From the NCBI GenBank assembly GCA_022652985.1, contig JALCRY010000020.1:1-37352 (forward strand): DNA of 37,352 bases. Direction: 5' to 3'. The translations under genes were made by a program, and so were the position numbers. Position 1 is the stretch's first letter, and every line of letters starts with the position of its first letter. Shown here piece by piece: positions 1-37,352 of the stretch. The DNA comes from Eubacteriaceae bacterium. Its GTDB lineage: Bacteria > Bacillota > Clostridia > Peptostreptococcales > Anaerovoracaceae. The notes beneath the pieces are model-generated. The model was not told the origin of the DNA and searched no databases. It saw nothing but the letters and a program-made list of their open reading frames with translations.

Positions 1-102
1 CATAGAATAACAGTAAAATATATTAAATTTGGCAAAAAAATATCCCCTAACCAAGATAGTCAAAGGATTATATTAACTTTATATTGAATTTTTGCTGCAG
101 AA

Positions 103-816
103 CTAAGGAGTCGGGGTGCATTGCTCCATCTCTATGCTTCCAACAAGATCCTTCTGCTGCTCCTTTGGAAGATACGACAGCTCTACCGCCGGTCTCAGTG
201 CTATCTGCCCTTCATCGACCAAGTCAAGAAGCTCAGGCTTCAGTTCAGTCAGGCGGATATATCGTCTCACCTGCGTTTGACTATCACCACCTTCTGCTCC
301 GATAATGCCAGCAGATTCTTTCCCCGACAACTTCCGCCCCACTGGGTTGGAAGTTAAGTCTGTTCTCTGTCCCTGCCTGTTCATTGCTTCAAGCCTCATC
401 TTATATGCAAAGGCTTTCTCGCTCGGAAGAATAGTGGTCCTCTGAAAGTTCGATTCCACCATGAATATGGTAGCCTCATCTCTTGTCATATCCACTACCT
501 CTGAACGAAGCGTTTCAAGGCCCGCAAGTTCGCAGGCTCTCTTTCTTCTGTGCCCGGATATTATCTCGTATCTGCCATCTTCCTTTTTTCTGAGAGTAGC
601 AGGAGTGATTATCCCGTTTGCCTTTACGCTTTCCACGAGATTCATCATGTCCTCGTCATCCTTCACCTTGAAGGGATGCTCCGGGAACGGGTCTATCTGA
701 TCCAGAGGTATCTCATATATCTTCTTCAGCTTAGCTTCGTCTCTTTCCGCCTGCGTTGAAAAGATATCATCTATCCCCGGAAGACCGAAGTCTATCGGTT
801 CTCGCTTTTTCGCCAT
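103..816 (-). CDS. ParB/Spo0J-family partition protein, C-terminally truncated
   Basis: The 237-aa product starts MAKKREPIDFG behind a strong ribosome site (GGGAGGTG). It carries the ParB N-terminal nuclease/CTPase-like domain (residues about 35-120, with the box II motif ISGHRRKRA) and a central helix-turn-helix region (about 150-215). ParB proteins bind parS-like DNA and, with ParA, segregate plasmids or integrative elements. The reading frame ends abruptly after GSIEMEQCTP followed by TP and a stop, inside a motif that in relatives normally continues through the HTH end into a C-terminal dimerisation domain. Roughly 50-80 residues are therefore missing. Sequence beyond the break (positions 1-110) is AT-rich and unrelated in composition. 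The start overlaps the end of parA by 50 nt, indicating one operon. Function is probably lost or altered. Family is confident; the cause of truncation is unknown. Confidence 0.85.
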   Translation of the reverse strand: MAKKREPIDFGLPGIDDIFSTQAERDEAKLKKIYEIPLDQIDPFPEHPFKVKDDEDMMNLVESVKANGIITPATLRKKEDGRYEIISGHRRKRACELAGLETLRSEVVDMTRDEATIFMVESNFQRTTILPSEKAFAYKMRLEAMNRQGQRTDLTSNPVGRKLSGKESAGIIGAEGGDSQTQVRRYIRLTELKPELLDLVDEGQIALRPAVELSYLPKEQQKDLVGSIEMEQCTPTP

Positions 817-1597
817 CCTTAAGCACCTCCCTTGTCAGCTCCGCGTATGCCTCAGCAGGTTTGCTGTCCGCGTCATATGAATATATGCTCTCTCCTCTTC
901 CGCTTGCCTCGGCAGCCTTCACTCCCACCGGTATCTGAGCGCTGTATATCCTTATACCTGCACCATAGTTCTTTCTGATAGCCTCGATAGTTTCCTTTGC
1001 AAGACTTGTCCTCTGATCTATTAGCGTCATCACGATGCCGCCTATCTTCAGATCCGGATTGAGCTGTCTCTGCACCTTTGCTACATTGTACAAAAGCTGC
1101 GTCATGCCCTTTGCCGGAAGATACTGTGCCTGTACCGGTATGATGACCTTGTCCGCTGCTGTAAGCGCATTGATGGTCAGCATCCCAAGAGACGGCATGC
1201 AGTCGATCACGACATAGTCATAACTGCTTTTCACATGTCTCAGGTAGTTCTTCAGTACGTTCTCCCTGCTCATGACATTCACAAGACTCAGCTCGAACTG
1301 CGAAAGCTCGATATTCGACGGAAGCACGTCCATTCCTTCGTTGTGATGGAGTATCCCTTCCTTTGGATCGAACGGTTCATCGTTCCTCACCTTGCTAAGG
1401 ACCGACACTATGGTCTCATCCAGTGCATCGGTGTTCTTCCATCCAAGGCACGCGCTAAGGTCTGCCTGCGGATCTGCATCGATAAGCAGTACCTTCTTAC
1501 CGCTCATCGCGAGTCCTGCTCCAAGATTCACGGCTGTGGTCGTCTTGCCGACGCCGCCCTTCTGATTACATATAGCTATAACTTCTGCTTGTTTCAT
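767..1597 (-). CDS. ParA/Soj-family partition ATPase
   Basis: A 276-aa deviant Walker A ATPase. The N-terminus has the signature KGGVGKTTTAVNLG (residues about 13-26), then DADPQADLS (Walker A'-linked) and VVIDCMPSLG (Walker B). ParA ATPases work with ParB-DNA complexes to position plasmid, element or chromosome copies. The ATG follows GGGAGGAGAACCAG, a strong ribosome site. The gene lies downstream of two small unknown genes and overlaps the truncated parB by 50 nt. Length is normal for stand-alone Soj-type proteins, so this gene appears intact although its partner is not. The chromosomal parAB pair normally sits near oriC beside rnpA, rsmG or gid; none of these is visible here, so origin from a mobile element is more likely (inference). 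Confidence 0.93.
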   Translation of the reverse strand: MKQAEVIAICNQKGGVGKTTTAVNLGAGLAMSGKKVLLIDADPQADLSACLGWKNTDALDETIVSVLSKVRNDEPFDPKEGILHHNEGMDVLPSNIELSQFELSLVNVMSRENVLKNYLRHVKSSYDYVVIDCMPSLGMLTINALTAADKVIIPVQAQYLPAKGMTQLLYNVAKVQRQLNPDLKIGGIVMTLIDQRTSLAKETIEAIRKNYGAGIRIYSAQIPVGVKAAEASGRGESIYSYDADSKPAEAYAELTREVLKDGEKARTDRLRSSGDR

Positions 1598-1687
1598 CTG
1601 GTTCTCCTCCCTTCAGTTTGATCATCGCGGCACGCTTCGCTTTTGAACACGCCGGATGTATGCCTGCCTGTCGGCAGACTGAATGGA

Positions 1688-2146
1688 TCATGACGGCAGC
1701 TGATCTCCTTTCGCCGCTCTTGCTTTCTCGGCCCTCGCTGCTTCTCTCAGATCTATCTCTGTGAGATACATATCCACTTCATCTGAATCAAGGAATATCT
1801 CCATGAAATCATCGAAAGCGTCACTTTCTACCTCGCCACATACCCTGACCAGATCCATCTCTGTCACGATGTCTCTGCACCCTGCAGCAAAGAAAACATC
1901 TCTCAGCATATCGAATGCCGTCTCTGCACCTCCTTCAAAGCACAGGCTGTCCAGCATTCCTACATATGCAAGGCCCTTCTCATGCTCGATGCATCCACGA
2001 TCGATACACATCTCCAGATTCTCTGCTACATCCTGCGCTGCCTGAAGGAGTACCGGGCAGTAAGCTTTCTTCCCTAGTTCCTGCTCTATCATTTCTCTTG
2101 TCAGGCCTTCCACTATGATCTTCATCGTATTCTCCGTAGTCTTCAT
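1688..2146 (-). CDS. Conserved-type hypothetical protein of the partition module
   Basis: A 152-aa acidic protein that I do not recognise. The best start is the ATG at 2146 (MKTTENTMKI), preceded by GGGGAAAGGAAAAG. A longer frame to 2179 exists but its extra 11 residues lie over the ribosome site and a hairpin. The sequence is predicted mostly helical, has cysteines at scattered positions without a metal-binding pattern, a very acidic stretch (ESDAFDDFMEIFLDSDEVD) and a basic, Ala-rich end (EAARAEKARAAKGDQ). There is no signal peptide or membrane segment. It is co-directional with parA and parB and separated from the upstream 48-aa gene by a terminator-like hairpin. The context suggests an accessory gene of a plasmid or ICE; its function is unknown. 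Confidence 0.7.
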   Translation of the reverse strand: MKTTENTMKIIVEGLTREMIEQELGKKAYCPVLLQAAQDVAENLEMCIDRGCIEHEKGLAYVGMLDSLCFEGGAETAFDMLRDVFFAAGCRDIVTEMDLVRVCGEVESDAFDDFMEIFLDSDEVDMYLTEIDLREAARAEKARAAKGDQLPS

Positions 2147-2173
2147 ATTCTTTTCCTTTCCCCGGTGATGCCG

Positions 2174-2220
2174 GTCCAAAAATTACTAAAGCTCTGCATG
2201 TTTCAGCAGAGCAATGTAAT
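2174..2220 (-). terminator. Terminator-like hairpin between the 48-aa and 152-aa genes
   Basis: GCTCTGC (2191-2197) pairs perfectly with GCAGAGC (2206-2212), and an outer ATTAC (2182-2186) pairs with GTAAT (2216-2220). On the minus strand the structure is followed by five T residues (2178-2182). It could end transcription of the small upstream gene or attenuate read-through into the ParAB module. Confidence 0.55.
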
Positions 2221-2261
2221 ATGCCTTAGGCATCATTATTCAGGAAAGGATCTAAGTTTCT

Positions 2262-2408
2262 CTATCCAAACAGTTTCAGGATGAGATCATCCACGGCATC
2301 AGTATATCTGCCTTCTTTTATGAGGTTGTTTCTGAGTTCTACCAGGCTGAAGAGTATGAGCTGGCTCTCATTGTCTGTTACGTTCATCTTTATCTTCTTA
2401 TCGAACAT
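2262..2408 (-). CDS. Small hypothetical protein (48 aa) of the partition module
   Basis: This short gene starts ATG at 2408 directly behind GGAGGTGGGTACG, an excellent ribosome site, and encodes 48 residues beginning MFDKKIKMNVTDNE and ending DDLILKLFG. The predicted fold is a short strand followed by two helices. I recall similar small proteins in clostridial integrative elements, but cannot name a family. It is the first gene of the minus-strand set that leads into the 152-aa gene, parA and parB. The ribosome site and clean start-to-stop frame support a real gene; function is unknown. Confidence 0.65.
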   Translation of the reverse strand: MFDKKIKMNVTDNESQLILFSLVELRNNLIKEGRYTDAVDDLILKLFG

Positions 2409-2510
2409 CGTACCCACCTCCTGTTTCTATCCATATATGGAGTACAATTGCTATATATAAATTCTAAGAAAGAAGCCAGGTAATTGCAAATGTGCGATTT
2501 TTTCCACTAA

Positions 2511-2554
2511 AAAACCCGGAGTCTCTGTGGTTGCAAAGGTTCCGGGTGTTTTTT
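2511..2554. terminator. Bidirectional Rho-independent terminator
   Basis: ACCCGGA (2514-2520) pairs with TCCGGGT (2541-2547) around a 20-nt loop. There is an A-run on the left (2509-2513) and a T-run on the right (2549-2554), so it can act in both directions. It lies about 85 nt below the lysS stop and probably ends the greA-lysS transcript, or bounds the partition module. Confidence 0.7.
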
Positions 2555-2556
2555 CG

Positions 2557-2592
2557 GCAAAAGTAACACTTTAGTAACAAAAGTAACACTTT
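2557..2592. repeat. Short direct repeat beside the lysS 3' end
   Basis: The sequence AAAAGTAACACTTT occurs twice (about 2560-2573 and 2579-2592), with a partial third AGTAAC between them. Each copy is itself a weak inverted repeat (AAAGT/ACTTT). It lies exactly between the element-like genes and housekeeping lysS, where an attachment or integration site would be expected. No integrase is visible, so this role is only a suggestion. Confidence 0.45.
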
Positions 2593-2636
2593 TTGGTTGC
2601 CATAGCTCAGTGTTTTCAATAGCTACAGCGTTTTTA

Positions 2637-4172
2637 TCAGTCTAATGGCTTCATTGTAGGGAACAGCAGCACGTCCCTGATGGTGCTCTGGTTGGTGATG
2701 AGCATGATCATTCTGTCGATGCCGATGCCAAGTCCGCCTGTCGGAGGAAGTCCGACTTCCAGCGCGTTGACGAAGTCCATATCCATAGGATGCGCTTCCT
2801 CATCTTCGCCGGTGTCGAGCTCATGCTGCTGCTCGACAAATCTTTCGTACTGATCGATAGGGTCGTTCAACTCCGAGAATGCGTTGCCGAGTTCCCAGCC
2901 GTTGATGTATGCTTCGAATCTTCTGGTGATCCTTCTGTCGCTCGGGTCTTTCTTGGCGAGCGGCGAAATGTCAACAGGATGTCCTGTCACGAATACCGGC
3001 CCGTCGAGATATCCCGGAGCTTCCTCGCAGTATGTCTCGAACATTTCGGAAATCAGCTTTCCTCTGGTCTTGCTGCCGACTGTCTCAGGATCCATTCCGT
3101 ATTCGAGGCACGCCTTCTGAGCTTCTTCATCTGTTTCTATCTGACGGAAGTCGACGCCGGTTATTTCCTTTACGCCGTCTGTCATATCGAGGCATCTCCA
3201 CGGAGGAGTCAGGTCAAAAGACTTGCCCTGATATTCGAGAGTCATACTTCCGTTTATTTTCTTGGCGCAGTTCGAAATAATGGCTTCAGTTACTCTCATC
3301 ATTGATTCAAGGTTGCCGAATGCCTGGTAGCACTCCATCGAAGTGAACTCAGGATTGTGACGGTTGTCCATGCCCTCATTTCTGAAGACAGGCCCCATCT
3401 CGTATACTCTGTCGAGTCCGCCGACTACGAGTCTCTTCAGATAGAGCTCCGTGGCGATCCTCAGGTACATATCGATATCGAGTGTATTGTGATGCGTGAT
3501 AAACGGCCTTGCGGCAGCGCCGCCCGCGATAGTGTTCAGTATCGGCGTGTCTACCTGCAGGAAATCATAATCATCTTCGAGAGTCCTTCTGACTTCTTTG
3601 AGTATTGCCGCCTTCTTGATGAAAACATCTTTTACCTCAGGATTCACGATAAGATCCACGTATCTCTGTCTGTATCTGATATCCGTATCCTTGAGTCCTG
3701 TCCATTTATTCGGCAGTATCTGCAGCGATTTTGAAAGCAGAACGAGCTTTGTCGCTCTTACCGAGATTTCTCCCTGGTTCGTCTTGAATACTGTGCCGAC
3801 GATCCCGAGAATGTCTCCGATATCATATTTCTTGAACCACTTATAATCCTCTTCACCGATCTCGTCGCGCCTTACGTAGCACTGGATCCTGCCCTTGCGG
3901 TCCTGTATATCGATGAAAGAAGCCTTGCCCATGATCCTGCATGCCATCATACGGCCTGCAACCGTGACTTCTTTCCCGTCCATATTGTCGAAGTCCGCCT
4001 TGATGTCCTCACTGTATGCATCCTGATCCCAGGTCTCGATGATGTACGGATCTCTGCCCGCATCACGAAGATCCTGCAGCTTCTGTCTTCTGATGAGGCG
4101 CTGCTCATTCAGCTTCTCCTCAGACAGCTCTTCGACTTCCTCGTTTACCGGATTATTCTTATTTTCGCTCAT
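2637..4172 (-). CDS. lysS: Lysine--tRNA ligase, class II
   Basis: A 511-aa cytoplasmic enzyme that charges tRNA-Lys. An N-terminal helix-rich extension (residues 1-60) leads into an OB-fold anticodon-binding domain (about 65-160, VTVAGRMMACR and ASFIDIQDRKGRIQCYV). The class II catalytic core follows, with motif 2 around the FRNEGMDNRHNPEFTSMECY stretch and motif 3 at GLPPTGGLGIGIDRMIML near the C-terminus. Length matches the bacterial family (about 490-510). It starts 7 nt after the greA stop and shares its promoter. The ribosome site is GAGGTAAGC. No missing motif was seen. A bidirectional terminator lies about 85 nt downstream. Confidence 0.97.
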   Translation of the reverse strand: MSENKNNPVNEEVEELSEEKLNEQRLIRRQKLQDLRDAGRDPYIIETWDQDAYSEDIKADFDNMDGKEVTVAGRMMACRIMGKASFIDIQDRKGRIQCYVRRDEIGEEDYKWFKKYDIGDILGIVGTVFKTNQGEISVRATKLVLLSKSLQILPNKWTGLKDTDIRYRQRYVDLIVNPEVKDVFIKKAAILKEVRRTLEDDYDFLQVDTPILNTIAGGAAARPFITHHNTLDIDMYLRIATELYLKRLVVGGLDRVYEMGPVFRNEGMDNRHNPEFTSMECYQAFGNLESMMRVTEAIISNCAKKINGSMTLEYQGKSFDLTPPWRCLDMTDGVKEITGVDFRQIETDEEAQKACLEYGMDPETVGSKTRGKLISEMFETYCEEAPGYLDGPVFVTGHPVDISPLAKKDPSDRRITRRFEAYINGWELGNAFSELNDPIDQYERFVEQQHELDTGEDEEAHPMDMDFVNALEVGLPPTGGLGIGIDRMIMLITNQSTIRDVLLFPTMKPLD

Positions 4173-4179
4173 TCTCTGC

Positions 4180-4656
4180 TTACCTCTTTGCTATTTTAAT
4201 TATCTCATATGTTACTGAACCGTCCGGGATCTCGATTTCCACAACATCTCCCGTTTTGTGGCCCAGAAGTCCTCCGCCAACAGCAGAATCATTCGAAATC
4301 TTGCCCTCGAACGGATCCGCTTCTGTAGCACCTACTATCGCATAAGTAAATTCCTCATTCGTCTTTACATTTTTGATAGTTACCTTCGTACCAACATTGA
4401 CCCTGTCCCTCTTCGCTGTTGCCGCATCGATGATCTTGGCCTCTCTCATCATATTCTCAAGTTTGAGAATCCTGGCCTCCACCTCTGCCTGTTCATCTTT
4501 GGCCGCGTCATATTCGGCGTTCTCCGACAGGTCTCCGAAAGCTCTCGCTTCCTTCAGTTTTTCAGCGACTTCCGCACGAGTGACCGAAACGAGTTCTTCG
4601 TGCTCCGCTTTGATCTTTTCATAACCTTCTTTGGTAAGTAACAGTTCCTCTGCCAT
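4180..4656 (-). CDS. greA: Transcription elongation factor GreA
   Basis: A 158-aa protein with the canonical GreA arrangement: an N-terminal antiparallel coiled coil (residues about 5-75, including EKLKEARAFGDLSENAEYDAAKDEQ, whose tip acidic residues reach the RNA polymerase active site) and a C-terminal FKBP-like domain ending in the SDNSAVGGGLLGHKTGD-type region (here ISNDSAVGGGLLGHKTGDV). It rescues backtracked RNA polymerase by stimulating transcript cleavage. The ATG follows GGAGATTTAAT. It is first in a two-gene operon with lysS, an order common in Clostridia, and has its own consensus promoter overlapping the end of the upstream gene. Confidence 0.97.
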   Translation of the reverse strand: MAEELLLTKEGYEKIKAEHEELVSVTRAEVAEKLKEARAFGDLSENAEYDAAKDEQAEVEARILKLENMMREAKIIDAATAKRDRVNVGTKVTIKNVKTNEEFTYAIVGATEADPFEGKISNDSAVGGGLLGHKTGDVVEIEIPDGSVTYEIIKIAKR

Positions 4657-4706
4657 ATTAAATCTCCTAACATATTATATGCCGCCCGTTCGGCAGCCAT
4701 CTTGAC

Positions 4707-4735
4707 ATTATAAAAGAAGCTCTATGCTTTGTCAA
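4707..4735 (-). promoter_or_regulatory. Consensus sigma-A promoter for greA-lysS
   Basis: On the minus strand TTGACA (4730-4735) and TATAAT (4707-4712) are separated by exactly 17 nt. The -35 box overlaps the stop codon of the upstream racemase-like gene (4732-4734), so greA-lysS is transcribed independently while still able to receive read-through. A small hairpin (GCCG/CGGC around 4681-4695) lies in the leader. Confidence 0.85.
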
Positions 4736-5829
4736 TCAATGACCTCGATGCTCACATCCGGCGAACTGCTCAGCATCAGCAGCCCCGCGTATCCGAGATC
4801 GAAACGCATCACGTCACCGACCCGGATCTCCCGCTCAGCATCCTCAATATCCAGTATCGTATGGTCGCTCGATGCACCGAGCACCTCCACGCCTTCATCC
4901 CGCGGATGCAGCTTGTCCGGATATCCGTAGTCCGCTTTTCCGACGGCCAGCAGCGCACGCTTTCTGATGCCGCGGTCGATATATTCCTCCCGGTCTCCGA
5001 AGGCCGAAAACCCGATCTCGCCGACCGGATAACTCGGCTTGTCGCGGACCTCGATCACTTCCGCCTCGAGCGTGAACACATCCATATTCATGTAAGGCAT
5101 ATCCAGTCCGTAAAGCTCCTGCCAGTCGCGGGCCAGTAATATTCCCTCGCCCATACGCAGCTGATTGATCCCGACGGGTATCGTGCCGTCGAGCACTCTC
5201 ATAAATGACGATGTTGCGCCGCCCGAAATGTAATCGAGCCTGCGCCCTATCCTTGCTTCAGCATCTTTCCCGAGATCAACGAGTTCCTGCAGTTTTTCCG
5301 CTGTCGCCATCAGCGACCCGTAGCAGCCGATATTCGTCCCGATCCCGGCAAGTTCTATTCCCGGAAGCGATTCGGCATATTCCGCCGCATCGCACAGTTC
5401 GTCCGAACCCCAGAAGCCCTCGCGCAGATCGCCGATATCCGCCATCAGAATGACCTGATGCGTCTTCCCCGCAGCCTCCGCTTCCTCGGAAAGAGCCTTC
5501 ATTACCGCCTTATCACTGTTCAGACTCACATCCGCATAAGCGATGACATCAGCGGCTTCAGACAGCATCGGCACCCTTATCAGCATCAGCGGGATTTTCA
5601 CGCCGGCCTCTCTGGCCGCGGCCAGCTGCGAGATCCGCGAACTGGCGATCCACTTGCAGCCCGCCTGCTCAAACGCCAGCGACACCTCCGGTATCCCGTT
5701 ACAGCCTTTCACGACGCCGGCAACTTCTATTCCCGCGTCTCCGCACCGCGAGATCACCTCGCGCAGATTCGTGCGCAGCTTCTGTATATCGACTGTAAGT
5801 TTCGGTAAATGCCCTGCGGAATCGTACAT
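4732..5829 (-). CDS. Alanine/ornithine racemase-family PLP enzyme
   Basis: A 365-aa protein of the fold III (alanine racemase N-terminal domain) type, most like the ornithine racemase (Orr) group. The PLP lysine lies in VAGVVKGCNG (about residue 41). Also visible are family stretches LMADIGDLREGFW, ISGGATSSF, NQLRMGEGILLARD, GIRKRALLAVGKADYG and VLGASSDHTILDIED, all of which have counterparts in clostridial ornithine racemase. Substrate cannot be set from sequence: ornithine, alanine or another amino acid are possible. The ATG overlaps the stop of the upstream acyl-CoA synthetase (TAATG), so translation is coupled. There is no signal peptide. Its partnership with two fatty-acyl-CoA synthetases is unusual. 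Confidence 0.88.
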   Translation of the reverse strand: MYDSAGHLPKLTVDIQKLRTNLREVISRCGDAGIEVAGVVKGCNGIPEVSLAFEQAGCKWIASSRISQLAAAREAGVKIPLMLIRVPMLSEAADVIAYADVSLNSDKAVMKALSEEAEAAGKTHQVILMADIGDLREGFWGSDELCDAAEYAESLPGIELAGIGTNIGCYGSLMATAEKLQELVDLGKDAEARIGRRLDYISGGATSSFMRVLDGTIPVGINQLRMGEGILLARDWQELYGLDMPYMNMDVFTLEAEVIEVRDKPSYPVGEIGFSAFGDREEYIDRGIRKRALLAVGKADYGYPDKLHPRDEGVEVLGASSDHTILDIEDAEREIRVGDVMRFDLGYAGLLMLSSSPDVSIEVID

Positions 5830-7652
5830 TACTCGTGTCTCCTGTTTTCCTCGGAAAATCTTCTGATCTTCTGAGATGTATTCTTGTCGAAATCTGTATC
5901 TCTGATATACAGTCTCTTGATTTTCTTAAAGAACGGGACCTTCTGATTTATAGCATCTATTTCTTCCCAAAGATCCTGGTAAATTTCGCTCTTCGAAGGC
6001 TCGCGCCCCTCGTATTTTTCCGCGACCTCTTCATCGTCGAGTCTCACTGAAGCGACCACGAGGATGTCATCCTTATCTTCATTTTCCTCCGAAAATACCA
6101 TTGACTCTTTCACGACCGGAATGTTGTTGATGTAATATTCGAGCTCTTCCGGGAATACATTCTTGCCGTTTTTGGTGATGATGACGTTCTTTTTTCTGCC
6201 CGTTATATAAATGTAGCCTTCGTCGTCGATGTAGCCGATGTCTCCGGAGTGGAACCATCCGTCAGTAATAGCCTCCGCAGTCGCTTCCGGATCTTTGTAA
6301 TATCCGATCATGACGTTGTCGCCCTTGAGCCACAGCTCGCCGTTCCCGTCTTCATCAGGGTCGTTGACCTTGACCTGGAAACCAGGGAAACCTCTGCCGC
6401 ACGATGTCGACTTCGGTCGGATGTCCGGGTTGAGCGCGCCCATCGGAGCGCATTCCGTGAGTCCATATCCCTGGAGAGCATTTATGCCTATCGCCCGGAA
6501 GAAATCAAGTACATCAGGATTTATCGCGGCGCCGCCGACTATCAGCAGCCTCATTCTGCTGCCGAATATCGACAGGATATCTTTGAACAGTTTCTTGCTG
6601 AGATCTATGTGGAGCTTCTTCATCTTCGCATTCATGGCGAGGCCCTTCCTCAGCTTGTCGGCCTTGCCTTCCTTCTCCGCAGTCTTCCAGACCCTCTTGT
6701 ATATCAGCTCGAATATCGCCGGTACTCCGAGGAGCATCGTCGGATTCGCCTCTTTGAGATTCTTCAGTATGTACTTCAGCCCTTCACAGTAAGCGATCGC
6801 CGCGCCCTTGTACATCGGCATCAGGAAGCCGCTCGTGCACTCGTATGTGTGATGCAGCGGCAGCACCGAGAAGAAAATATCCCAGTCGTTTACCTTGAGC
6901 ACCGTCGGACTGGCCATAAGATCGGCGGCCAGATTCTTGTGCGAGATCATTACTCCCTTCGAAGCGCCCGTTGTCCCCGAGGTGTAAATCAGGACCGCGA
7001 GGTCTTCATTGTTGATCTGCGCATCCAGGAAACGCCTGTCGCCTTCGTCGATGAGCTTCTGGCCTTTTTCCACCAGCTTCGGCCAGGAGAACGATCCGTC
7101 CTCATCCCTGGCTGCGTTCATATTTATTACAGTCGCGAGCTTCGTTGTGCCTTCCGCCAGGATCTCCTTGAATTCCTTCTCGTACTTCCCGGTCGTGATG
7201 ACTGCTTCTACACCCGCATCATTCATCAGCTCAACTATGTTCGCCTTGTCGAGTTCCTTGTCAAGAGGCACCGCTATGCCCGTTCCGCAGACCACTGCAA
7301 AATACGACATTGCCCATCTGGAACAGTTCTCGCCGATGATCGAAATCCTCTTGTCTTTCAGGCCCATATCTATGAGTGCCGTACCGAGGGCATTGACCCT
7401 CCTCAGCATTTCCCTGTACAGGATCGATCTGTAAGGTCCGCCCTTCGTGTCCTTCTCCCAGAACGCGACGTGATCACCGTACCACTCGTCGCTCGCCGAA
7501 CTTTCGATCATATCCTTCAGATCAGTAATAGGACGGCTGTCCCTGTACATGATCAGAGGGTCCGTGCTGGCCTCGATGTTCTCCGCAACGAAATTCTCAG
7601 CATATTGTTTTTCTTTTTCCTTCAGTGCTTTGTATTCTTCTGTACTCAGCAT
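5829..7652 (-). CDS. Long-chain fatty acyl-CoA synthetase, paralog 1 (AMP-forming)
   Basis: A 607-aa ANL-superfamily adenylating enzyme. The P-loop motif is YTSGTTGASKGVMISHKN (about 221-238). Later core motifs are LQGYGLTECAP, GELWLKGDNVMIGYYKDPEAT and the hinge YITGRKKNVIITKNGKNV (about 485-502), with the C-terminal catalytic Lys region DKNTSQKIRRF at the end. The N-terminal segment and linker match bacterial long-chain fatty acid-CoA ligases (FadD15-like). It activates fatty acids with ATP and CoA at the cytoplasmic face of the membrane. The ATG at 7652 follows AAGGAGACCAA and lies inside the last codons of the upstream paralog, a 7-nt overlap. It is likely co-transcribed with its paralog and the racemase-like gene. 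Confidence 0.92.
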   Translation of the reverse strand: MLSTEEYKALKEKEKQYAENFVAENIEASTDPLIMYRDSRPITDLKDMIESSASDEWYGDHVAFWEKDTKGGPYRSILYREMLRRVNALGTALIDMGLKDKRISIIGENCSRWAMSYFAVVCGTGIAVPLDKELDKANIVELMNDAGVEAVITTGKYEKEFKEILAEGTTKLATVINMNAARDEDGSFSWPKLVEKGQKLIDEGDRRFLDAQINNEDLAVLIYTSGTTGASKGVMISHKNLAADLMASPTVLKVNDWDIFFSVLPLHHTYECTSGFLMPMYKGAAIAYCEGLKYILKNLKEANPTMLLGVPAIFELIYKRVWKTAEKEGKADKLRKGLAMNAKMKKLHIDLSKKLFKDILSIFGSRMRLLIVGGAAINPDVLDFFRAIGINALQGYGLTECAPMGALNPDIRPKSTSCGRGFPGFQVKVNDPDEDGNGELWLKGDNVMIGYYKDPEATAEAITDGWFHSGDIGYIDDEGYIYITGRKKNVIITKNGKNVFPEELEYYINNIPVVKESMVFSEENEDKDDILVVASVRLDDEEVAEKYEGREPSKSEIYQDLWEEIDAINQKVPFFKKIKRLYIRDTDFDKNTSQKIRRFSEENRRHE

Positions 7653-9433
7653 TTGGTCTCCTTTCCGTCATCCGAATTCAGATTTTCCTCATTATATCTC
7701 TTGATTTTTCTCGTAGTCGTCTTGTCAAATTCCTCGTGACGGATACTGAACCGCCTCACGCGCTTGTACAGCGGCATGAGATCGTTCACCCTCTCTATCT
7801 CGTCCTTCAGGAATGCCCTCAGCTCATCATCGTCGAGATGCTTCCCCGTCTGCTCGACAATATTATCAAAGTTCGGCAGGATCTCCGCCTTGACGACGCT
7901 GTCGCCCTTGTCGTCAGACTGCGCATGCACGAGTGCCTCCTCGATAAAGTCCGAAAGCGTCAGGTAATATTCGATTTCCTCCGGGAATACATTCTTCCCG
8001 TTCTTCGTTATTATTACTGACTTTTTTCTCCCCGTGATGTATACAAACCCGTCGTCGTCGATATATCCGATGTCCCCGGTATGCAGCCAGCCGTCCGCGT
8101 CGACCGCAGCCTCCGTGGCTTTTTCATTCTCGTAATATCCGATCATTACCGACGGTCCCCGGCAGATGATCTCGCCGAAGCCTTCCTCATCGACATCCAC
8201 CGTGTCGAGCTCTGTCCCCGGCAGCGCGAATCCCGCCGAGTCGGCCTTGCTGTAATAGTCGCGGTTGACCGCCAGTATCGGCGAATTCTCAGTCATGCCG
8301 TACCCCTGTATCATAGGGAGTCCCATCGCTTCGAAGTCCTCGATGACGCGGGCATTTATCGACGCTCCGCCGGCAATGAACAGCGCCATATGGCCGCCTG
8401 TCGCCTCATGCACGTCTTTGAACATCCTGCGGCATATCGCCGGATTGTTGTAAAGCTTGAATTTTTTCGAAAGCGCGATGCCCTTTCTGAGCTTGTCGAG
8501 CTTCCCGTCAGCCTCAGCCTTCTTGAACATTTTTTTATGTATAGTCTCAAATATCAGAGGCACCGACAACATAACTGTTGCATGCGACTCCTGCATATTT
8601 TTCATTATATATTTCAGCCCTTCGCATATCGCTATAGCCATGCCCTGATAAAGTCCCGTCATGATATGGCAGGTCATTTCATATGTATGGTGCATCGGCA
8701 GGACCGAAAGTCCGATCCCCGGCTGCCTGATCTTAACGTATTTGCTCATATTGACCACGTTGGCGGCAATATTCCTGTGCGAAAGCATTACGCCCTTCGC
8801 CATTCCCGTCGTGCCGGAAGTGAACAGCAGTGAACACATCGCTTCTGGATCTATCTCCGCTTTGAGATAGTCCGTATATCCGCTGTAGATATCTTCTTTC
8901 CCGCTCTCTATGAGTCCCTGCCAGGAAAGGCGCGGTATCGTGTCGCCTTCTTCCGGCTCATCGGCATCCTCGTCTTCTCCCAGCGCCATGTCCGCGATGA
9001 ATTCGATCCCGCTCAGTCTCGGAGCGATCTCATTTACCAGTTTTCTGAGCTTGCCGCTGTGCACGATCGCGGAAACGCCTGCACGTTCAAGGAGATTCAC
9101 GACCTCATCCTGATGGAGTTCACGGTCGATCGGCACGATGACGCCGGCGCCGTTGACCACAGCGAAATAAGTCACGACCCATTCGTAACTGTTCTCGCCT
9201 ATTACGGCAATTTTCTTGCCTTTCATCCCTCTGCGGACAAAACTCGTTCCGAGCGCATTGATGTCCACGCGGAACTGTCCGAAAGAAATAGGTTTATATT
9301 CCCCGCCGGGTTTGTCCTTCACTAAAAAAGCAGGATCATCTCCAAAGAGGTCCGCGCATGAATCGATCATTTCACGAAGATCCCTGATGTCTCTAGTTTC
9401 ATACAGCTGATCTTTATACTTTTTGCTGTTCAT
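7646..9433 (-). CDS. Long-chain fatty acyl-CoA synthetase, paralog 2 (AMP-forming)
   Basis: A 595-aa paralog of the downstream gene with the same order of motifs: FTSGTTGMAKGVMLSHRN, IQGYGMTENSPIL, GEIICRGPSVMIGYYENE, YITGRKKSVIITKNGKNV and the C-terminal DKTTTRKIKRY. The start is set at ATG 9433 (MNSKKYKDQ), 6 nt after GGGAG; an upstream in-frame TTG at 9445 lies over this ribosome site and is unlikely. Between the third and fourth core regions it contains an acidic stretch (GEDEDADEPEEGD, about residues 150-165) that paralog 1 lacks. It is first gene of the operon and is divergent from mnmA. The pair may differ in chain-length preference, or one may serve phospholipid repair; neither can be read from sequence. 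Confidence 0.92.
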   Translation of the reverse strand: MNSKKYKDQLYETRDIRDLREMIDSCADLFGDDPAFLVKDKPGGEYKPISFGQFRVDINALGTSFVRRGMKGKKIAVIGENSYEWVVTYFAVVNGAGVIVPIDRELHQDEVVNLLERAGVSAIVHSGKLRKLVNEIAPRLSGIEFIADMALGEDEDADEPEEGDTIPRLSWQGLIESGKEDIYSGYTDYLKAEIDPEAMCSLLFTSGTTGMAKGVMLSHRNIAANVVNMSKYVKIRQPGIGLSVLPMHHTYEMTCHIMTGLYQGMAIAICEGLKYIMKNMQESHATVMLSVPLIFETIHKKMFKKAEADGKLDKLRKGIALSKKFKLYNNPAICRRMFKDVHEATGGHMALFIAGGASINARVIEDFEAMGLPMIQGYGMTENSPILAVNRDYYSKADSAGFALPGTELDTVDVDEEGFGEIICRGPSVMIGYYENEKATEAAVDADGWLHTGDIGYIDDDGFVYITGRKKSVIITKNGKNVFPEEIEYYLTLSDFIEEALVHAQSDDKGDSVVKAEILPNFDNIVEQTGKHLDDDELRAFLKDEIERVNDLMPLYKRVRRFSIRHEEFDKTTTRKIKRYNEENLNSDDGKETKC

Positions 9434-9476
9434 AATATCTCCCAACTGCTCTTTTTCCTAAAATATAGCGGTATAT

Positions 9477-9485
9477 ATTATATCA
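9477..9485 (-). promoter_or_regulatory. Extended -10 promoter for the acyl-CoA synthetase operon
   Basis: On the minus strand TGATATAAT gives TATAAT (9477-9482) with a TGn extension (9483-9485), about 45 nt upstream of the ATG at 9433. No good -35 hexamer is seen at 17 nt, which is typical of extended -10 promoters. Confidence 0.55.
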
Positions 9486-9510
9486 CAAGATTTGCCTTAA
9501 ATACAGCGAT

Positions 9511-9539
9511 TTGACACCTTGCTCAACAGCGGATATAAT
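9511..9539 (+). promoter_or_regulatory. Consensus sigma-A promoter for mnmA-larE
   Basis: TTGACA (9511-9516) and TATAAT (9534-9539) are separated by 17 nt, 28 nt upstream of the mnmA start codon. The promoter is divergent from that of the acyl-CoA synthetase operon. Confidence 0.9.
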
Positions 9540-9567
9540 TCAAACCACCTGAAAGGCAGGAGATACC

Positions 9568-10650
9568 ATGAACAACAAAGCACTAATAGCCATGAGCGGA
9601 GGAGTGGACTCATCCGTGGCGGCATATCTCATGAAAGAAGCGGGCTACGAATGCACCGGCATCACCATGAAGCTGTTTACCAATGACGACGCCTGCATAT
9701 CGCGCGATCACACATGCTGTTCTCTCGATGACGTGAACGACGCCAGAAGCGTGGCGGTGAGTCTCGGGATGCCTTATTACGTCCTGAATTTCACTGAGGA
9801 ATTCAACGAAAAGATCATCAGAAAGTTTATTGATTCATATGAACGCGGAGAAACGCCGAACCCGTGCATAGACTGCAACAGATATATGAAGTTCGACAAG
9901 CTGTTCGTCAAGGCGCAGGAACTCGGCGCCGATCACGTGGCGACCGGGCATTACGCGCGCATAGACCGCGACGCGGAAACAGGCAGATGGCTTCTGCGAA
10001 GGTCGGCGGACCCGTCGAAGGATCAGACTTATGTGCTGTATTCCATGACGCAGTATCAGCTCGCCCACGCCGTATTCCCGCTGGGAGGAATGACCAAAAC
10101 ACATACGAGGCAGATCGCCGAGGATCACGGCTTCGTGAATGCGAAGAAGCATGACAGTCAGGACATCTGCTTCGTCGTCGACGGCGACTATGCCGGCTTT
10201 ATCGAATCGTACTCGGGCCGGAAGCATCTGCCGGGTGACTTCATAGATATGGAAGGCAATGTACTCGGACGGCACCGCGGACTGATCAGATACACTATCG
10301 GCCAGCGCAAAGGTCTGGGGCTGGCGCTGCCGCAGCCTATGTACGTAGTATCGAAAAGCATTCCGGACAATACGGTGACGCTCGGCCTCGAACAGGATCT
10401 TCTGTCCGATACGCTGACTGCGAAGGATCTGAACTGGATCTCCGTCGAGCGCCTGCCCGCAGAAGGAATGCGCTGCACAGCGATGACCAGATACAGAAAG
10501 AAGGAGCAGCCGTGCACTGTCAGGCAGGATGAGAACGATCCGGACCGCGTGAAAGTCGTATTCGACAGCCCGCAGAGAGCGATAACATCCGGTCAGGCGG
10601 TCGTCTTCTATGACGGCGACAAAGTGGCCGGCGGAGGAACGATAGTATGA
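9568..10650 (+). CDS. mnmA: tRNA-specific 2-thiouridylase MnmA
   Basis: A 360-aa cytoplasmic enzyme that places sulfur at C2 of the wobble uridine (U34) of tRNA-Lys, -Glu and -Gln. The N-terminal PP-loop SGGVDSSVAAYLMK (about 10-23) binds ATP. The catalytic cysteines lie in TPNPCIDCNRYMKF (about 94-107) and SQDICFV (about 195-201). The middle GQRKGLGLALP stretch and the C-terminal beta-barrel complete the family layout, and length is normal. The ribosome site is GGCAGGAG. The stop overlaps the larE-like start (ATGA), so the two are coupled. In Clostridia mnmA is often preceded by iscS/iscU or a cysteine desulfurase; none is adjacent here. Confidence 0.97.
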   Translation: MNNKALIAMSGGVDSSVAAYLMKEAGYECTGITMKLFTNDDACISRDHTCCSLDDVNDARSVAVSLGMPYYVLNFTEEFNEKIIRKFIDSYERGETPNPCIDCNRYMKFDKLFVKAQELGADHVATGHYARIDRDAETGRWLLRRSADPSKDQTYVLYSMTQYQLAHAVFPLGGMTKTHTRQIAEDHGFVNAKKHDSQDICFVVDGDYAGFIESYSGRKHLPGDFIDMEGNVLGRHRGLIRYTIGQRKGLGLALPQPMYVVSKSIPDNTVTLGLEQDLLSDTLTAKDLNWISVERLPAEGMRCTAMTRYRKKEQPCTVRQDENDPDRVKVVFDSPQRAITSGQAVVFYDGDKVAGGGTIV

Positions 10651-11447
10651 TAAACGAAAAACTCGAAAAATATCTCAGCGGTCTCGGCCGCCTGGCAATA
10701 GCGTTTTCCGGAGGCGTGGATTCAACTTTCCTGCTGAGCGCGGCCTGCCGCATACTCGGAAAGGAAAACGTTCTGGCGATAACGGCCAGGGCCGAATGTG
10801 TTCCTGTGCACGAGTCTGCCGAGGCAGATGAATTTTGCGCTTCACTCGGCATAAAGCAGCTCGTGCTGGAGCTCAGACAGCTGGAAATTGAGGGCTTCCC
10901 GGAAAATTCCGCAGACAGATGCTATATCTGCAAGCGCTCGCTTTTCACAGAGATGACTGCAGCCGCTGTCAGAGAAGGTTTTGCGCATCTGGCAGACGGG
11001 ACCAACGCATCAGACACCGGAGACTTCCGTCCGGGCCTGAGAGCTCTCGCGGAGCTCGGCATCCTGAGCCCGCTCAAGGACTGCGGCATTACAAAAGATG
11101 ACATCAGGGCGATGTCCAGAGAACTCGGTCTCCCGACCTGGAACAAGCCTTCGTTCGCCTGCCTCGCGAGCAGATTCCCTTACGGTGAACGCATAACCGC
11201 TCAGAAACTCGACATCGTCGAGAAGGCGGAAAACATTCTCCGCGCTCTCGGATTCGAGCAGTACAGAGTACGCATCCACGAAGCCGGCAGCTGCGGTTTT
11301 ACTGCCTCAGTGGAAGTAATGCCGAAGCAGTTCGGACTGTACGGAGAGCACCGCGGAGAGATCGAAGACGGCTTTTCCGCGCTCGGTTTCGCCCGCACGG
11401 ATCTGGACCCGGAAGGCTACCGGACCGGAAGTCTCAACCTCGTATGA
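10647..11447 (+). CDS. larE: LarE-family ATP-dependent sulfur transferase
   Basis: A 266-aa PP-loop protein with FSGGVDSTFLLSAA (about 17-30), the usual LarE stretch DRCYICKRSLF (CX2C, about 90-100), ADGTNASD (about 113-120) and CLASRFPYGERIT (about 172-184). In characterised LarE of the nickel-pincer cofactor pathway a cysteine in the C-terminal half donates its own sulfur, and in other members three cysteines hold a 4Fe-4S cluster. The Cys of CLASRFPYG is the likely functional residue (inference). larA, larB and larC are not present in the window, and the gene is translationally coupled to mnmA (4-nt ATGA overlap). It may serve a nickel-pincer cofactor made elsewhere or another sulfur-transfer step. 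Family assignment is confident; role is open. Confidence 0.88.
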   Translation: MINEKLEKYLSGLGRLAIAFSGGVDSTFLLSAACRILGKENVLAITARAECVPVHESAEADEFCASLGIKQLVLELRQLEIEGFPENSADRCYICKRSLFTEMTAAAVREGFAHLADGTNASDTGDFRPGLRALAELGILSPLKDCGITKDDIRAMSRELGLPTWNKPSFACLASRFPYGERITAQKLDIVEKAENILRALGFEQYRVRIHEAGSCGFTASVEVMPKQFGLYGEHRGEIEDGFSALGFARTDLDPEGYRTGSLNLV

Positions 11448-11461
11448 GGAACAGATTTCGG

Positions 11462-11490
11462 TTGACTTGACGCCCTTAAATCAGTATAAT
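11462..11490 (+). promoter_or_regulatory. Consensus promoter for tRNA-Thr
   Basis: TTGACT (11462-11467) and TATAAT (11485-11490) are separated by 17 nt. The tRNA begins 15 nt downstream of the -10 box, as expected for a stable RNA gene with a short leader. Confidence 0.85.
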
Positions 11491-11504
11491 CATTAAGTGG
11501 ATAT

Positions 11505-11580
11505 GCTACTGTAGCTCAATCGGTAGAGCAGCACATTCGTAACGTGCAGGTAGCCAGTTCGATCCTGGCCAGTAGCTCCA
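11505..11580 (+). tRNA. tRNA-Thr, anticodon CGT
   Basis: The 76-nt gene folds as a full cloverleaf: acceptor stem GCTACTG/CAGTAGC, D arm GCTC...GAGC, anticodon loop TTCGTAA with CGT at 11538-11540 (reads ACG), five-nt variable loop, T arm GCCAG-TTCGATC-CTGGC, and an encoded 3' TCCA. The last base pair of the anticodon stem (positions 31-39) is A-C rather than a Watson-Crick pair; the other four pairs are intact. It has its own promoter and terminator and is not in a cluster. Confidence 0.96.
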
Positions 11581-11586
11581 CTGAAT

Positions 11587-11615
11587 AACAAAGTCCCTTT
11601 CGGGACTTTGTTTTG
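11587..11615 (+). terminator. Rho-independent terminator of tRNA-Thr
   Basis: AACAAAGTCCC (11587-11597) and GGGACTTTGTT (11602-11612) form an 11-bp stem with a TTTC loop, followed by T residues. It begins 7 nt after the tRNA. The T-tract overlaps the -35 region of the next promoter. Confidence 0.9.
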
Positions 11616-11640
11616 AATTTTCCGAAGTATAGTGTATAAT
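11613..11640 (+). promoter_or_regulatory. Promoter for the EAL-receiver/Hpt operon
   Basis: TTGAAT (11613-11618) and TATAAT (11635-11640) are separated by 16 nt, 37 nt upstream of the start codon. The ribosome site (GATGGGAA) is weak, so translation may be low. Confidence 0.65.
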
Positions 11641-11677
11641 AAAAAAAATAATACATATTGATTGATGGGAACACACT

Positions 11678-13852
11678 ATGGGAAATTCGGGTTATCACGA
11701 CTATCCGGCTTTGAAGTACTTCAAACCGGGTAAACAGTTCAGCATTTCTTCTGATATCATGCCGAGGGGAGCTGCTGTCTTTGCTTTTGACGGGGAAAAA
11801 TGTTTTCTCTGTTATTTCAATGGTTTATTTCTGACGCAGCACGGCATTGAACTTGAAGATTATTATGAAATAATCAGGGACGATGCTCTTGATATGATAC
11901 ATCCGGATGACCGCAGCGGCATTCGCGCGTTCCTGCGTGACTTTTTCAGCAGCGATTCCACTTCCGATTCTTCCGTCTTCCGGACGGTGCCGGACGATGA
12001 TTCGCGCTTCTTTATCGCTGATATCATAAAGTACGATGAACAGGTCGGCGGAATGCCGGCGTTCACCGCTATCTTCCACGAGGCTTCGCCGGAAACCCGC
12101 ATCATCGAAAGACTTGAAGCACAAAAAGAATATGAAATATTCACGGGGTTCGTCAGCCCGCAGATTTTCTGCGACCAGATACGCGTATTCATCGAAAACA
12201 GTCCTGACGCCGAGTACATAGCGGGATGCATCGGCATGAGCAAACTGCGGGTCGTGCATGACCTGTTCGGGGATGCCAAGGCGCTGGAACTCCTGCGCGG
12301 CATTTCGACATTACTGCATGACAAGCTGCTGCCAAACGGCCTTTTCGCCAGATGGAATGCCGACACGTTCGTATTCGTCGTATACAAAAAAGCTCTCAAT
12401 CCTACAGCTCTGCTGTTTTCGATCGACGAAGCTGTTTTTTCGGTCATCCCGAAGTACAGGATACGGGCGCAGCTGGGTCTTTATGAAATGAAAAAAGAGG
12501 ACGCCTACGATCCTGCCTCCGCGCTTCACAACGCGCAGCTGGCTCTGCATGATATCGCGTCTGACCCGATACACAGAGTATCGTACTTTAACGATGACAT
12601 CGCAGAAAAGGACACAAAGCGTCATTATATTATCAGCGAAATGGAGCAGGCGTTCCGGGAAAGACAGTTCGTTGTCTATTACCAGCCGATCTTCAGCGCG
12701 ACTACCAGAAAACTGATTTCAGCGGAAGCTCTTGTCAGGTGGCTGCATCCCGAGCGCGGAATAATTCCGCCGGGGGATTTCATTCCTATTTTTGAACAGG
12801 AGGGCTTCATCACGAAGCTCGATGTCTACATCTGGGAGGAAGTCTGCAAATACATCAAGGACCGCCAGGACCGCGGCAGGCCGGTCGTGCCTATTTCCGT
12901 CAACATGTCGAGACTTGATACGTATAATCCGCGGCTGACCGACATCATCTCGGGACTGACGGCGAAATATCATATCAGGCCGAAGGATCTGCGCTTCGAG
13001 ATCACGGAGAGCACGTATTCAGAAGACCCGGAAAGAATACAGGAAATCGTCCGCATCCTCAAAGAAAAAGGATTTTCGGTGCTGATGGATGACTTCGGCA
13101 GCGGCTATTCATCGCTGGCGATCCTGAAAAATCTCGATATCGATGTCATCAAGATCGACCGCGGTTTCGTGCTCGATGTCACGACCAACGAACGGGCATC
13201 GAATGTTCTCGGAAGCGTCATCAGGCTTACCAGGAGACTGCACATTCCTACCGTTGTCGAGGGCGTAGAGACCAAGGAGCAGTTCGACTACATGCGCGGC
13301 ATGGGCTGCGACAGCATACAGGGATTTTATTTTGCCAGACCGGATACGGCCGAAAGACTCAGCGAATACATCGAGCAGTGCGGCGGAACGGAGGAAGAAT
13401 CCGACATCAAAGCATTCGCGCGCGAAACGACGATCGCTCTGGCGCCTAAAGGAGAAAAGAAAACCATACTTATAGTTGACGACCAGCCGATCAACCGTAT
13501 ATTACTGCGGACACTGCTAGAAGATTTTTACGAAGTGCAGGAGGCCGATAACGGAAAAACGGCGATCGACATGATAAAGCAGAATGCCGGGCGCATCGAC
13601 CTGGTGCTTCTCGATATAGTAATGCCGATATTCAACGGCTTTGACTTCCTCGAAGAGGCCAGAGCGTATGATTACGGCAAGGATATTCCGGTCATCGTCA
13701 TGACCGAGGCCGACAGTACGGAAAACGAGATCATGGCACTTGAATACGGTGCCAACGATTTTATCAAAAAACCATATCATAACGAAACCATTCTGCTGAG
13801 AGTTGCCAATCAGCTCAAGCTCAATGAATTAACAGAAAGGAACCAACAATGA
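11678..13852 (+). CDS. PAS-like / degenerate GGDEF / EAL / receiver protein (c-di-GMP phosphodiesterase)
   Basis: A 724-aa cytoplasmic signalling protein. Residues about 20-150 look like a PAS-type sensor (IHPDDRSGIRAFL). Residues about 155-310 form a GGDEF fold whose signature is RWNADTF, so it should not make c-di-GMP. Residues about 322-575 are an EAL domain with all main catalytic stretches: SAEALVRW, SVNMSRLD, FEITEST, LMDDFGSGYSSL, DVIKID, VVEGVETKEQ and IQGFYFARP, so phosphodiesterase activity is expected. Residues about 600-720 are a receiver with ILIVDDQP, the phospho-acceptor Asp646 in LLDIVMP, VMTEAD and FIKKPY. A C-terminal receiver suggests phosphorylation tunes c-di-GMP breakdown. 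The stop overlaps the Hpt gene by 4 nt. No histidine kinase is encoded nearby. Confidence 0.92.
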   Translation: MGNSGYHDYPALKYFKPGKQFSISSDIMPRGAAVFAFDGEKCFLCYFNGLFLTQHGIELEDYYEIIRDDALDMIHPDDRSGIRAFLRDFFSSDSTSDSSVFRTVPDDDSRFFIADIIKYDEQVGGMPAFTAIFHEASPETRIIERLEAQKEYEIFTGFVSPQIFCDQIRVFIENSPDAEYIAGCIGMSKLRVVHDLFGDAKALELLRGISTLLHDKLLPNGLFARWNADTFVFVVYKKALNPTALLFSIDEAVFSVIPKYRIRAQLGLYEMKKEDAYDPASALHNAQLALHDIASDPIHRVSYFNDDIAEKDTKRHYIISEMEQAFRERQFVVYYQPIFSATTRKLISAEALVRWLHPERGIIPPGDFIPIFEQEGFITKLDVYIWEEVCKYIKDRQDRGRPVVPISVNMSRLDTYNPRLTDIISGLTAKYHIRPKDLRFEITESTYSEDPERIQEIVRILKEKGFSVLMDDFGSGYSSLAILKNLDIDVIKIDRGFVLDVTTNERASNVLGSVIRLTRRLHIPTVVEGVETKEQFDYMRGMGCDSIQGFYFARPDTAERLSEYIEQCGGTEEESDIKAFARETTIALAPKGEKKTILIVDDQPINRILLRTLLEDFYEVQEADNGKTAIDMIKQNAGRIDLVLLDIVMPIFNGFDFLEEARAYDYGKDIPVIVMTEADSTENEIMALEYGANDFIKKPYHNETILLRVANQLKLNELTERNQQ

Positions 13853-14208
13853 ACGACGATTACAAGAACGCATTAAGAGCCATCGGTGTCGACGTAGATA
13901 CGGCGATCGGCAGAGTCGTGGGCAAAGAAGACCTGTACGAAAAGCTGCTCCTTATGTTTTTCGATGACAAATCGCTGGAAACACTGAGGGCAAAGATCTC
14001 CGAGGGAAATGTCCAGGGAGCATTCGACGCCGCGCACACCATCAAGGGCACTGCCGGCAACCTCGGGCTGGACAATATCAATGAAGTAGTAATGCCGATG
14101 GTCGAGATCCTCCGCGCGGGAAGCGGCGAAGGCGTCGCCGAAATGGTCGAACAGACTCAGGCAAAATATGACGAGCTCAAAGCCGTCATTGACAAATACG
14201 CAGGCTGA
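13849..14208 (+). CDS. Histidine phosphotransfer (Hpt) domain protein
   Basis: A 119-aa single-domain helical protein with the Hpt signature AAHTIKGTAGNLGL; His63 is the phospho-accepting residue, with Lys and Gly in the expected positions. Hpt proteins shuttle phosphate between receiver domains or from a hybrid kinase. Its ATG overlaps the stop of the EAL-receiver gene (ATGA), so the likely partner is that receiver. There is no signal peptide or transmembrane segment. A terminator follows directly. The kinase that feeds or drains this relay is not in the window. Confidence 0.92.
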   Translation: MNDDYKNALRAIGVDVDTAIGRVVGKEDLYEKLLLMFFDDKSLETLRAKISEGNVQGAFDAAHTIKGTAGNLGLDNINEVVMPMVEILRAGSGEGVAEMVEQTQAKYDELKAVIDKYAG

Positions 14209-14221
14209 TCTCGGTCAGATC

Positions 14222-14264
14222 AGCCGCTGCCGCCGGGCGTATCCGCTCAGCGGCTTTTTCTTTT
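14222..14264 (+). terminator. Terminator of the EAL-receiver/Hpt operon
   Basis: AGCCGCTG (14222-14229) pairs with CAGCGGCT (14248-14255), followed by a T-rich tract (14255-14264). Its right arm overlaps the stop codon of the convergent addB gene. Confidence 0.8.
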
Positions 14265-17200
14265 TCCGTCTATATATTCCATCCGGAATCCCGGCACCGT
14301 TTTATCGAACCGGCAGATGCCGCGGTAATGACAGTACGTGCACGAGCTCATTTTCTGTGCGGTCATCTTCGGATGCACCTCGATGTTCCCGGCTTCAAGA
14401 TCCCTGCACATGTTGTCGACGATAGATTCCACCTCGCTCAGGTACTCGTTGAATTCCTCTTCTGCGAGATATTTCCCCGTTTTGAACGAATCGGCAAACA
14501 CACCGTCCCTTTTCTTCGCCGGTACGACATCCGACTGTCCGTCACTGTTGTCGATCGCGTTCGCGACCTGTTTGTTGTTCATCAGCACGCCGTCCAGCAG
14601 ATAAGTGCTCCGCTCCTCGGCTGCGAGCTTTTTCTCCATAGTTTCCGACAGTGAGCCGTCGCTTTCATACACGCCGCTGATCTTCTGCGCGTTGAGCTCC
14701 GGCCTGGCGATCTTAAAATAGAATGCGCCTGCCGGGATATGTCCGGACTCCTTCGCCGCGCGCATATAAATCATCAGCTGGAGCTGGATCCCGCTCAGCA
14801 CCTCCGCCGGTCTGTACTTGAGCATGCCGCTCGACTTGTAGTCGATGACCTTCGCGTAGTCGCCCGGCATGATATCCATGCGGTCTATCTTCCCCTCGAT
14901 CTCGATGTCCGAGCCCGGGATGGCGACCGGTGCGAGCCGCTTCCCTTTTCCGAAGGCCGCTTCGAAAGCCATCTCGTTTATGCTGCCGCGCTGTACCTGC
15001 GTCACCATATGCCAGGCCGTTTCGCGCACGACATCACGCATCCGTTTCGTCCTGTATTCCTCTGCCCGGCTGTTTTTCAGCAGTCCCTCCTTGTAGGTGT
15101 TCTGCTGTCCGGCGAGTATCCTGTCCGCAGCCGCAGTAATGTCTTCTTTCTCCGCGGTCATCCACGGCGATGCTTCGTCTGTTATCTTCATCCCGGCTTT
15201 GGTCAGATCCCTGGCGAGTATCATAAGACACCGGTGGCAGACCTCGCCGATCTGCGCGCTGCCGACTTCATATGTCGGAGGCTCATAAGGGTCGAGTCCG
15301 TACCGGACAAAATGCATGAAAGGACATTTCCCGTATGTCTCCAGCCTGGAAGGGCTGACAACGAATGCTTCCTCTCCTGCTTTTCTGTAGATCTCCGCGG
15401 CTCTTTCCGCTTCGATCCGCGATACCGTATTGTGATATGTGAGACCGCTTTCCATAAGTTCGAGCCTGCCGGGTTCATTCTCCGTATACCAGATCACCGC
15501 TTCTTTCCATTCATCAGGCAGTTCGGCACCCTGCTCAGCGCACTGTCTGATCTCCTCGGCCAGATGCCCGAGAGTGCTTCCCGGAGTCTGGATAAGATCG
15601 CCGCCGCTGCCGGCTCCCTCTCCCGCTTCGCTGAGGATATCGCGGTTTACTCTGATGCCGCGGAAAACTTCACGTATCTTTTCGAATACTGTGGAAGAGC
15701 GCACCTGTTTGCCGTCCTTGTCCGAAACCGAACAGCTTACATACAGATATTCCGCGGCTTTGGAGATATTCTTGTATATCGCCAGGTTTTCCTCCTGGAT
15801 CCTCAGGCTCTCGAGCCTGCATATTTCAATGCCGGCCGCCGCGAGCTCGAGTTTCTCATCCTCGTTAAGGATGCCGCTGTCGGATACTCCGGCCGGCAGC
15901 ACGCCCTCGTTGGCGCCGAGAACTATGATGGCCTTTTTCGGACCAGTACGCGTCCTCTGCATCGTGCCCATTATCAGTCCGTCGGCAGAAGGCGGCAGGA
16001 CGCCTATCTCCGCAGCTTCCAGTCCCGACCTGAACAGATCGGTGAAATTTTTCTTCGATATCCTTTCATTGCCGATGATCTCGTTGAGCTGGTCGAAAAT
16101 ATCTATCATCACATTCCAGACCTGCGCCGCCTGCTCCGCGGCTTCGAGATGTCCCTCGTCTATCTGTCTCTGCATGAGCTCTCCGAGCCTGTCCGGGATC
16201 CCCGCAGTTTCGGTCAGATATGCATACATCACCGCTATCTTTTCGGAGACTGTCTTCTCTCCGGTGAAATCCTCATTGAATTTTATTATCGGCTCGATGA
16301 CTGCCGCCCTCGCTTCATTGAGTTCTGTCAGATCTTCCTCGTCCCCGCCCTTGACGAAATCATTTTTCCATTTCGTTCCGCGGATAAAATAACGTTCCGC
16401 GTAATTTTCCAGCCCGCAGATCATACCGGGTTCCATGTCGGTGAGACCGCTCTTGAGAAGGGTGAGCACATCTTCGCGCCTGTATCCCCGGCTGATGATA
16501 TCGAGCAGCGCCGTAACGTAGCTGACCGCCGGGCTGGACATTATCCCCCGTTTTTCATCCATGAAAAGATCGATCCCGTACCGGGCGAATACGCGTCTGG
16601 CGATACGTCCGCGCACCTCGAGATCATTGCATATTACTGCAATATCTCTGTACCTCAGCCCGCGTCTGCACACGAGGTCGCGCACTTTCACAGCTGCGGT
16701 CTCAGCCTCCGCATAAAAATTTGCGGCCTTCACGAGGGTGATTTCCTTTTCCGCCTCTGCCGCTTCCTCCGTCGGTCCTTCGCCGGCATCCATTATCATC
16801 TTGTCCGCAGGCACGGAGAAAATATTTTTTTCGAGGAACGCAAGATAAGGCGCCCGCTCCGCCGCATACTTTTCTTCATCTATTTTGACTGGTTCGGAAT
16901 ATCCGGTCCCCGACGCCTCCGCTGACTCGGTCAGCTTCTCAGCCATCAGGGTGCCTATCCTGAATATCTCGTCATCGTGCCCGCCTCTGCTCCAGGTGAG
17001 AACTACATTTACATCTGCAGCTGTCTCAATGAGCCTGCCGATCACTTCAAGATTTTTCGGCGTAAAATAATCGAAGCCGTAGATCCAGACAGTGCTCCCG
17101 CGCACCAGCGCGGAATCCGGTATTTTTGACGCAAACAGGGTTATGTAGTCTTCAGTGTCCACGTATTTGCCGTCGATCTGTCTCTCGTACTCCGTGAATA

Positions 17201-17657
17201 TTTTCTGAATATCCTCAAGCTTCCGATGCAGGAATGTATTCCCGGGAGATGCGGATATTACTGCTGCGAGATCTTCCGGCGACGTGCTGTACTGTTTCAG
17301 TTCCGAAATGAAATCGTTCGTCATGGAGATAAAATCCGTATTGTTTTTATAACCGCCGAACACCCTGAGTTTTTCATCCTCTTCACCGATGATTTTCGTC
17401 AGGAGCATATGGCGTCCCTGCTTATCGATCATCCGGCGCCTGCCGCCTCCGCATTCACTGAGGACACGGCTCCCGAGACGGCTTATACTGAGGACTTCGA
17501 TATCGAGAAGTCCTTTTTTCTGCAAATAAAAAAGGGCATCCCGCTCGGCCTGAAGAGTAAACTGATCAGGTACCAGCAGTATCGTTCTGCCCTTTATGTT
17601 ATCAAATATAAATTTATCTTTATTGACGCTTTCGCGGCCGTAATAAATATGCAGCAT
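14247..17657 (-). CDS. addB: AddB subunit of the AddAB helicase-nuclease, degenerate Walker A
   Basis: A 1136-aa protein close in length to B. subtilis AddB (about 1166). It has the family N-terminus (RTILLVPDQFTLQAERD, ISRLGSRVL), helicase-like mid-region (MGTMQRTRTGPKKAIIVLGANEGVLP) and a C-terminal PD-(D/E)XK nuclease (GKIDRMD, then VIDYKSS). An iron-sulfur cage is formed by the Cys of YGKCPFMHF and the C-terminal CTYCHYRGIC. AddAB resects double-strand breaks for RecA loading. The usual N-terminal Walker A (GRxGSGKT in relatives) reads GRESVNKDK here: the Lys is kept but the second Gly and the Ser/Thr are lost, so ATP binding by AddB is doubtful. addA is not adjacent on either side. The start follows GAAAGGAAA. 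It may be co-transcribed with the fab operon, 37 nt upstream. Confidence 0.9.
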   Translation of the reverse strand: MLHIYYGRESVNKDKFIFDNIKGRTILLVPDQFTLQAERDALFYLQKKGLLDIEVLSISRLGSRVLSECGGGRRRMIDKQGRHMLLTKIIGEEDEKLRVFGGYKNNTDFISMTNDFISELKQYSTSPEDLAAVISASPGNTFLHRKLEDIQKIFTEYERQIDGKYVDTEDYITLFASKIPDSALVRGSTVWIYGFDYFTPKNLEVIGRLIETAADVNVVLTWSRGGHDDEIFRIGTLMAEKLTESAEASGTGYSEPVKIDEEKYAAERAPYLAFLEKNIFSVPADKMIMDAGEGPTEEAAEAEKEITLVKAANFYAEAETAAVKVRDLVCRRGLRYRDIAVICNDLEVRGRIARRVFARYGIDLFMDEKRGIMSSPAVSYVTALLDIISRGYRREDVLTLLKSGLTDMEPGMICGLENYAERYFIRGTKWKNDFVKGGDEEDLTELNEARAAVIEPIIKFNEDFTGEKTVSEKIAVMYAYLTETAGIPDRLGELMQRQIDEGHLEAAEQAAQVWNVMIDIFDQLNEIIGNERISKKNFTDLFRSGLEAAEIGVLPPSADGLIMGTMQRTRTGPKKAIIVLGANEGVLPAGVSDSGILNEDEKLELAAAGIEICRLESLRIQEENLAIYKNISKAAEYLYVSCSVSDKDGKQVRSSTVFEKIREVFRGIRVNRDILSEAGEGAGSGGDLIQTPGSTLGHLAEEIRQCAEQGAELPDEWKEAVIWYTENEPGRLELMESGLTYHNTVSRIEAERAAEIYRKAGEEAFVVSPSRLETYGKCPFMHFVRYGLDPYEPPTYEVGSAQIGEVCHRCLMILARDLTKAGMKITDEASPWMTAEKEDITAAADRILAGQQNTYKEGLLKNSRAEEYRTKRMRDVVRETAWHMVTQVQRGSINEMAFEAAFGKGKRLAPVAIPGSDIEIEGKIDRMDIMPGDYAKVIDYKSSGMLKYRPAEVLSGIQLQLMIYMRAAKESGHIPAGAFYFKIARPELNAQKISGVYESDGSLSETMEKKLAAEERSTYLLDGVLMNNKQVANAIDNSDGQSDVVPAKKRDGVFADSFKTGKYLAEEEFNEYLSEVESIVDNMCRDLEAGNIEVHPKMTAQKMSSCTYCHYRGICRFDKTVPGFRMEYIDGKRKSR

Positions 17658-17694
17658 GGCAGTTTCCTTTCATTAAGAATATACTACCATATTA

Positions 17695-19173
17695 CTATAT
17701 GAAATCACGGAATATGTCCGAAACTTTTTCTATTTTATTCGCTTTCCAGCAGTTGCGTCCGCAAAGTATCAGTCCGTTGTCCATATCCCCGCGCGCCGTC
17801 CTGAGTGCGGCCTCCGTTACCGACAGCGGCGTTCCGCCGTTTTCCAGCGATCTCACATAGTCGTTCCTGATTGCCCAGCACGGTTTTTCGCCCGGCACGG
17901 CTACCAGCGCAATATCAGATTCTCCGGCAGCGATGTACGCCTGCTTGAAAGCCTCATCGGCATCACATTCCTCGGTAGTGACGAACCGCGTCCCTATCTG
18001 GATGCCGTCGGCCCCGTACGCGAAAGCCTTTTTCGCATCGTCTCTTGTGTAGATGCCTCCGCCCACTATCAGCGGGCAGTTCCCGAGCTGCGATATCTCT
18101 TCTTTGACTTCAACGAGATTGGCATAAAAATCCTCACGCGCCCGGTCGATTTTCTCCGTCTTGTATCCCAGAGTCCCTCCGGCATAAGGCCCCTCGAAAA
18201 TAAAGGCATCCGGCGTGCGTCCGTGTTTTTTCTGCCAGTTCTTGATGATTACTCTCGCGCCTCTCGGAGATGAAATGATCGGTATCAGCGCAATGTGCCG
18301 GTCGCCCACGATCCCCGGCAGCGATGTCGGTATCCCCGCACCGCTGATGATGATCCTTGCTCCGGCCTCGATCGCGGCTTCGACATATTCGCTGTAATGA
18401 TCCATCGTGTAAGGTATATTCACGGCAACAGGTCCCGGCGTTCCGACGGCGGATATCCGCAGCGCTTTCTGCACCTCGGCTTTCAGCGCCCTGAGGTTCG
18501 ACCTCACCGGACGCTTCGCATATTCGGGATCCCCGTAACCGCATTCCGTGGCGGCAACGCATCCCACGCCGCCTTCTCTTGCCACTTCTCCGGCGAGTCC
18601 GCCCAGCGACACTCCGACACCCATTCCGCCCTGGAATATCGGAACGGGAATGACTATATCCCTGATCCTCAGCGGCGCCAGTTTGTAATCGTTCACATCG
18701 CGGACCGGCGGTATCCTCTGCATGGAAACAAATTCATTTATGCTTTCCAGCGAGCGCACGAATGTGTCTATCTCTTCCGGCGACAGCATGGATACGGCCT
18801 CATTGATCAGCTTCGCATGATATTCCTCATGCTCGGCAACGGCCGCGCGCCCTGCCTGCGTCAGCCTGACTTTAACGATGCGTTTGTCCTCCGGCGTGCG
18901 GAATCTCTCGACATATCCCTTTTTAACCAGGTGACTGACCGCTGTGGTCAGGGTACTTACGGATATTTTGAGAATGGCCGCGACCTGACTCATCGTCTTC
19001 GACCGCTCGGCGCTTCCGACCGCCATATGCTCTCCGCCTATCGCGGCCAGCGTGTGCATTTCCGTCATCGACAGATTATGTTTTCCGGATCCGTTCAGAG
19101 CCTTTTCCTCCATCTTGAGGACGACATTGAATAAATTCACCAATATCTCATCGATGCGTTCTACTTGATTCAT
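17695..19173 (-). CDS. MarR/FabT-like regulator fused to a FabK/nitronate-monooxygenase-like domain
   Basis: One uninterrupted 492-aa frame. Residues 1-150 are a MarR-type winged helix (recognition region about 61-90, MSQVAAILKISVSTLTTAVS; wing YVERFRTPEDKRIVKVRLT). Residues about 165-492 are a flavin-binding TIM barrel of the nitronate monooxygenase/FabK family: PIFQGGMGVGVSLGGLAGEVA, ISGAGIPTSLP, PLIVGGGIYTRDDA and GADGIQIGTRFVTTEEC. Where active members carry AGGH, this one has AGGT (Thr334), so the catalytic His is absent while the FMN-phosphate-binding glycines remain. It is the last gene of the fab operon, and its ribosome site directly follows the fabZ stop. I infer a repressor of the operon whose barrel senses FMN redox state, an acyl group or a related ligand. 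The clustering of a FabT-type box and this gene supports this, but no activity is shown. Confidence 0.85.
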   Translation of the reverse strand: MNQVERIDEILVNLFNVVLKMEEKALNGSGKHNLSMTEMHTLAAIGGEHMAVGSAERSKTMSQVAAILKISVSTLTTAVSHLVKKGYVERFRTPEDKRIVKVRLTQAGRAAVAEHEEYHAKLINEAVSMLSPEEIDTFVRSLESINEFVSMQRIPPVRDVNDYKLAPLRIRDIVIPVPIFQGGMGVGVSLGGLAGEVAREGGVGCVAATECGYGDPEYAKRPVRSNLRALKAEVQKALRISAVGTPGPVAVNIPYTMDHYSEYVEAAIEAGARIIISGAGIPTSLPGIVGDRHIALIPIISSPRGARVIIKNWQKKHGRTPDAFIFEGPYAGGTLGYKTEKIDRAREDFYANLVEVKEEISQLGNCPLIVGGGIYTRDDAKKAFAYGADGIQIGTRFVTTEECDADEAFKQAYIAAGESDIALVAVPGEKPCWAIRNDYVRSLENGGTPLSVTEAALRTARGDMDNGLILCGRNCWKANKIEKVSDIFRDFI

Positions 19174-19185
19174 ACTTTGTTCTCC

Positions 19186-19614
19186 TTATGCGTCGAACAT
19201 AAACGAGATCTCGCACTCGCACGCGAGCTGATCTCCCACATATGCCCTGCCGACGCCCTTTCCGGCGCGCGATCTGAGATGTACGAGTTCTACTTCCAGT
19301 CTGAGATCGTCGCCCGGAACGACTTTATGCCTGAACTTGGCATTCCTGATACCGGAGAAGAAAGCGATCTTCCCCTTGTTTTCCGGCAGCGAAAGCGCCG
19401 CGACAGCACCTGCCTGGGCGATGGTCTCCACTATCAGGACCCCCGGCATTACCGGTTCCTGCGGAAAATGCCCTTTGAAGTAATATTCGTCTGCACTCAC
19501 ATGTTTGATCGCCGTCACGGTTTTCCCCGGCTCCATCTCGACTATCTCGTCGATGAGCAGAAACGGGTCTCTGTGCGGTAATATTTCTTTTATCTGTTCT
19601 TTGTCCATCAGCAT
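19186..19614 (-). CDS. fabZ: 3-hydroxyacyl-ACP dehydratase FabZ
   Basis: A 142-aa hot-dog fold enzyme that dehydrates (3R)-hydroxyacyl-ACP in each elongation cycle. The catalytic His lies in LPHRDPFLLID (about 10-20) and the second acidic residue in GHFPQEPVMPGVLIVE (about 46-61). The start is set at ATG 19614, 9 nt after AGGAG; a longer frame from TTG 19650 would cover that ribosome site. It lies between the Lys/Ala repeat protein and the MarR fusion, in the same direction. As no FabA or FabM is visible, the source of unsaturated fatty acids is not evident here. Confidence 0.96.
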   Translation of the reverse strand: MLMDKEQIKEILPHRDPFLLIDEIVEMEPGKTVTAIKHVSADEYYFKGHFPQEPVMPGVLIVETIAQAGAVAALSLPENKGKIAFFSGIRNAKFRHKVVPGDDLRLEVELVHLRSRAGKGVGRAYVGDQLACECEISFMFDA

Positions 19615-19691
19615 GGTATTTCTCCTGTCATGAAACTGTTCTGTGTTCAAAAAAGGGCCGCACGTTCCTGCGGCCCTTCCGTGATTTTCTT

Positions 19692-20699
19692 TTATTTCTC
19701 TTTCTTTCCGCCCAGGAAAAGCAGCGCAAGAGGAGTTGTTATAAGCGCCAGTGCGGCAAGTCCGTGCTTCTTCTTTTTCTTTTTATCCTCACCGAGACTT
19801 GTTACGGTCTCATGTGTCGAAGTAGTCTCTGACATTGCTTTTTTGGCATCCTTCTTGTCGTATTTTGCTTTCTTGCGGTCCTTCTTCGCGGCTTTGGCGG
19901 CCTTAGCAGCCTTCTTAGCCTCTTTGCGGCTCACCTTTTCTGCCTTCTTCTTGGCCTTGTAATCAGCCTCCGCTGCGGCAAATGCCTCTGCGGAATAAAG
20001 GATATCCGGATCAGGTCTGTCCTCGGAAAGATCAGGCATATATGCCTCGTTCTCCTCGGCCATCTCTTCTTCTATCTCCGCTTCCTTCTTCAGGGATCTG
20101 GCCCTGGCTGCGGCTTCCTGCGCCTTCAGCGCCGCCAGCTCGCTTATCTCCTGAGCTCTGCCCGCGGCGATCCTCGCTCTTTCAGAAGCGGCATCCCCGG
20201 CAGTCTTCGCAAATTCCCTGGCGTCATCCGCAAAATCTCTCGCATCGCTGAGATAGGCTTCCTTGTTCTTTTTAGCCTGCTCGATGTACGGCTTCGCGGC
20301 TTTCTTCGCCTTCTTCACGTACGGCTTCGCCGCCTTTTTAGCCTCGCTGTGCTTCTTGTCCGCGAGCTTCTTCGCGTCATCAGCCAGTTCTCTGGCGTCC
20401 TTTACCAGCGGTTTAGCTTCTTTTTTGGCCTTCTTTACATATGGCTTTGCTGTCTTCTTCAGCTGATCCACATAAGGACCTGCCGCCGCAGCGGCATCGC
20501 TGAACTTCGCACTCGCATAGTCCTTTGCGTCGTAAGCAAAATCCACAGCGCCGTCTTTAATATCGGCAGCTTTATTCGCAGCTTCTGATATCCTGGAGTT
20601 GCGCATTGCTTTCAGGCGCTTCGCCTCAAAGTCATCATTAACCGCCGTCAATGTGCGGTTTGCCCATCCTGTTACATTTCTGTTGTTCCAATTGCTCAT
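19692..20699 (-). CDS. Lys/Ala-rich hendecad-repeat protein with C-terminal hydrophobic tail
   Basis: A 335-aa protein of unknown function in the middle of the fab operon. Residues 74-117 and 124-200 are built of 11-residue units, for example KPYVKKAKKEA, KPLVKDARELA, AKPYVKKAKKA, AKPYIEQAKKN and ADDAREFAKTA, with one 6-residue break at 118-123. An acidic segment (208-230), a very basic Lys/Ala segment (245-290) and a single hydrophobic stretch (313-331, flanked by Lys runs) follow. Eleven-residue amphipathic repeats are known in proteins that coat lipid surfaces (synucleins, perilipins, LEA proteins); a histone H1-like DNA-binding role is another reading of the Lys/Ala segment. The ribosome site GGAGGAGCTTAAA is strong, and the gene lies 64 nt below fabF and about 77 nt above fabZ. 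Confidence 0.8.
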   Translation of the reverse strand: MSNWNNRNVTGWANRTLTAVNDDFEAKRLKAMRNSRISEAANKAADIKDGAVDFAYDAKDYASAKFSDAAAAAGPYVDQLKKTAKPYVKKAKKEAKPLVKDARELADDAKKLADKKHSEAKKAAKPYVKKAKKAAKPYIEQAKKNKEAYLSDARDFADDAREFAKTAGDAASERARIAAGRAQEISELAALKAQEAAARARSLKKEAEIEEEMAEENEAYMPDLSEDRPDPDILYSAEAFAAAEADYKAKKKAEKVSRKEAKKAAKAAKAAKKDRKKAKYDKKDAKKAMSETTSTHETVTSLGEDKKKKKKHGLAALALITTPLALLFLGGKKEK

Positions 20700-20763
20700 T
20701 TTAAGCTCCTCCTTATCCGCCCTTTTTTTTGCTGCGATCTCCCCGAACGTATATATTCTTATT

Positions 20764-21993
20764 TTACTCCGCGAACTTCTTAATTACAATACTGCCGTTA
20801 TGTCCGCCGAATCCGAATGAGTTCGACATCACGCATTTCAGTTCCTGACTGCGTCCCTCGTTCGGTACATAGTCCAGGTCGCACTTCGGGTCAGGCACTC
20901 TGAGATTTATCGTCGGCGGAATGAATCCGTCGTTGATAGCCTGCACGCAGAATATGCCTTCAATGGCTCCCGCTGCGCCGAGAAGATGTCCTGTCATGCT
21001 CTTAGTCGAGCTTACAGGCACCTTTGTATCCTCGCCGAAGACCATCTTGATCGCCTTTGTTTCGAACTCGTCGTTGTACGGCGTGCCCGTCCCGTGCGCA
21101 TTGATATAATCTATATCCTCTGAAGATATCCCTGCTTCGTCGAGCGCCAGCTGCATGCAGTTCGCCGCGCCGCTCCCGTCAGGTTCCGGCATGGTCACAT
21201 GATATGCGTCACAGGTCGATCCGTATCCGACTAATTCTGCGTAGATGTGCGCGCCTCTTTCCAGAGCATGCTCCAGTTCTTCCAGAACGATGAATCCTGC
21301 GCCCTCGCCCATGATGAAGCCGTCTCTTTCCGCATCGAACGGCGTTGAGCATCTGTCTTTGTCAGTACTGGTCGACGTGGCCTTCATCGTACCGAATCCC
21401 GCAAAGCAGGCAGGTGCGAAAGCAGCTTCCGCGCCGCCGGCAATGATGACGTCGCTGTATCCGTCCTTGATATTTCTGAATGCTTCGCCTATCGCCTGTG
21501 TTCCGGCTGCACATGCAGTAACAACTCCGATGCACGGTCCCTTGGCGGCAAATTCTATCGCGATGTTGCCGGCTATGAGATTCGAGATCGTCATAGGTAT
21601 CATCAGAGCCGATACATGCTTGCAGTCCTGCCTGCTCTCCGCTTTTCTGATCTGCCCTTCAAGAGTCTGGATGCCGCCGATGCCCGATCCGCCGTAAACT
21701 CCGAATCTCATCGGTTCAACATTTTCTCCGCTTACGATACCGCTGTCGGCAACAGCTTCATGTGCGGCAGCGATCGCGAACTGCGAAGTAGGGTCCAGTC
21801 TCTTCGCCGCTCTCTTGTCCGGGAACTCGAAGTCTTTGACTTCTCCGCCCATGACACATTTCTGATCCTCCAGGTCAAAATGCGTGATCCTGTCGATCCC
21901 GTTGACGCCCTTCTTGATGTTCTCCCATGATTCTCCCGCTGTGTTTCCGACCGGAGTGACCGCACCCATACCGGTAATAACTACTCTCTTCAT
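20764..21993 (-). CDS. fabF: 3-oxoacyl-ACP synthase II FabF
   Basis: A 409-aa condensing enzyme that elongates acyl-ACP with malonyl-ACP. The nucleophilic Cys is in VTACAAGTQAIGEAF (about 160-174), and the two catalytic His are in NAHGTGTPYNDE (about 299-310) and STKSMTGHLLGAAG (about 330-343). The N-terminus MKRVVITGMGAVTPVGN and C-terminus MSNSFGFGGHNGSIVIKKF are standard, and length is normal. The start follows GAGGAG. It is fourth in the fab operon. No fabH is present in the window, so initiation must be encoded elsewhere or use another enzyme. Confidence 0.97.
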   Translation of the reverse strand: MKRVVITGMGAVTPVGNTAGESWENIKKGVNGIDRITHFDLEDQKCVMGGEVKDFEFPDKRAAKRLDPTSQFAIAAAHEAVADSGIVSGENVEPMRFGVYGGSGIGGIQTLEGQIRKAESRQDCKHVSALMIPMTISNLIAGNIAIEFAAKGPCIGVVTACAAGTQAIGEAFRNIKDGYSDVIIAGGAEAAFAPACFAGFGTMKATSTSTDKDRCSTPFDAERDGFIMGEGAGFIVLEELEHALERGAHIYAELVGYGSTCDAYHVTMPEPDGSGAANCMQLALDEAGISSEDIDYINAHGTGTPYNDEFETKAIKMVFGEDTKVPVSSTKSMTGHLLGAAGAIEGIFCVQAINDGFIPPTINLRVPDPKCDLDYVPNEGRSQELKCVMSNSFGFGGHNGSIVIKKFAE

Positions 21994-22054
21994 TTTTATT
22001 TTCTCCTCGTTTTATTGAAATCTATTTTGATATCTGATAGTCTGCCGCGTCCGC

Positions 22055-22795
22055 TCAGCAGATGAGCCCGCCGTCGACAGCTATGACCTGACCTGTCACG
22101 TACGAAGCAAGATCACTCGCCAGGAACAGCGCCGCTCCCGCCACGTCATCCGGCGTTCCCATGCGTCCGAGCCCGATGCTCTCCGCCGCCTTCGCCTTCT
22201 GGTCGTCTGTCAGCACCGCCGTCATATCCGTTGCGATAAATCCCGGAGCAATGGCATTTACAGTAATGCCTCTTCTGCCCAGTTCTTTCGCTGCGCTGAG
22301 CGTCATGCCTATCACGCCGGCTTTCGACGCGCTGTAATTCACCTGCGCAGGATTGCCTTTCACGCCTGCTATCGACGACATATTGATTATGCGTCCGCTG
22401 CGCTGCTTCATCATGACCTTTGCCGCAGCCTTCATGAAGCTGAAACTCCCGACGAGATTTATGTCTATTACTCTGGCAAAATCCTCGGTGCTCATGCGCG
22501 CCAGCAGCTTGTCATCCGTGATCCCCGCATTGTTGACCAGTATGTCCACCGAACCGAACTCTTCCCTGGCCTTCGCCACAGCACCTTCCGCCGTCTGCGG
22601 ATCCGCGACGTCTCCCTTGAACAGCAGTACTTTGGTACCGTACCGGCCCAGCTCCTCCGCGGCTCTTTCAGCCTGCTCGTCATTACTTCTATATACAATG
22701 AGCACATTCGCTCCGTTCTCGCAGAACTTCCCGGCAATGCTCCTGCCTATTCCTCTGTCTCCGCCGGTTATAACCGCGGATTTTCCTTTTAACAT
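22055..22795 (-). CDS. fabG: 3-oxoacyl-ACP reductase FabG
   Basis: A 246-aa short-chain dehydrogenase/reductase. The NADP-binding motif is TGGDRGIGRSIA (about 10-21), NNAG occurs at about 86-89, and the catalytic Ser-Tyr-Lys set is in NMSSIAG and YSASKAG (about 138-158). The C-terminus ASYVTGQVIAVDGGLIC is typical. It reduces 3-oxoacyl-ACP in the elongation cycle. The usual NAAG- or NRAGIT-type motif appears as NNAGITDDKLLARM, characteristic of FabG rather than a generic dehydrogenase. The start follows AAGGAG, 23 nt after the fabD stop. Confidence 0.96.
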   Translation of the reverse strand: MLKGKSAVITGGDRGIGRSIAGKFCENGANVLIVYRSNDEQAERAAEELGRYGTKVLLFKGDVADPQTAEGAVAKAREEFGSVDILVNNAGITDDKLLARMSTEDFARVIDINLVGSFSFMKAAAKVMMKQRSGRIINMSSIAGVKGNPAQVNYSASKAGVIGMTLSAAKELGRRGITVNAIAPGFIATDMTAVLTDDQKAKAAESIGLGRMGTPDDVAGAALFLASDLASYVTGQVIAVDGGLIC

Positions 22796-22818
22796 TCTGT
22801 CTCCTTCCGCCCGTCTGT

Positions 22819-23820
22819 CTAGCAGCCGAGCATTTCACACAGCGAATCGATCGTCTGCTCCAGGCTCTTTCTGTCTTCGACATGCAGCGGTACTGCATCC
22901 TTCGTGATCTTTTTGATCAGCGATGAAAGCGTCTTTCCCGGACCGATCTCGATAATGACCTCCGCGCCGTCGGCTGTCATGTTTTCAATGATCTCCTGCC
23001 AGTACACCGGACTCATCGCCTGCTTCGCCATTACTGCGGCCAGGTAATCCGCCACCGCGGCGTCGTCACCCTTGTCACCTTCAAAGCCTTCCATAATATC
23101 TTCGGCAGTAATGTCGGAGTATATTTTCCCCTCAGGCAGTTTCAGTTCCGCTTCTCTGAGGATCGGCAGCAGCTTTTCCGCGGCAGGCTTCATGAGCGCG
23201 CAGTGGAACGCCGTGCTTACCGGCAGCGGTATCGCCTTGATCTTATTCGCCCCGGCGACTTCCGCGAACGATTCGAGCGCTTCTTTTTCACCGGCCACGA
23301 CTGTCTGCGTCGGCGAGTTGAAGTTGACCGCTTCGAGCACACGCCCTCCGGCCGCCTCTTCTACCGCCGCGAGCACCGCTTCTCTTTTTCCGAGAGCCGC
23401 CGTCATGCCGCTGATATTCTCGCCCGCTTCGTTCTGTCCGGCCTTCTGCATGAACACGCCTCTGTTCTGCACGATTTTCAGGCCCTTGCCTATCTCGTCG
23501 ATCGCTCCCATGGATGTCAGCGCCGCATATTCTCCGAGGCTGAATCCCGACACGCCCACGAGTTCAAGCTTGTCCGCTATCCCGGCATTTTCCGCCGCTT
23601 CTTTGAAAGCCTCGTACGCCGCCATCGTGACGGTATATATTGTAGGCTGCGTGATCCGCGTCTGCCTCAGTTCTTCTTCGGTACCGCGGAAGCACCAGTT
23701 TTTGATTTCTTCTCCTGCATCATCAAACACCTGACGGGATGCCTCGTAATTTTCATAAAGGTCATGCCCCATACCGGGATACTGAGCTCCCTGTCCGGCA
23801 AATACAATTCCGATTTTCAT
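22819..23820 (-). CDS. fabD: Malonyl-CoA:ACP transacylase FabD
   Basis: A 333-aa acyltransferase with the N-terminal FAGQGAQYPGMG (about 7-18), nucleophilic Ser in GVSGFSLGEYAAL (about 89-101) and catalytic His in AFHCALM (about 205). It moves malonyl from CoA to ACP. It is slightly longer than E. coli FabD (309) because of an acidic insert EGFEGDKGDDAAVADY (about 247-262). The start follows AGGAGG, 32 nt after fabK. The operon carries no acpP, although acpP often lies between fabK and fabD in Firmicutes. Confidence 0.95.
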   Translation of the reverse strand: MKIGIVFAGQGAQYPGMGHDLYENYEASRQVFDDAGEEIKNWCFRGTEEELRQTRITQPTIYTVTMAAYEAFKEAAENAGIADKLELVGVSGFSLGEYAALTSMGAIDEIGKGLKIVQNRGVFMQKAGQNEAGENISGMTAALGKREAVLAAVEEAAGGRVLEAVNFNSPTQTVVAGEKEALESFAEVAGANKIKAIPLPVSTAFHCALMKPAAEKLLPILREAELKLPEGKIYSDITAEDIMEGFEGDKGDDAAVADYLAAVMAKQAMSPVYWQEIIENMTADGAEVIIEIGPGKTLSSLIKKITKDAVPLHVEDRKSLEQTIDSLCEMLGC

Positions 23821-23851
23821 TGATTTCCTCCTGTCGACTGCTCAATGCCTA

Positions 23852-24802
23852 CTATTTATTGCTTTTGAGACATATGTCCGCCCTGTCCTCGTAGATCTTC
23901 GCGCCCTCGCTGAAGAGTTCTCTGATGATCTCCGCCGCAGGCTGTTCTTTCTTCACGAGTCCTGCCACCTGGCCGCTCATGACCGAGCCGTTCTGGACGT
24001 CGCCGTCGCGCACCGCGGCAGCAAGTGTACCCGTGCACAGTTCGTTTATTTCGTCTTCCGATCCGCCCGTTGCTTCGAGCTTCAGTACTTTTCTCGTCAG
24101 TTTGTTCCTGAGACATCTGACCGGATGTCCGGTGCTGCGGCCCGTAGCTGTCGTCGAGGTATCCTTCGCTGCCAGTATGGCATCCTTGTAAGCCTGTGCC
24201 ACACCGCATTCATATGCCGACAGAAATCTTGTCCCGACCTGCACGCCTTTTGCTCCGAGCATGAACGCTGCGGCAACACCGCGTCCGTCCGCAACTCCGC
24301 CCGCGCACAGCACAGGGATACTTACTGCATCCACAACCTGCGGCGTCAGCGCCATCGTCGTGATCTCGCCGATATGTCCGCCCGCTTCAGTGCCTTCCGC
24401 CACAACGGCGTCAGCGCCTTCGCGCTCCATCCTTACTGCCAGCGCGACCGATGCGACCACCGGGATCACTTTGACTCCCGCCTCTTTGAGACGCGCCATA
24501 TATTTTCCCGGATTGCCGGCGCCCGTTGTCACTACATGGACTTTTTCCTCGCAGACCACGTCCACGAGTTCGTCGATGTTCGGCGCAAGCAGCATGAGAT
24601 TGACCCCGAACGGTTTCTGTGTGAGCGAACGCGCCTTCGCGATCTGCCCTCTCAGCCACTCGGCCGTCTCCCCGCCCGAAGCGATTATTCCGAGGCCGCC
24701 GCCTTCACTGACTGCAGCCGCAAGCTGCGCATCTGCTATACGGGCCATAGCGCCCTGGATTATAGGGTATTCAGTTCCCAAAACTTCACATACATTAAGC
24801 AT
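23852..24802 (-). CDS. fabK: Enoyl-ACP reductase II FabK (FMN-dependent)
   Basis: A 316-aa flavoprotein that performs the last reduction of each fatty-acid elongation cycle in bacteria lacking FabI. Family stretches are YPIIQGAMARIADAQLAAAVS, SGGETAEW, GVNLML, VVTTGAGNPGKY, the catalytic AEGTEAGGHIGE with His143, VLCAGGVADGRGVAAAFMLGA and GVQVGTRFLSAYEC. It is the first gene after the operon promoter and FabT-type operator. Its barrel is related to the C-terminal half of the fusion protein encoded at the other end of the operon, which lacks the equivalent His. The start follows AAGGGGAAAG. Confidence 0.95.
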   Translation of the reverse strand: MLNVCEVLGTEYPIIQGAMARIADAQLAAAVSEGGGLGIIASGGETAEWLRGQIAKARSLTQKPFGVNLMLLAPNIDELVDVVCEEKVHVVTTGAGNPGKYMARLKEAGVKVIPVVASVALAVRMEREGADAVVAEGTEAGGHIGEITTMALTPQVVDAVSIPVLCAGGVADGRGVAAAFMLGAKGVQVGTRFLSAYECGVAQAYKDAILAAKDTSTTATGRSTGHPVRCLRNKLTRKVLKLEATGGSEDEINELCTGTLAAAVRDGDVQNGSVMSGQVAGLVKKEQPAAEIIRELFSEGAKIYEDRADICLKSNK

Positions 24803-24827
24803 TATTTCTTTCCCCTTGTAAAATTAC

Positions 24828-24840
24828 TTTGATTATCAAA
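24828..24840. promoter_or_regulatory. FabT-type operator palindrome
   Basis: TTTGATTATCAAA is a perfect 13-bp palindrome centred about 32 nt upstream of the fabK ATG and just downstream of the -10 box. It matches the known FabT recognition sequence of streptococci (core TTTGATTATCAAA). A bound MarR-type dimer here would block early transcription. The only MarR-type gene seen is the fusion at 17695-19173, in the same operon. No other copy was noticed in the window. Confidence 0.85.
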
Positions 24841-24847
24841 CTAATTA

Positions 24848-24876
24848 ATTATACTCAATGGCCGGCCGATAGTCAA
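24848..24876 (-). promoter_or_regulatory. Consensus sigma-A promoter of the fab operon
   Basis: On the minus strand TTGACT (24871-24876) and TATAAT (24848-24853) are separated by 17 nt. The FabT-type palindrome lies 7 nt downstream of the -10 box, so it covers the start region of the transcript. Confidence 0.9.
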
Positions 24877-24920
24877 TATTTAATAGTCGGAGCGCCGTAA
24901 AGCTCCGCGCGGCCAGGTCT

Positions 24921-25016
24921 CTGATACAGGCGTCCCGACAGTGCTGCGGACATCAATAACCCGCGAATGCCGATACCCTGCGCGGAGGTATCCCCTGATA
25001 CAGGCGTCCCGACAGT
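24921..25016. repeat. Two-copy direct repeat at the 3' end of the CYTH gene
   Basis: A 22-bp sequence beginning CTGATACAGGCG occurs at 24921-24942 and again at 24995-25016. Similar flanks (GCGCGG upstream of each copy) extend the likeness to about 36 bp imperfectly. The second copy ends exactly at the CYTH-gene stop codon. This looks like a short duplication or small repeat element; function is unknown. Confidence 0.75.
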
Positions 25017-25754
25017 CTATCGCTTCATAAGCTGCTCGAGATAAGAAACCGTTGTCGCATTCTCCTGCGGTATCATCAGAACATCAAGCATCTGGTGCAG
25101 ATTAGCGCGCGCGGCTCCGACTCCTTTCTGTCCGGCTACCATTATTTCGATTTCCAGAAATCTGCCGAGTCCATCTACCTCATCCAGGCACAGCGTCATC
25201 GCATGCTTTGTCACCGGATTCCAGTTTCTGTCGAGTGCAGGATCCTGCAGCAGATCACGGTTCCAGTACTGTTCCCTCGTCTTGCTCACCGTGAACACCG
25301 GCTCATACCCCAGCGCGCGGAAAACTGCTTCCGCGGTTTCACCGGAGCCGATGTCTGTCTGGAGCTCCGTCCTGGTCATTGAACTCATATCCTGTTTTGG
25401 TCCTTTATATGTAATGAACGACTGCGTCCCGCCGTCTTCATATGTGACCGTCCGCACGCGAAGCGCTTCATCTGTTTTTCGGAAATCACGCCCGCAGGCG
25501 GCTGCCTTTTCTCCACCGACTGTCGGGCTTTCGTCTTCCCTGCCCGCCGGGCTGCCGTTTTCTCCGCTCACAGGGCTTCCGCTTCCCCCGACTGCCGTGT
25601 TTCCGCTTTGCACGCCGGCAGCCGCAGCGCCGTTGAAATAAACATCGGTCTCGCGCTTCTTCGCCTTGAAAGTAAAGCCCAGGCGCCGTATTCTCTCGCG
25701 CAGTTCATCCATATCGATCCCGTCAAGGGATGCTTTCAGTTCTGATTCTATCAT
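25017..25754 (-). CDS. CYTH-domain protein (class IV adenylate cyclase/thiamine-triphosphatase family) with low-complexity insert
   Basis: A 245-aa protein starting MIESELKASLDG at 25754, 9 nt after GGAG; a frame reaching 26138 exists, but its N-terminal part is Cys/Arg-rich noise over a repeat element. The CYTH signature is ESELK at the start, then FKAKKRETDVYF, RVRTVTYEDGGTQSFITYKGPK, RTELQTDI, FTVSKTREQYW, LCLDEVDGLGRFLEIEIM. These residues line a tunnel that binds triphosphate and metal ions. A Gly/Ser/Pro-rich insert (about residues 42-90) with repeated SPVSGENGSP-like units breaks the barrel after the first hairpin. Substrate may be ATP, thiamine triphosphate or inorganic tripolyphosphate, and it cannot be decided here. 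Confidence 0.85.
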   Translation of the reverse strand: MIESELKASLDGIDMDELRERIRRLGFTFKAKKRETDVYFNGAAAAGVQSGNTAVGGSGSPVSGENGSPAGREDESPTVGGEKAAACGRDFRKTDEALRVRTVTYEDGGTQSFITYKGPKQDMSSMTRTELQTDIGSGETAEAVFRALGYEPVFTVSKTREQYWNRDLLQDPALDRNWNPVTKHAMTLCLDEVDGLGRFLEIEIMVAGQKGVGAARANLHQMLDVLMIPQENATTVSYLEQLMKR

Positions 25755-26269
25755 GGCAAATTTCTCCTTTATCATCACTCTTATACCGCCTATCCTACAA
25801 TGTTTCAGCCGGCACTTCAAGCACCGGGCAGGGGATCTGTGCGGATCCGGACCTTCGGGCATGATACACGGATCCGTACCATATTTCGTGGTGCAATTTT
25901 TTCGTTTTCGATAACATGCACCACGTTTTACCGGGCTGCAGCGGTTGAGGGAACGCTCAACAGGCAAATTCACTCCTGCTCCGGCAGCCGAAGCCCGCAA
26001 CCGTTGAAAATGGTGGTGCAGATTTCGGTTTTTCGTGAATCGGCACCACCATTTCATATTGCCGCGATCATCAGCGCGCCGGAGACTGGTTTGCGTTCCG
26101 GTCACCCCATATCCGCGCCCGAAACCAGACGCGTCCATGGCTCTGCTCCGGCAGCACCCGGGCGCGGATGTAAACGGCGCGCATTATGACACAAAATAAA
26201 TGATTCACATGTGCATTGCATGGTATATTATGAGCATAGGACATTTCCCCCAGCAACGGAGAAAATATC
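25755..26269. other. 515-bp spacer with hairpin element and weak promoter
   Basis: No convincing gene lies here. It holds copy A of the hairpin repeat (25887-26054), another possible hairpin (CTGGTTT about 26087, AAACCAG about 26123) and a candidate extended -10 promoter (TGGTATATT, about 26220-26228) before the lipoprotein gene. Confidence 0.6.
25887..26054. repeat. Structured intergenic repeat, copy A
   Basis: Two perfect inverted repeats flank an 80-nt middle. The left hairpin is CGTGGTGCA/TGCACCACG (25887-25925). The right hairpin is AAATGGTGGTGC/GCACCACCATTT (26008-26054). The middle (about 25931-26010) shares most positions with the middle of the copy at 33855-34020, including GGGCTGCAGCGGTTGAG and CGTTGAAAA, and has its own weak self-complementarity. 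It is intergenic in both places. Confidence 0.8.
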
Positions 26270-26860
26270 ATGAAAAAGAGAATGTTTTTAGCAGCGGCCA
26301 TGGCAGTAATGTTTGTGTTCACTTCGGTGATTCTTACAGGCTGTTCCGGCGGCTCGAACGATATCGACAAGGAAAGTTCGGTATCGCAGGTCTTCCATGT
26401 TATCGACACGAAAGATCTCAACGGCGGCAGATTCGATGCCGACAACTATTCGAAATACAAGGTCACCATGATCAACACGTGGGCGACCTGGTGCAGCGCG
26501 TGTGTAAGCGAAATGCCGGACATCGGAAAACTGGCGAAGTATTACAGCAAGAACGGCAATGACGTGCAGATCATCGGTCTGCTCACCCAGACAAACCGCG
26601 CGACGGGCATACTGCTCAAGGGCATTACTGACTCGGAACGGACGAAAGCCGAAAAGATCATCAGTGACACAGGTGCGGATTACACGCATATTCTTGTGAG
26701 CGAAAATCTCAGTTCAGTTTTATCGAGTGAGCTCAATGTCTTTCCGACAACCTTCTTCGTCAACAGCGAAGGCTACCTGATCGGCGATCCTGTGCAGGGC
26801 AGCCACAGCGAAGATGAATGGAAGTCGATCATCAAGGAGAAACTGGCGGCGGTCGAGTAA
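26270..26860 (+). CDS. TlpA/ResA-like thioredoxin-fold lipoprotein
   Basis: A 196-aa exported protein. The N-terminus is a lipoprotein signal (MKKRMFLAAAMAVMF..., lipobox LTGC with Cys25), so it is anchored on the outer face of the membrane. Residues about 45-195 form a thioredoxin fold with the redox pair WCSAC (Cys75, Cys78) after MINTWAT and the cis-Pro region VFPTTFFVNSEGYL. TlpA/ResA proteins reduce extracytoplasmic disulfides or methionine sulfoxide reductases. Here it is followed by a CXXC membrane peptide and a membrane polyferredoxin, which could feed electrons to it. The start follows ACGGAGAAAATATC. Confidence 0.9.
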   Translation: MKKRMFLAAAMAVMFVFTSVILTGCSGGSNDIDKESSVSQVFHVIDTKDLNGGRFDADNYSKYKVTMINTWATWCSACVSEMPDIGKLAKYYSKNGNDVQIIGLLTQTNRATGILLKGITDSERTKAEKIISDTGADYTHILVSENLSSVLSSELNVFPTTFFVNSEGYLIGDPVQGSHSEDEWKSIIKEKLAAVE

Positions 26861-26879
26861 TATTGCGGCGGCACGTCAA

Positions 26880-26931
26880 GGCGTTATTCGGCGGCGTTAT
26901 TTTGAGTCGTTATTCTGAGGCATTATTTTGA
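26880..26931. repeat. Four 13-bp tandem repeats
   Basis: Four units of the type GGCGTTATTTTGA follow one another without gaps (26880-26892, 26893-26905, 26906-26918, 26919-26931), differing at 1-4 positions. They lie between the thioredoxin-fold lipoprotein gene and the small CXXC gene. Confidence 0.8.
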
Positions 26932-26944
26932 AGGCGGTGTTTCA

Positions 26945-27091
26945 ATGGAATTTCTGAAACGGAACAAAGCGGCAGCGGCGGCTCTTGCCGCGGCGGCGGT
27001 ACTGATCATTGCCGGGACGATGAACGGCGAACCCGGCGTTGTTTTCGTGAAGGCGATACGCATCTGCCTCGAATGCATCGGCATAGGATAG
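26945..27091 (+). CDS. CD1871A-type small CXXC membrane protein
   Basis: A 48-aa protein with one membrane segment (AAAAALAAAAVLIIAGTM, residues about 9-26) and a short outer or inner tail ending RICLECIGIG, which holds a CXXC pair (Cys41, Cys44). This matches the small CD1871A-family CXXC proteins of clostridia, which occur beside thioredoxin-like and 4Fe-4S membrane proteins. The ribosome site is AAGGCGGTG. It starts 85 nt after the lipoprotein gene and ends 10 nt before the polyferredoxin gene. It may act as a small redox relay in the membrane (inference). Confidence 0.8.
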   Translation: MEFLKRNKAAAAALAAAAVLIIAGTMNGEPGVVFVKAIRICLECIGIG

Positions 27092-27100
27092 GACAGCGTT

Positions 27101-27964
27101 ATGGGAAAGAAAAGACTAATTTTCCAGGCGCTGTTCGCGGCGCTTTCAAACGGATATGTCAGCGGCTGGCTCCAGGGAACAATATACCAGGGGACCTCGA
27201 AAAAACTCTGCGTGCCGGGCCTCAGCTGCTATTCATGTCCGGGAGCTCTCGGAGCATGCCCCATCGGTGCGCTTCAGGCGGTCCTCTCGGACCGTTCATA
27301 TAATATCTCGCTGTATGTCGCCGGCCTGCTGACGGCGTTCGGCGCATTCTTCGGCCGGACAGTCTGCGGCTGGATGTGTCCGTTCGGCCTGGTACAGGAT
27401 CTCCTGCACCGTATCCCGTTCGGCAGAAAAATACGGGCCCTGCGCGGCGAGAAACATCTGCGGAAAATCAAATACATCGTACTGGCATTACTGGTAATAC
27501 TCATGCCTGCGTTAATTACCGGCGCGGCCGGGGGAACACCGTGGTTCTGCAAACTCGTCTGTCCCTCGGGCACACTTTTTGCGGGCATTCCGCTTATTGC
27601 CGCGAACCCGGGACTCCGCGGCGCCGTCGGATTTCTGTTCTCCTGGAAGATGCTCGTGCTGGCAGTAATAATCATTTTGTCGATCATTATTTACCGGCCG
27701 TTCTGCAGGTATCTCTGTCCCCTCGGCGCGGTATACAGCTTCTTCAATCCCATCGCGCTCTACAGATATGAGGTCGACAGCGAAAAATGCACGGGCTGCG
27801 GAAAATGCCAGCGCGTCTGCAAATTAGATATACCTGTTTTTGAAAAACCGAACAGCGGCGAATGCATCAGGTGCGGTGAATGCATAAGGGCATGTCCGGA
27901 GCAGGCGATCTGTTCCACACTGGAAAAATACCGCCGCGCTGAAGACCGTCCGCAGGAAAAATAA
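27101..27964 (+). CDS. NapH/CcoG-like membrane polyferredoxin
   Basis: A 287-aa integral membrane iron-sulfur protein. It has several hydrophobic segments (about residues 68-85, 127-147 and 183-205), each near a CXXXCP motif: CGWMCPFG, CKLVCPSG and CRYLCPLG. Two ferredoxin-type 4Fe-4S motifs follow (CTGCGKCQRVCKLD and CIRCGECIRACPEQAIC). The N-terminal SCYSCPGALGACPIGAL adds a further Cys set. Such proteins pass electrons across or along the membrane. The gene follows the thioredoxin lipoprotein and the CXXC peptide, so the three probably form one extracytoplasmic reducing chain. The electron donor and final acceptor are not identified. Confidence 0.92.
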   Translation: MGKKRLIFQALFAALSNGYVSGWLQGTIYQGTSKKLCVPGLSCYSCPGALGACPIGALQAVLSDRSYNISLYVAGLLTAFGAFFGRTVCGWMCPFGLVQDLLHRIPFGRKIRALRGEKHLRKIKYIVLALLVILMPALITGAAGGTPWFCKLVCPSGTLFAGIPLIAANPGLRGAVGFLFSWKMLVLAVIIILSIIIYRPFCRYLCPLGAVYSFFNPIALYRYEVDSEKCTGCGKCQRVCKLDIPVFEKPNSGECIRCGECIRACPEQAICSTLEKYRRAEDRPQEK

Positions 27965-27995
27965 CTTCGGCATAAAAATCCGGCGCCGAAAAAAA

Positions 27996-28046
27996 TACCG
28001 CGCCGCAAAAATTGCCGCGCCGCAAAAATTGCCGCGCCGCAAAAAA
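27996..28046. repeat. Three 17-bp tandem repeats
   Basis: Units of the type TGCCGCGCCGCAAAAAT occur at 27996-28012, 28013-28029 and 28030-28046, and a related piece (CCGGCGCCGAAAAAAAT) precedes them at 27980-27996. They lie between the polyferredoxin gene and the peptidase-like gene and alternate GC-rich and A-rich stretches. Confidence 0.85.
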
Positions 28047-28121
28047 GATCCGCCGCAGGAAACGCATATGCCGGTCGCACACATCCGCAAACTGCGTTAT
28101 AATATTCGCGGAGGTCATGCT

Positions 28122-28727
28122 ATGGAAACTATTACCAGGGTCCCTTTTGAGATCCCTTTTTATACGCAGAAAGTTACTGAAGATACTTACAGAGAAATGG
28201 GCTTCGCGAATATGCAGGACGCCGCATTCTGGGCGGGACGCTGCTGCGGCATTGCTTCGCTGAGGATGGTCGTGGACGGCATCAGGGCGAAACGCGGCGA
28301 GGGAAGCTGCGGATCGCTCGGGGAAATGATCCATCTCGGGCTGGAACGCGGAGCTTATTTGTGGAAAGATGATACAGGCTGGATACACCGCGGGCTGACG
28401 GATATTGCCGCGGAATACGGCGTGCACGGAGAGACGGCGCGCGGGATCACGGCTGAAGACGTCGCGGCGGAAATCGAAGCGGGACATCCGTGCATCGTCT
28501 CCGTTACCGTATGTTTTGCCGGCGGTGAATACTGGAAAGGCCAGCCGCTGACGCCGGGAGGTCATCTCGTTGTTGCACTGGGGACAGTGAGAGAAGACGG
28601 AAAACTCACAGGATTTATATGCCATCATCCGGGTTCCCTCGAGTGGATCAATGCGCCTGAATGCAAAGTGAGCCTCGAAAGATTCGAGGCGTCATTCTCA
28701 GGCAATACTATGATTTTTTATGAATAG
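28122..28727 (+). CDS. C39-like peptidase-family protein
   Basis: A 201-aa protein with papain-like C39 layout. The likely nucleophile lies in GRCCGIASLRMVVDG (about 42-56), the His in GGHLVVALG (about 151-159) and a polar third residue in CHHPGSLEW. The start at 28122 follows GGAGG, and an earlier in-frame ATG at 28029 would translate the tandem repeats. There is no signal peptide, so it should be cytoplasmic unless exported by another route. C39 proteins cleave double-glycine leaders or act as general cysteine peptidases, but no bacteriocin or ABC exporter is present. A TATAAT (28098-28103) is upstream, without a clear -35 box. The stop is 6 nt from the convergent zinc-ribbon gene. Confidence 0.8.
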   Translation: METITRVPFEIPFYTQKVTEDTYREMGFANMQDAAFWAGRCCGIASLRMVVDGIRAKRGEGSCGSLGEMIHLGLERGAYLWKDDTGWIHRGLTDIAAEYGVHGETARGITAEDVAAEIEAGHPCIVSVTVCFAGGEYWKGQPLTPGGHLVVALGTVREDGKLTGFICHHPGSLEWINAPECKVSLERFEASFSGNTMIFYE

Positions 28728-28733
28728 AACATC

Positions 28734-29069
28734 TTATTCGAGTACGGCCCCGCAGTTCTGACAGAACAGCGCATCGGGCCTGTTTATTGTACCGCAGTAA
28801 GGACATTCGTACGCGCGTGCCGCTTCTTCAAGCAGCTCATCCGCGTCAACGTCGGGGCCGACAGGCATTGCCGCATCAAGAGCATCATCCGGACGCAGCT
28901 CACCGCCGCAGTTCTGGCAGAATAAAGCGTCGGGACGGTTGACCGTTCCGCACTCCGGGCATATCCCCTGTATAGGCAGCATCGGCTCTTCTTCCTCGAG
29001 CTCTTCTCCGCATATCATGCAGAACAGCGCGTCGGGGCGATTTTCAGTTCCGCAGTTTTGGCATTTCAT
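28734..29069 (-). CDS. Triple zinc-ribbon protein
   Basis: A 111-aa protein with three almost identical zinc ribbons: CQNCGTENRPDALFCMICG (about 3-21), CPECGTVNRPDALFCQNCG (about 38-56) and CPYCGTINRPDALFCQNCG (about 89-107), each with CX2C pairs. The linkers are acidic (ELEEEEP, DVDADELLEEAA). The start at 29069 follows CGGAAGTG and has its own promoter; a longer frame would read through that promoter. Such zinc ribbons bind proteins or nucleic acids, and the specific role is unknown. The near-perfect identity of the NRPDALF core suggests recent duplication. Confidence 0.85.
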   Translation of the reverse strand: MKCQNCGTENRPDALFCMICGEELEEEEPMLPIQGICPECGTVNRPDALFCQNCGGELRPDDALDAAMPVGPDVDADELLEEAARAYECPYCGTINRPDALFCQNCGAVLE

Positions 29070-29129
29070 CTGATCACTTCCGTTTCGTTTATCGCTTAGG
29101 GCATCGGCGCCCGCGCCGCAGCCACATCT

Positions 29130-29158
29130 ATTATATGCATAAATGCACCGCCCCACAA
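29130..29158 (-). promoter_or_regulatory. Promoter of the zinc-ribbon gene
   Basis: On the minus strand TTGTGG (29153-29158) and TATAAT (29130-29135) are separated by 17 nt, about 60 nt upstream of the start codon. Confidence 0.6.
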
Positions 29159-29169
29159 GTGCCGGCAGA

Positions 29170-29331
29170 TCAGAACGCGGCGTACGTGAACTGCGGCGCC
29201 GTCAGCATCCCGGCAAAGATCATGTACGCATAAATGATGAGCATCAGAACAAAGAACGCGGCGGTATATATGATAAATTCCCGGTCTATCGCGCCTTTAG
29301 CGTTCTTTAATAAATTTGTAAACCGCTTCAT
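29170..29331 (-). CDS. DltX-like small membrane protein
   Basis: A 53-aa frame starting MKRFTNLLKN, overlapping the end of dltD by 35 nt. It has a basic N-terminus (KRFTNLLKNAKGAIDR), one strong membrane segment (EFIIYTAAFFVLMLIIYAYMI cut at about residues 19-40) and ends APQFTYAAF. Known DltX proteins are about 50 residues with one transmembrane helix and a C-terminal F-x-Y-N-E-F-type motif that presents the D-alanyl carrier role in DltB. The final FTYAAF resembles that pattern in position and aromatic spacing. In most operons dltX lies before dltA; here it would follow dltD. No strong ribosome site was seen, so it probably depends on coupling to dltD. Confidence 0.65.
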   Translation of the reverse strand: MKRFTNLLKNAKGAIDREFIIYTAAFFVLMLIIYAYMIFAGMLTAPQFTYAAF

Positions 29332-30541
29332 CTATTTTCAGCCATCCTTTCGCCGCGGGGTGCACGGTATCCATGAAAAAACCTTTTGTGTAGGAATATT
29401 TATACAGGTCGGTGACCTGCGTGTTTTTATACTGTTCCGCCAGCTTCCTGATTTTCGGTATACAGGCCCGGCGCTGCGCTTTCGGAAAGCCGGCATAGTC
29501 GAACCAGTAGCCGTTCATCGGCAGTATCACGATCTGCACCTTCATATTCTCAGCCTGGCAAACATCGAGGAAAAGTTTGAGATCCCCGTACTCCGGCGAA
29601 TATGCATAGCTCATTTTCGCTTCTGTGCCGCGCTTCTTTTCCATGATCGGCCTCACTTTTGTTCGGTAAAGTTCATCCGACATGAAGAACTTATTATGCG
29701 ACGTCCGTGCAAACTGCGCGTCTGCCAGGGCGGAGAGCGTATTCCAGTCCGGTCCGTCCGGTCTGGCGGCGGCTTCGGCCGCCATTCTGGCTTCACGTCT
29801 TGCTTCTTCCTTCGACAGCTTCGACCGCCTGCGGACATTCTCTTTTATCTCAGATTTTTTCTGCTGGTGCATCTGCCACGCCACATGCACCGTCATCGCT
29901 TCCTGCTGCCTCAGGAAGACACTTCTCAGACTGTAGAAAGCCATGTCGGTCATTCTCGCGTCGTTCGTCAGGAATATCCTGTCATACATTTTCACACGGG
30001 CGCGCATTGCCTGATCCGAACTCAGAAGTTTCACGGTCCGCGCTGCGATCTGCTTTCTGACCGAAAGCGGGATATTGGTGTTTTTAAGCATGCCGACATA
30101 TTCCGTCTCGGAAAATCTTACTGCGAAAGCGCTTTTATGAGCCGCGACTCCCAGCGGATTGAACCATGACGGAGAAACCATAAGTATTACCTTCTTTGAT
30201 TTGAGTTTCGGGCCTACTGCAGCAAGAGCCGTCGCGTGAGACAGGCTCTGGTTGTATGAACTGCCGATGCACATAGCGTCTATCCCCTGTTTCTTCAGTA
30301 CTTTGGCCGGGAATGTCGGCGTATGCGCGCCGTGATGGAATTCCGATGATCCCATGAAAAGAACAGTATCGTCCCTGATGTTTTCAGATATTGCGCTGTA
30401 CGAGGTATCCTTGTAATTGTTCATCCACGTTCCGAACCTGTGGTTCTTCATGCTGATGCTCCCCGCAAACGCGGCATTCACGATCAGAATTGTGACCATA
30501 AACAAAGCGAACGCCGTAAAAAAAGCCGCTATCTTTTTCAT
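29297..30541 (-). CDS. dltD: D-alanyl-lipoteichoic acid biosynthesis protein DltD
   Basis: A 414-aa protein with an N-terminal membrane anchor (MKKIAAFFTAFALFMVTILI) and an SGNH-hydrolase-like outer domain. The nucleophilic Ser is in LFMGSSEFHHG (about 62-72) and the Asp/His pair in MDTVHPAAKGW near the C-terminus (about 390-400). DltD takes part in D-Ala transfer to teichoic acid outside the membrane. A charged helical segment (HQQKKSEIKENVRRRSKLSKEEARREARM, about 225-254, split here) is a family-typical linker. It begins 12 nt after dltC and is followed by the DltX-like gene. The ribosome site is weak (TTGGA). Confidence 0.94.
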   Translation of the reverse strand: MKKIAAFFTAFALFMVTILIVNAAFAGSISMKNHRFGTWMNNYKDTSYSAISENIRDDTVLFMGSSEFHHGAHTPTFPAKVLKKQGIDAMCIGSSYNQSLSHATALAAVGPKLKSKKVILMVSPSWFNPLGVAAHKSAFAVRFSETEYVGMLKNTNIPLSVRKQIAARTVKLLSSDQAMRARVKMYDRIFLTNDARMTDMAFYSLRSVFLRQQEAMTVHVAWQMHQQKKSEIKENVRRRSKLSKEEARREARMAAEAAARPDGPDWNTLSALADAQFARTSHNKFFMSDELYRTKVRPIMEKKRGTEAKMSYAYSPEYGDLKLFLDVCQAENMKVQIVILPMNGYWFDYAGFPKAQRRACIPKIRKLAEQYKNTQVTDLYKYSYTKGFFMDTVHPAAKGWLKIDEAVYKFIKER

Positions 30542-30552
30542 TCCAAAAATTA

Positions 30553-30798
30553 TTACAGGTTCTGTTCCTCAAGTCTCTTTTTGACCTGCGCAATGACCTT
30601 GTTAGGAGTGTTCATTTCTTCCCTGGTGTATTCCGACGGCGACATGATCGCGCCGAATTCTTCCTCCACCCACACGAGGAGCTCCGTCCAGTCGAGTGAA
30701 TCCATCAGGTCCTCTTCCATCAGATCGATGTCCGGATTTTCTTTAACGATCTCATCTCCGCAGATATCTGCCAGCATATCAAGTATTTTTTCTTCCAT
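30553..30798 (-). CDS. dltC: D-alanyl carrier protein DltC
   Basis: An 81-aa acyl-carrier-like helical protein. The phosphopantetheine serine is Ser34 in LMDSLDWTELL, matching the DSL/DSM context of DltC, and the protein is acidic as expected. DltA loads D-Ala onto its cofactor and it docks on DltB. It lies between dltB and dltD behind GGGAGGAAAAGGAC. It is the only carrier protein in the window; sequence and position fit DltC rather than the ACP missing from the fab operon. Confidence 0.95.
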   Translation of the reverse strand: MEEKILDMLADICGDEIVKENPDIDLMEEDLMDSLDWTELLVWVEEEFGAIMSPSEYTREEMNTPNKVIAQVKKRLEEQNL

Positions 30799-30813
30799 TG
30801 TCCTTTTCCTCCC

Positions 30814-31980
30814 TTACCACGATATGCCCAGGATCTTCGTGAACCTTCCGGAGAAGATAAAGAACCCGAACATTACCAGATTAAATGTTATGAACCAGCT
30901 GACCGCGATGTACCATTTTTCATCCTTATGCGCCCTGTGGAACTTCCGGCATTTTTTCTGGTAGATCTCTGTCAGCGCCAGCAGTACACCGTGGTACACG
31001 CCGTACATGATGTAATATATATCAAACCCGTGCCACACGCCCATTACTGTCATATTGACGATCAGTCCGAACGATGCGCCCGTGAGTTTGCTTTTGAACC
31101 ATTTGCCTTTTATCGACCTCATCATCAGCCGTGAGAAAATAAAATCCCGGAACCAGTGCGAAAGGCTTATATGCCATCTGTCCCAGAAGTCTTTCATGTC
31201 GAGAGCCAGGAACGGCTTGTTGAAATTCTCCGGCGACCTGATCCCGTAAATATAGCTCATGCCCACCGCCATCAGCGTGTACCCGGCGAAATCGAAAAAC
31301 AGATAGAATCCGTAGCAGTACATGTAAATCAGATGTGAGGTGAAAGTGCCTTTCAGGCCGTACCAGATCATCAACTGATAGATCAGCGATCCGGCGGCGA
31401 ATTTATATGCCGCGCCCAGCACGATTTTAAAAAGCCCGGTCCCGACCATATCCAGATATTCCTGCCGCGGATGCACGGTCGTGAAATCCTCATGGAATCT
31501 CCGGCTCCTGTCGATAGGCCCCGACAGCACGCAGGGAAAAAACAGCAGGAAGTACACGAATTCGAACGGATCCACCTCTTTGATGATCATGTCGTATTCT
31601 TCGATGATCATCTGCACCGACTTGAATGTCATGTACGATATGCCCATGAATCCGAACAGCGAATGCCCCGTCAGCCCCGTGATCTTGAACACAGCGAGCG
31701 GCGCCACCGACAGGAAAATATACAGCCAGTACAGACCCCTGTTCCTGCCGTATTTCGCACATACTGCAAGATATGTTTTCACCAGCAGATACTGCAGCGC
31801 CACATACACCACCATCCACACGATCGCGGAAGGCCGCGACTTCATAGTAATGACGATGAAAAATATCGTCACGCAGAATCCGTATATGTTGATTGGTTTT
31901 TCCTTTACGCCGAATACCACGGCAGGCACGGCAAGCAGTCCGGCAACAATGAAAAAATATGTATCGCCGAAAAGCTGCAT
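30814..31980 (-). CDS. dltB: D-alanyl transfer MBOAT protein DltB
   Basis: A 388-aa multi-pass membrane O-acyltransferase. Several hydrophobic helices are visible, with the MBOAT His in MGVWHGFDIYYIMYGVYHG (about 310-328) and the family motif DRWHISLSHWFRDFIF (about 268-283). DltB moves D-Ala from DltC across the membrane towards teichoic acid. The ATG overlaps the dltA stop (TGATG), so the two are coupled. Length is normal for the family. Confidence 0.96.
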   Translation of the reverse strand: MQLFGDTYFFIVAGLLAVPAVVFGVKEKPINIYGFCVTIFFIVITMKSRPSAIVWMVVYVALQYLLVKTYLAVCAKYGRNRGLYWLYIFLSVAPLAVFKITGLTGHSLFGFMGISYMTFKSVQMIIEEYDMIIKEVDPFEFVYFLLFFPCVLSGPIDRSRRFHEDFTTVHPRQEYLDMVGTGLFKIVLGAAYKFAAGSLIYQLMIWYGLKGTFTSHLIYMYCYGFYLFFDFAGYTLMAVGMSYIYGIRSPENFNKPFLALDMKDFWDRWHISLSHWFRDFIFSRLMMRSIKGKWFKSKLTGASFGLIVNMTVMGVWHGFDIYYIMYGVYHGVLLALTEIYQKKCRKFHRAHKDEKWYIAVSWFITFNLVMFGFFIFSGRFTKILGISW

Positions 31981-33461
31981 CAGAGACTTGCCTCCAGTTT
32001 TCTTCTGTCCGTTTTTCCGTTAGGTGTCATCGGCAGACTGTCGACGAAAACTATCTTCTTCGGCACCATATATTTCGGGAGCCGTTCGCGCAGCTCATTC
32101 CTGATCTTCTGCCTGTCCTCGAACGTCCCTTCAGCGCCTTCATCCGTGATGAACGCCGCCAGATTCTTTATCCGGTCGCCGTCTCTGTCCGGGATCACAG
32201 CCGCCGCCTTCACGCCGTCCAGTCCGAGCAGGTTCTGTTCGATATCGCCGAGCTCGATCCTGTAGCCATGGAATTTCACCTGGAAATCGATCCTGCCCCT
32301 GTAATAAAGCAGTCCGTCTTCGAAGTATCCCGAGTCGCCGGTGCGGTAACAGCGTCTTCCTTCTCCGTCCGTGTAAAATGCTTTGGCTGTTTTCTCCGGC
32401 TCGCGGAAATATCCCGTACTCAGCGTGTCGCCCGCAATGATTATTTCCCCGTCCTGAATGAATATATCCGTGCCCGGCTTCACCGCCCCGATAGGGAGCG
32501 CCCTGCCGGATGCAGTCATTGCCGCAGTAATAACAGTGCCCGTCACCGCGCAGGTGGATTCGGTCGGCCCGTAGGTGTTGATCACCAGTGCGTCGGGGAA
32601 CCTCTCCGCCAGCCTTTTGGCCGTGCGCACGCTCAGAGTTTCTCCGCAGAACATGAACGCTTTCATCTTCGGCAGCAATGTCTGATCGAACGACTGATCC
32701 GCCAGACAGAGTTCCGCGAAAGAAGGCGTGGACACCCAGTATTCCAGTCCGCCCTCGCGCATATATTCCAGCATCAGGCTGTGATCGTTCTGCATCTTCT
32801 TCTCGATGCACCGCAGCGTTCCGCCGTTGGCAAGACAAGTATAGAGATCCATTACCGAGAGGTCGAAAGAGAACGGCGCCTGGTTCAGGAAAACTGCTCC
32901 GGCCTTTTCCTCTCTGCCCGTCCCGAGGTCCGATGTCCATTCGGCGAAATTGGAAACGTCCGCGTATGTGATCTGCACGCCTTTCGGTTTTCCGGTACTG
33001 CCTGACGTGAAGATAATGTAGAATACATCATCGGGCTTCACCCATGATTCTTGCCCCGCCGGCTCGCAGTTTTCAGCCGCGTTTCTTATTTCCTCAGGCC
33101 CCGCGATATGCATATCTTCCGGGAAGCCCGCGCACCCCGCGAAATCCTCTGTAGCAAGCATTACTGCATTCCCCACTGTCGAAACGATGTCGCAGATCCT
33201 CTCGTCCGCCATTGACGTGTCGACCGGACAATAAGCCCGCCCCGATTTCACGCAGGCCAGAAAGCACACAAGCATCAGCGGATCCTTGTGCCCGTACACC
33301 GCGACCGGTGTCTTGCTGTCATTAAGTTTTTCATTCAGCCATGAGGCCAGTCTGTCTGATTTGTCCCACAGATCGCCGTAGGTCATTTCTCCCCGCAGCG
33401 AGTGGACCGCGATGCGTTCCGGGAAATTCCCGGCCGCTTTTTCAATCCTGTCTAGTATCAT
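31980..33461 (-). CDS. dltA: D-alanine--D-alanyl carrier ligase DltA
   Basis: A 493-aa cytoplasmic ANL-family ligase that adenylates D-alanine and loads it onto DltC. Motifs include FTSGSTGKPKGVQITY (about 150-165), NTYGPTESTCAVTG (about 290-303), YRTGDSGYFEDGLLYYRGRIDFQVKFHGYRIE (about 370-401, cited in parts: YRTGDSGYF and GRIDFQVKFHGYRIE) and the C-terminal Lys in PNGKTDRRKL. It is first of the dlt operon. An extended -10 promoter lies upstream. Its DltA identity rests on the order of neighbouring dltB, dltC and dltD as well as sequence. Confidence 0.96.
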   Translation of the reverse strand: MILDRIEKAAGNFPERIAVHSLRGEMTYGDLWDKSDRLASWLNEKLNDSKTPVAVYGHKDPLMLVCFLACVKSGRAYCPVDTSMADERICDIVSTVGNAVMLATEDFAGCAGFPEDMHIAGPEEIRNAAENCEPAGQESWVKPDDVFYIIFTSGSTGKPKGVQITYADVSNFAEWTSDLGTGREEKAGAVFLNQAPFSFDLSVMDLYTCLANGGTLRCIEKKMQNDHSLMLEYMREGGLEYWVSTPSFAELCLADQSFDQTLLPKMKAFMFCGETLSVRTAKRLAERFPDALVINTYGPTESTCAVTGTVITAAMTASGRALPIGAVKPGTDIFIQDGEIIIAGDTLSTGYFREPEKTAKAFYTDGEGRRCYRTGDSGYFEDGLLYYRGRIDFQVKFHGYRIELGDIEQNLLGLDGVKAAAVIPDRDGDRIKNLAAFITDEGAEGTFEDRQKIRNELRERLPKYMVPKKIVFVDSLPMTPNGKTDRRKLEASL

Positions 33462-33486
33462 ATCTCATTCACATCCTTTGAACTTT

Positions 33487-33499
33487 GCTGATTATACCA
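33487..33499 (-). promoter_or_regulatory. Extended -10 promoter of the dlt operon
   Basis: On the minus strand TGGTATAAT gives TATAAT (33491-33496) with a TGn extension, 30 nt upstream of the dltA ATG. No good -35 hexamer lies at 17 nt; TTGACA is seen but 28 nt away. Upstream there is an AT-rich stretch with TGTTAT/ATAACA motifs. Confidence 0.55.
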
Positions 33500-34130
33500 T
33501 ACGAAAAACAGCTATTTGGCTTTATGTCAAAAGTGTTATCAAAATGTTATGATTTGTTTATTTATGTTAGAAATGGGGCCGGCAGCGATGCGTCAGCGGC
33601 AGTAATGGCCCGGGGGGATAACTGCCGATGCAGCGGCGTCAGCAGCAGCTGCGGTGACTGTGGCAGCGATGTGTCAGCAGCGGCGCGGGATCCGGTGCCG
33701 GCGACGAACAAACGCTTAAATCGGGAATTCATCGATCCGCCCGCAGCGGGGGGCTGGCAAACGTTGGAAAATGCGGCACACTTTCCGACTTTCCGGAAAT
33801 TTGCGCCACACTTTTCCCTCTATTTACATATTTTACCAGCTATGGGGTAGGAAGGTGGTGCAGATTTCCGGCTTCCTCGGATTTGCACCACAATCCACTG
33901 GGCTGCAGCGGTTGAGCGGGCGCTCATCAGACATTTTCACCTCCGCTCCGTCAGCGAGGGGCCTCAAACGTTGAAAAAGGTGGTGCAAATCTTGACATCC
34001 TGCCAATCTGCACCACCTTTACTTCATTATTAATTTCTCGCCGGCCGCTTCTCATCAGAATCCCGGCAGGCCCCGGATCTCTTCCGGCAGGCCCCAAATT
34101 TTTTCCTTATTTGACTTCGCCGCAGGCCGC
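33500..34130. other. Long non-coding spacer with repeats
   Basis: No supported gene lies here. The left part is GC-rich and low-complexity, with GGCAGCGATGCGTCAGCGGC (33581-33600) repeated with two changes at 33662-33681. The centre holds a degenerate half-unit (about 33730-33818) and copy B of the hairpin repeat (33855-34020). The right part holds CCGGCAGGCCCC twice (34063-34074, 34084-34095). Confidence 0.65.
33855..34020. repeat. Structured intergenic repeat, copy B
   Basis: This has the same architecture as 25887-26054. The left hairpin is GTGGTGCA/TGCACCAC (33855-33891), and the right hairpin is AAAGGTGGTGCA/TGCACCACCTTT (33976-34020). The middle shares GGGCTGCAGCGGTTGAG and CGTTGAAAA with copy A and is of equal length (about 80 nt). 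A degenerate extra unit (CAAACGTTGGAAAATGCGGC and a GCGCCACAC) lies directly upstream. Confidence 0.8.
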
Positions 34131-35525
34131 TTATTTGATCTCGTTGCCCGGGAACTGAGGTACTCCCTTGAGAGCCTCGTTGATTTCCTCATCCGTAGGG
34201 ATGTAGTCCGTCATTTTTCCGTCATTGAATGCCTGATATGCGTACATGTCGAAGTATCCTGTTCCGGTGAGTCCGAATACGATATTCTTTTCCTCGCCGG
34301 TCTCCTTGCACTTGAGAGCTTCGTCTATTGCCGCTCTGATGGCGTGGCTGCTCTCCGGTGCCGGCAGAATTCCTTCGCAGCGGGCAAAATCTTCCGCCGC
34401 CTGGAATACCTCTGTCTGCTTGTAGCTTATCGGCTTGATCCTGCCCTGGTCGTAAAGCTCAGAAATGATCGAGCTCATGCCATGGTATCTCAGGCCGCCC
34501 GCGTGATCAGCCGACGGAATGAATCCGCTGCCGAGTGTATACATTTTGGCGAGCGGGCATACCTTGCCGGTGTCGCAGAAGTCGTATACGTACTGGCCTC
34601 TTGTCAGGCTCGGGCATGATGCCGGCTCAACGCCGATGAACTCGTAGTTCTTTTCGCCTCTCAGGTTTTCGCCCATGAACGGTGAAATGAGTCCGCCGAA
34701 GTTCGATCCGCCGCCCATGCAGCCGATGATGATATCAGGCTCGATGTTGTATTTTCTCAATGCGCTCTGTGTCTCGAGGCCGATGATGCTCTGATGCAGT
34801 AATACCTGGGAAAGCACGCTTCCGAGCACGTATCTGTAGCCGTCGCTCTTGACCGCTTCTTCCACGGCTTCGGAAATGGCGCAGCCGAGGCTTCCGGTCG
34901 TTCCCGGATGTTCCGCCAGGATCTTCTTGCCGACCTCTGTCGTCTCGGAAGGAGACGGTGTGACATTTGCTCCGTAAGTTCTCATTACTTCGCGGCGGAA
35001 AGGCTTCTGCTCATATGAAACCTTTACCATGAATACCTTGCAGTCCAGTCCGAAATATGCGCAGGCCATCGACAGCGCAGTTCCCCACTGGCCGGCTCCT
35101 GTCTCAGTAGTAACGCCTTTCAGGCCCTGCTCCTTCGCATAGTAAGCCTGAGCGATCGCCGAGTTCAGCTTGTGGCTGCCGCTCGTGTTGTTGCCCTCGA
35201 ATTTGTAATAGATCTTGGCCGGTGTCTGCAGTTTTTCTTCGAGGCAGTAAGCCCTTACGAGAGGCGACGGTCTGTACATTTTGTAAAACTCGCGGATCTC
35301 TTCAGGAATGTCGATGTGTCTGTGGATCGTGTCGAGCTCCTGCTTTACGAGTTCCTTGCAGAAGATCGGTTCCAGCTCCTCAGCCGTAATAGGCTTCAGT
35401 GTTCCCGGATTGAGCAGCGGAGCCGGCTTTTTCTCCATATCGGCTCTGACGTTGTAATACTGAGTCGGCATTTCGTCCTCCGACAGGAAAATCTTATAAG
35501 GGATGTTTTCATTTGCACTTTTCAT
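34131..35525 (-). CDS. TrpB2-like tryptophan synthase beta chain
   Basis: A 464-aa PLP enzyme of the TrpB-like (TrpB2) group. PLP Lys lies in NTSGSHKLNSA (about 113-123), the catalytic Glu in TETGAGQWGTAL (about 140-151), the phosphate loop in GCMGGGSNFGG (about 268-278), and the C-terminal Ser region in FGLTGTGYFD. It joins indole and serine to make tryptophan. The longer N-terminus (KIFLSEDEMPTQYYNVRAD) and PESSHAI motif mark TrpB2 rather than TrpB1, and no trpA is adjacent, in line with a stand-alone indole-salvage role. It is under a T-box leader with a UGG specifier. The ribosome site is AAAGGAG. Confidence 0.93.
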   Translation of the reverse strand: MKSANENIPYKIFLSEDEMPTQYYNVRADMEKKPAPLLNPGTLKPITAEELEPIFCKELVKQELDTIHRHIDIPEEIREFYKMYRPSPLVRAYCLEEKLQTPAKIYYKFEGNNTSGSHKLNSAIAQAYYAKEQGLKGVTTETGAGQWGTALSMACAYFGLDCKVFMVKVSYEQKPFRREVMRTYGANVTPSPSETTEVGKKILAEHPGTTGSLGCAISEAVEEAVKSDGYRYVLGSVLSQVLLHQSIIGLETQSALRKYNIEPDIIIGCMGGGSNFGGLISPFMGENLRGEKNYEFIGVEPASCPSLTRGQYVYDFCDTGKVCPLAKMYTLGSGFIPSADHAGGLRYHGMSSIISELYDQGRIKPISYKQTEVFQAAEDFARCEGILPAPESSHAIRAAIDEALKCKETGEEKNIVFGLTGTGYFDMYAYQAFNDGKMTDYIPTDEEINEALKGVPQFPGNEIK

Positions 35526-35562
35526 TTTGTTTTTCTCCTTTCGTTTTGCGCGGACAGGAGGT

Positions 35563-35832
35563 AAATAAAAAATACTCCTATCCCAGTACTATCTGCTGGG
35601 ACAAGAGTCGATATCCTCTTGCGGTGCCACCCGGCTTGGCGCATTCACGCCCGCTCTGCGCATACAATCATATGCTCAATTTGTTCACGAAGTTTATTCT
35701 CCGTCTCACTTACTCGATCGCTCTTTCGGTTCGCCCTCGGGAGTCCATTCGGCTCTGCCTTTACATGCTGCCATCTCACCGCCGGCAGCTCTCTCCTATG
35801 CAAGCATCAGTGCTTACTTACCCTCCTTCAAA
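35563..35832 (-). promoter_or_regulatory. T-box riboswitch, tryptophan specifier
   Basis: On the minus strand the leader shows a stem I (GAGGGTAAGTAAGC..., AGAGAGCTGCCGGCGG, GGCAGC), a specifier region GAATGGACTCC with UGG (35745-35747), the T-box sequence GGGTGGCACCGC (about 35621-35632), and a terminator hairpin (35574-35606, 12 bp with two G-U pairs) followed by a T-run (35568-35573). Uncharged tRNA-Trp should favour read-through into the TrpB2 gene. A TATAAT lies upstream at 35855-35860. Confidence 0.92.
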
Positions 35833-35920
35833 GGTTTGGCTATATTTATTTTTTATTATATTAACAAATTATCACAAATTTGTCCAGCCTTTTTTGTGAT
35901 TTATTTCAAAAACTTGTTTG

Positions 35921-35957
35921 AAACGGCCGCACCTGTGATAAGCACAAGTGCAGCCGC
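35921..35957 (-). terminator. Terminator of the permease gene
   Basis: CGGCTGCACTTGTG and CACAGGTGCGGCCG (35924-35956) form a 14-bp stem with two G-U pairs, followed by TTTC and a later T-run. It lies about 27 nt below the permease stop and before the T-box. Confidence 0.75.
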
Positions 35958-35983
35958 CTCTTTATAATAATACTATTGAATTA

Positions 35984-37352
35984 TTAGCTTAGATCACTGT
36001 CTTTTTTGTAATCGACAGTTTCGAAGTCTACCTGGTCGTACGGAACGACTTTCGTATGATTGACCTTCTTATATATCAGATACATTCCGATGAAGATAGG
36101 TATCAGTCCGTAGTTCGAAAGGAAATTGAACCACGAGAAATTGTTGCCCTGGAATATCCACATATTCGCGAACAAAATCAGGCATATCGTTACGACCATG
36201 GAAATGATCGGCGCGGCAGGGAAGAACTTCGATCTGTATTTCAATTTGCTTACATCTTTTCCCTGAGCCACATAAGCTCTTCTGAATCTGTAATGGCAGA
36301 GGCCGATCCCGAACCAGGCGAAGAATGTCGCCACGCCGGAGAGCGTTACCAGAACCACATATATTTGTCCCGACCCGATGAGGGACGAGAAGAAAGCAGT
36401 ACACGCTATGAGCGTATTGAACAGCAGCGCGTTCATCGGCACCTGATGCTTATTGAGTTTTCCAAGTCCTTCAGGCGCTTTGCCTTCGCGCGCCATCGCG
36501 AACAGCATTCGCGTCGACGCGTACATGAGCGAGTTGCCTGCCGACAAAACGGACGTGAGTATTACTGCATTCATAAAGCTGGCGGCAAATGCCAGACCCG
36601 CACGGTAGAATACCACTGTGAACGGGCTGTAGGCGATATCCGTCGTGCTCGTCTTGAGCAGATTCGGATCATTGAACGGCACAAGGAAACTTATTACTAT
36701 GATTGCGAAAACGTAAAACAAAAGTATGCGCCAGAAAACCGTCTTGATAGCCTTAGGAACGTTCTTCTCAGGATTTTCCGATTCACCCGCGGCGATGCCG
36801 ACAAGCTCGGTGCCCGCGAAAGACCATCCTGCCAGGAACATTACTGTAAGCATTCCCGAGAAACCGCCGACAAACGGACCTGATTCGCCCGTAGCTGCAT
36901 CATGCAGGAATATATTGCTGAACCCCGGAGACGACCCTCCGACGATGCCGAAGATCATCAGAACTCCGACTACCAGGAAGATAATTATCGTTGCCACCTT
37001 GATGCTCGCGAACCAGAATTCACTTTCCCCGTACACCTTTGAGGAAAAGGCGTTCAGCAGGAATATCAGCACTAGGAACAGCATGCTCCACAGGGTCGCG
37101 TTCGTGTCAGGCAGCCAGAATCTTACGATCATGGAACCCGCAACGAGTTCCGCTGTAACTGTCGAAACACTCATCAGCCAGTAGTTCCAGCCGAGCGTGA
37201 ACCCCATTGCCGGATCCACATACCTTGTGGCATATGTCTCGAATGATCCGGAAAGAGGCAGTTCTGTCGCCATCTCCCCCAGAGACGACATCAGGAAATA
37301 TACGATAACTCCCATTATGATATACGAGCAGACGGCGCCGCCCGGGCCGCTC
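35984..37352 (-). CDS. Amino acid permease (APC family), 5' end outside window
   Basis: At least 456 residues with many hydrophobic segments. The frame runs open past the window's right edge: upstream of the first in-window ATG it reads SGPGGAVCSYIIMGV, which matches the usual (A/S)GPGGA loop of helix 1-2 in this family, so the gene continues beyond 37352. Family stretches include SSLGEMATELPLSGSFETYA, GFTLGWNYW, GWSFAGTELVGIAAGESENP and the SFLVPFND loop. Members (LysP, GabP and ProY-like) import amino acids by proton symport. The substrate is unknown. The closeness of a Trp T-box gene downstream is not proof of tryptophan transport. Confidence 0.93.
   Translation of the reverse strand, partial: SGPGGAVCSYIIMGVIVYFLMSSLGEMATELPLSGSFETYATRYVDPAMGFTLGWNYWLMSVSTVTAELVAGSMIVRFWLPDTNATLWSMLFLVLIFLLNAFSSKVYGESEFWFASIKVATIIIFLVVGVLMIFGIVGGSSPGFSNIFLHDAATGESGPFVGGFSGMLTVMFLAGWSFAGTELVGIAAGESENPEKNVPKAIKTVFWRILLFYVFAIIVISFLVPFNDPNLLKTSTTDIAYSPFTVVFYRAGLAFAASFMNAVILTSVLSAGNSLMYASTRMLFAMAREGKAPEGLGKLNKHQVPMNALLFNTLIACTAFFSSLIGSGQIYVVLVTLSGVATFFAWFGIGLCHYRFRRAYVAQGKDVSKLKYRSKFFPAAPIISMVVTICLILFANMWIFQGNNFSWFNFLSNYGLIPIFIGMYLIYKKVNHTKVVPYDQVDFETVDYKKDSDLS

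Follow-up and report, generated by a model that had tools for sequence, protein, structure and literature searches.

Regulators in which a DNA-binding domain is joined to an enzyme fold, whether as a sensor or within a bifunctional repressor-enzyme, are exemplified by MocR/GabR, PutA, NadR and BirA, all of which draw on DNA-binding and enzyme families other than those considered here. We know of no repressor-enzyme that joins FabT to an enzyme of fatty-acid synthesis. FabT, in its known forms, is a single-domain protein that represses fab genes more tightly in the presence of acyl-ACP; in Enterococcus faecalis oleoyl-AcpB is more effective in this respect than palmitoyl-AcpB (PMC9083066). FabX of H. 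pylori is a dehydrogenase/isomerase of unsaturated fatty-acid synthesis that uses FMN, a [4Fe-4S] cluster held by C300, C304, C308 and C320, and a catalytic histidine, His182 (PMC8626469). Its activity is abolished by H182F and by H182Q; when C300, C308 or C320 is changed, cluster and activity are lost and FMN is no longer bound; and K152, K159 and R164 dock ACP, with R164A abolishing acyl-ACP binding (PMC8626469). For Clostridia, an enzyme dedicated to making unsaturated fatty acids was still missing in 2009 (PMC2700279).

Here we describe a gene that encodes both a FabT-like and a FabX-like domain. It lies in a stretch of 37,352 nucleotides (termed here the window) that makes up positions 1 to 37,352 of contig JALCRY010000020.1 of an Eubacteriaceae bacterium, and its features are collected in Table 1. 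A first-pass annotation, made from the sequence alone, had described one open frame composed of a MarR domain and a barrel, and profile searches agree: Pfam places MarR at residues 58-100 (4.6e-9) and NMO at residues 174-467 (4.5e-37), and NCBIfam places FabT at residues 9-149 (3.5e-30). The structure prediction that the annotation had proposed has been run, and the model consists of two well-folded domains. Shared with FabT of Streptococcus pneumoniae (PDB 6jbx) and of Enterococcus faecalis are the MarR fold, the place in the fab operon, the palindromic box and the expected autoregulation. The MarR half nevertheless scores 105 bits, below the NCBIfam FabT equivalog cut-off of 200 (NF050133), yet NF050133 is its best model. 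It also contains an insertion of 8-9 residues near residues 47-55 (about 19009-19035), which was not seen in relatives and which holds the model's only stretch with pLDDT below 50.

Table 1. Features of the fusion gene and of its operon, in window coordinates
Feature	Position	Strand	Basis or remark
FabT::FabX fusion gene	17695..19173	(-)	492 aa + stop; last gene of fab operon; AlphaFold pLDDT 93.1, pTM 0.88
FabT-like MarR winged-helix domain, residues 1-152	18718..19173	(-)	NF050133 3.5e-30; PDB 6jbx 9.5e-21
FabX-derived TIM barrel, residues 166-492	17698..18678	(-)	PDB sequence match 9jsy/9lt5/7e1q, E 6e-55; fold matches
Residues 304-317, equivalent of FabX alpha-7 (ACP-docking face)	18223..18264	(-)	basic at K152, K159, R164 positions
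Thr334 codon, replacing FabX catalytic His182	18172..18174	(-)	alignment to FabX
Residues 440-452, [4Fe-4S] four-Cys loop absent (C300, C304, C308, C320 of FabX)	17818..17856	(-)	
fabZ, directly before fusion gene	19186..19650	(-)	NCBIfam search
Lys/Ala-rich 335-aa ORF, hydrophobic C-terminus, between fabF and fabZ	19692-20699	(-)	
fabF	20764..21993	(-)	NCBIfam search
fabG	22055..22795	(-)	NCBIfam search
fabD	22819..23820	(-)	NCBIfam search
fabK, canonical enoyl-ACP reductase, His143	23852..24802	(-)	TIGR03151, 457.7 bits
FabT-type operator TTTGATTATCAAA	24828..24840		exact palindrome
Operon promoter TTGACT, 17 bp, TATAAT	24848..24876	(-)	read from sequence

That a sequencing or assembly artefact joined two genes, which the annotation had named as a possible refutation, has a negligible probability and is rejected: of the 350 genomes analysed from the bacterial family of the window, 44 carry the fusion, four of them as single-contig assemblies, and separate, adjacent fabT and fabX genes were seen at the fusion's operon place only in a sister lineage (G035 and G084). 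A second possible refutation, that relatives always carry the halves separately and with the histidine present, is likewise contradicted by these 44 genomes. The same fusion, which the annotation had proposed to look for elsewhere, does recur, but we reject the idea that fusion always entails loss of the histidine: about a third of the fusions keep both the histidine and the cluster loop. Two genomes (G056, G119) have fabT alone at the fusion's place; the lack of a fusion in the only congeneric genome (G033) is uninformative, because its fab operon runs off the contig and its assembly lacks fabF. Outside the family, the fusion is absent from about 385 class-level genomes, in which every strong match (E <= 1e-60) is a barrel alone. 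All 72 separate barrels that were aligned, a non-random sample in that they were gathered by similarity to the window protein, have the histidine and the four cysteines; L093, counted among them, is half of an intact fusion that a contig break divides.

The barrel had been taken for a FabK, an identity that we reject. A search of PDB sequences with the barrel finds H. pylori FabX at E 6e-55 and FabK at 4e-17, the closest relatives being four sequence forms of this one protein; the top five matches of a PDB fold search are all H. pylori FabX, with FabK behind; and the NCBIfam FabK model matches residues 174-491 only weakly (5e-27, 95 bits), far below its cut-off of 453.1. Judged by sequence and predicted fold, the barrel is of the FabX type. 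It belongs to the same NMO superfamily as FabK (enoyl-ACP reductase II), a true copy of which opens the window's operon and has the His143 that the annotation assigned to it; unlike FabK, the fusion barrel has ACP-docking positions of the FabX type, FabK being without basic residues at the K152 and R164 positions.

What the barrel shares with H. pylori FabX (PDB 7e1q, 9lt5) is, besides sequence and fold, most of the FMN site and the basic ACP-docking positions; unlike FabX, it is fused to a MarR domain and lacks the catalytic histidine, the serine partner of that histidine and the four-Cys [4Fe-4S] loop. Thr334 aligns with His182, as the annotation's claim of a replaced catalytic histidine implies. 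Besides the histidine, the whole loop, with all four cluster ligands, is missing too. The flavin site, said to be kept, is kept in the window protein at G22, G23, M24, G25, N99, E175, G180, G220, G221, Q240, T243 and G341, with changes at L101 and F339 (FabX numbering). Because H182F and H182Q abolish FabX activity and cysteine changes destroy its cluster (PMC8626469), no FabX activity is expected of the window protein. At the docking positions K152, K159 and R164 the window protein has R, K and K (R160 is Asn), and these three positions are basic in 9 of 9 fusions of the window's clade, in 6 of 6 of a second clade (termed here clade C) and in 11 of 11 intact fusions. These basic residues could also be retained for contacts with DNA or within a dimer.

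The operon runs fabK-fabD-fabG-fabF-[Lys-rich ORF]-fabZ-fusion. Nearly every relative keeps the order fabK-D-G-F-Z-fusion, in which the fusion gene follows fabZ and is often followed by addB; the Lys/Ala-rich ORF is missing from its place in every relative examined. The palindrome to which the annotation drew attention is exact and starts 7 bp downstream of the -10 element of the fabK promoter. The same box marks the beginning of the fab operon in most relatives, genomes of the window's clade among them, where it usually precedes fabK by about 1 kb, and an extended form, AGTTTGATNNTCAAA, occurs once in the window's own genome.

With somewhat better than an even chance, we infer, the fusion is the FabT repressor of the fab operon, and its barrel, formerly a FabX, is now a pseudoenzyme that senses acyl-ACP. 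The MarR half would bind, as a dimer like FabT, to the box just downstream of the -10 element and so would block transcription of fabK-D-G-F-Z and of the fusion's own gene. The barrel, though without turnover, would still admit acyl-ACP to its tunnel (in the window's clade, over bound FMN), and acyl-ACP occupancy, probably by unsaturated or long-chain species, would allosterically set the affinity for DNA, resulting in end-product feedback on fatty-acid synthesis. In other words, with its ACP face and the entrance to its tunnel still in place but its chemistry gone, a FabX barrel would be a ready-made acyl-ACP receptor, signaling to the FabT half. By analogy, a barrel would not be needed for such sensing, since known FabT responds to acyl-ACP without one. 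A rather unlikely alternative is that the barrel is a scaffold or relic serving stability or dimerization and that the MarR half alone regulates, as in Streptococcus: FabT, to which the MarR half is homologous, works without a further domain, and the degenerate fusion gene remains in one genome (G126, locus L081; 97% complete) from which the fabK-fabZ operon is missing and in which no FabZ, fabK or FabT box was found, a persistence that also speaks against the sensor reading. Against a scaffold or relic stand the full length of the barrel, the purifying selection acting on it across many genera, and the ACP-docking positions, which stay basic while the catalytic ones go. Upstream of the fusion in G126 lie an integrase gene and a transposase gene.

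How the fusion arose and degenerated was explored by means of a maximum-likelihood tree, built without the histidine column and the cluster loop. The fused barrels and the separate, fabT-adjacent barrels of G035 and G084 form one clade (100/99), and the tree requires one fusion, one loss of the cluster loop, one rewriting of the FMN site and at least four losses of the histidine. Hence the fusion arose once, out of fabT and fabX genes that lay side by side. The His-less fusions, by contrast, do not share one origin: a tree that holds them as a single clade is rejected (p-AU 2e-42). Intact fusions number 11 in the tree set, plus four more and one that is split across two contigs. They may act as enzymes, so that something other than sensing may have favoured the fusion in the first place. 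Both the histidine and the cysteine loop are lost in nine fusions, as well as in further genomes of genus g68; the window falls within an 11-row clade (96/94) with long branches, inside which several placements are not settled. Within the window's clade the histidine and the loop have almost always been lost together, yet the link is not strict: of two mixed cases, L080 lacks the histidine and keeps the cysteines, and L082 keeps both. The annotation's notion of a repressor coupled to a dead enzyme of the same pathway as a sensor survives as regards regulation, but the enzyme is predicted to be dead in some clades only. From this perspective a path can be traced from two neighbouring genes, through a fused repressor-enzyme, to a repressor whose probable sensor is a dead enzyme.

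Intact fusions and separate barrels have 107 conserved columns in common, and on average 83% of these are kept in the window's clade. It has lost 12 of them, namely His182, Ser273, M277, G279, A281, M101 and the cluster-loop positions, and every one of the six catalytic or cluster columns is in this lost set (hypergeometric 5e-7). The barrels of degenerate fusions are under purifying selection, with dN/dS of 0.17 (L067/L069) and 0.195 (L088/L089), most other pairs being near or past synonymous saturation. Such values, well below 1, together with mostly intact FMN contacts in the window protein, would also be consistent with an enzyme of changed chemistry (an acyl-ACP isomerase or FMN reductase, for example) that needs neither histidine nor cluster, the fusion coupling the amount of enzyme to repression; three genomes (G079, G085, G137) have, moreover, no known enzyme for any unsaturated fatty acids they make. 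This explanation is unlikely, however: the residues that replace the histidine vary (T, Y, Q, L), a pattern suggestive of decay rather than of a new catalyst; the end of the tunnel is lost too, as is Ser273, by which His182 is held; and H182Q and H182F kill FabX (PMC8626469).

Clade C has degenerated independently and differently: its FMN site is rewritten (GGMG to GDMG, G220 to N/D, T243 to E/D), its four cysteines and its docking positions are kept and its histidine is variable; the columns that it has lost are enriched in FMN-site positions (7 of 18, p 0.008). These changes bear on the alternative, already raised by the annotation, that the fusion is an FMN redox sensor in which the state of the flavin, not acyl-ACP, sets DNA binding. 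Although the window protein keeps most FMN contacts, clade C shares its architecture and operon and yet has a rewritten FMN site beside retained docking positions, and redox sensing is accordingly rated as highly improbable. Going by the aligned residues, FMN sensing cannot be the function common to all fusions; it could apply to the window's clade alone. Because clade C rewrote the FMN site and all clades keep basic docking positions, a sensor of acyl-ACP fits better than one of FMN redox state. More generally, we would propose tentatively, at a little under an even chance, that a repressor captured the lipid enzyme of its own operon and became an acyl-ACP sensor by two routes after a single fusion, one clade dropping the catalytic base and the iron-sulfur loop and the other the flavin site, with the docking positions kept in both. 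If true, this would offer a natural before-and-after series, consisting of separate genes, an active fusion and two kinds of pseudoenzyme, in which to follow how a transcription factor that senses a metabolite comes into being. In clade C the operator upstream of fabK is also shifted (L084-L090): TTTTAnnnTAAAA, preceded by a conserved ATAAAATAG, takes the place of TTTGAnnnTCAAA, which suggests an altered DNA specificity.

The annotation's author knew of no described fusion of this kind, and we found no description of a FabT-FabX or FabT-FabK fusion in open-access full texts (subscription papers and preprints being outside this scope), nor any relevant paper on UfaA within the same scope. Within that searched scope, a repressor joined to an enzyme fold is of a known kind, and the pairing of FabT with FabX and the two-way loss of catalysis are undescribed.

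As regards unsaturated fatty acids, a second FabX was found in none of the degenerate-fusion genomes searched and occurs only in G192 and G195, which carry intact fusions; the window's genome is 82% complete, so that absences there are weak, including that of a DegV/FakB fatty-acid binding protein, none of which was found in it. G079, G085 and G137 each have one FabZ, without an enoyl-CoA hydratase family gene or a second FabX, and may make no unsaturated fatty acids or make them by an undescribed route. Upstream of their fab operon, Clostridium carboxidivorans, C. drakei and C. muellerianum (L033, L037 and L038, 7945-9643) have a FabX-like gene with fabT behind it and a FabT box ahead of it. 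Judging from their sequences, these intact FabX-like genes beside fabT are candidates for the missing clostridial unsaturated fatty-acid enzyme, and they bear on an old gap in our picture of this synthesis (PMC2700279).

Two further observations concern the window's own genome. A second palindromic box, ATACTTTGATAGTCAAAGTAT, occurs on contig C1 (L178, at 5696), about 60 bp before a PYC_OADA/HMGL carboxyltransferase gene (L178, 5758-7188), which is a possible second target of the regulator. In the window itself, a pair of neighbouring genes at 5829-9445 on the minus strand, adjoining greA and an alanine-racemase-like gene, encodes AMP-binding (acyl-activating) enzymes, each about 600 aa long.
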